Source of the DNA: Symbiobacterium thermophilum
GTDB lineage: Bacteria; Bacillota; Sulfobacillia; DYFQ01
NCBI GenBank assembly: GCA_020725105.1
Contig: DYFQ01000021.1
Coordinates: forward strand, 9,016 to 44,670
Direction of reading: 5' to 3'
Length of the DNA stretch: 35,655 bases
The notes below the pieces were generated by a model that worked only from the letters and a program-made list of their open reading frames with translations, was not told the DNA's origin and ran no database searches. Below are positions 1 through 35,655 of the stretch, one piece after another (positions within the stretch are counted from its first letter, which is position 1; each line of letters begins with the position of its first letter). A program made the translations under genes and the position numbers.

Positions 1-20
1 GCGCCGCCCCGTTCGCCGGC

Positions 21-1226
21 CTACAGGATGTGGCCCAGCTTGGTGCGCTTGGCCATCAGGTACTTCCGGTTGGCCGGGTTGGGTTCGACCACGACCGGCA
101 CCCGCTCCACGATCTCCAGGCCGTAACCGGCGATGTTGTAGTACTTGCGCGGGTTGTTGGTCATCAGGCGGAGCTTCGACACCCCGAGGTCGTTCAGGAT
201 CTGGCAGCCGATGCCGTAGTCCCGGGCGTCCACCGGCAGCCCCAGCGCCTCCTGGGCCTCCACCGTATCCATGCCGCGCTGCTGCAACTCGTAAGCGCGG
301 AGCTTGTTCCCGAGCCCGACCCCGCGGCCTTCCTGCCTGAGGTAGACGATGACCCCCCGGCCCTCCCGCTCCACCGCCTCCACGGCCCGGTTCAGCTGCA
401 CGCCGCAATCGCACCGCAGGGAGTGGAAGACGTCGCCCGTCAGGCACTGGGAGTGCATCCTGACCAGCACCGGCCGGCCGTCGCCCACCTCCCCCTTCAC
501 CAGGGCCAGGTGGACCTCCCCGGTCAACTGGTCCTGGTAGGCCCGCAACTCGAACTCGCCGTGCTCGGTGGGCAACTCCACCCGGGCCACCTGCTCGATG
601 AGGCGTTCGTGGCGCATGCGGTAGCGGATCAGGTCGACGATGGTGATGAGCTTGAGCCCGTGGCGCCGGCAGAACTCCCACAGTTCGGGCACCCGGGCCA
701 TGGTCCCGTCCTCGTTGAGGATGGGGCAGATGACCCCGGCCGGGTCGTAGCCCGCCAGCCGCGCCAGGTCCACCGCGGCCTCGGTGTGGCCCGGCCGCCG
801 CAGAACGCCGCCCGGCCTGGCCTGCAGGGGTAGGATGTGGCCGGGGCGGACCAGGTCGTCGGGCGTGGTCCTGGGGTCCACCAGCACCTGGATGCTGCGG
901 GATCGGTCGTAGGCCGACTCGCCGGTCGTCACCCCGTGGCGGGCGTCCACCGAGACGGTGAAGGCCGTGCCCATGTGGTCGCCGGGGGTGGGAACCATCA
1001 GCGGCAGCCCGACGGCCCGCAGCCGGTCTGGGGTCATCGGCACGCACAGGAGCCCCCGGGCGTGGCGGAGCATGAAGTTGATGGCCTCGGGGGTCGCCCG
1101 CTGGGCGGCCATCACCAGATCGCCCTCGTTCTCCCGGTCCTCGTCGTCCACGACCACGACCATCTTGCCCTGGCGGATGTCCTCGATGGCCTCCTCGATA
1201 CGTGAGAAGCGGACCTCACCGGCCAT
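21..1226 (-). CDS. ribBA: Bifunctional DHBP synthase / GTP cyclohydrolase II
   Basis: This 401-residue protein supplies both precursors of riboflavin: 3,4-dihydroxy-2-butanone 4-phosphate from ribulose 5-phosphate, and the pyrimidine from GTP. The N-terminal half (about residues 1-200) has the DHBP synthase acidic loop DDEDRENEGD. The C-terminal half has the GTP cyclohydrolase II zinc cysteines in SQCLTGDVFHSLRCDCG, and RQEGRGVGLGNKL. The length matches fused RibBA proteins. The ATG overlaps the end of ribE by 11 bases and has GGAGGGG about 7 bases upstream, so it is translationally coupled. It is the third gene of ribD-ribE-ribBA; ribH would be expected next, beyond the window edge 20 bases after the stop. 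Confidence 0.97.
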   Translation of the reverse strand: MAGEVRFSRIEEAIEDIRQGKMVVVVDDEDRENEGDLVMAAQRATPEAINFMLRHARGLLCVPMTPDRLRAVGLPLMVPTPGDHMGTAFTVSVDARHGVTTGESAYDRSRSIQVLVDPRTTPDDLVRPGHILPLQARPGGVLRRPGHTEAAVDLARLAGYDPAGVICPILNEDGTMARVPELWEFCRRHGLKLITIVDLIRYRMRHERLIEQVARVELPTEHGEFELRAYQDQLTGEVHLALVKGEVGDGRPVLVRMHSQCLTGDVFHSLRCDCGVQLNRAVEAVEREGRGVIVYLRQEGRGVGLGNKLRAYELQQRGMDTVEAQEALGLPVDARDYGIGCQILNDLGVSKLRLMTNNPRKYYNIAGYGLEIVERVPVVVEPNPANRKYLMAKRTKLGHIL

Positions 1227-1869
1227 CGGCCGACCCCTCCCCGGCCCGCCCGCCCGGCCCGGCCTGTCCGGCCGCCGCGGTATAGGGCTCCAGCAACCGG
1301 GCCACGTACTTGCCGACCAGGTCCGCCTCCAGGTTCACCCGCCGCCCCTCCCGGTACTGCCCCATGGTGGTCACCGCCAGGGTGTGGGGAATCAGCGCCA
1401 CCCAGAAGCCGGCGTCGTCCAGCCCCGCCACGGTCAGGCTCACCCCGTCCACGGCGATGGAGCCCTTGTGAACCAGGTAGCGCCTGACCGACGGAGGCGC
1501 GTCGACTTCCAGCCGGACGGCCTGGTCCTCGCGGACCAGCCGCCTCACCCGCCCCGTGTCATCGACGTGGCCGGTGACGAAGTGACCGCCAAGCTGGTCG
1601 CCCACCCTCAGGCTGGGCTCCAGGTTGACCGGGTCGCCCGGCTCCAGGTCGCCCAGGTTGGTCCGGGCCAGGGTCTCGGGGACCACGTCCACCTCGAAGC
1701 CGTCGGCGTCGGCCGTCACCGCCGTCAGGCAACAGCCGTTTACGGCCACCGAGTCGCCGGGCGACAGCCGTCCGGCCAGTAACCCCGTCCCGAACCTCAT
1801 TCTCGCGCCGGCGGCCGTCGGTTCCACCGAGCGCAGCCGGCCCATGCCGATGACGATGCCACTGAACAT
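1216..1869 (-). CDS. ribE: Riboflavin synthase alpha chain
   Basis: The product (217 residues) converts two molecules of 6,7-dimethyl-8-ribityllumazine into riboflavin and the pyrimidinedione. It shows the two tandem lumazine-binding barrels of the family: the opening MFSGIVIGMG with VAVNGCCLTAV in the first repeat, and GGHFVTGHVDDTG with SIAVDGVSLTVAGL in the second. The length is usual. ATG at 1869 starts one base after the ribD stop codon, with GAGGGG about 11 bases upstream. The last residues, rich in Ala, Gly and Pro, are not conserved in the family. Its end overlaps the ribBA start. Confidence 0.96.
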   Translation of the reverse strand: MFSGIVIGMGRLRSVEPTAAGARMRFGTGLLAGRLSPGDSVAVNGCCLTAVTADADGFEVDVVPETLARTNLGDLEPGDPVNLEPSLRVGDQLGGHFVTGHVDDTGRVRRLVREDQAVRLEVDAPPSVRRYLVHKGSIAVDGVSLTVAGLDDAGFWVALIPHTLAVTTMGQYREGRRVNLEADLVGKYVARLLEPYTAAAGQAGPGGRAGEGSADGR

Positions 1870-1870
1870 G

Positions 1871-3025
1871 CTAGAGATACCCCTCGATCAGCCAGTCCGT
1901 GCCCAGCTTCCGCAACCGCGCGTCGCGCACGGGCCGGGCGTCGGCCATCTCGACGGCGCCCTCGCCGGCCAGCAACCCCGGGGCGCCCGTTCCCCCCACC
2001 AGCTTCGGGGCGACAAAGACCATCACCTTGTCGGCCAGGCCCGCCGCCACCAGGGCGCCGTTCAGGGTGGGCCCGCCCTCCACCAGCACCGACGTGATCC
2101 CCAGCCCGGCCAGTTCCCCCAGCAGCCAGCGGAGGTCCACGCGGCCCGCCGGGTCCCCGGGACCCACCAGCACCCTGGCCCCGGCCGCGGCCAGTCGGCG
2201 GCGCCATTCGCCGGGCGACGCCCCCGTGGTGGCCACCAGCACCGGGGCCGGCCGTTCGGGGTCGAGAAACCGGGCGGTGGCCGCCACCCGGCCCCGCGAA
2301 TCCACCACCACCCGGGCCGGGTCCCGGGCCGGGCGCCCGGCCCGCCGCCCCAGCCGGCAGGTGAGGGCCGGGTCGTCGGCCAGCACGGTTCCGCTGCCCA
2401 CCATGACGGCGTCGTACTCGTCCCGCAGGGCGTGGACGTGCCGGCGCGACGCCTCCCCCGAGATCCACCGGGACTCCCCGGCCGCCGTGGCCACCCGGCC
2501 GTCCAGGCTCATGGCCGCCTTCAGGCAGACAAAGGGCCGCCCCGCCGTGACCCAGGTGAAGAAGGCCTCGTGCTCGCGGCGGGCCCGTTCGGCTTCCAGC
2601 CCCACGTCAACGGCCAGGCCGGCCGCCCGTAGCCGGGCGAAGCCCCGCCCCGCCACCTGAGGGTTGGGGTCGGCCACCGGAGCGACCACGCGGGCGATCC
2701 CCGCCGCCAGGATGGCATCGGTGCACGGCGGGGTCCGGCCCCGGTGGCTGCAGGGCTCCAGCGTGACGTAGAGCGTCGCCCCGCGGGCCCGCTCCCCCGC
2801 TTCCGCCAGCGCCCGGACCTCGGCGTGAGGACCGGGCGGCGGCGCCGTCCAGCCGCGCCCGACGGCCCTGCCCCCGGCCACCACCACGGCGCCGACCGCC
2901 GGGTTGGGGGCGGTGCGCCCCCGGGCCCGTGCGCCCAGGCGGAAGGCCAGCCGCAGCCAGGCCCGATCGTCTGCGGGTCCCACCGCCGGCACGGTCACCC
3001 CCGCTTCACCTACCTGTCTCACCAT
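1871..3025 (-). CDS. ribD: Bifunctional pyrimidine deaminase / reductase of riboflavin synthesis
   Basis: This enzyme (about 384 residues) deaminates and then reduces the pyrimidine made by GTP cyclohydrolase II. The N-terminal cytidine-deaminase-like domain has the zinc site PHAEVRAL and PCSHRGRTPPCTDAI. The C-terminal reductase domain has the family signatures GRVATAAGESRWISG and VEGGPTLNGALVAAG. The open frame continues far upstream, but similarity begins near RGRTAPNPAVGAV, so I place the start at the ATG at 3025. No Shine-Dalgarno precedes that ATG; a GTG eight or ten codons further in lies behind purine-rich sequence and is an alternative. It is the first gene of the rib operon and sits 158 bases after the DUF92 gene. 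Confidence 0.94.
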   Translation of the reverse strand: MVRQVGEAGVTVPAVGPADDRAWLRLAFRLGARARGRTAPNPAVGAVVVAGGRAVGRGWTAPPPGPHAEVRALAEAGERARGATLYVTLEPCSHRGRTPPCTDAILAAGIARVVAPVADPNPQVAGRGFARLRAAGLAVDVGLEAERARREHEAFFTWVTAGRPFVCLKAAMSLDGRVATAAGESRWISGEASRRHVHALRDEYDAVMVGSGTVLADDPALTCRLGRRAGRPARDPARVVVDSRGRVAATARFLDPERPAPVLVATTGASPGEWRRRLAAAGARVLVGPGDPAGRVDLRWLLGELAGLGITSVLVEGGPTLNGALVAAGLADKVMVFVAPKLVGGTGAPGLLAGEGAVEMADARPVRDARLRKLGTDWLIEGYL

Positions 3026-3183
3026 GACCGCACGTTCTGCATCCGGCGTACCGCGCCCTGGTTTAAGCGCGCAACTTATCCTCTTTGCGCTTCGGCTTCG
3101 GCATCCCTTGGCAGCTCCCGAAAGCCCCTCCGGACCCGCTACCGGAAGGACCGGAGGACCGGCCGGCGCGTTCCAGGCGGCGG

Positions 3184-4026
3184 TCAAAAGCCAGAAAGAG
3201 CGAGCGCCACGCGATAGAACGCGGCAGCCAGGCCACCCCCGGCGGCCGTGGCCAGCAAATTCACCCCGTCGTTGCCGAGCCACCGCACCCCCCGGACCAG
3301 GCGGGTCCGGCGGCCGCAGCGGTGAACGGGGCGCTCGGTGGGAGCCCCGCAGGCGTCGCACCGGTATCCGCCCTGCAGCGTGGCGCCGAGGAGGCTGTCC
3401 ACCACCATGCCGGCGACCCCCGCCCCGAGTCCCGCCGCGTAAACCAGGCAGCCCGCCCGAAGCCAGCCGGCGGACCGGGTGAGGCCGGCGACCGCCGCCG
3501 CGACGGCGACGACCGCGGTCGCCCCGGCCACCCCCGCCGCGGTCCCGCAGGGCGACACCGCGCCGGAGGTGCCGGGCGGCACCGGCGCCCCCCCGGTGAT
3601 CAGCCGGGGCTGGCCCCCGCGGGCCAGGCCGATCTCGGCGGCCCAGGTGTCGGCCGCCGCCGTGGCGATGGCCCCCAGCACGCCCGCCGCCGCCCACCCG
3701 GCCTGGCCGCCAAGGCCGAAGGCCGCGGCGAAACCGGCCGCCACGGCCCCGTTGGCCAGTACCTGGGCGGCGTCACGCCGGCCCCCCTTGGCCGGCTCCA
3801 CCCGGGGCTTTACCGGCTGCCCGCCGGCCCACCGGGTCCACAGGCTGGAGGTGACAAAGAACGCCACCAGGGCCCAGCCGGCCGGCCAGCCCCCGAGCCC
3901 CAGCACCGCCGTCCCGGCCGCCACCGCCGCCAGGGCGCCCCCGCCGGTCAGGTGGCCGCCCCGCCACCCGGCGGCGGCCACCGCGGCGCTGAGGCCAAGC
4001 GCGGCTCCCAGGCCATCCACGTCCAC
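3184..4026 (-). CDS. DUF92 family integral membrane protein
   Basis: A 280-residue hydrophobic protein with several predicted membrane helices and the DUF92 pattern: GGxLTGGGALAA near residue 24, LWTRW, ADTWAAEIG about residues 145-153, and a cytoplasmic CDACGAPTERPVHRCG segment near the end. The plant relative VTE6 is a phytyl-phosphate kinase, but bacterial members have no proven role, so an isoprenoid or polyprenyl phosphate kinase is only a suggestion. The GTG start lies three bases after the pncB stop, with no clear ribosome site, which suggests translation coupled to pncB. A second GTG two codons later is possible. It is the last gene before ribD. Confidence 0.8.
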   Translation of the reverse strand: MDVDGLGAALGLSAAVAAAGWRGGHLTGGGALAAVAAGTAVLGLGGWPAGWALVAFFVTSSLWTRWAGGQPVKPRVEPAKGGRRDAAQVLANGAVAAGFAAAFGLGGQAGWAAAGVLGAIATAAADTWAAEIGLARGGQPRLITGGAPVPPGTSGAVSPCGTAAGVAGATAVVAVAAAVAGLTRSAGWLRAGCLVYAAGLGAGVAGMVVDSLLGATLQGGYRCDACGAPTERPVHRCGRRTRLVRGVRWLGNDGVNLLATAAGGGLAAAFYRVALALSGF

Positions 4027-4029
4027 CGG

Positions 4030-5073
4030 TTACTGCCGGCGCCGGAGACGCGCATTCTCCGTCCGGCCGGGGATGCGTCCCCGTTTGGCCACCGGCCGGC
4101 CCTGGATCTCCTTGAGGTCCAGGGTCATGTCGATGGGCCGGGCCCGGCTGATGTAGCTGCCGATACCGAAGGCGTCGGCCCCGGCCGCGGCCAGTTCGGG
4201 CAGCCGTTCGGGGGTCAGCCCCCCGGACACGAAGATCTTCACGTGCCGGTGGCCCGCCTGGTCGAGCCGGCTCCTGACCTCACGCACCAGGTCCGGCGTG
4301 ACCCCGCCCCGTTCCCCGGGCGTGTCCAGGCGCACTCCCTCGAGGGCCGCGCCCAGGGCCTCGGCCACCCGCAGGCTTTCCTCGGCTTCGTCCTTGAAGG
4401 TATCCACCAGGATGATGCGGGGGGCGTCGGGCGGCATGATTCCGTGATACGCCCGGGCCGCCTCCACCGTGTCGCCGGCCAGCAGGATGCAGGCGTGGGG
4501 GATGGTCCCCAGCGGCTCCCGGCCCAGGAGCTTGGCGGCCAGGATGCAACTGGCGCCCGACGCCCCGCCGACCACGGCGGCCCGTTCCATCACCGGGGCG
4601 ACGGCGGGGTGGATGTGGCGGGCCCCGAACACCACGAAGGGCCGGTCACCCGCCGCCTGGCGGCACTCCCGGGCGGCGGTGGCCCAGCCGCTGGAACTGG
4701 CCAGGATGCCCAGGAGCGCCGTTTCGTAGAGCCCGAACGCGTCATAGGGCCCCTCCAGCCGCATGACCACTTCCCTGGCGGCCATGGGCTCACCCTCGTC
4801 CACCGCCCACACGGCCACGGGGAGGTCCTTCAGCAGGGCGAGGCTTTCTTCGACGCCGCAGAGGACGCCGTCGCGCCCGGGGAAGACCTCGGCCACCACC
4901 GGCGTGTCGGCCAGACCCAGCCGGCCCAGGATCTCCCGGGTCTTCACGAAGTAGATGTCGGTGGTGTACCCGGCCCGGATCTCGGCGTGTTCGGCGGAAA
5001 ACAGAAGCCGGCCCGCCTCCACCTGCAGGCGGGCCACGTCTTGCATGGTCTTCAGGGTTCCGGGACGCGCCAT
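4030..5073 (-). CDS. pncB: Nicotinate phosphoribosyltransferase (NAD salvage)
   Basis: The protein (347 residues from the ATG at 5073) joins nicotinate to PRPP to give nicotinate mononucleotide. It resembles the short NAPRTase type of Clostridia and Archaea: AGYTTDIYFVKTREIL near the N-terminus, FGARHIHPAVAPV, GASGASCILAA, and the phosphate-binding barrel end IFVSGGLTPERLPEL with GIGSYI. An in-frame TTG six codons upstream is possible, but the ATG has GGGGGAAGG immediately before it. It lies 82 bases after a nicotinamidase-like gene, so the pair would turn nicotinamide into nicotinate and then into the mononucleotide. The alternative, quinolinate phosphoribosyltransferase, is less likely given the motifs. 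Confidence 0.9.
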   Translation of the reverse strand: MARPGTLKTMQDVARLQVEAGRLLFSAEHAEIRAGYTTDIYFVKTREILGRLGLADTPVVAEVFPGRDGVLCGVEESLALLKDLPVAVWAVDEGEPMAAREVVMRLEGPYDAFGLYETALLGILASSSGWATAARECRQAAGDRPFVVFGARHIHPAVAPVMERAAVVGGASGASCILAAKLLGREPLGTIPHACILLAGDTVEAARAYHGIMPPDAPRIILVDTFKDEAEESLRVAEALGAALEGVRLDTPGERGGVTPDLVREVRSRLDQAGHRHVKIFVSGGLTPERLPELAAAGADAFGIGSYISRARPIDMTLDLKEIQGRPVAKRGRIPGRTENARLRRRQ

Positions 5074-5155
5074 GACCTTCCCCCGTTTCAACGCTTGGTT
5101 GGCTCGTCGTGTCCGTTTGGACGGCCCCCGGCCCCGGCCGGGAAGCCGCCCACCG

Positions 5156-5695
5156 CTAGGCCGCGGCTTCCACCGGCGCCAGCCGCACCCCCAGCACCTC
5201 TTTCATCTGCCGGAGGGCGTGCTCGTGGGCCGTCTGGTCGAAGGTGGCCACCGCGTCCTCCAGCACCGTCACCCGGTAGTTCCGCATCCGGGCGTCGGCG
5301 GCGGTAAAGAACACGCAGATGTTGGTGCAGGTGCCGGCGAGCACCAGTTCGTCCACGCCCAGTTCCCGCAGGAGAAGGTCCAGGTCGGTGCCAAAGAAGC
5401 CGGAGTACCGGCGCTTGGGAATCACGTAATCCCCCGCCGCCGGCGCGATGGTCTCCGGAACCCGTGCCCCCTCCGTTCCCCGGACGCAGTGAACGGGCCA
5501 GACCTGGAACTCCGGGTCGTCCTGGCGGTGGGTGTCGCTCACGAAGATGACCGGGTCGCCGGCCTGCCTGAAGCGTTCTATGGCCGCGCGGACCCGGGGG
5601 ATGATGGCCCGGGCGGTGTCGCCGCAGTAAAGCGCCCCACCCGGGGTCACGAAGTCGTTCAGCATGTCGATGACCAGCAGCGCCCTGCGTCCCAC
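5156..5695 (-). CDS. Isochorismatase-family nicotinamidase
   Basis: A 179-residue cysteine hydrolase of the isochorismatase fold. The likely triad is Asp10 in LLVIDMLNDF, Lys94 in VIPKRRYSGF and Cys127 in GTCTNICVFF. Metal-type residues seen in nicotinamidases are present in SDTHRQDD (Asp54, His56) and WPVHCVRGTEGA (His69), which argues for nicotinamidase over isochorismatase. The GTG at 5695 has AAGGAGG six bases upstream; an in-frame TTG two codons earlier would sit on top of that site and is less likely. The following gene is nicotinate phosphoribosyltransferase, the next step of NAD salvage. Confidence 0.88.
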   Translation of the reverse strand: MGRRALLVIDMLNDFVTPGGALYCGDTARAIIPRVRAAIERFRQAGDPVIFVSDTHRQDDPEFQVWPVHCVRGTEGARVPETIAPAAGDYVIPKRRYSGFFGTDLDLLLRELGVDELVLAGTCTNICVFFTAADARMRNYRVTVLEDAVATFDQTAHEHALRQMKEVLGVRLAPVEAAA

Positions 5696-5759
5696 GGGCA
5701 ACCTCCTTCCCGCACGGGCAGGCTTCTAGCACACTTATACCACGGCCGGACGCGACGGC

Positions 5760-6581
5760 TCACCCCGCGTGGCCCGGCGGCCCGCGTCGGTCCCGCGCCC
5801 GGCGGGCCGCGCCCGCTCCCGGCGCCCGGTTGCCCGCGCCACCCCGGCCGGCCCGCCCGCTCGACACGGCGGCCTTCAGGCGGGCCACCTCCTCGCCGGT
5901 AAGGGGGCGCCCCGCCCCCGGGTCCAGGTCGCCCAGGTCGAGCGGACCCACGCGGACCCGGCGCAGCCGGACCACGGGGTGGCCCACCGCCAGGCACATC
6001 CGCCGGACCTGCCGCTTGCGGCCTTCGTGAATCGTGACCTCGATCCAGGTCCGCTCCCCGTCCCTCGCCACCAGCCGCGCTCTGGCCGGGGCCGTCACCC
6101 CGTCCTCCAGCGGCACCCCGCGGGCGAGGGTCCTGAGCGCGACCGGCCCGGGCACGCCTTCCACCAGGGCGTGGTAGGTCTTGTCCACCTCGTACCGGGG
6201 ATGGGTGAGCCGGAAGGCCAGGCTGCCGTCGTTGGTGAGGATCAGGAGCCCCTCCGTCTCGGCGTCCAGCCGGCCGACGGGAAACACCCGCGCGCCGATG
6301 CCAAGCTGCCGGGCCAGGTCGGCGACGGTCGGCCGCCCCTGGGGGTCCGACATGGTGGTCACCACGCCGCGGGGTTTGTTGACGACGTAGTAGACGGGCG
6401 GTTCCAGGGCCACGGGCCGCCCGTCGACGGTGATGCCGTCCCGCTCCGGGTCCGCCCGGAACCCGGTCTCCGTTATGACCTGGCCGTTGACGGCGACCCG
6501 GCCCTGGCGGATGAGGGTTTCCGCCTTCCGGCGCGAGGCGACGCCCGCCCGGGCCAGGAGCTTCTGCAGCCGTTCCTCCAT
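5760..6581 (-). CDS. rluB: RluB-type 23S rRNA pseudouridine synthase
   Basis: A 273-residue RNA pseudouridine synthase of the RsuA/RluB/E/F group. An S4 RNA-binding domain (residues 1-60, LLARAGVASRRKAETLIRQG) is followed by the catalytic domain. Its signature GRLDAETEGLLILTNDG contains the catalytic aspartate. RKRQVRRM near residue 190 is also typical. RluB versus RluE/F cannot be settled by eye; RluB is the usual copy beside spmA/spmB and scpA/scpB in spore formers, where it modifies 23S rRNA helix 89. The C-terminal 30 residues are an Arg/Gly/Ala-rich tail with no conserved features. The ATG at 6581 has no strong ribosome site. Confidence 0.92.
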   Translation of the reverse strand: MEERLQKLLARAGVASRRKAETLIRQGRVAVNGQVITETGFRADPERDGITVDGRPVALEPPVYYVVNKPRGVVTTMSDPQGRPTVADLARQLGIGARVFPVGRLDAETEGLLILTNDGSLAFRLTHPRYEVDKTYHALVEGVPGPVALRTLARGVPLEDGVTAPARARLVARDGERTWIEVTIHEGRKRQVRRMCLAVGHPVVRLRRVRVGPLDLGDLDPGAGRPLTGEEVARLKAAVSSGRAGRGGAGNRAPGAGAARRARDRRGPPGHAG

Positions 6582-6668
6582 GGCTGTCGCACCGCGAGGA
6601 CCGCGCCGCGCCCGTCGCGCCGCGGCTTGTCCGCCACGGGCTCCGGTGTCGCGCTGGCCGTGATCGCG

Positions 6669-7133
6669 CTACTCCCGAACGGCCGCCACGAGCTCGACCT
6701 CGGTGGCCGCCCCCAGCGGCAGGGCGGCCACCCCGACGGCGGCCCGGGCGTGCCGTCCCCGTTCCCCGAACACCTCGGCCAGCAGTTCCGAGGCGCCGTT
6801 GATCACCTTGGGGTGGTCGGTGAAATCGGGGGCACTGTTGACGTAACCTGTCACCTTCACCACCCGCCCGACCCGGTCCAGATCGCCCAGGGCGGCCTTG
6901 AGTACGGCCAGCGCGTTCAGGGCGCACAGCCTCGCCGCCTGGTAACCTTCCTCCAGCGTCAGCCCGGCGCCGACCTTGCCCCGGTAGCGCAACTCGCCGC
7001 CGGCCGTGGGAATCTGGCCCGACACGTACACCGTGCCCTGGTGGAGCACCCAGGGCACGTAGGCGGCCACCGGCCTGGGGACCGGCGGCAGGGTGAGGCC
7101 CATCGCCTCCAGCTTCGACTCGACGGAAGACAC
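6669..7133 (-). CDS. ridA: RidA family protein (YjgF/YabJ-like)
   Basis: This 154-residue protein belongs to the RidA family, whose best-known members hydrolyse reactive enamine/imine intermediates. It has the family layout: KLEAMGLTLPPVP, VYVSGQIP, NALAVLKAALGDLDRV and ARAAVGVAALPLGAATEVELVA. It resembles the longer subfamily that begins with a 'leLPPPPKPVxNYVP'-like segment, whose substrate is less certain than that of classic RidA. The key arginine of RidA is probably the Arg of the GRHARAAVGV segment. GTG at 7133 has GGGGAGG six bases upstream; an ATG two codons earlier abuts that site and is less likely. Confidence 0.9.
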   Translation of the reverse strand: MSSVESKLEAMGLTLPPVPRPVAAYVPWVLHQGTVYVSGQIPTAGGELRYRGKVGAGLTLEEGYQAARLCALNALAVLKAALGDLDRVGRVVKVTGYVNSAPDFTDHPKVINGASELLAEVFGERGRHARAAVGVAALPLGAATEVELVAAVRE

Positions 7134-7213
7134 GCACATCCTCCCCTCGTTCGTGGGTGAGTGTTCCCGGCCGGGGCCGGCGGTTCCTGGTCGCCGCCCC
7201 CGAGTTCTACCGT

Positions 7214-7750
7214 CTAGCCGAAGAGGCGGTAGCAGAAGTAGACCGCGCCGAAGAAGCCAGCCACGTCCGCGGCCAGCCCCACCGGCAGCGCCCAGCGGAC
7301 CCTGGTGACGCCGACGGATCCGAAGTAAACGGTCAGGACGTACAGGGTGGTGTCGGTGCTGCCCTGGATGGTGGACGCCAGCAGGCCCACGAACGAATCG
7401 GGCCCGTGGGTCTTCATGATCTCGGTGGCCAGGCCCAGCGACGCCCCGCCGGAAAGGGGCCGGATCAGGAGCATGGGCAGGACCTCCGGAGGAACCCCGA
7501 GCCAGGAGGTGAGCGGGGTGAAACCCGACAGCAAAAGGTGCATGGCGCCCGTGTCCCGGAACACTCCCAGCGCCACCAGGATGCCCAGGAGAAACGGGGT
7601 GATCCTGAAGGCCAGCCGCAGCCCCTCTTCGGCGCCTTCCACGAAGACCTCGTAGACCTTGACCCCGCGCCACAGGCCGTAGGCCGGGATGCCCAGCACC
7701 ATGGCGGGAATGGCCCAGACCGAGATCAACTGGAGAAACTCGATGAACAC
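7214..7750 (-). CDS. spmB: Spore maturation protein B
   Basis: A 178-residue membrane protein of the nucleoside-recognition (Gate) fold, as in SpmB. In Bacillus subtilis, SpmA and SpmB act together in spore core dehydration. Recognisable stretches are AIPAMVLGIPAYGLWRGVKVYEVFVEGA near the start, FLLGILVALGVFRDTGAM, LIRPLSGGASLG and STIQGSTDTTLYVLTVYFGSVGV. The GTG at 7750 follows the spmA stop by four bases, with GGGGGTGAG just upstream; an earlier in-frame start would run into spmA and has no family support. It is co-transcribed with spmA. Confidence 0.93.
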   Translation of the reverse strand: MFIEFLQLISVWAIPAMVLGIPAYGLWRGVKVYEVFVEGAEEGLRLAFRITPFLLGILVALGVFRDTGAMHLLLSGFTPLTSWLGVPPEVLPMLLIRPLSGGASLGLATEIMKTHGPDSFVGLLASTIQGSTDTTLYVLTVYFGSVGVTRVRWALPVGLAADVAGFFGAVYFCYRLFG

Positions 7751-7754
7751 GGGC

Positions 7755-8354
7755 TCACCCCCGCCGCCCCGCACCGCGCTCCACCCGCCGCCGGGCCAGG
7801 TAGTCCAGGGTGAGGGCCATGCCCGTGGCGACGGCGGACGCCGCAAGGGTGCTGCCGACGATGGCCGCCGGATCCAGCGACCCGGCGGCGGCTCTCAGGG
7901 CGATCATGGTGGTCGGCACCAGGGTGACCGACGAGGTGTTGATGGCCAGAAAGGTGCACATGGCCGGCGTGGCGGTCCTGGAGTCGGGGTTCAACGACTG
8001 AAGCTCGCTCATGGCCTTCAGGCCCAGCGGGGTCGCGGCGCTACCCAGGCCCAGCACGTTGGCGGCCAGGTTCATGACGATGGAGCCAAAGGCCGGGTGG
8101 CCCCGGGGAATGGACGGAAACAGCGGCCGCAGGACCGGCTGCAGCGCCCGGGCCAGCACGTCGACGAGCCCCGCCGCCTCGGCCACCCTGGCCAGCCCGG
8201 TCCAGAAGACCAGGATCCCGATGAAGCTGAAGATGAGCTGCACGGAGTCCTGGGCCGACGCGGTCAGCGCGTCGGTCACGGCGCCTACCCGGCCCTGGAC
8301 GGCCGCCACCAGCACACCGGCCGCCAGCATGAACGTCCAGATGGCGTTGAGCAA
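7755..8354 (-). CDS. spmA: Spore maturation protein A
   Basis: A 199-residue integral membrane protein and partner of SpmB. Family features include NAIWTFMLAAGVLVAAVQGR at the start, GILVFWTGLARVAEAAGL, FGSIVMNLAANVLGLGSAATPLG and FLAINTSSVTLVPTTMIALR. The start is the TTG at 8354, with GAAGGGGG eight bases before it; the next ATG lies eight codons in and would remove part of the first helix. It is the first gene of the leftward block spmA-spmB. No convincing mother-cell sigma-E promoter was found upstream, where about 640 bases contain no clear gene. Confidence 0.93.
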   Translation of the reverse strand: MLNAIWTFMLAAGVLVAAVQGRVGAVTDALTASAQDSVQLIFSFIGILVFWTGLARVAEAAGLVDVLARALQPVLRPLFPSIPRGHPAFGSIVMNLAANVLGLGSAATPLGLKAMSELQSLNPDSRTATPAMCTFLAINTSSVTLVPTTMIALRAAAGSLDPAAIVGSTLAASAVATGMALTLDYLARRRVERGAGRRG

Positions 8355-8997
8355 TGGCCCGACCCCCTTCGCGGCGCGGCGGCGCCTCGGGCGGTGCCCG
8401 GGCGCGCTTGCGCTAACACGCTTATGAAGGGCACTCCGGAGCTAGTCGAAGGGTTAGCCGGGGGCCGGCGGGGCACACTAGCGCCGAGGTCTGTAGCGGC
8501 CGAGCGCAGACCGGGCGGGGCAGCCCGGGGGCTGTCCCGCCCGGTCGAGCAAAGGTCGTGTCCGGCGCCGGCGCCCCTCGCTTCCGGCACCCGCGTTCGC
8601 GAAAGCGAACCCGGCCTGCCGCCGGCGACGGCCCCGGTGTCAGCCACGGCCGGCGCCAAGGTCCCGGCCGGTTCCCAACGGGTCCCGCCAGGCCAACCGG
8701 TCTGCCGGGGCCGGGAAAGGATCGGCCCGGGCCGGGCTAAGATGGCGCCGGGTCCTGTAGCCGTCACCGACCGTCGCCAGACGGCCGGTGGCCGCGAAAG
8801 GTTCCGCGTGAACGCGGCGCCGCGGATCCGCCGCCGTCGAGGAACCGATCGAGCCGGGTACCGCAGTGCTCCCGTACGGTCGCCAGATCGTCCGGGGGTG
8901 CGAAGGTATCCGGCCCGGTCCGACCGCAGGCTGCTACAGGCCTTGACTTGCTGCTCGAAGCCTCACCCTGCTTGAGGTTGCCTGCCCGAGCCCGGAT
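8355..8997. other. Non-coding stretch with strong hairpins, function unknown
   Basis: No reading frame here looks like a protein on either strand. Two inverted repeats stand out. One is a 17-base-pair stem with a four-base loop (arms 8509-8525 and 8530-8546, one G-U pair). The other is a six-base-pair stem capped by a GAAA tetraloop (8595-8610). A third possible fold has outer arms GGTTCC 8800-8805 and GGAACC 8841-8846, enclosing CCGCG-TGAA-CGCGG. None is followed by a T-run, so they do not look like intrinsic terminators. In sequence this rich in GC some hairpins are expected by chance. I recognise no known RNA family here; the spmA promoter should be near the left end. Confidence 0.5.
8509..8546. 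repeat. 17-bp inverted repeat with 4-base loop
   Basis: The left arm starts GACCGGGCGGGG and the right arm ends CCCGCCCGGTC. All 17 positions pair if one G-U is allowed. The loop is CGGG. It lies within the gene-free stretch upstream of spmA, and no T-run follows on either strand. Confidence 0.7.
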
Positions 8998-9648
8998 CTA
9001 TTCCAGCTTCACACCGAGTTCAAACTGGAGCGCTGTCTGGCCCGGCACCGCGAAGCTGGCCGTCAACCGGACGGCGGTGGCCTGTACCGGAATGGCGGTG
9101 AAGGTGATGGTGCCGGTCGCCGACCGCCCGGGCAGCAGGTTGCCGATAAGGTCGGGGTCGGCGCTGGTCGCCTGGTAGTAAGTATTGCCCACCCACAGCC
9201 GCGCGTCCGTGTTGTAGCTGATGTAGGAGGCCGAGGCGTTCTCGATGGTCAACGTGACGACGCTGCCGCCCGCGGTCCTGGTGACCTGCTCCACGATGAG
9301 GGTCACGCCGTTCCTGGTCATGCCCACGGGCGTCCGGTAGGCGGCCCCCGGGTCGGCCCCCAGGATGGTCACCCGCCCGGCTCCGGGTTGCGCCGGGCCG
9401 GCGGTCACGGTCACCGTCCGGGTGGCGTCGTTCCAGTCGACGGTGGCGCCCAGCGCCTGCGCGACGAAGCGGAGGGTCACGAAGATGCGGCCGCCCTGGA
9501 TGAAGGGCGGGACGTCCGAGGCGACCTCCCGTCCGTTGACCACGACCCGTATCGGGGCCTGGGCCCAGATGCCCGTGGAAAGCAGTGTCAGCAGCAGGGC
9601 CGCGACCAGCAGCACTCCAACCCGGCGCCCCCGCGTCACGCGGACCAT
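8998..9648 (-). CDS. Secreted copper-amine-oxidase-N-like domain protein
   Basis: A 216-residue exported protein. Residues 1-30 form a signal peptide: Arg-rich start, hydrophobic core VGVLLVAALLLTLLSTG, then a likely cut after WAQA. Residues about 31-80 match the copper amine oxidase N-terminal-like domain common in Clostridia: IRVVVNGREV, PPFIQGGRIFVTLRFVAQALG, VDWNDATRTVTV. In bacteria this domain is usually a cell-envelope module without oxidase activity. The C-terminal part (about 95-216) is beta-rich and resembles DUF4352-like ligand or interaction domains, but I cannot name it firmly. The ATG at 9648 abuts GAAGGGAG; GTG three codons later is an equally plausible start. Confidence 0.75.
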   Translation of the reverse strand: MVRVTRGRRVGVLLVAALLLTLLSTGIWAQAPIRVVVNGREVASDVPPFIQGGRIFVTLRFVAQALGATVDWNDATRTVTVTAGPAQPGAGRVTILGADPGAAYRTPVGMTRNGVTLIVEQVTRTAGGSVVTLTIENASASYISYNTDARLWVGNTYYQATSADPDLIGNLLPGRSATGTITFTAIPVQATAVRLTASFAVPGQTALQFELGVKLE

Positions 9649-9748
9649 CTCCCTTCCATAACCGACCAGCTATGCCAGGGTGCGGCTCCGCGCTGGGTTT
9701 CGCCGGGTGCAAGGAAATACCCTGCCTGCCGGCAGCGAGCGAGAGCGA

Positions 9749-9769
9749 GGGCGGGCGCAAGGCCCGCCC
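9749..9769 (-). terminator. Hairpin just after the SASP gene
   Basis: A perfect eight-base-pair stem (GGGCGGGC / GCCCGCCC) with a five-base loop begins within a few bases of the SASP stop codon. It is a plausible 3' end for that transcript, but the T-run of a classic intrinsic terminator is missing. Confidence 0.4.
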
Positions 9770-9774
9770 CGCCG

Positions 9775-10158
9775 CTACTCCATGTTCCGCTGAGCCCATT
9801 CGACCATCCGCCTGACCATCCGACCGCCGATCCGGCCTCCCAGGCGGCCTCCCACGAGGCCGCACTCGCGGGAGGTCATGTTGGGCCACCCCACAGCGTC
9901 GATCCTGTCGAGCAGGCCCAGTTCGGCGGCGACCTGGAGCTTGCGCTGGTCGAGAAACGCCTCGAACGCCTCCCGCGAGAGAGGCCGTCCGGGCTGGCCA
10001 CCCAGTTCGGCTGCGACTTCGTACTTCAGGCGTTCCAGGAAGGGAGCGGCACCGGGAACCAGATGCGCCCGATCCCGAGAACCCAGAAGCGTCACCTCCT
10101 CCGGGCTTTCGCGGCGCCGCGGCCGGCCGGGAGGGCGGCCGCGCCCGCCGCCGGCCAT
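9775..10158 (-). CDS. Alpha/beta-type small acid-soluble spore protein
   Basis: This protein would coat and protect forespore DNA. The C-terminal half carries the SASP signature WPNMTSRECGLVGG followed by MVRRMVEWAQRNME. The first SASP helix motif occurs twice: KYEVAAELG at 45-53 and KLQVAAELG at 73-81. The second is at the normal distance from the C-terminal motif. Only the first has the Glu-Val bond expected for the germination protease GPR. From the ATG at 10158 it is 127 residues, longer than usual, with an Arg/Gly/Pro-rich head. A strong GGAGGAGGTGA lies inside the frame, eight bases before an in-frame CTG at 10086, so the real start may be that CTG (103 residues). A sigma-G-type promoter lies just upstream. 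Confidence 0.87.
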   Translation of the reverse strand: MAGGGRGRPPGRPRRRESPEEVTLLGSRDRAHLVPGAAPFLERLKYEVAAELGGQPGRPLSREAFEAFLDQRKLQVAAELGLLDRIDAVGWPNMTSRECGLVGGRLGGRIGGRMVRRMVEWAQRNME

Positions 10159-10172
10159 GGAGCAGCCGGAAA

Positions 10173-10203
10173 TAGCATGCGTCGGGATTATACAGAATAT
10201 TTT
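10173..10203 (-). promoter_or_regulatory. Candidate sigma-G promoter of the SASP gene
   Basis: On the minus strand AAAATA (10198-10203), 18 bases, then CATGCTA (10173-10179). This fits the forespore sigma-G pattern (HATR, 18-base spacer, CATNHTA). The AT-rich patch stands out in this GC-rich sequence. It lies 15 bases before the ATG at 10158. Confidence 0.6.
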
Positions 10204-10305
10204 GACTTAATTGGTCCCCAAAACCGCCGGCTCGGGCCAGGCAGGTGGAAGCCGGCGACCCGGGCAATATCTTGCGGGCAGGCAGGACCCGGAGGGATGA
10301 GACGG

Positions 10306-11343
10306 ATGGCCATGCGCCCCTTGAACGGCGCGGATGGCGCGGAACACGCGCGCGGCGCGGATCGGGGAGGCCCGGCGACCCGCGGCGACCGTGCGGCCGC
10401 GTGGTTGCTGGCCCTGACCCCACTGTTCTGGGCCGGCAACTTCCTGGCCGGCAAGTACGTGGTCGGCCACTGGAGCCCGGTGGTGATCACCGCCGCGCGC
10501 TGGACCGTGGCCGCCGCCGTGCTGGTGCCCTACTGTCGCTGGCGGGAAGGAGGCTGGCCCCGGCCGCGCCGGGGACCCATGCCCTGGGGCACACTGTGGC
10601 TCTTGGGGGCCACGGGCATCTTCGGGTTCAACATTCTCCTCTACCGGGCGCTGCAGTCGACCACGACCATCAGCGGAAGCCTGCTGCACGCGGCTACCCC
10701 GGTCGTCACGGCCGGCCTGGCCGCCGTGATCCTGAAGGAGGGCATCAGGGCGCGGCTTGTGGCCGGGATCGGGCTATCGGTGACAGGAGTGGCGGTGATC
10801 CTGACCGGCGGCTCCCTGGCCGCCCTGGCCAGCCTGACCTTTAACCCGGGCGACCTGGTGATGCTCCTGGCGGTGCTCGCCTGGGCGGTCTACTCGGTGC
10901 TGGGCAGGCAGGTGATGGACCGGTTGTCGCCCCTGGCCGCCACGACCTACGCCGTCCTGGCTGGCCTGGTCCTCCTGTGGCCCGCCGCCCTCTGGGAACT
11001 GGCGCGCGGCCGCTGGCCGGCCTGGTCCCTGCCGGGCGCGGCCGCCATCGGGTACATGGGCCTGTTTGCCTCGGTGGTTGCCTTCGTCTGGTGGTACCGG
11101 GGAGTCAGGCAACTGGGGGCCGCGCGGGCGTCGGTCTTCACCAACCTGCTCCCGGTGTACACCAGCGCCCTCGCGGTGGCCGTGGCCGGCGAATCCCTCA
11201 CCCTGGCCCACGTGGTTGGCGGCCTGCTGGTCGCGGCCGGTGTCACCCTGCCGGCCACCGGACGGGCCCGGCGGGCGCAGCTCAGCCCGGCCCGGCCGCT
11301 TCCGTCACCAGAGTCTGGAACCGGTCGTACAGCCGGCGGGTGA
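10306..11343 (+). CDS. EamA/DMT-superfamily transporter
   Basis: A protein of about 345 residues with ten predicted membrane helices in two EamA repeats. The first runs from LLALTPLFWAGNFLAGKYVVG to VTGVAVILTGG, and the second from GDLVMLLAVLAWAVYSVLGRQ to VVGGLLVAAGVTL. The WAGNF motif, the GFNILLYRALQST segment and VFTNLLPVYTSALAVAVAGE are typical of drug/metabolite exporters; the substrate is unknown. GGAGGG at 10291 is well spaced for the ATG at 10306; the ATG at 10297 abuts it. It is the only plus-strand gene of its neighbourhood, and its last 62 bases overlap the convergent aminotransferase gene. Confidence 0.9.
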   Translation: MAMRPLNGADGAEHARGADRGGPATRGDRAAAWLLALTPLFWAGNFLAGKYVVGHWSPVVITAARWTVAAAVLVPYCRWREGGWPRPRRGPMPWGTLWLLGATGIFGFNILLYRALQSTTTISGSLLHAATPVVTAGLAAVILKEGIRARLVAGIGLSVTGVAVILTGGSLAALASLTFNPGDLVMLLAVLAWAVYSVLGRQVMDRLSPLAATTYAVLAGLVLLWPAALWELARGRWPAWSLPGAAAIGYMGLFASVVAFVWWYRGVRQLGAARASVFTNLLPVYTSALAVAVAGESLTLAHVVGGLLVAAGVTLPATGRARRAQLSPARPLPSPESGTGRTAGG

Positions 11344-12139
11344 GGGGGCCGACCCGCCCGTCGCCCACGGGCCGCCCGTCGACCAGGACCACGCCCAGCA
11401 CCTCGGAATAGGTGTCGGTGAGGAAGCACTCCTCCGCGGCGTGGAGTTCGGCCAGCCGGACCGGGCGCTCCGCCACCTCCAGCCCCAGTTCGCCGCAGAT
11501 CCCCAGGACAAGCTGGCGGCTGACGCCGGGCAGCACTCCTTCCCCGGCGGGCGGCGTCACCAGGCCGCCCCTCAGGACCAGAAACAGGTTGGACGCCGTG
11601 CCCTCGATGATGACCCCGTCGCGGTGGAGCAGGGCCTCGTAGGCTCCCTGCCGCTGAGCCCTGGCCCGCAGCAGCACGCTGGCCAGCAGGCTTGTGCTCT
11701 TGATGTGGCCCCAGGCCCAGCGAATGTCGGGCAGGGTGACGGCGGCAACACCGGCCTCCCTGACGGCGCCGGGCAGCGGGTGCACCTCCCGGCAGGTCAT
11801 CACCACGGTGGGCACGAGCCCCCGCGGGATCCCGTGCTCCCGTGGGGCGACGCCCCGCGTGACCTGAATGTAGATCATCGCGTCGCCAAGACCGCTGCGG
11901 TCAAGCAATTCGATGGCTGCGGGGGCCAGCTCCCGCGCCGGACGGCCCAGGTCGATCTCGACCGCCTGCAGGCTCTGCTCGAGCCGCATGAGGTGGGCGG
12001 CGAGATGGAAAGGCTTCCCGCCGTAAGCCCGGACCACCTCGTAGACGCTGTCACCGAACTGGAATCCCCGGTCCTCTACGGAAACGGTCGCTGCTTCGAT
12101 GGGCTGATAGACTCCGTTGACGTAGGCCATCGCGGGCAC
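11282..12139 (-). CDS. dat: D-alanine aminotransferase (class IV)
   Basis: A PLP enzyme of fold type IV, about 285 residues. The order of motifs follows Bacillus D-amino acid aminotransferase: VEDRGFQFGDSVYEVVRAYG near the start, MIYIQVTRGVAPREHGIP (typical of D-alanine rather than branched-chain enzymes), PLP lysine 147 in WGHIKSTSLLASVL, and GVIIEGTASNLFLV. It would interconvert D-alanine and D-glutamate for peptidoglycan. GTG at 12139 has GGGAGGTGATC ten bases upstream; ATG three codons later (12130) is also possible. The 3' end overlaps the EamA gene, and the 5' end is divergent from the hydrolase gene, 59 bases away. Confidence 0.88.
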   Translation of the reverse strand: MPAMAYVNGVYQPIEAATVSVEDRGFQFGDSVYEVVRAYGGKPFHLAAHLMRLEQSLQAVEIDLGRPARELAPAAIELLDRSGLGDAMIYIQVTRGVAPREHGIPRGLVPTVVMTCREVHPLPGAVREAGVAAVTLPDIRWAWGHIKSTSLLASVLLRARAQRQGAYEALLHRDGVIIEGTASNLFLVLRGGLVTPPAGEGVLPGVSRQLVLGICGELGLEVAERPVRLAELHAAEECFLTDTYSEVLGVVLVDGRPVGDGRVGPLTRRLYDRFQTLVTEAAGPG

Positions 12140-12198
12140 CCGAAGATCACCTCCCCCTCTCGTATACCACGGCCGGGCCTCGCGGCACACTACCCGCG

Positions 12199-13185
12199 AT
12201 GCAGCACCACTCCTTCCCCAGCCCGGTGCGGACCCGCTGGGCCGCCAACGATACCGTCCACGCCTGGTACCTTCCGCCGCCCGAAGCGGCGGCGCCCGCT
12301 CCCGCCCTGGTGCTGCTCCACGGCTACCGCATGGCCAAGGACCATCTCCTGCCCGTGGCTCAGTACCTGCGGCGGATGGGCTACGGGGTCTGGGTGCCGG
12401 ACCTGCCCTATCACGGGCAACGGACACTCTCCGGAAACGGTGCGCCCGGGCCGTCGCCGGCTCGCGACAACGGCCAGGACCCGGCCTCCCGCCCCGGACT
12501 GGCCGGGCTGGTCCGGGCGGGACTGGTGGATCCCGTGTCGCTGGCGGAGGCCGGCGCGGGCGACAGCGGCCGGCTGCCCTTCGGGGGCGACCTGGACGCG
12601 TACTGTCAGGCCGTCGGTCAGGCCATCGAAGACATGAGGTTGGGCCTGGACTGGCTGGCCGCCCGCCCGGAGATCGACCCTGCCCGGCTGGGGGTGGGGG
12701 GCTACAGCCTGGGCGGCGTGCTGGCGGCGGCCCTGATGGGGATCGAGCCTCGCTTCCGGGCGGGCGTGGCGCTGATGGGCGGCGGGGACTTCGCGGAGTT
12801 GATCCTCTCGTCGTCCATCGGCGAGGACGTGCGCCGGCAGTTGCTGGCGGCGGGCTGGTCGAAGACCGACCTCCGGGAAGCTTTCCGGCCCTACGACCCC
12901 ATCACCCACGGCGCCAGGGTCCGGAATCTGCTGATGATCAACGGCCGGCGCGACCCGGTGATCCCCCGGTCCTGCGTGGACCGGCTGTGGCAGGCCGTCC
13001 GGCCGGGGAGCGGCAACCGGCTGGTCTGGGGGCCGTGGACCCACGTTCCCCCGCCCGGCCCCGTCCGCCACCACGTCCTGGCCCACCTCCGGCGCCACCT
13101 GCCCCCGGCCGCCCGCGCCCTCCGGCCGGCCTGGTGGCGGAGCCTCCGCCGGGCTCCGGCCGCCGGCCAGAGAACTCGCTCCTGA
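12199..13185 (+). CDS. Alpha/beta-hydrolase fold esterase-like protein
   Basis: A 328-residue alpha/beta hydrolase. The oxyanion segment is LVLLHGYRMAKDHLLP (residues 38-53). The nucleophile elbow is GYSLGG, with Ser170. The acid is probably Asp252 in MINGRRDPVIP, and the base His282 in WGPWTHVPPP, so the full triad is present. Residues about 75-130 are a Gly/Pro/Ala-rich insertion before the cap region. There is no signal peptide, so it is probably cytosolic. The substrate is unknown; the elbow and C-terminus resemble dienelactone-hydrolase or acyl-peptidase-like groups. No ribosome site is visible before the ATG at 12199; it may be leaderless or start differently. Confidence 0.82.
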   Translation: MQHHSFPSPVRTRWAANDTVHAWYLPPPEAAAPAPALVLLHGYRMAKDHLLPVAQYLRRMGYGVWVPDLPYHGQRTLSGNGAPGPSPARDNGQDPASRPGLAGLVRAGLVDPVSLAEAGAGDSGRLPFGGDLDAYCQAVGQAIEDMRLGLDWLAARPEIDPARLGVGGYSLGGVLAAALMGIEPRFRAGVALMGGGDFAELILSSSIGEDVRRQLLAAGWSKTDLREAFRPYDPITHGARVRNLLMINGRRDPVIPRSCVDRLWQAVRPGSGNRLVWGPWTHVPPPGPVRHHVLAHLRRHLPPAARALRPAWWRSLRRAPAAGQRTRS

Positions 13186-13224
13186 GCCGCCCTGGCCGCC
13201 GCGGTTGCCACATATTCATGAACC

Positions 13225-14787
13225 GTGGCCTCACCGCTGGTGCGCGGCACCATCCTTTTGTCCCTTTCGGGCCTGATCGCCAGAGGCCTGGGCTTTTTGC
13301 AGACCCTGGTGGTGATTCGCCTGGGCGGGCCCGAGGCCGTCGGCCTGTACCGGATGGTGGCCCCCACCTTCTGGACGCTGCTCATCGTGACCACGGCGGG
13401 GGTTCCCTACGCCGTGGCCAGGCTGGTGGCGGAGTTCGACGCCCGCCGCCGCCCCGCCGCCGTTGGCCGGACGGTGCGGGCCGGCCTTGGCTGGGTCGGA
13501 CCGGCGGGAGCCGCTGCCTTTCTGGGCCTGGCCCTGGGTGGCCCGCTGCTGGGCGCCCGCCTGTGGGCCGATCCCCGCGCCTCGGGCGTGCTGGCCACCC
13601 TCGCCCCGGCCATCCTGGTCATGAGCGTGAGTGCGGTCGTCCGCGCCTTTCTCCAGGGGCTACGGCGGATGGGGAGCCTGGCCCTGGCCCAGGGAGTGGA
13701 GCAGGCGGTGAACACCGGGTTCGTGCTCTACCGGATCATGACAGCCGGTCCAGGCCAGTGCCCTGAAGAACTGGCCCGGACCCTGGCCCTCGGCGTACTG
13801 CTGGGCGAGACGGCGGGACTCGTGGTCGCGGCCGGCGCGCTCCGGGCGCGGCGCGGCGGCCTGCCGGACGAACATCCGGGGCCGTGGGCGTTCCGGTTCA
13901 TGGCGGCCCTGGAGGACGGGGACATCCCCCGGCGCATGGCGCGCCTGGCCGCGCCCGTGGCCGCCGGCCGTGTCCTGGCCTCCCTCGCGCTTTCCCTCAA
14001 CGTGCTGCTGATCCCGGCCCGGCTGCGCGTTGCCGGCCACCCGGTGGAACAGGCCACCGCCCTCTTTGGCCAGCTGAGCGGCGTGGCCCTGCCCGTCGCC
14101 TTCCTCCCCAACCTCTTCTGGCTCGCCCTGGGAGCCAATCTGGTGCCGTCCGTAGCCCGGCTTGTCGCGGCCGGGCGCCAGGAAGCCGTCCGGCGCCAGG
14201 CGGGGCGGGCCATCAGCGCCGCGGTCGTGCTGGGCATCCCGATGAGCCTGGGCCTGGTCCTGCTGGCCGCCCCCCTGTCCGCCCGCCTGTTCGGCGTCGC
14301 CGAGGCGGCGCGCCTCACCGCCCTGGTGTCCGCCGGCGCCTGCCTCATCTTCCTCCGGACGACCAGCGTGGCCATTCTGCAGGGACTGGGGCGCCCCAAC
14401 GTCCCCGTGTGGACCGCGCTGGCCGCGCTTTTCGCCGACAGCCTGCTAGTCTGGCACCTGGCGGCCCGGCCCGAACTGGGCATCAGGGGTGCCGCCCTGG
14501 CCTCGCTGGTCAACTTCGGGGTGGGGGCCACCCTCAACGTGCTGGCCATCTGCCGCCTGACCGGGCTCCGGGCCGACCTCCGGGCCTGGCTGGTTCAGCC
14601 GGTTCAGGTCACCGCCGCCGCCCTGGTCGCGGCGGCCGGCGGCGCCCGGCTGGCGGCCGCCGCCGGTACCTCCGCCACCTGGAGCCTGGGGCTGGCGGGA
14701 GCGGTTTTCCTGGCCGGCTACGCCCTGGGACTCCGGCTCACCGGCCTCCACGAGAAGCTGGGGCTGGGCTCGGGGCGCGCCGGGTGA
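13225..14787 (+). CDS. SpoVB-like polysaccharide/lipid flippase (MOP superfamily)
   Basis: A 520-residue membrane protein with about 12-14 helices. The start LVRGTILLSLSGLIARGLGF resembles SpoVB/MurJ-like flippases, as do GGPEAVGLYRMVAPTF and AVVRAFLQGLRRM. SpoVB is needed for spore cortex synthesis, probably as a lipid II flippase; whether this protein does the same or exports another polymer intermediate is inference. The GTG start at 13225 fits the family N-terminus but has no good ribosome site. The gene follows the hydrolase on the same strand by 39 bases. Its last 342 bases are antisense to the open frame of the LigD-type polymerase. Confidence 0.82.
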   Translation: MASPLVRGTILLSLSGLIARGLGFLQTLVVIRLGGPEAVGLYRMVAPTFWTLLIVTTAGVPYAVARLVAEFDARRRPAAVGRTVRAGLGWVGPAGAAAFLGLALGGPLLGARLWADPRASGVLATLAPAILVMSVSAVVRAFLQGLRRMGSLALAQGVEQAVNTGFVLYRIMTAGPGQCPEELARTLALGVLLGETAGLVVAAGALRARRGGLPDEHPGPWAFRFMAALEDGDIPRRMARLAAPVAAGRVLASLALSLNVLLIPARLRVAGHPVEQATALFGQLSGVALPVAFLPNLFWLALGANLVPSVARLVAAGRQEAVRRQAGRAISAAVVLGIPMSLGLVLLAAPLSARLFGVAEAARLTALVSAGACLIFLRTTSVAILQGLGRPNVPVWTALAALFADSLLVWHLAARPELGIRGAALASLVNFGVGATLNVLAICRLTGLRADLRAWLVQPVQVTAAALVAAAGGARLAAAAGTSATWSLGLAGAVFLAGYALGLRLTGLHEKLGLGSGRAG

Positions 14788-15744
14788 CAGGCTGCCGCTC
14801 CTGGTGGCCGTAAAGCGCCGCCGGTCGTTCCTGGCCGCCGGTGGCACGCCCAGTTCGGCCATGGCGGGCGAGGGGTCCTGTCGGTCGCGGAGCGCCGGGC
14901 CGAACAGGTCACCAAGCCGCCTCACGCGCTCGGGCACGGTGGCGATGGTGAAGGCTTCGGGCTGCACCGACTCCAGTTCGTCCCAGGTCACGGGGGTTGA
15001 AACCGGAGCCCCGGGCCGCGGGCGCGGGCTGTAGACCCCGGCCACGGTCTTGCCGGCCAGGTTCTGCAGGTGGTCGATGTAGACCCCGTGCCGGCGGGCG
15101 ACCACCCGCTCCCGGGTGGTCAGCGACGGGTCGGCCCGGTGGATGACGCCGGCCACCGCGTCGACCAGGTTGGCCAGGTCCCGGTAGCCGAAGCGGGGGG
15201 CCACGGGCAGGAACAGGTGAAGCCCGGTGGCGCCGGAGGTCTGGACGTGAAGCCGGAGGCCCCACCGGGCCAGCACCTGCCGGACCAGCCAGGCCACGCG
15301 GACCACGTCGGAGAAGGGAACGCCCGCCGACGGGTCCAGGTCGAAGACGGCAAAGTCGGGGGTGTCGAGCCTTTCTACCCGGGACGACCACGGGTGAAGC
15401 TCGATGGCCGCCAGATTGCCCAGCCAGGCCAGGGTGGCGGAACTATCGGCAACCACGTAGCGGATGGTGCGCTCCGAGTGGGGAACCGCCACCGTGCGGA
15501 CCCAGGCCGGCGCTCCCTCGGGGCAGTCCTTCTGGTAGAAGGATTCGCCCGCGATGCCGTCGGGCCAGCGGGTGAGCACCAGGGGCCGGTCCTCGAGGTG
15601 GCGCAGAAGCACCGGGGCCATCGCCAGGTAGTAGCGCACCAGGTCGCCCTTGGTGAAACCGGACTCGGGCCAGAGCACCTTGTCCCAGTTGGTCAGGGTG
15701 ACCCGGCGCCCGCCGACGTCCACCACCTGTTTACGGCGGCCCAA
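14446..15744 (-). CDS. LigD-type NHEJ polymerase/primase domain
   Basis: A stand-alone polymerase of the archaeo-eukaryotic primase type that fills or extends ends during end joining. The polymerase domain spans about residues 10-298. It has GFTKGDLVRYYL, the metal aspartates in VFDLDPSAG (Asp135, Asp137), the nucleotide-binding TSGATGLHLFLPV (170-181) and the third acid in YIDHLQNLAGKTV (Asp224). After residue 298 there is a low-complexity Gly/Gln/Pro-rich tail of 134 residues; from about residue 320 it is antisense to the flippase gene, so the tail is probably not ancestral. TTG at 15744 has GGAGG six bases before it and overlaps the ligase gene. The phosphoesterase domain of full LigD is absent. 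Confidence 0.88.
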   Translation of the reverse strand: MGRRKQVVDVGGRRVTLTNWDKVLWPESGFTKGDLVRYYLAMAPVLLRHLEDRPLVLTRWPDGIAGESFYQKDCPEGAPAWVRTVAVPHSERTIRYVVADSSATLAWLGNLAAIELHPWSSRVERLDTPDFAVFDLDPSAGVPFSDVVRVAWLVRQVLARWGLRLHVQTSGATGLHLFLPVAPRFGYRDLANLVDAVAGVIHRADPSLTTRERVVARRHGVYIDHLQNLAGKTVAGVYSPRPRPGAPVSTPVTWDELESVQPEAFTIATVPERVRRLGDLFGPALRDRQDPSPAMAELGVPPAARNDRRRFTATRSGSLSPGAPRAQPQLLVEAGEPESQGVAGQENRSRQPQAPGGGGTGGGRQPGAAGRRDQGGGGDLNRLNQPGPEVGPEPGQAADGQHVEGGPHPEVDQRGQGGTPDAQFGPGRQVPD

Positions 15745-16705
15745 GCTCTCCCTCCTCAAGGCGCGCCACGGTGCACTCGCGGGGGTCCATGTCGGGCTCC
15801 AGACCCTGGTAGCTCGGGTGCCGCAGCCGGCCGTCCGGGGTCACCTCGCTGTACTCCAGCCGGCAGACGTGGCGCGGCTCCACCCACTGGACGGCCGAGC
15901 GCCTGGCCTCCCGGGGCACCGCCGCCAGAGGCGGCGTCTCGCGGGGCTCGAGCCGGTCCAGGAGTTCCGCCACGGTCCGCTGGTCGAAGCCGGTGCCCGC
16001 GTGCCCCACGTAGACCAGGAAACCACCCGCGTCATACGCTCCCAGCAAGAGCGATCCGAACCTGCGGCCCCCCACCACCCGCCCGCCTTCGGCGGTGTAA
16101 CCGACGACCACCGCCACCCCCCGGCGCACGTTCCGCACCTTCAGCCAGTGCCGGCTCCGCTGGCCGTCCAGGTACGGGCTGTCACCGCGCTTGGCCATGA
16201 CCCCCTCGAGCCCCCTGGCCCGGACCGCGACGAACAGGGCCCGCCCCGCCCGGGGGATGGCTTCGGAAACGGCCAGCCCCTGGCCGGGCGGCACGCCCGC
16301 CAGCAGGCCCGCCAGGAGTTCCCGCCGCTCGAGCCAAGGCCGGGCCCGGAGGTCCGCCCCGTCCAGGTACAGCAGGTCAAAGGCCACGAAGAGCACCGGC
16401 GCCGGCCGCCCGCCGTGCAGGCGGCCGAACTCGGGCCCCCGCTCCCCCCAGGCGACGATCTCGCCGTCCAGGATGGCCCGCCGGCCCTCGACCGCCCGGT
16501 GCAGGGTGGCCAGGTCGGGAAACCGCGGCGTCAGGTCCACCAGATTGCGGCTCTCCAGCCGCGTCTGGCCGTGCTTGCCATCGGCCCGGGCCAGGGCCCG
16601 GTAGCCGTCCCACTTCACCTCGAACCAGTGGTCGGGCGAGTCGAAGGGTCGCGGGGCGGCGTGGGCCAGCATGGGCCGGATGGGCCTGTGCCAGAGGTCG
16701 TCCAC
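15731..16705 (-). CDS. ATP-dependent DNA ligase (LigD ligase domain, NHEJ)
   Basis: A 324-residue ATP-dependent ligase that seals ends held by Ku. Adenylation motif I is FEVKWDGYRA with Lys31. Motif III is LDGEIVAW, motif IV is EGVMAKR (from Glu167) and motif V is WLKVRN around 187-192. The OB-fold follows with VVVGYTAEGG and a C-terminal CRLEYSEVTPDGRLRHPSY. GTG at 16705 starts five bases after the ku stop, giving the RPIRPMLA opening usual for the family; there is no Shine-Dalgarno, so coupling to ku is likely. It lies between ku and the polymerase: in this genome the LigD activities are split over two genes. Confidence 0.92.
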   Translation of the reverse strand: MDDLWHRPIRPMLAHAAPRPFDSPDHWFEVKWDGYRALARADGKHGQTRLESRNLVDLTPRFPDLATLHRAVEGRRAILDGEIVAWGERGPEFGRLHGGRPAPVLFVAFDLLYLDGADLRARPWLERRELLAGLLAGVPPGQGLAVSEAIPRAGRALFVAVRARGLEGVMAKRGDSPYLDGQRSRHWLKVRNVRRGVAVVVGYTAEGGRVVGGRRFGSLLLGAYDAGGFLVYVGHAGTGFDQRTVAELLDRLEPRETPPLAAVPREARRSAVQWVEPRHVCRLEYSEVTPDGRLRHPSYQGLEPDMDPRECTVARLEEGELGPP

Positions 16706-16709
16706 GGGG

Positions 16710-17519
16710 TCAGGAGGGCCCTGGGGGCGGCCCGGCCGGCCCCCGCCCGGTCTCGGCCAGGCGCACCGATTGCCGGAGGGCTTCCAGCAGGTCGGCGACG
16801 GGGGCCACGGGTGGCGGCGGCGCCTCCACCACCTCCCGTCCCTCGACCCGGGCCCGGACAAGCCGCATGAGCGCTTCCCGGGTGCGGTCCACGTAGCGGC
16901 CCGGGTCGAAGGGGGCGGCCAGGTGCTCCACCAGCACCTGCGCCATCCGGACCTCGGGTTCGGCCAGGATGGGCTCGGCCTCCACGCCTTCCAGCCCCTG
17001 CCAGCCGCGAATCTCGTCGGGCCAGTACATGGTCTCCATGACCAGCACCCGCCTCTGGTACACCCGGACGGCCGCCAGGTGCTCCCGGGAACGGATGGCC
17101 ACCCTGGCCAGGGCCACCCGGTTGGCCTCCAGCATGGCCCGGCGCAAGAGCGCGTAGGCCCTCACCCCGCCCTGGGCCGGTTCCAGGAAGTAGGTGCGGT
17201 CGAAGAAGACGGGGTCGATTTCGGGCAGCCCCACGAACTCGGTGATCTCGATGACCCTGGGGGAAAGCTCGGGCAGGGCAGCCAGGTCCTCGTCACGGAC
17301 CACGACGAAGCGGGCGGGTTCCACCTCGTAGGCCCGGACGATGTCCTCCTGGGCCACTTCCGCCTGGCAGGTGGGACACCGCTTCTGGTACCGGATGGGC
17401 GTCCCGCACGCGGCGTGCAGGTGCCTGAACTTGACATCCCTGCTCTCGGTGGCCGCGTACAGCTTGACCGGGATGTGCACCAGGCCGAAGCTGATGGCGC
17501 CCTTCCAGATGGGCCGCAT
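16710..17519 (-). CDS. ku: Ku DNA end-binding protein
   Basis: The homodimeric ring protein that threads onto double-strand breaks and recruits LigD-type ligase and polymerase. The 269-residue length is usual. It starts MRPIWKGAISFGLVHIPVKLY, the hallmark of bacterial Ku, followed by the CGTPIRYQKRCPTCQ cysteine cluster at about 38-52, then EVEPARFVVVRDEDL and the VFFDRTYFLEP segment. The C-terminal tail (about 245-269) is Pro/Gly-rich and not conserved. The ATG at 17519 has GGGGAG six bases upstream. Only 50 bases separate it from ytfJ, so the NHEJ genes may be co-transcribed with sporulation genes. Confidence 0.96.
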   Translation of the reverse strand: MRPIWKGAISFGLVHIPVKLYAATESRDVKFRHLHAACGTPIRYQKRCPTCQAEVAQEDIVRAYEVEPARFVVVRDEDLAALPELSPRVIEITEFVGLPEIDPVFFDRTYFLEPAQGGVRAYALLRRAMLEANRVALARVAIRSREHLAAVRVYQRRVLVMETMYWPDEIRGWQGLEGVEAEPILAEPEVRMAQVLVEHLAAPFDPGRYVDRTREALMRLVRARVEGREVVEAPPPPVAPVADLLEALRQSVRLAETGRGPAGPPPGPS

Positions 17520-17569
17520 GGCGCTCCCCGCCCGGCCTGGCCGGTGTGGGGACCCGGCCGGCCCTCAGG

Positions 17570-18076
17570 TTACCCCTCGACGTCGTGTTCGGGCTGCCGG
17601 GCCCGGCGGCGGATTCCCCGCCCGCCGGGCAGCTCCACGGCCGGCGCTCCCGGCGGGGTGGCCCGACCGGCGACAGCCCCGTTGCCCGGCCGGATTAGCT
17701 CCCGCAACTCGCTCAGCACCTGGGGCGCCAGGTCGATCAGGCGGTCGTAGAAGGCCCGCGGGTCCACCGGGAGGAACCTGACGGCATCGGCCGAGACCAC
17801 CAGCATCCCCACAGGCTGGATGCTCACTCCGGCCCCGCTGCCACCGCCGAAGGGAAGGGCCGTCTCGCCGGCCGGGTTACCCCCGCGGTTCCCCTGGTTG
17901 CCCACCTCGTACTCGCCACCGCCGGCGGCGAAGCCGAAGGCCACCCGGGACACGGGCAGGATGACCGCTCCGTCGGGCGTCTCGACCGGCTCACCGATGA
18001 TGGTGTTGACGTCCACCATTTCTTTCAGGGCTTCCATGGCGGTCTTCATGAGCCCCTGGATGGGATGCTCGTTCAC
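17570..18076 (-). CDS. ytfJ: YtfJ/GerW family sporulation protein
   Basis: A 168-residue protein of the GerW (YtfJ) family, made in sporulation and needed in Bacillus subtilis for normal germination responses. The family core is clear: HPIQGLMKTAMEALKEMVDVNTIIGEPV, then VILPVSRVAFGFAAGGGEY, and the Gly-rich FGGGSGAGVSIQPVGMLVV. The C-terminal 45 residues are variable and rich in Arg, Gly and Pro. GTG at 18076 has AAGGAGG eight bases upstream. The DUF2953 gene ends 38 bases before it, the usual partner order in spore formers, and ku follows. Confidence 0.93.
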   Translation of the reverse strand: MNEHPIQGLMKTAMEALKEMVDVNTIIGEPVETPDGAVILPVSRVAFGFAAGGGEYEVGNQGNRGGNPAGETALPFGGGSGAGVSIQPVGMLVVSADAVRFLPVDPRAFYDRLIDLAPQVLSELRELIRPGNGAVAGRATPPGAPAVELPGGRGIRRRARQPEHDVEG

Positions 18077-18114
18077 TGCCCCTGCCTCCTTCGGTTACGC
18101 CTGTGGTGCACGGG

Positions 18115-18915
18115 CTACGCGCGTGGCTCGGCCCGGGAGGGCCTGCGCGCGCGGGTGGGCGCGACGGCGGATCGGAGCCAGCCCCGTAGCTGGCGCCGCC
18201 AGGTGAAGTACAGCGTCAGCGCGCCGGCACCTATAAGATGGACGGTGCGCTGTTCTAGTATTCCCTGTGCCCTGATGCCCAGGGTCCGCCGGTCAAACCG
18301 GGGGTGCACCGAGAGCCTCAGGTGCCGGGGGCGCCGGTCCAGGTTCCGGAGCACGGCCACGAGGGAACCCTTGGCCGCCCACAGCGCGCCGGTGGCCTGG
18401 GCCGTCGAGGCCGCGTCACCGGTGCCCAGTTCGGTGTCCCAGGTGAGCGACGCGACCCTGGTGTTGGCCAGCATGAACCCGGCGGCGGGCAGGTAGACCG
18501 CGTACCGGTTCACCAGCCGTCTGAGCCGCCGGGCCGGCCGGGCCAGCGGTTCCCACCCGGGCGCCTCCAGGACCCGCAGCACCCGGCGAATCAGCCGTTC
18601 CCACCGGCGAAGCTGGTGGACGTCGCCGGCAAACTCCGCCTCCAGTTCGCCCCGGGCCTCCAGGTCGACGGCCTCGACCCCTTCCGCCAGCCCTTCGGAC
18701 AAAAGCGCCGGAGGCCGGCCGCCGGCCCGGGCGGCCGGCACCTCGAAGCCGTGGCGAAACAGCCCGCCGAGCCACCGGACCTCGCCCCGCAGGGCGTGCC
18801 GCCCGTCCCGGTAGTCGTAGCGCACCCACGTTCGAACGGGCAGCCAGAGGATGACACCGGCCAGCACGGCCACGATGGCCAGGGCCCAGAAGAAAGCAGC
18901 GGCCTCTTGCTGCAT
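18115..18915 (-). CDS. DUF2953 domain membrane-anchored protein
   Basis: A 266-residue protein with one N-terminal membrane helix (FFWALAIVAVLAGVILWLP, residues 8-26) and then the DUF2953 domain, including RYDYRDGRHALRGEVRWLGG and LSVHPRFDRRTLGIRAQGIL near the C-terminus. A second hydrophobic stretch, VHLIGAGALTLYF, lies near the end. Function is unknown. It is regularly found upstream of ytfJ in spore formers, as here, so a sporulation role is reasonable but unproven. ATG at 18915; the AAGGGTGG stretch upstream is a fair ribosome site. Confidence 0.85.
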   Translation of the reverse strand: MQQEAAAFFWALAIVAVLAGVILWLPVRTWVRYDYRDGRHALRGEVRWLGGLFRHGFEVPAARAGGRPPALLSEGLAEGVEAVDLEARGELEAEFAGDVHQLRRWERLIRRVLRVLEAPGWEPLARPARRLRRLVNRYAVYLPAAGFMLANTRVASLTWDTELGTGDAASTAQATGALWAAKGSLVAVLRNLDRRPRHLRLSVHPRFDRRTLGIRAQGILEQRTVHLIGAGALTLYFTWRRQLRGWLRSAVAPTRARRPSRAEPRA

Positions 18916-18954
18916 CGCCCCACCCTTACCTGAAAACCCCGCCGGGGGCAGGGA

Positions 18955-18979
18955 TTTCCAGGCCTAGTCTTTCCAGGCC
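18955..18979 (-). repeat. Two direct copies of a 10-base sequence
   Basis: GGCCTGGAAA is present twice on the minus strand with a 15-base period, 40 bases upstream of the DUF2953 start. It may be a regulatory site or chance; the possible sigma-F -10 overlaps one copy. Confidence 0.45.
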
Positions 18980-18993
18980 GGCGGAACGTATGA
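18965..18993 (-). promoter_or_regulatory. Possible sigma-F-like promoter before DUF2953-ytfJ
   Basis: On the minus strand TCATA (18989-18993), then GGAAAGACT (within 18965-18974), which fits the sigma-F -10 pattern GGNRANANT. The spacer is 14 bases, one or two short of usual, so this is tentative. The -10 lies inside one of two direct copies of GGCCTGGAAA (18955-18964 and 18970-18979). Confidence 0.3.
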
Positions 18994-19008
18994 CCGGAAG
19001 CGGCGAGC

Positions 19009-19587
19009 TCAGCTGGTGGCGCCGGCGGGAGTCTCAAGGGGCCAGGCGTCCGGACCCGGGGAGGGCGGTTCCGGGTCCGGCAGGTCTCCCAGGTGGCGCA
19101 GGCCAAAGGCCCGCAAGAAGGCGTCGGTGGTGCCGTACAGGGTCGGCCGCCCGGGGGCCTCCCGCCGGCCCACGGGCCGGATCAGCCCCCGGTCCAGCAG
19201 GGTTCGCAGGGGACTCTCGCAGTTGACCCCCCGGATGGCCTCAATCTCCGGCCGGGGCACGGGCTGCCGGTAGGCCACGATGGCCAGGGTCTCCAGGGCG
19301 GCCCGGGACAGGGGGGCCGGCTCCCGCCGGCGCCCCATCTCTTCCAACAGCGGGGCGAAGGCAGGCTTGGTGCCGAGCATCAGGCCCCCGGCCACCTCGA
19401 CCAGTTCGATCCCGGACTCCTCCCCGGCGTAGCGGGCCCGCAGCCCGTCGACGGCCAGCCTCAACTGCCCTTCGGTGAAGCCGAGCGCCCGGGCCAGCCG
19501 GGCCGGCTCCACCGGCTCGGTGGCCGTGAAGAGCAACGCCTCGAGGGCGCCAAGCGCCTCGGGCGGCAGCCTGTCCCCGCCGCTCAC
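19009..19587 (-). CDS. scpB: Segregation and condensation protein B
   Basis: A 192-residue kleisin-associated subunit of the bacterial SMC condensin complex. It carries two winged-helix domains: LEALLFTATEPVEPARLARALG at the N-terminus and ALETLAIVAYRQPVPRPEIEAIRGVN with LLDRGLIRPVGRREAPGRP in the second, all standard ScpB sequence. The tail after residue 170 is Pro-rich. The GTG start overlaps the scpA stop codon (GTGA), so the two genes are translationally coupled and their products made together. The predicted cellular site is the nucleoid. Confidence 0.96.
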   Translation of the reverse strand: MSGGDRLPPEALGALEALLFTATEPVEPARLARALGFTEGQLRLAVDGLRARYAGEESGIELVEVAGGLMLGTKPAFAPLLEEMGRRREPAPLSRAALETLAIVAYRQPVPRPEIEAIRGVNCESPLRTLLDRGLIRPVGRREAPGRPTLYGTTDAFLRAFGLRHLGDLPDPEPPSPGPDAWPLETPAGATS

Positions 19588-20402
19588 CGTTCGCCGCCCC
19601 CGTGGCCCCCGGCCGCCCGGGAGGCCGGAGGGCCGGCCGCCGGCCGGCCCGGGCAGTCACCGGCGCGCCGGAGGTACACCCAGATCTCGGCGAAGGGTAG
19701 CGCCTGCTGGACGGTGACGCGGCCCTGGCGGGTCAGTTCGAGCAGGGCGAGAAAGGTGACCACCACCTCGTGCCGGTCGGCGTCCGGCCTGAACAGGGCG
19801 CCGAAGGGCAGGCCGTGGCGGCTGGCCCGCAGCCGGCGGAGCACCGCCGCAAGCTGGCGCCGCAGGGGGACCGGATCCCGGTATATCTCGCGGGGCAAGT
19901 CGGGGCCGGCCCTGGCCAGCACGTCCCTGAACGCCGCGACCAGGTCGGCCACGGACACCTCGCCACCGGGACCCGGCGGCTCACCGGCCGGCTGGCCGGG
20001 GACGCCCGGCCTGAAATACCGCAGCGACCACGCGGCCCGACGGCGGGAAAGAGCCTCGGCGGCCGCCTTCACCCGCCGGTACTCCTCCAGGCGCCGGGCC
20101 AGTTCCTCGCGGGGATCGGGCCCGGCCTCCCACTCGCCGTCAGGCGGCCGCTCCGCGGGCCGGGGTAGCAGCAGGCGGGCCTTGATGGCCATCAGGGTGG
20201 CCGCCATGACCAGGAACTCGCTGGCCACGTCCAGGTCCAGGCGGGCCATGGCCGAAAGCGCGGCCATGTACTGGGCGGTGATCTCGGCGATGGGGATGTC
20301 GTGGATATCCAGCTGGTTGTGCTGGATCAGGTCAAGCAACAGGTCCAGCGGTCCCTCGTAGACCCTCAGGCGGACCTGATACCCGGTCCGTGGCGCCACC
20401 AC
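19584..20402 (-). CDS. scpA: Segregation and condensation protein A (kleisin)
   Basis: The kleisin that bridges SMC heads in chromosome condensation, 272 residues. The N-terminal signature is VRLRVYEGPLDLLLDLIQHN, then IHDIPIAEITAQYM and FLVMAATLMAIKARLLLP; the C-terminal winged helix ends VTFLALLELTRQGRVTVQQ. GTG at 20402 has AAGGAA six bases upstream and gives the usual N-terminus; a longer frame upstream would add about 50 unlike residues. The Gly/Ala/Pro-rich tail is not conserved. It overlaps scpB by four bases and follows the M50 protease gene by 85 bases, as in many Clostridia. Confidence 0.95.
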   Translation of the reverse strand: MVAPRTGYQVRLRVYEGPLDLLLDLIQHNQLDIHDIPIAEITAQYMAALSAMARLDLDVASEFLVMAATLMAIKARLLLPRPAERPPDGEWEAGPDPREELARRLEEYRRVKAAAEALSRRRAAWSLRYFRPGVPGQPAGEPPGPGGEVSVADLVAAFRDVLARAGPDLPREIYRDPVPLRRQLAAVLRRLRASRHGLPFGALFRPDADRHEVVVTFLALLELTRQGRVTVQQALPFAEIWVYLRRAGDCPGRPAAGPPASRAAGGHGGGER

Positions 20403-20487
20403 CGACGCTTCCTTCACCGCCCCGCGGGCCCGGCTCGGGGCCGGGACTCTGGAGCCACTACTTCCCAGCCCGGCCGCCAAATCCTGC

Positions 20488-21081
20488 TCAGAAGCCCAGC
20501 AACCGGAAGACCAGCGCCACCACGGGCAGGAGCACCGAGCGCAGCACACCCGTCCAGATGGCCAGGATCAGGATGAGCCAGCCATACTGTTCCAGCCGGG
20601 CAAAGGCGTGGGCCTGGCGCCCGGGCAACAGGCTCGTCAGGATCCTGGACCCGTCCAGGGGCGGGATGGGCACCAGGTTGAACACGCCGAGATAGACGTT
20701 GTAGATCAGGAGCCAGCGGGCTAGTTCGAAGGCGACCGGTGGCCCGGCGCCGGCCGCCTGCGAGTGAAGGAACAGTGACACCAGGACGGCGGTGGCGAAG
20801 TTGGCCGCCGGGCCAGCCGCCGCGACAACGAGGGTCCCACGGCGGCGGTCCCGGAAGTACAGCGGGTTGAACGGCACCGGCCGGGCCCAGCCGAACCGGA
20901 AGACAAACAGCATGATGAGGCCGATGGGGTCGATGTGGGGGAGGGGGTTCAGGGTCAACCGGCCGGCCCGCCGCGGCGTCGGGTCGCCCAGGCGGTCCGC
21001 CGCGTAAGCGTGGGCGAATTCATGAAACACGACGGCTGCGAGGATGGCCACCGCGCTGAACAGGAAGCTCTCGAGGCTCAA
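20488..21081 (-). CDS. Site-2-protease-like M50 family membrane metalloprotease
   Basis: A 197-residue polytopic membrane protein of the small M50 (YwhC-like) group without a PDZ domain. The zinc site is HEFAH (His20, Glu21, His24) in the first helix, and the third ligand is the Asp of FNLVPIPPLDGSRI near residue 143. GPAANFATAVLVSLF is the second conserved intramembrane segment. The physiological substrate is unknown. TTG at 21081 is preceded by GGGAG with eight bases spacing. It lies upstream of scpA-scpB, a common arrangement, and 60 bases after the end of tRNA-Val. Confidence 0.9.
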   Translation of the reverse strand: MSLESFLFSAVAILAAVVFHEFAHAYAADRLGDPTPRRAGRLTLNPLPHIDPIGLIMLFVFRFGWARPVPFNPLYFRDRRRGTLVVAAAGPAANFATAVLVSLFLHSQAAGAGPPVAFELARWLLIYNVYLGVFNLVPIPPLDGSRILTSLLPGRQAHAFARLEQYGWLILILAIWTGVLRSVLLPVVALVFRLLGF

Positions 21082-21141
21082 CCGTCACGCTCCCATAAAC
21101 GACGATCCCCCGGCCCGGCCGGGGGACGACGCCCGGACATG

Positions 21142-21213
21142 TGGGCGGTGCAGGACTTGAACCTGCGACCCCCTGGTTGTGATCCAGGTGCTCTGCCGCT
21201 GAGCTAACCGCCC
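21142..21213 (-). tRNA. tRNA-Val (anticodon CAC)
   Basis: A complete 72-base cloverleaf can be drawn. The acceptor GGGCGGT pairs with ACCGCCC, with discriminator A. The D stem is GCTC/GAGC. The anticodon stem CCTGG/CCAGG holds the loop ATCACAA, so the anticodon is CAC, reading GUG. The T arm is GCAGG-TTCAAGT-CCTGC. CCA is not encoded. A sigma-A-type promoter lies upstream. Confidence 0.95.
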
Positions 21214-21228
21214 GCCATGGCACCCGAA

Positions 21229-21257
21229 ATTGTACCACAGCCCGGCCGGGCGGGCAA
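21229..21257 (-). promoter_or_regulatory. Sigma-A-type promoter of tRNA-Val
   Basis: On the minus strand TTGCCC (21252-21257), 17 bases, then TACAAT (21229-21234). Transcription would start a few bases before the mature tRNA 5' end. Confidence 0.6.
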
Positions 21258-21317
21258 CGTTCCGGGTGGCCGCCGCGGGCGGCCCGCGCGGCCCCCGGCC
21301 GCCGCGAGCGGCGGTCG

Positions 21318-22850
21318 TCAGGCCCGGTCCGGATCGATGGGCCGCAGGATCTCCGGCCTGCGGCCGCGCTCGGGGGTCGGCCCGCGCACGAGGATTCGCC
21401 ACAGGGCGCGGCCGTTGAACGGCAGGAGCGGCCACAGGTACGGCACGCCGAAGGAGCGCAACGACGCCAGGAACAGGAAGGTGGCGAGCACGCCGATGGC
21501 CAGCCCGGGCAGCTTCCAGAAGCCCGCCAGCAAGAGCAGGACGAAACGGCTCAGGCGCAGGGCCTGGGCCATCTCCATGTTGGGCGTGGCGAACTGGCCC
21601 AGGATGGCCAGGGCGAAGTAGATGATCACCTCGTTGGTGAGGATGCCGGCTCTCACCGCCAGGTCGGACACGAGAATGGCACCAAAGAACCCCAGCCCCG
21701 TTGAAAGGGCCCCCGGAGTGTGAATGAGGGCGATGCGGATGATGTCGCCAAAGATGTCGATGATGATGAACTGCGCGAACAGCGACAGCCGCGTCGGGTC
21801 CTTGGGGCCGATGAACTCGAAAGCCGGACCCAGGATGTCCCTGGACAAGGACAGCGCCAGGTAAAGGGGCATGGCCAGCCAGGACAGGGCCATGGCAATC
21901 ATCCGCACCCACCGGGTGACCGCCCCCGGCAGCGCCTCTTCCCGGAACTCCTGGGCGTGCTGGAGGTGGTGCCAGAAGGTGGCGGGCAGGAGAATGGCGC
22001 TCGGGGTCGAGTCGATCACCAGCGCGACGTGACCCTCGTACAGGTGCACCGCCGCCACGTCCGGCCGCTCGGTGAAGCGGACGGTGGGAAAGGGGTTCCA
22101 GCGCTTCTCGGGGCCGACCAGAAACTCCTGCAGCGGCTTCTCGGCCATGGGAATGCCGTCCACCCGGATCTCCCGCAACCGCCGGCGCACCTCGTCCACC
22201 AGGTCCGGATCGGCGATGTCCTGGATGTAGCAGAGGGCGACGTCGGTCTTGGACCGGCGGCCGACCCGCAGGAGTTCTACCCGCAGGCCCGGGTCACGGA
22301 CCCGGCGGCGGATGAGGGCGGTGTTGAAAATGATGGTCTCGACGAAACTGTCCCGGGAGCCACGGAGTACCCGTTCCAGGTCCGGCTCCTCGGGGTTCCG
22401 GATGGGATACTCGCGGATGTCGATGACGATGGCCTGATCACAGCCGTCGACCAGCAGGATCATGGGGCCCATCAGCACCGTCTCGATGACCTCGTCCAGC
22501 GTCTTGACGACCTTCACCTCGATGAAGTTGAGGTGTTCCTTCATGATCCGGTCGACGGGGTCGATGGCCAGGTCTTCCCGGCGGATGGCCAGCAACCGGT
22601 CGAGAACCCGCTGGCCGGCGATCTCGTTGACGAAGCCATCAACAAAGAGCAGCGCACCGTCGCGGCCGGCCATTGCGAACTCGCGCACGACGATGTCAAA
22701 GGAGACGCCCACACCCAGTTCGTCCCGGATCACCGCCAGGTTGTCCTTGAGCTCCGGGGTGATGGGGCGCTTGCCGGGCAGGGCCTCGGACTCGGGTGGC
22801 TCCCGGCCGCGCAACTGGCGCCCCGACCTGAGGCGCCTAATGGGACTCAC
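21318..22850 (-). CDS. spoVAF: Stage V sporulation protein AF (GerA-like membrane protein)
   Basis: A 510-residue member of the GerA/SpoVAF family. The N-terminal soluble half carries PITPELKDNLAVIRDELG, YIQDIADPDLVDEVRRRL and ADVAAVHLYEGHVALVIDSTP-like segments. The C-terminal half has about five helices, with RWVRMIAMALSWLAMPLYLAL, IGPKDPTRLSLFAQF and GQFATPNMEMAQALRLSRF. Position as the last gene after spoVAEA marks it as SpoVAF rather than a GerAA receptor subunit. In Bacillus it works with FigP to amplify germinant-triggered ion release. GTG at 22850 has AGGAGGG seven bases upstream and overlaps the spoVAEA end. Confidence 0.94.
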   Translation of the reverse strand: MSPIRRLRSGRQLRGREPPESEALPGKRPITPELKDNLAVIRDELGVGVSFDIVVREFAMAGRDGALLFVDGFVNEIAGQRVLDRLLAIRREDLAIDPVDRIMKEHLNFIEVKVVKTLDEVIETVLMGPMILLVDGCDQAIVIDIREYPIRNPEEPDLERVLRGSRDSFVETIIFNTALIRRRVRDPGLRVELLRVGRRSKTDVALCYIQDIADPDLVDEVRRRLREIRVDGIPMAEKPLQEFLVGPEKRWNPFPTVRFTERPDVAAVHLYEGHVALVIDSTPSAILLPATFWHHLQHAQEFREEALPGAVTRWVRMIAMALSWLAMPLYLALSLSRDILGPAFEFIGPKDPTRLSLFAQFIIIDIFGDIIRIALIHTPGALSTGLGFFGAILVSDLAVRAGILTNEVIIYFALAILGQFATPNMEMAQALRLSRFVLLLLAGFWKLPGLAIGVLATFLFLASLRSFGVPYLWPLLPFNGRALWRILVRGPTPERGRRPEILRPIDPDRA

Positions 22851-23424
22851 GCCGCGACCCTCCTCTTGCCTCTCCCGCCCGGTCCAGCACTTCCCGGAGG
22901 GCCTTCACCGTGAGCGGGGCGCCCCGGCCGGCGTCGTCGCGGCCGTCCATCTTGCCCGGATCACCCAGCCCCACCACCACGGGAATCCTGAGCCGCTGGA
23001 GCACGTCTACCGTGTCTCCCTTCACGACGCGCCGGTCCAGCAGGTGGCCGTGCTTGTCGACGGCCCGGGGCGCCACCCGTCCCCGGCGGTCGACGGACAC
23101 GTCCACCGGCGTCCCGCGCACCGGCCGGGTGTCCGACGCCACGGCGACGGCGCCCAGGATCTCCAGACGGTCGTCCCGGGCCAGTTCTTCCAGGGCCCGC
23201 TCCCCCCGGTCCCGATCGGGCTCCCCGTCGTCGTCCAGCATCACCACGACCGGGTCGTCAGCCGCCGACAGCGCCAGTTCGGCCAGGGCCCGTCCGGAAA
23301 GGGGGGTGGGGTTGCCGGCCGACCTGGAGATGCAGAACAGTCCCAACCGGCGGCAGGCTACCTCCACTGCGCGTCTGGCTGCCTCGTCCCCGTCGGTCAC
23401 CAGGATCACCCGGCGGCGCTGCAT
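22837..23424 (-). CDS. spoVAEA: Stage V sporulation protein AE, soluble part (SpoVAEA)
   Basis: A 195-residue soluble protein starting MQRRRVILVTDGDEAARRAV, followed by CISRSAGNPTPLSG, VVVMLDDDGEPDRDRGERAL, ILGAVAVASDT and PVVVGLGDPGKMDGRDD. All are the conserved blocks of SpoVAEA, which in Bacillus sits on the outer face of the spore inner membrane. ATG at 23424 has GGGAGGGGAG upstream; the open frame extends further but into spoVAEB. It overlaps spoVAF by 14 bases and follows spoVAEB by 14 bases, fifth in the operon. Its biochemical role in dipicolinate movement is not established. Confidence 0.94.
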   Translation of the reverse strand: MQRRRVILVTDGDEAARRAVEVACRRLGLFCISRSAGNPTPLSGRALAELALSAADDPVVVMLDDDGEPDRDRGERALEELARDDRLEILGAVAVASDTRPVRGTPVDVSVDRRGRVAPRAVDKHGHLLDRRVVKGDTVDVLQRLRIPVVVGLGDPGKMDGRDDAGRGAPLTVKALREVLDRAGEARGGSRRESH

Positions 23425-23438
23425 CCGCTCCCCTCCCG

Positions 23439-23792
23439 CTACCCCTTGGGGTTGAACAGCGCGGCCACCAGCCACCCGAAGAGGATGGCCGAGGTTATGC
23501 CCCACGCGGCGGCCGTCAGCCCGCCGGTGAACACGGCGATGAAGCCCCTGGTGTCCACGTCCTCCATTATGCCCTGGAACACGGCGTTGCCGAAGGACGG
23601 CAGCGGCACCATGGCACCCGCGCCGGCAAACTCCACCAGGGGCTGGTACAGGCCCAGGCCCCCCGCCACGGCCCCGAGCACGACGAAGAGGACCATGACG
23701 TGGGCGGCCGTCAGCCTGGTAAGGTCCAGCACCAGCTGGGCCAGGACGCACATGAGCCCGCCCACCACGAAGGCCACCGCGTAGCTGCTCAC
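23439..23792 (-). CDS. spoVAEB: Stage V sporulation protein AE, membrane part (SpoVAEB)
   Basis: A 117-residue protein with about four membrane helices, one of the conserved SpoVA subunits needed for calcium-dipicolinate uptake into the forespore and release at germination. Conserved stretches are AFVVGGLMCVLAQLVLD, GAMVPLPSFGNAVFQGIMEDV and GITSAILFGWLVALF-like ending. It is homologous to SpoVAC. GTG at 23792 overlaps the spoVAD stop (GTGA) and has AGGAGG just upstream. Confidence 0.95.
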   Translation of the reverse strand: MSSYAVAFVVGGLMCVLAQLVLDLTRLTAAHVMVLFVVLGAVAGGLGLYQPLVEFAGAGAMVPLPSFGNAVFQGIMEDVDTRGFIAVFTGGLTAAAWGITSAILFGWLVAALFNPKG

Positions 23793-24901
23793 CGGTCCTC
23801 CTCCTGGCCCGGCCGCCGGGCCTCCAGCACCACGGCGTGGGCGATGCAGGGGATGGTCTCGCCCTGCTGGTAGGTGGTGACGCTGTGCAGCGACCCGGTG
23901 CAGACCAGCAGCACCCGCCGGGCGTTCCCCCGGGACAGGACGTTCATGATGTACCCCGCCACCACCGTCGCCGAGCACCCGCAGCCGGACCCGCCGGCGT
24001 GCACGTCCTGGCCGGACTGCTTGTAGATCATGGCGCCGCAGTCCAGGGCCCGGTCCCCCACGTCCAGCCCGTTCTCCTTCAGGAGGTCCACCAGGATGGC
24101 CGAGCCGATGTGGGCCAGGTCCCCGGTGACGATCAGGTCGTAGTCCTCGGGCCGCCGGTGGGTATCGGCCAGGTGCTGCCAGATGGTGTCGGCCGCCGCG
24201 GGAGCCATGGCCGATCCCATGTCATACGGGTCCTTCAGACCCATGTCCACCACCCGGCCCAGGGTGGCGTGGGTGATCACCGGGCCGTCTCCCTCGGCGC
24301 CCACCACGAAGGCGCCCGCCCCCGTCACCGTCCACTGGGCGGTAGGTGGCCGCTGGCTGGCAAACTCCGTCGGCAGCCGGTACTGGCGCTCGGCGGTGTC
24401 GTGGTGGCTGCAGCACCCCACCAGGCACCATCGGCCAAAGCCGCCGTCCAGGATCATGCCGGCCACGGCGAGCCCCTGGGCCAGGGTGGCGCAGGCCGAG
24501 AACTGGCCGAGCGCCGGGATGTCCAGAGTCCGGGCGGCCATGTGGGTGCAGGTGATCTGGTTGAGCAGGTCACCGGCCAGGATCCAGTCGACCTGGCGGT
24601 GCTGCAGGCCGGCCTTTTTCAGGGCCAGTTCCGAGGCTTCGATCATCATCCGGACCTCGGCCCGTTCCCAGCTCTTCTCCCCCATCAGTACGTTCTCGGT
24701 GACCACGTCGAAGTGCTCGGCCAGCGGGCCCTTGCCTTCCATGGGCCCCACCACTGAAGCCGCGCTGACGATGGCCGGCGGGTGAGAGAATATAACTGTC
24801 TGCTTGCCCAGCCGCCTGGGGGCCCGCTGCGGGGTCCGGCGGGCCGTCCGGCGATCCGCTCCGGCCTCCCCCTCGGCGAGAACAGGCCCGCGGCCGTCCA
24901 C
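23789..24901 (-). CDS. spoVAD: Stage V sporulation protein AD
   Basis: A soluble thiolase-fold protein that binds dipicolinic acid and is part of the SpoVA uptake machinery. Family blocks are GKQTVIFSHPPAIVSAASVVG, ILAGDLLNQITCTHMAAR, FSACATLAQGLAVA, DMGSAMAPAAADTIWQHL, YDLIVTGDLAHIGSAIL and AGGSGCGCSATVVAGYI. From GTG 24901 it is 370 residues, about 30 longer than Bacillus SpoVAD; the extra Arg/Ala-rich N-terminus has no homologous look. No ATG, GTG or TTG lies nearer the conserved start, only CTG. GGAGGGG ten bases before 24901 supports that GTG, which lies two bases after the spoVAC stop. Confidence 0.94.
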   Translation of the reverse strand: MDGRGPVLAEGEAGADRRTARRTPQRAPRRLGKQTVIFSHPPAIVSAASVVGPMEGKGPLAEHFDVVTENVLMGEKSWERAEVRMMIEASELALKKAGLQHRQVDWILAGDLLNQITCTHMAARTLDIPALGQFSACATLAQGLAVAGMILDGGFGRWCLVGCCSHHDTAERQYRLPTEFASQRPPTAQWTVTGAGAFVVGAEGDGPVITHATLGRVVDMGLKDPYDMGSAMAPAAADTIWQHLADTHRRPEDYDLIVTGDLAHIGSAILVDLLKENGLDVGDRALDCGAMIYKQSGQDVHAGGSGCGCSATVVAGYIMNVLSRGNARRVLLVCTGSLHSVTTYQQGETIPCIAHAVVLEARRPGQEEDR

Positions 24902-24903
24902 GG

Positions 24904-25377
24904 CTAGGGTGCCCCTCCGGTGCCGGTGAGACCCAGCACGATGCGGATGGTGGCCATGGCCACGGCAGCCACCATGCCATACACGACCACCGGGCCGGCG
25001 ATCTGGAACAGCCGCTGGCCGATTCCGAAGACGTAGCCTTCCCGCTTGAACTCAAGGGCCGGGGCGGTGATGGCGTTGGCGAAGCCGCTGATGGGCAGGG
25101 CCGCCCCCATGCCCCCGATCCGGCCGATGTCGTCGTAGACGCCAAGCCCGGTCAGGAGGGCCCCCATGGCCACCAGCACCGCCAGGGCGGGCCCGGTCGC
25201 CTCCTTCAGAGGCAGGCCCTGAACCATGAACAGGTTCAGCAGCCCCTGGCCGATGGCGCAGATGGTCCCCCCGACCAGGAACGCCAGAACGCAGTTTCTC
25301 AGCACCGGGCGGGGCGGGTGGTACTGCCGGACAAAGGCCTGGTACCGCCGGGCCTGTTCCCGGGACGCCTGGACCAT
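24904..25377 (-). CDS. spoVAC: Stage V sporulation protein AC
   Basis: A 157-residue integral membrane protein, the SpoVA subunit reported to act as a mechanosensitive channel for dipicolinate release. Conserved blocks are RNCVLAFLVGGTICAIGQGL, GLGVYDDIGRIGGMGAALPISGFANAI, the FKREGYVFGIGQRLFQIAGPVVVYG segment, and a last helix. ATG at 25377 gives the usual N-terminus with the YQAFVRQYHPPRPVLRN segment; a ribosome site is weak. It starts nine bases after the membrane-dodecin gene, where spoVAA and spoVAB stand in Bacillus. Confidence 0.95.
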   Translation of the reverse strand: MVQASREQARRYQAFVRQYHPPRPVLRNCVLAFLVGGTICAIGQGLLNLFMVQGLPLKEATGPALAVLVAMGALLTGLGVYDDIGRIGGMGAALPISGFANAITAPALEFKREGYVFGIGQRLFQIAGPVVVYGMVAAVAMATIRIVLGLTGTGGAP

Positions 25378-25386
25378 TGCCGCCCG

Positions 25387-25782
25387 TCACGCCGTCGGCC
25401 GGGCCTGGCGCCGGCTGTTGTCCACCACGAATGCTACCTTGACGTTGGCCCGGTACTGCCGGATGTCGCCGTTGGAGACCTCGGCGGTCCAGTTCACCAC
25501 CTCCATGCCGGTGATGTGGTCCACCGTCCGGGCGGCTTCCTGAACCGCGTTACGGGCCGCCTCCTGCCAGCTTGCGGGGGACTCGCCCACCAGTTCGAGG
25601 ACCTTGACCACGCTCATCCTGGCATCCTCCCTGCGCGTGATGAATCCAGCCTCCACCAGGGTGGCGCCGGGGGGCACCCGTTCCTCCATGAAGCGCCGGG
25701 CCGACAGGATCCACCAGCCCGCGACGGCCAGGACCAGCAGGAAAACGACCAGCACCAACCGCCGGGAGCCTGTCCTGAGCAC
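25387..25782 (-). CDS. Membrane-anchored dodecin at the head of the spoVA operon
   Basis: A 131-residue protein: one N-terminal membrane helix (LVLVVFLLVLAVAGWWIL, residues 9-26), a linker of about 30 residues, then a complete dodecin domain (56-124) starting MSVVKVLELVGES and ending NVKVAFVVD. Dodecins are 65-75-residue proteins that form twelve-subunit shells. The Trp and Gln that stack on flavin in archaeal and mycobacterial dodecins are replaced (GMEV for the WFEV-type motif, YRANVKV for the FQVTMKV-type motif), so flavin binding is doubtful. GTG at 25782 has GGGGAGG seven bases upstream. An internal ATG at 25617 also has its own GGGAGG eight bases upstream and would give a plain 76-residue dodecin. 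A sigma-G-type promoter precedes the gene. Confidence 0.82.
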   Translation of the reverse strand: MLRTGSRRLVLVVFLLVLAVAGWWILSARRFMEERVPPGATLVEAGFITRREDARMSVVKVLELVGESPASWQEAARNAVQEAARTVDHITGMEVVNWTAEVSNGDIRQYRANVKVAFVVDNSRRQARPTA

Positions 25783-25817
25783 GGGAGCACCTCCCCGGAG
25801 GCACCGTCGAGGCGTGG

Positions 25818-25833
25818 GCGCCCCTTGGGGCGC
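25818..25833. repeat. Small inverted repeat in the spoVA leader
   Basis: GCGCCCC-TT-GGGGCGC, seven bases per arm, at the expected start of the spoVA transcript. It could be a leader hairpin or the end of the sigF transcript; no T-run follows. Confidence 0.4.
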
Positions 25834-25839
25834 GTGCCG

Positions 25840-25869
25840 TAGTATGCTCCGGCACGCAGGCGGCTATGC
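25840..25869 (-). promoter_or_regulatory. Sigma-G-type promoter of the spoVA operon
   Basis: On the minus strand GCATA (25865-25869), exactly 18 bases, then CATACTA (25840-25846). This is a full match to the forespore sigma-G pattern. Transcription would start about 50 bases before the membrane-dodecin gene and run through spoVAC-AD-AEB-AEA-AF. In Bacillus the spoVA operon is sigma-G dependent. Confidence 0.8.
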
Positions 25870-25901
25870 CGAAGATTGTATCCTGTAGCTTGGGTTTTAG
25901 G

Positions 25902-26600
25902 TTATGGCGCCAGTTGCCGGCGCAGGCTTTCGAGGGCGGCACGCTCGATGCGGGAAACCTGAGACTGGGACAGGCCCAGCGCGCCGGCCACCTCCACCTG
26001 GGTGGCGTCGCGGAAGTAGCGCCAGTAGAGAATCTGCCGCTGGCGGGGGGTCAGCCGGCGCAGGGCGTCGCGGAGGACGACGGTTTCCTCGGCGGCGGGA
26101 CCGGGCGAGGCCAGCAGTTCCCCTAGCGGCGACGGCTGGCCCGAACGGGCGGGAGCGTCCAGCGACAGCGGGGGTCTTGTGGTTTCCCAGGCCTCCACCA
26201 GTTCGGCGGCCTCGACTCCGACGGTGGAAGCCAGTTCGGGCAGGGTGGGCTCGCGGCCATGGGTTGCCCTCAGCCGGTCGCGGGCGGCTTCGGCGCGCCG
26301 TGCCAGTTCGCGTGGCCGCCGGCCCGCCGGCTGGAGCCCCTGGTCCCGCAGCGCCCGGGCCATTTGGCCAACGATCACCCGGGCGGCGTAGTGCTGGAAC
26401 GGCACGCCGTAGCGCGGGTCGTAGCGCCCGGCGGCCAGCAACAAGCCCTCGCAACCGGCCTGGACCAGGTCGGCCGGCTCACCCCGGCCCGCCAGGCGGC
26501 CCGCCAGTGCCCGTACCAGGGGCAGGAAGTTTTCCACCAGCCGCTCCCTGGCTCTCGGGTCTCCCTGCCGGCCCCGGAGCAGGTGCCGATCAGAGCCCAC
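25902..26600 (-). CDS. sigF: RNA polymerase sigma factor SigF (forespore)
   Basis: The early forespore sigma factor, about 232 residues. Region 2 contains DLVQAGCEGLLLAAGRYDPRYGVPFQHYAA-type sequence, region 3 HGREPTLPELASTVGVEAAEL, and region 4 RQRQILYWRYFRDATQVEVAGALGLSQSQVSRIE. GTG at 26600 follows the spoIIAB stop by 11 bases and has a GAGGCGAG ribosome site within it; the longer open frame would overlap spoIIAB. It is the third gene of spoIIAA-spoIIAB-sigF, held inactive by SpoIIAB until asymmetric division. SigG is the alternative from sequence alone, but the operon position favours SigF. Confidence 0.93.
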   Translation of the reverse strand: MGSDRHLLRGRQGDPRARERLVENFLPLVRALAGRLAGRGEPADLVQAGCEGLLLAAGRYDPRYGVPFQHYAARVIVGQMARALRDQGLQPAGRRPRELARRAEAARDRLRATHGREPTLPELASTVGVEAAELVEAWETTRPPLSLDAPARSGQPSPLGELLASPGPAAEETVVLRDALRRLTPRQRQILYWRYFRDATQVEVAGALGLSQSQVSRIERAALESLRRQLAP

Positions 26601-26611
26601 TCCGGCTCGCC

Positions 26612-27133
26612 TCAGTCGGAGTCGTCTGGCCTCGGGTGGGCGGGGCCCGGGCCGGCGCCGGCGAAGTCCCACTGGACCTGGTCGGGCACCTCGGCTCTGG
26701 GTTCGGACCCGACGCGCTTGCGCATGCGAACCGTCGTGCCCTCGCCCGGCCGGGAGGCCACCTCCACCAGGTCCATGAAGGCCTCCATGAACACGAACCC
26801 CATGCCCATCCGGTCCGGCAGGGTTGAAAAGCCGGTCTGGCGCGCCCGGTCCACGTCATCGATGCCCCGGCCCCGGTCTTCCACGGTCAGTTCCAGTTCC
26901 CCGTCAACGAGCGCGGCACGAATCCGGACCGTTCCGGGCTCGCCCGGCGGATACGCGTGCAACACGGCGTTGGACACGGCCTCGGAGACGGCAAGCTTGA
27001 TATCTTCCAGGTCGTTGAGGGTGAACTCCAGCTGGGCGGCGAAGGCGGCCACCGCCACCCGGGCCACGCCGACGTTGGTCGCCAGCCCGGGAAGCTCGAG
27101 GATGATCCAGTTGTTCGCCTGGCCCGCCGTCAC
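26612..27133 (-). CDS. spoIIAB: Anti-sigma F factor and SpoIIAA kinase
   Basis: A GHKL-type serine kinase that binds sigma-F and phosphorylates SpoIIAA. It has the N box EAVSNAVLHAYPPGEPGTV, the G1 box VEDRGRGIDDVDRARQ and the G2 region MGMGFVFMEAFMD, then GEGTTVRMRKRVG. The 173-residue length is about 25 longer than in Bacillus because of an acidic/Pro-rich C-terminal tail. The GTG start overlaps the spoIIAA stop (GTGA), giving coupled synthesis of the partner switch pair. Confidence 0.95.
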   Translation of the reverse strand: MTAGQANNWIILELPGLATNVGVARVAVAAFAAQLEFTLNDLEDIKLAVSEAVSNAVLHAYPPGEPGTVRIRAALVDGELELTVEDRGRGIDDVDRARQTGFSTLPDRMGMGFVFMEAFMDLVEVASRPGEGTTVRMRKRVGSEPRAEVPDQVQWDFAGAGPGPAHPRPDDSD

Positions 27134-27480
27134 GTCCCCACCGCCTTCTGGGCCTCCAGCGCCTGTTCCTCGGAGGGGTACAGGGGGATGATCCGGGGGA
27201 TGCCGGCCAGTTCCAGCACCCGCCGGACGGAGGGCTGCGCCTCGCAGACCGCCACCCGCCCGCCGCCCGGGGCCAGGCGGCGGTACCGGCCCAGGATGGC
27301 TCCCAGGCCCGAACTGTCGATGAAGCTCGCGTCCCGCAGGTTCAACACCAGGCTTGCGGCTCCCGAGGCGTCGAGTTCCCGGTCGAGCACCTCGCGAAGG
27401 GTGGGCGCCGTGTAGCAGTCAAGTTCTCCGGCAATCCTGGCGACCACCACGCCTGGTCGCCGCTCGAAACTGATCTCCAA
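27130..27480 (-). CDS. spoIIAA: Anti-anti-sigma F factor (STAS domain)
   Basis: A 116-residue STAS protein that frees sigma-F by binding SpoIIAB when unphosphorylated. The conserved site is FIDSSGLGAILGRYRRL, and Ser56 corresponds to the phosphorylated serine of Bacillus SpoIIAA. IAGELDCYTAPTLREVL is the usual N-terminal helix-strand. TTG at 27480, with GAAGGGG nine bases upstream, gives the family length. A TTG at 27528 behind AAGGAAAATA would add 16 Arg-rich residues, but that position overlaps a sigma-H-type promoter, so I prefer the shorter form. Confidence 0.94.
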   Translation of the reverse strand: MEISFERRPGVVVARIAGELDCYTAPTLREVLDRELDASGAASLVLNLRDASFIDSSGLGAILGRYRRLAPGGGRVAVCEAQPSVRRVLELAGIPRIIPLYPSEEQALEAQKAVGT

Positions 27481-27512
27481 CCTCGTCGTCCCCTTCCGTC
27501 GCCTGCGTCCGG

Positions 27513-27539
27513 CTTCGACGGAAGGCAATATTTTCCTTC
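27513..27539 (-). promoter_or_regulatory. Candidate sigma-H promoter of spoIIAA-AB-sigF
   Basis: On the minus strand GAAGGAAAA (27531-27539), 11 bases, then GTCGAAG (27513-27519). The sigma-H pattern is RNAGGAWWW, 11-12 bases, RNNGAAT; only the last base differs. The spoIIA operon of Bacillus is sigma-H dependent. The site overlaps the stop codon of the preceding lipoprotein gene. Confidence 0.6.
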
Positions 27540-28314
27540 AATCCAGCCCGAACCAGCGGGTAACCAGTGCCTGGAGCCGCCCTTGTTCCGCCAGCCCGGC
27601 CAGGACCGAGTCGAGGGCCCCGGCCAGGCTCCGGTTGCCGTGGCGCAGGGCGGCAGCCACCCCGGGAGCCGGGACCAGCTCGCCCGCCAGCTTCAACTCG
27701 GGGTAGCGGCTGGGTAGGGCCTCGGCCACGCTCCAGGGCAGGGTCAGGGCGTCAAGCCGTCCCCCCACCAGATCGAGGGCGGCCTCGGCCACCGACACGT
27801 ACCGCTGCACCCGTCCCGCGTGGGGCTCGACCAGCGCCGCCTCGGCCGACACCAGGAGCACGCCCACGGTGGCGCCGGCCAGGTCGTCGAGGGTCGATGC
27901 GGCGCCCGCCTCGTCCCGCACCACCAGCCCGGTGGCGGCGGCGAAGTAGGGCTCGGTAAAGGTGGCGGTCTGCTGGCGCTCCTCGGTCGCCAGGAGCGCG
28001 GCCAGGACCACGTGGACCTCACCCCTGGCCAGCCTCGCCAGCAGCTCTCCGGGCGAACCCTCCACCAGCTTCAACTGGACGCCAAGCCCCCTGGCAAGCT
28101 CGGCGGCCAGTTCGGGCTCGAGCCCGGCCGGGGCGCCGCTGGGGTCCCGGAAGGCAAAGGGCGGGTAGTCGGGGGCGATGCCCACCACCAGCACCCCCTG
28201 GCGCCGGACGTCGGCCAGAGACCCCGGCGGCGCGCAGCCGGCCAGGAACAGACCGGCAAGGGCGCCCGCGGCGATCCCGGCCAGGCCCCGCCAGCCGGAC
28301 CTACGGGCCACCAC
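27538..28314 (-). CDS. Amino-acid-type ABC substrate-binding lipoprotein
   Basis: A 258-residue family 3 solute-binding protein. The signal peptide ends in a lipobox, LFLAGC with Cys27, so it is predicted to be anchored outside the membrane by a lipid. The binding fold shows VLVVGIAPDYPPFAFRDPSG, LEPELAAELARGLG and ATFTEPYFAAATGLVVRD, all typical of polar amino acid or opine binding proteins. The ligand is unknown. No permease or ATPase gene is adjacent, so it may serve a distant transporter or act as a sensor. GTG at 28314 overlaps the dacF end by 14 bases. Its place between dacF and spoIIAA is unusual. Confidence 0.88.
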   Translation of the reverse strand: MVARRSGWRGLAGIAAGALAGLFLAGCAPPGSLADVRRQGVLVVGIAPDYPPFAFRDPSGAPAGLEPELAAELARGLGVQLKLVEGSPGELLARLARGEVHVVLAALLATEERQQTATFTEPYFAAATGLVVRDEAGAASTLDDLAGATVGVLLVSAEAALVEPHAGRVQRYVSVAEAALDLVGGRLDALTLPWSVAEALPSRYPELKLAGELVPAPGVAAALRHGNRSLAGALDSVLAGLAEQGRLQALVTRWFGLD

Positions 28315-29602
28315 GGAACAGATGCTGCATCACCCGCCAGACCAGGCCCACGTACCCGAGGGCTCTGACCTCCTCGGCCGCCACCAGGGCCACCCGCTGG
28401 GGTTCCTCGCCGGCCAGCCCCACCACGATCTCACCAAGCCGCTGGCCGCGGGCAACGGGGGCCACCAGCCGCTCCTCCAGCACGACCCGGCGTTCCACCT
28501 CCTCCTGGCGCCCGCGCTCCACCAGGACGGCCATGTCCTCGGCGGCCACGGCGGGAACGGTTTCCCTGGCCCCCCGGTGAACCCGGACGCTGCCGACCAC
28601 GTCTCCCCGCTTGACGACGGGCAGCGAGACCCAGTTGGCGAAGCCGTGGTTCAGGAGCTTGGCCGCTTCCCGGTTGCGGCCACTGCTCGACGGGTGGCCC
28701 AGCACCACGGCGACCATGCGAGTGTCGCCCCGCCGGGCGGTGGCCACGACGCAGAAGTTGGCCTGGCTGGTGAACCCCGTCTTGAGCCCATCGAGGCCGG
28801 AATAGCCCAGCAGGAGCCGGTTCCGGTTCAGCAGTTCCACCTGGACCCGGCGCCCCCGCACCTCACGGGGTTCAGGGGTATCCTCCATGTAGAAGATGGA
28901 AGTGAGCTTCAGGAGTTCGGGGTAACGGGCCGCCTCCCGGGCCAGGAGCGCCTGGTCGTAGGCGGTCGAGTAACCGTCCAGGCTGAGGCCGTGGGAATCG
29001 ACGTAGTTGGTGTTGTTCATCCCGAGGGCCTTGGCCTTGGCGTTCATCAGTTGCACGAAGCGCTCTTCCGAACCGGCAACGTGCTCGGCGAGGGCCACCG
29101 AGGCGTCGTTGGCCGAGCCCACCGCCACCGCATAGAGCAGGTTGCGGACGGAGATGACTTCCCCCTCGTGAAGGAAGATGTGGGTGCCCGTGGCATACTC
29201 GGCGGCATAGGGCGAGACCACCACCTTGTCGTCCCAATCGATGCGCCCCTGTTCCATGGCCTCAAAGGCCAGCACCAGGGTCATCACCTTGGTGACGCTG
29301 GCGATGGGCCGGCGTTCGTGGGGGTTCTTCTCCGCAAGCACCTTCCCGGTGGCCGCGTCCATCAACACCACGCTGGGCGCCTCGAACTCCAGGCCCTGGG
29401 TGGCCGCCGGGACGGTGTCCTCGTCCGCGTCCACCTTGGGGTCCCGGCCGCCGGGCCGCTCCCGGTGCTCGTCGTGCCGCCCCGCCACCAGCTCCGGCGG
29501 TCCGAGGGCCGGCCGGGAGCGACCGTACTCCAGTCCTACGACGATGGCCAGGAGCAGGACGGCGGCCCCGGCCAACCTGGTCCAACTGCGTGAGGCCTTC
29601 AA
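28301..29602 (-). CDS. dacF: D-alanyl-D-alanine carboxypeptidase DacF (PBP5 family)
   Basis: A 433-residue serine carboxypeptidase that trims peptidoglycan stems during sporulation. The N-terminal membrane/signal segment is LAGAAVLLLAIVVGLEYG. The active-site motifs are SVTK (Ser102, Lys105), SAN (163-165) and KTG (274-276). NANTN-like GMNNTNYVDSHGLS is also typical. The C-terminal beta-domain is followed by a hydrophobic GYVGLVWRVMQHLF, the amphipathic membrane anchor. A Glu/Asp/Arg-rich linker (about 40-65) separates the first helix from the catalytic domain. TTG at 29602 has GAGGTGA seven bases upstream. It stands upstream of the spoIIA genes, as in Bacillus. Confidence 0.95.
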   Translation of the reverse strand: MKASRSWTRLAGAAVLLLAIVVGLEYGRSRPALGPPELVAGRHDEHRERPGGRDPKVDADEDTVPAATQGLEFEAPSVVLMDAATGKVLAEKNPHERRPIASVTKVMTLVLAFEAMEQGRIDWDDKVVVSPYAAEYATGTHIFLHEGEVISVRNLLYAVAVGSANDASVALAEHVAGSEERFVQLMNAKAKALGMNNTNYVDSHGLSLDGYSTAYDQALLAREAARYPELLKLTSIFYMEDTPEPREVRGRRVQVELLNRNRLLLGYSGLDGLKTGFTSQANFCVVATARRGDTRMVAVVLGHPSSSGRNREAAKLLNHGFANWVSLPVVKRGDVVGSVRVHRGARETVPAVAAEDMAVLVERGRQEEVERRVVLEERLVAPVARGQRLGEIVVGLAGEEPQRVALVAAEEVRALGYVGLVWRVMQHLFRGGP

Positions 29603-29760
29603 CGGCAGGTCACCTCTTTGCCGGGGGCCACCCCGCGGCCGCGCGCGCGGAGCCACCCCGTGCGCCTCATCACCAAAAGAAATGCGGGCGCCGGCCGGCA
29701 AAGACCAGGGAACCGCGCTCCGGTGGGCGGGGCTGGCCGGGGTTCGGCGCCGGTTCGGGC

Positions 29761-31071
29761 TCAACCGTCCGAGACGATGTCGTGGATGAGGGGTCGCCGA
29801 GGGGCGCGACCGGCAGCGAGCCGGTAGGCCCCGGCCACCCTGGCGGCGGCCTGCTCGGCCCGCTCGTGATGGCTGGCGTGTACGGTTGCCAGCGGCTCTC
29901 CCGGACGGACCGGGTCTCCGACCTTCTTGTGGAGGACCACGCCCACCGCCAGGTCGACGGGGTCGCCCTTCTTCCGGCGCCCGGCCCCCAACACGACACA
30001 GGCCTGGCCTACGGCCAGGGCGTCCAGGCGGTGGACCGTCCCGCCGGCGGGCGCCGGCACCGCCAGGCGGATCGGGGCCCGGGGCAAGCGGGCCGGGTCG
30101 TCAACGGCGCGGGGGTCGCCGCCCTGGGCCTCGACGAAGGTACGGAAGGCCTGAAGTGCCCGGCCGGACCGGACGGCCTCCTCCAGTCGGCCACGGGCCT
30201 CGGTGTGGGTCGGGGCGGCCCCGGCCAGGACCATGAGCCTCGAGCCGAGGGTAAGGCAGAGTTCCTGGAGGTCTTCGGGGCCCTGGCCCGCCAGGCAGGC
30301 GATGGCCTCGGCCACCTCCAGGGCGTTGCCGGCCGCCAGGCCCAGGGGCTGGTCCATGTCGGAGATTACCGCCTCCACCCGGCGGCCGGCCCGGCGGCCG
30401 ATGGCCACCATGGCCCTGGCCAGATTTCGGGCGCCCTCAAGGTCCGGCACGAAGGCGCCGGAACCGGTCTTGACGTCCAGCACGATGCTGGGCGCCCCGG
30501 CGGCCAGCTTCTTCGACATGATGCTGGAGGCGATGAGAGGAACCGAGTCCACGGTGGCGGTCACGTCCCGCAGGGCGTAGAGCTTCCCGTCGGCCGGCAC
30601 CAGGTCCGCCGTCTGGCCCGCCACCGCCATGCCCGCCCGGTTGACCACGGCCACCAGCGCCTCCCGATCGAGCGCCGTCCGGAAGCCGGGAATGGCCTCC
30701 AGCTTGTCCAGGGTGCCCCCGGTGTGGCCCAGGCCCCGGCCGGATAGCTTGAGCAGCTTGAGCCCGCAGGCGGCCACCAGCGGCCCCAGCACCAGGGTGG
30801 TCTTGTCCCCGACCCCGCCCGTGGAGTGCTTGTCGACGACGGGACCTCCGATGCCCGTCAGGTCCAGGGTGGCTCCGGAGTCGACCATCGCCAGGGTCAG
30901 GTCGGTGGTCTCCCGGTCGGTCATGCCCCGGAAGTAAACGGCCATCAGCCAGGCGGCCGCCTGGTAATCAGGGATCTCGCCGCGGGTGAAACCCTGGACG
31001 AACCGGCGGATGGCGTCCCCATCAAGCTCCTGCCCGTCCCGCTTGGCCTTGATGATCTCGTAGGGGTTCAA
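29761..31071 (-). CDS. pdp: Pyrimidine-nucleoside phosphorylase
   Basis: A 436-residue homodimeric phosphorylase that splits uridine, thymidine and deoxyuridine into base and (deoxy)ribose 1-phosphate. Conserved blocks are NPYEIIKAKRDGQEL, the phosphate loop DKHSTGGVGDKTTL, KLSGRGLGHTGGTLDKLE and VDSVPLIASSIMSKKLAAG (substrate-binding Ser/Lys). TTG at 31071 with AGGA six bases upstream gives the exact family N-terminus. It works with phosphopentomutase, whose gene lies upstream beyond the IS. The right end of the IS607 element lies about 20 bases before the start, so the former operon link to deoB is probably broken or altered. Confidence 0.95.
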   Translation of the reverse strand: MNPYEIIKAKRDGQELDGDAIRRFVQGFTRGEIPDYQAAAWLMAVYFRGMTDRETTDLTLAMVDSGATLDLTGIGGPVVDKHSTGGVGDKTTLVLGPLVAACGLKLLKLSGRGLGHTGGTLDKLEAIPGFRTALDREALVAVVNRAGMAVAGQTADLVPADGKLYALRDVTATVDSVPLIASSIMSKKLAAGAPSIVLDVKTGSGAFVPDLEGARNLARAMVAIGRRAGRRVEAVISDMDQPLGLAAGNALEVAEAIACLAGQGPEDLQELCLTLGSRLMVLAGAAPTHTEARGRLEEAVRSGRALQAFRTFVEAQGGDPRAVDDPARLPRAPIRLAVPAPAGGTVHRLDALAVGQACVVLGAGRRKKGDPVDLAVGVVLHKKVGDPVRPGEPLATVHASHHERAEQAAARVAGAYRLAAGRAPRRPLIHDIVSDG

Positions 31072-31100
31072 GCCACGTCCTGGTTCAAAAAGCTTGACTG

Positions 31101-31381
31101 TTCTTGAGCCCAGCCAAGCCGGCCCCCGGACCAGGCTTTCGCCTCCTTCCGGACACTTGATTCGCCCCCGAGGGGCAGGCGACAGGGGGCCTCGGCCCGG
31201 GAGTCCCACCCGGACGGGAGGGCTGCGCCGCAGGGGCACGGGCAGCGTGGACCGCTTCCGCGGGGAGGCTTCGCCTCCGCCATCCCGTGTTTGCCCTCCG
31301 GCGGGAGCCCCGCAAGGGAGCTCCGCCTCCCGTGTCCTGTGAGGACGCCTGCCGGCTTTTCCCGATGCCGGCTGAACGGGG
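31101..31381 (-). ncRNA. Structured right end of the IS, possible omega RNA
   Basis: There is no protein between the tnpB stop and the right inverted repeat, but a run of hairpins: GCCGGC arms 31351-31356/31367-31372, GTCCT/AGGAC 31334-31346, GGGAG/CTCCC 31316-31331, GGAGGC/GCCTCC 31264-31278, and GCCCC/GGGGC 31164-31176. TnpB guide RNAs are encoded at this place, overlapping the end of tnpB and ending at the right end, with the guide in the flanking DNA. Whether this divergent TnpB uses such RNA is unknown. Confidence 0.45.
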
Positions 31382-33055
31382 TCACCGCAAGACCAAGGCC
31401 AGGATCTTGAGATTGCCCCAGACGGAGCTCCACCCCTCCTGCCTCCAGCGGCAAAGCCCGTTGTACAGGAGGAGCTTTCCGTCCAGGCGCCCCAGGCTGG
31501 CCCAGACCCTGCGGGTCATCCCTGTTCCTTCCCTCGGAAGGGATCCGACCTTTTGGGTCAAGGTCCGCTTGATCAGAGCGACCTTCTCTTTGATCTCCCG
31601 CGTCACCCGCTCCCGGAACCCCAGGGCGCGGCGGCCTACAGCCAGCGCCGCCGCGCAGTGGACCGGGACGGCGTGACGTTGCGCGTACTTCCAGTGTCCG
31701 ATCACGGAGGTGTGCCGGGCGGGCACCGCCTTGAACCCGACCCGCTCCCTGGCCGCCCGGCGGCAGACCGCCTCCGCGACCTTGGCGTACGGGAAGTTGG
31801 ACGCCATGCGGTTGAAGCCGCGGTCCGTGTCCATCCGCCCCTGGCTGAAATCCAGCCCCTCCAGGGCGAGGGGCTTCCCCAGCCGCTCGGCCGCTTCCAC
31901 GACCGCCTTGGCCAGGACGCCGATGAGGTAATCCCGCCTTGCGCTCCGGGCGTATCCGAGGTCCGGGATGCGGAGGTAGCCAAAGCCGTTTTTGTGCAGG
32001 ACCGCCTGGAACTCCCCCGGGAACTTCCCGAGGCCGGCCGGCAAGGCGATCTCAAACCCCTCCGGCCAGGGCTCCGGCTGGCCGTCCGGACTGACGTTGC
32101 ACAGAGCCACGCCGTCGGGGTTGATGTCAAGGCCGATCATGCCCCGGGACAGGTCCGGCGCCGGGACTTCTCCCAGGTCGAACGCCAGCCGCAGGATGAA
32201 GCGGCCGTCCGGCTGCCGCGCAAGCTCCGCCGAGTACGGGAGACCGGCCGCCAGCCACAAGCGCACGAGGTCCCGGTGCTTCTGGGGAAGCCACACCCGC
32301 CCTTCCACCCTCGGCGCCCGGGTCATCTTCGAGCGGCCCAGAGCGTCGGCACCGCGCTCCTCCGACAGGTGGGAGATGACGACCGACAGGCGGAACTCCC
32401 CGCCCCGGTGGGAGACCTTCACGTTCGGGTTCCCGCCCTTGGTCTCGTCGCCGCGGGAGAAGAGCCTGCCCTTCCTGGCGGCGTGCCACTCCTCCAGCGT
32501 GGCGCGCCCCTTGCACACCTGCTGCCAGAGCTTCCGCCCGCCGAAGACCACCGGCGGCACGGTGCCGTTCTCCTGGTGCTTCTTGAGACCGGCCAGCTTC
32601 CTCTCCAGGGAGGCGACCCGGGCTTTCCGCCCGTTCACCGCCCGCCGGAGGCGCTCCGCCTTCTGGCAATCGCTGCAGCGCGCCAGTTTTTGCTCGGCAA
32701 GGCGCAGCTTCCGCCTCGCACGGCGGAGCTTTTCCTCGGCGTCCCCCATCTCAACCTCCAGCAACGCCTTCCGCGACTCCAGCATGGCCTGGGTCCTGAG
32801 CCGGGCGTCGTCCGCGTAGCGGGAGTTAAGGCCGAAAAGCGATTGAGCCCGCCTCTTCACCTCGTCGCGGGAAACACCCTCCAGCAGCCGGTTGAAGGCC
32901 CAGCGCTCGCACGCGCAGAAGAGGCGCATTTCGGTCAGGAGGGGGTCCTCTTCGCCCCGGCTCCACTCTGGAGACCGGAAAGCTGGGTAGACCTCCGGGA
33001 AGAACTCGCCGCAGACTGTCACGACAACGTTCTCGTCATCCCGCCTTTTCAGCAT
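31382..33055 (-). CDS. tnpB: TnpB-related protein with atypical RuvC-like domain
   Basis: A 557-residue protein, longer than the usual 370-430 of TnpB. Residues about 85-165 are charged and probably coiled coil, with a CSDC motif. RuvC motif I is MIGLDINPDGVAL (Asp310) and motif II is LALEGLDFSQG (Glu399). The usual C-terminal zinc ribbon (CPxC...CxxC) is absent. In place of the motif III 'DxNAA' there is HTSVIGHWKYA and VPVHCAAALAVGRRALGF (His466, Cys467). This resembles the group annotated as TnpB-related accessory proteins. Typical TnpB is an RNA-guided nuclease; activity here is uncertain. ATG at 33055 overlaps tnpA by 20 bases. Confidence 0.85.
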   Translation of the reverse strand: MLKRRDDENVVVTVCGEFFPEVYPAFRSPEWSRGEEDPLLTEMRLFCACERWAFNRLLEGVSRDEVKRRAQSLFGLNSRYADDARLRTQAMLESRKALLEVEMGDAEEKLRRARRKLRLAEQKLARCSDCQKAERLRRAVNGRKARVASLERKLAGLKKHQENGTVPPVVFGGRKLWQQVCKGRATLEEWHAARKGRLFSRGDETKGGNPNVKVSHRGGEFRLSVVISHLSEERGADALGRSKMTRAPRVEGRVWLPQKHRDLVRLWLAAGLPYSAELARQPDGRFILRLAFDLGEVPAPDLSRGMIGLDINPDGVALCNVSPDGQPEPWPEGFEIALPAGLGKFPGEFQAVLHKNGFGYLRIPDLGYARSARRDYLIGVLAKAVVEAAERLGKPLALEGLDFSQGRMDTDRGFNRMASNFPYAKVAEAVCRRAARERVGFKAVPARHTSVIGHWKYAQRHAVPVHCAAALAVGRRALGFRERVTREIKEKVALIKRTLTQKVGSLPREGTGMTRRVWASLGRLDGKLLLYNGLCRWRQEGWSSVWGNLKILALVLR

Positions 33056-33671
33056 CTTCGATCAGCTCCCGAAGGCCCTGCCGGATTTTCCGGCCGCCCC
33101 TGGCGCCGTACAACCGGGCTGAGAAGGAAGTGACTATGGCCAGCAGGTCTTTCACAAGCTCCGCGTGGCTGTCTTCCGGCTCCTTCTGTGACGTGACCTC
33201 TATCTCCACGCCACAGTGCCTCAAGTGCCTCTCCAAATAGGCATAACCGAAGCGGGCCAGCCGGTCGGGGTATTCGATGAGCAGTTTCTTGAACTCGCCC
33301 CGCTCCGCCGCTTTCAGCACCCGCTCCAGCCCTCTGCGGTTCTGGTTGAGGCCAGAAGCCACGTCGGTGTGCTCGCCCGCCACCTGATAGCCTCTCTCCC
33401 TGGCATACACCCGCAACCTCTCAAGCTGCCGCTCCAAGTTTTTGGCATCCGCCTGCTTCTTTGTGGACACCCTGGCGTACAGTACTGCGGTTTCCGCCTC
33501 GGCTGCCACCCCGCCTGACCGCAGGATGCGTTCTATTTCAGACAGCGGATAGCGCCGCACGCCCGAGGGCAGGCGCACAGGCTTGATCAGCCCCCGCTTT
33601 TCCCACGCCCGCAGGCGCTGCGGATGCACCCCCAACATCCGGGCCGCTTGGCTAATAGACAGCATTTTCAT
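33036..33671 (-). CDS. tnpA: IS607-family serine recombinase (TnpA)
   Basis: A 211-residue transposase. The N-terminal MerR-type helix-turn-helix is SISQAARMLGVHPQRLRAWE, ending with GVRRYPLSEIERIL. The resolvase-type catalytic domain begins VLYARVSTKKQ with nucleophile Ser69, then GYQVAGEHTDVASGLNQNRRGL and LLIEYPDRLARFGYAYLERHL. Length and domain order are those of IS607 TnpA, which moves the element by a serine-linked synaptic mechanism. ATG at 33671 has no ribosome site but lies six bases after a promoter -10, so the message is probably leaderless. All catalytic features look intact. Confidence 0.94.
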   Translation of the reverse strand: MKMLSISQAARMLGVHPQRLRAWEKRGLIKPVRLPSGVRRYPLSEIERILRSGGVAAEAETAVLYARVSTKKQADAKNLERQLERLRVYARERGYQVAGEHTDVASGLNQNRRGLERVLKAAERGEFKKLLIEYPDRLARFGYAYLERHLRHCGVEIEVTSQKEPEDSHAELVKDLLAIVTSFSARLYGARGGRKIRQGLRELIEDAEKAG

Positions 33672-33677
33672 GGCCTG

Positions 33678-33706
33678 ATGCTATCACCGTGTGCAATATC
33701 AGTCAA
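33678..33706 (-). promoter_or_regulatory. Promoter of tnpA, probably giving a leaderless message
   Basis: On the minus strand TTGACT (33701-33706), 17 bases, then TAGCAT (33678-33683). Six bases separate the -10 from the tnpA ATG, so transcription would start at or next to the A of that ATG. The -35 lies inside the left inverted repeat of the IS. Confidence 0.6.
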
Positions 33707-33742
33707 GGACGCTTAAAAAACGGGTAGCTGCTTCGTACCTCC

Positions 33743-34243
33743 CTACCGCCGCCGCTTCCGCCGCTTCTTGTGCCTGGGCCGGTGGCCGCCGCCGGCCGCG
33801 GCGGTGCGGCCTCCCTTCCCCGCGGCGCCGCGGCCCCCCTTTTTGGCCGCGCCGGCCCGGGCCGACCCGGTCTTCCGCTCCTGGGCCCGGTGGCGGGCCT
33901 CGGCCTGGGCCCGCTCGCGGGCCTCGCGGAGCCGGCGGCTCCAGTCGGCCAGCGCCCAGGTGAAGCCCCAGGGGAACCCGAAGCTCACGGCCACTCCCAA
34001 CCGGCCGGCGGGGCCCCACATCCCGGTCAGGCCCAGCAGTTCGAACATGACCAGCCTCGTCACGACCCAGCTGGCCATGAAGAGCAGCATCCAGAGGACC
34101 ATACCCCCCAGAAAGGTGCGGCTCCACGGTCCGAACCTGAGCGGCAGCACGCGGCGCAGGCCCGTCCCGGCCGCCAGGCCCGCCACCAGCGCGACGCCGA
34201 GGATGGCGATGTCCGTCAGAAAGTTGACCCATACCTCGCTCAT
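33743..34243 (-). CDS. Small membrane protein with strongly basic C-terminal tail
   Basis: I do not recognise this 166-residue protein. It has three likely helices: FLTDIAILGVALVAGLAAG, TFLGGMVLWMLLFMASWVVT, and AGRLGVAVSFGFPWGFTWAL. After residue 100 comes a charged helix and then an Ala/Gly/Lys/Arg-rich tail ending KKRRKRRR, which could bind nucleic acid or anionic lipid. The ATG overlaps the deoB stop (ATGA), so it is coupled to deoB. The IS607 element lies immediately downstream, within about 35 bases of its stop; the gene looks complete, but a changed end cannot be excluded. Confidence 0.7.
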   Translation of the reverse strand: MSEVWVNFLTDIAILGVALVAGLAAGTGLRRVLPLRFGPWSRTFLGGMVLWMLLFMASWVVTRLVMFELLGLTGMWGPAGRLGVAVSFGFPWGFTWALADWSRRLREARERAQAEARHRAQERKTGSARAGAAKKGGRGAAGKGGRTAAAGGGHRPRHKKRRKRRR

Positions 34244-35478
34244 GGCCCGTCCCCCCAGGACGGTGGCAGCAACCGGTGGAGAAAACTGGTGCCGGCCGGG
34301 GTCGGCGGCAGGCCGAGCCCCTCGGCGCCGGTGGCTCCCACGTCAGCGAAAGTCTGTCTGGTCCCCAGGTCGACCCCGGACCGGAGCCCCGGCCCCAGCG
34401 CCAGCAAGGGCACGTATTCTCGTGAATGGTCCGTCGACGGGGTAGTGGGGTCGTTGCCGTGGTCGGCGGTGATCATCAGCAGGTCCCGCGGCCGCAGCCT
34501 TGAGACCAGGCGGGGCACCGCCGCGTCGAAGGCCTCCAGGGCGCGGGCGAGGCCCCGGGGGTCGTTCCGGTGGCCCCACAGGGTATCGAAGTCCACCAGG
34601 TTGGTGAAGAGCAGGCCCCGTTCCAGCCGGCCCAGGGCGTCCACGACCGCCTCGACGTTCTCGGCGTTGTCGTGGGCCTCCAGGTGCCGGGTGACGCCCC
34701 GCCACGCGAAGATGTCGGCCACCTTGCCGACGGCCACCACCTCCAGGCCCGCTCCGGCCGCCAGGTCCAGAAGCGTCGTCCCCGGCGGGGGCTGGGCGTA
34801 GTCCCGCCGGCGGGGGGTACGGACGAACTCCCCGGCCCGCTCCCCGGTGAAGGGGCGGGCGATGACCCGCCCCACGGCGTCGTCGGGCCGCAGGACCTGG
34901 CGGATGGCCCGGCACATCCGGTACAGTTCCTCGACGGGGATGACGGCCTCGTGGGCGGCCACCTGTAGCACGCTGTCGGCCGAGGTGTAGACGATGGGGT
35001 TCCCGGTCCGGAGGTGCTCCTCGCCCATGGTCTGGATGATCTCGGTGCCCGAGGCGGCCACATTGCCGAGCACCTGACGGCCGACGGCCCGCCGCACCCG
35101 GTCGATCACGGGGGCCGGGAAGCCGTCGGGATAGGCGCGCAACGCCACGGGGGCGACCAGGCCGGCCAGTTCCCAGTGGCCGGTCAGGGTGTCCTTGGCC
35201 CGGCTCCGCTCGGCCATGCGGCCAAAGGCGGCCTCGGCCCGGCCGGCCGGCCGGGGGGGCACCCCCGCGATGCGGCCGCAGTTGCCCAGGCCCAGGCGCT
35301 CCAGGTTGGCCAGGCGGAGGCCCCCCACCGCCGCGGCGGTGTTGCCCAGGGTGTCCGAGCCGGCGTCCCCGAAGTCGCCGGCGTCGGGCAGCGCGCCGAC
35401 GCCGACCCCGTCCAGGACGAGGATGACGACGCGGTCGAGGGCTGGCTTCCGGCTGGCGGGAGACGGCGTACCGGCCAT
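34240..35478 (-). CDS. deoB: Phosphopentomutase
   Basis: A 412-residue alkaline-phosphatase-fold mutase that interconverts (deoxy)ribose 1- and 5-phosphate. The metal-binding start is VVILVLDGVGVGALPDAGDF, followed by GSDTLGNTAAAVGGL, KDTLTGHWELAGL, YTSADSVLQVAAHE, and the C-terminal ADHGNDPTTPSTDHSREYVPLL. ATG at 35478 with GGAGAGG about four bases upstream. Upstream is xerD and downstream, beyond the IS, pdp, so nucleoside breakdown genes are grouped as in Bacillus (drm-pupG-dacF region). Confidence 0.97.
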   Translation of the reverse strand: MAGTPSPASRKPALDRVVILVLDGVGVGALPDAGDFGDAGSDTLGNTAAAVGGLRLANLERLGLGNCGRIAGVPPRPAGRAEAAFGRMAERSRAKDTLTGHWELAGLVAPVALRAYPDGFPAPVIDRVRRAVGRQVLGNVAASGTEIIQTMGEEHLRTGNPIVYTSADSVLQVAAHEAVIPVEELYRMCRAIRQVLRPDDAVGRVIARPFTGERAGEFVRTPRRRDYAQPPPGTTLLDLAAGAGLEVVAVGKVADIFAWRGVTRHLEAHDNAENVEAVVDALGRLERGLLFTNLVDFDTLWGHRNDPRGLARALEAFDAAVPRLVSRLRPRDLLMITADHGNDPTTPSTDHSREYVPLLALGPGLRSGVDLGTRQTFADVGATGAEGLGLPPTPAGTSFLHRLLPPSWGDGP

Positions 35479-35532
35479 GACGCCTCTCCATTTTGGACGG
35501 GCCGGCCGTTCTCCTGCCGATCCGGGCCGCCC

Positions 35533-35655
35533 TCAGGCCCTGGGGTGGGCCCGGCTGTACGCTGCCTTCAGCCGCTCCCGGTTCAGCTCGGCGTAGATCT
35601 GGGTGGTCGCCGCGTCGGCGAGGCCCAGCATCGCCTGGACGGCCTTCAGGTCGGC
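35533..35655 (-). CDS. xerD: Site-specific tyrosine recombinase XerD, C-terminal end
   Basis: Only the last 40 residues are in the window: [20 protein letters not shown], then [20 protein letters not shown]. The TTQIY contains the tyrosine nucleophile, and the final 'RERLK..Y...HPRA' is typical of XerD. It acts on chromosome dimers at dif. The usual His of the LGH motif is Leu here (LGLAD). The stop is 54 bases before deoB, the common xerD-deoB order in spore formers. Confidence 0.9.

Follow-up and report, generated by a model that had tools for sequence, protein, structure and literature searches.

What would a dodecin, a member of a protein family that typically assembles into hollow shells of 12 subunits, be doing in the operon of the SpoVA channel? 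SpoVA conducts the solute that gives spores their heat resistance, and the release of this solute starts outgrowth. The question is raised by one small gene in the window, as we call the whole analysed stretch of 35,655 nucleotides from Symbiobacterium thermophilum. The gene and its surroundings contain the following features:

25902 to 26672, minus strand: sigF, upstream of the dodecin gene, with sigma-70 regions 2-4; spoIIAB and spoIIAA lie before it
25840 to 25869, minus strand: sigma-G-type promoter GCATA-18-CATACTA, exact consensus (-35 GCATA at 25869-25865, spacer of 18 bp, -10 CATACTA at 25846-25840)
25788 to 25796, minus strand: Shine-Dalgarno sequence GGGGAGGTG for the GTG at 25782 (-14.5 kcal/mol)
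25387 to 25782, minus strand: full open reading frame of membrane helix, linker and dodecin, 131 amino acids, GTG start
25705 to 25758, minus strand: predicted membrane helix, about residues 9-26 (hydropathy)
25625 to 25631, minus strand: internal Shine-Dalgarno sequence GGGAGGA for the ATG at 25617 (-10.9 kcal/mol)
25387 to 25617, minus strand: standalone dodecin frame from the internal ATG, 76 amino acids, the counterpart of the unfused gene of relatives
25420 to 25611, minus strand: dodecin domain PF07311 (Pfam E 7.5e-25; best Foldseek match 2vxa)
24904 to 25377, minus strand: spoVAC (PF03862, 2.6e-37)
23789 to 24901, minus strand: spoVAD (PF07451, 2.3e-146)
23439 to 23978, minus strand: spoVAEb (PF03862, 1.5e-31 at residues 66-173; the true start is probably downstream)
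22837 to 23751, minus strand: spoVAEa (PF14097, 1.2e-66 at residues 114-292; the true start is probably downstream)
21318 to 22850, minus strand: spoVAF, GerA family (PF03323, 1.2e-143)

The order of the genes is sigF, the dodecin frame, spoVAC, spoVAD, spoVAEb, spoVAEa and spoVAF. Among 112 distinct dodecin loci, 12 are preceded by an exact sigma-G-type promoter, where 0.2 were expected, and with one mismatch allowed the count rose to 36 of 112 (3.2 expected). Both the association with the operon and the sigma-G-type promoter are supported at the level of sequence. Elsewhere in the window, positions 31382-33671 (minus strand) resemble an IS607-type element encoding a TnpB-like protein, flanked by pyrimidine phosphorylase and phosphopentomutase genes. 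Its TnpA (33036-33671, minus strand) combines MerR and resolvase domains (PF00239/PF00376), and the partnering frame of 557 amino acids shows RuvC-like motifs by eye and has no Pfam match.

The Pfam dodecin match spans residues 58-121 of the 131-residue product and reaches 87.5 bits (curated cut-off 22.5 bits), covering 64 of 64 model positions; it is the only PF07311 copy in the window's genome. In the AlphaFold model, residues 5-34 form a confident helix, a disordered linker follows, and residues 58-120 adopt a dodecin fold (pLDDT of 97-99 for this block) in the beta-alpha-beta-beta order (strand 58-68, helix 72-86, strands 90-103 and 106-120). The top matches among solved structures are dodecins, with 2vxa first (Foldseek TM 0.92 by target length) and the calcium dodecin 3onr of Mycobacterium tuberculosis among them. 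The N-terminal extension has a coding-type GC content by codon position (0.69/0.51/0.89), unlike the 119 nt upstream of it (0.64/0.72/0.62). The sequence-only reading of this locus had described a membrane helix and a full dodecin domain in one frame, led into the spoVA operon by a sigma-G-type promoter and provided with good Shine-Dalgarno sequences at both the GTG 25782 and the ATG 25617. All of this was confirmed, by the full-length Pfam match and the AlphaFold model, by the exact promoter consensus and its enrichment across loci, and by the two pairing energies listed above.

It had also been noted that the Trp and Gln that contact flavin are replaced, which holds for the window protein and far beyond it. 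At position 37, the site of the flavin-sandwiching Trp, 105 of 108 distinct SpoVA-dodecins have Gly and none has Trp, and the Gln at position 56 is Lys or Arg in 107 of 108. Asn42 and Thr44, in turn, are invariant (108/108). The window protein lacks both hallmarks of a flavin-binding dodecin (Trp to Gly, Gln to Lys/Arg) and scores 48.9 bits, below both cut-offs, 75 and 100, of the NCBIfam dodecin equivalogs (NF043052, NF041389; bacterial and haloarchaeal dodecin). In the tree, the SpoVA-dodecins are split from four PDB dodecins on a branch with support 97/93. The loss of Trp and Gln together with the invariance of Asn42 and Thr44 suggests that another, conserved ligand is likely, and flavin is disfavoured.

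The pairing of dodecin and spoVA is widespread among relatives. In a sample of 61 genomes of the class, 50 carry both dodecin and SpoVAC/Eb, five SpoVA only, six neither and none dodecin alone. Among 399 genomes of the phylum the numbers are 215 with both, two with dodecin only, 124 with SpoVA only and 58 with neither. SpoVAC/Eb thus occurs in 215 of 217 dodecin-bearing versus 124 of 182 dodecin-free genomes (Fisher 3e-20, with kinship ignored), and dodecin was found in 142 of the 268 genera sampled. Among the matches listed, which favour high-scoring genomes, dodecin and SpoVAC/Eb lie at most 1 kb apart in 47 of 62 genome pairs. In 80 named loci, among them the unfused ones of Ammonifex thiophilus and of the Negativicute Anaerospora hongkongensis, dodecin directly precedes spoVAC in 67, a SpoVAF-like gene in 10 and spoVAEa in one; in the remaining two it only follows sigF or stands in another context. 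In loci where spoVS and a dipeptidase gene (PF01244 in locus L099) precede the operon instead of sigF, the operon still comes with dodecin. A strict coupling to spoVAC was rejected, since in some genomes spoVACDEb lies elsewhere and dodecin is still found with spoVAF; the link may therefore be to SpoVAF. Two families of the class have SpoVA and no dodecin was found in them in the 61-genome sample, which indicates that SpoVA does not depend on dodecin in every lineage. In three of five loci of these dodecin-free families, the SpoVA genes follow sigF closely, and the gap holds no recognised gene. Among 14 control genomes, PF07311 matched only in Thermus composti and Haloferax volcanii, and the control Bacillus subtilis gave a SpoVAC/Eb match.

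Several further arrangements were seen around these genes. A spoVS and an M19 dipeptidase-type gene stand ahead of dodecin and the spoVA genes in L078, L083, L099, L108 and L111. A small protein of the holin superfamily (PF04020) lies between dodecin and the SpoVAF-like gene in L120 (4285-4626), L132 and L133, with spoVACDEb elsewhere. Two frames resembling CoA-enzyme activases are located downstream of the SpoVAF-like gene in L096, L115, L120 and L140 (DUF2229 in L115). The dodecin of L037 (1510-1848) carries a long Gln/Gly-rich C-terminal tail. A second dodecin was found in none of the 11 genomes checked; genome G017 has one outside any spoVA operon (L159, 1795-2028), adjoining a DUF401 membrane protein and a folate-ligase-like frame.

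The SpoVAA and SpoVAB models found no match in the window's genome, so that the absence of these two genes stands as first described. The accompanying suggestion that the dodecin occupies their place does not: each of the six class genomes in which SpoVAB was found carries dodecin as well, and L154 and L155 show the order sigF, (peptide), spoVAA, spoVAB, dodecin. As both coexist, we rejected dodecin as a substitute for spoVAA/AB. The proposed search of relatives for helix-plus-dodecin proteins beside spoVAC had a divided outcome. The pairing of dodecin and SpoVA extends across many families, whereas the fusion is restricted to six class genomes; a membrane anchor is not a general feature, most relatives having a dodecin without one and often a separate peptide gene. 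The conserved feature, as judged from these genomes, is dodecin next to spoVA, not the helix-dodecin fusion.

Where does the helix come from? Many relatives have a separate gene between sigF and dodecin, mostly of 49-98 codons, for a one-helix peptide whose helix is followed by a weak P-x-GA-x-LV motif. The helix of the window protein is homologous to this peptide (HMM E 5.8e-12, with the window sequence among the HMM seeds), and the same HMM found further copies at the same place upstream of dodecin in loci outside the seed set. In Pfam and NCBIfam, the peptide family has no convincing match. A separate origin of the helix is thus supported by sequence comparison. In-frame fusions of peptide and dodecin occur in the window (family f1), in three species of one genus (f16), in G033 (f30) and in G013 (f14), that is, in four families. 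In a dodecin tree with few columns and many weak forks, the nearest relatives of f1, f30 and f14 are unfused, which makes three or more independent fusions likely. The idea of a conserved fusion was rejected, as most relatives are unfused. An assembly error is unlikely as a general source, since six genomes of four families carry the fusion, but a single-base error may account for it in the window's genome alone.

At the point that corresponds to the start of unfused dodecins, all four fused lineages retain a start codon with a strong Shine-Dalgarno sequence, with energies of -10.9 (window), -15.0 to -17.3 (f16), -13.9 (G033) and -15.0 kcal/mol (G013). As a background, 272 ATG/GTG codons inside neighbouring genes and in frame with them were scored: 2.2% were at or beyond -10.9 kcal/mol and none attained -13.9 kcal/mol. 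At the upstream start, the window has -14.5 and the other fused lineages only -3.8 to -8.4 kcal/mol. Judged by the strengths at the two starts, all four lineages probably make a soluble dodecin, and the window's lineage is the best candidate for a membrane-anchored one.

On which side of the membrane would these proteins act? SpoVAC and SpoVAEb form the path of dipicolinic acid (DPA) through the inner membrane, with SpoVAD on the cytoplasmic face (PMC13059800). The standalone dodecins have no export signal; if made in the forespore, they would remain on the core side of the membrane, the side to which DPA and calcium are delivered. By the positive-inside charge balance, the helix is predicted to be N-in in 21 of 33 sequences, the opposite in eight and equal in four; the balance of the window helix, +4 against +1, is N-in. 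With this orientation, the fused dodecin would be located outside the core, on the membrane side opposite to the soluble one, in conflict with an anchored dodecin in the cytosol. Both termini of dodecins are exposed on the outer surface of the shell, and tagged and untagged subunits of the M. tuberculosis dodecin co-assemble into heterododecamers (PMC7414021). Hence, by analogy, the mixed shells of soluble and anchored subunits that the sequence-only reading imagined as tethered to the forespore membrane are possible in principle, but the predicted N-in helix speaks against them.

The explanation that we favour, with a probability of about 0.42, is a SpoVA-associated dodecin shell of the forespore that serves SpoVA/SpoVAF and holds a ligand other than flavin, with soluble and anchored products in the fused lineage. 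The sigma-G-type promoter would direct synthesis of the dodecin in the forespore, as the first gene product of the spoVA operon, and the protein probably assembles into a 12-subunit shell. The shell would serve the SpoVA/SpoVAF machinery of the inner membrane, which moves calcium dipicolinate, and would do so most likely from the side of the spore core. Its natural candidate ligands are calcium, DPA or Ca-DPA, and its role may lie in the loading or release of calcium dipicolinate. In the window's lineage, the neighbouring gene of the one-helix membrane peptide appears to have been fused in frame to the dodecin. The original dodecin start was kept with its ribosome-binding site, so that two proteins, one soluble and one membrane-anchored, would be expected. 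The more specific proposal that in much of the deep-branching Bacillota a dedicated dodecin shell, its remodelled flavin pocket holding calcium, DPA or Ca-DPA at SpoVA, aids the loading or release of Ca-DPA, with free and anchored forms in the window's lineage, we regard as unlikely.

Two alternatives concern the fused form. The fusion itself could be incidental, a read-through tail that arose by loss of the stop codon through small indels and is tolerated, only the soluble dodecin being of importance; this touches the fusion alone and can hold alongside the explanation favoured above. Overlap of the peptide gene with the start of dodecin is common among relatives, and in several of them the stop codon of the peptide is at most about 50 nt away from that start or lies beyond it. 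In three of the four fused lineages, the internal Shine-Dalgarno sequence also exceeds the upstream one in strength, and the extension is under weak constraint (dN/dS about 0.6-1 versus about 0.2 for the core in one fused genus). On the other hand, four families carry the fusion, the peptide motif is still in frame and the upstream signal is the stronger one in the window (-14.5 kcal/mol), and we consider an incidental fusion a real possibility, if a somewhat doubtful one. It is highly improbable, in our view, that the fused form caps the channel on its extracytoplasmic face, with the internal start giving a separate cytosolic dodecin. The predicted N-in helix, that of the window included, would fit such a cap, and there is a precedent in NJ2, a partner of SpoVA2 in Bacillus anthracis that is a predicted extracytoplasmic cap and needed for DPA import (PMC13059800). 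However, the standalone dodecins are not exported and the fusion is confined to six class genomes of four families.

The other two alternatives concern the dodecin as such. It might assist the SpoVA/SpoVAF complex structurally or in gating, as a scaffold or regulator on the core side, and have no role in storage. Accessory subunits of SpoVA are known, as SpoVAD on the cytoplasmic face and the predicted cap NJ2 illustrate (PMC13059800), and dodecin stays with spoVAF even where spoVACDEb is elsewhere. The invariant pocket residues N42 and T44 point instead to binding of a ligand, and we find a purely accessory function somewhat unlikely. A cofactor store (flavin or CoA) that the spore carries for its outgrowth would be in line with the description of dodecins as flavin storage and buffering proteins (PMC7414021) and with the clear dodecin fold. 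It appears quite improbable given that the flavin-sandwiching Trp is never present, that Gln is Lys or Arg in 107 of 108 sequences and that the window protein falls under both equivalog cut-offs (48.9 bits versus 75 and 100). Moreover, such a store leaves the tie to spoVA unexplained.

The open-access literature searched gave nothing relevant on a link of dodecin to spoVA or to spores, endospores and sporulation. Dodecins as well as accessory proteins of SpoVA are known kinds of proteins; new is a dodecin that regularly accompanies SpoVA and has recurrently been fused to a membrane peptide. In a large and poorly studied branch of spore formers, the genes of the calcium dipicolinate channel are usually accompanied by a gene for a dodecin-type shell. 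How DPA moves through SpoVA is still an open question (PMC13059800). A conserved extra partner offers a new handle on this movement, and its small product should be easy to purify and assay. The pairing allows a direct test of what helps spores to load or release their core solute, and it hints at a role of dodecins outside flavin storage. It also provides a case of a small membrane-peptide gene that was recurrently fused to its neighbour with the old start retained.

Compared with known systems, the window protein shares the fold and the full-length domain with the flavin dodecins (PF07311) of H. salinarum, H. halophila (2vxa), T. thermophilus and Streptomyces, but differs from them in the missing flavin Trp and Gln, the genomic context, the separate branch and the score under both NCBIfam cut-offs. 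The calcium dodecin Rv0379 of M. tuberculosis (3onr), its second-best sequence match in the PDB (4.1e-8), likewise lacks the flavin Trp and has Tyr-Arg at the Gln site; it comes from a bacterium that does not form endospores. The spoVA operon of B. subtilis (spoVAA to spoVAF) has the core genes C, D, Eb, Ea and F in common with the operon described here and lacks the dodecin. NJ2 of B. anthracis SpoVA2 resembles the SpoVA-dodecin in being a locus-specific extra partner of the SpoVA core, but it is a lipoprotein of the YhcN/YlaJ type on the extracytoplasmic face and not a dodecin (PMC13059800).
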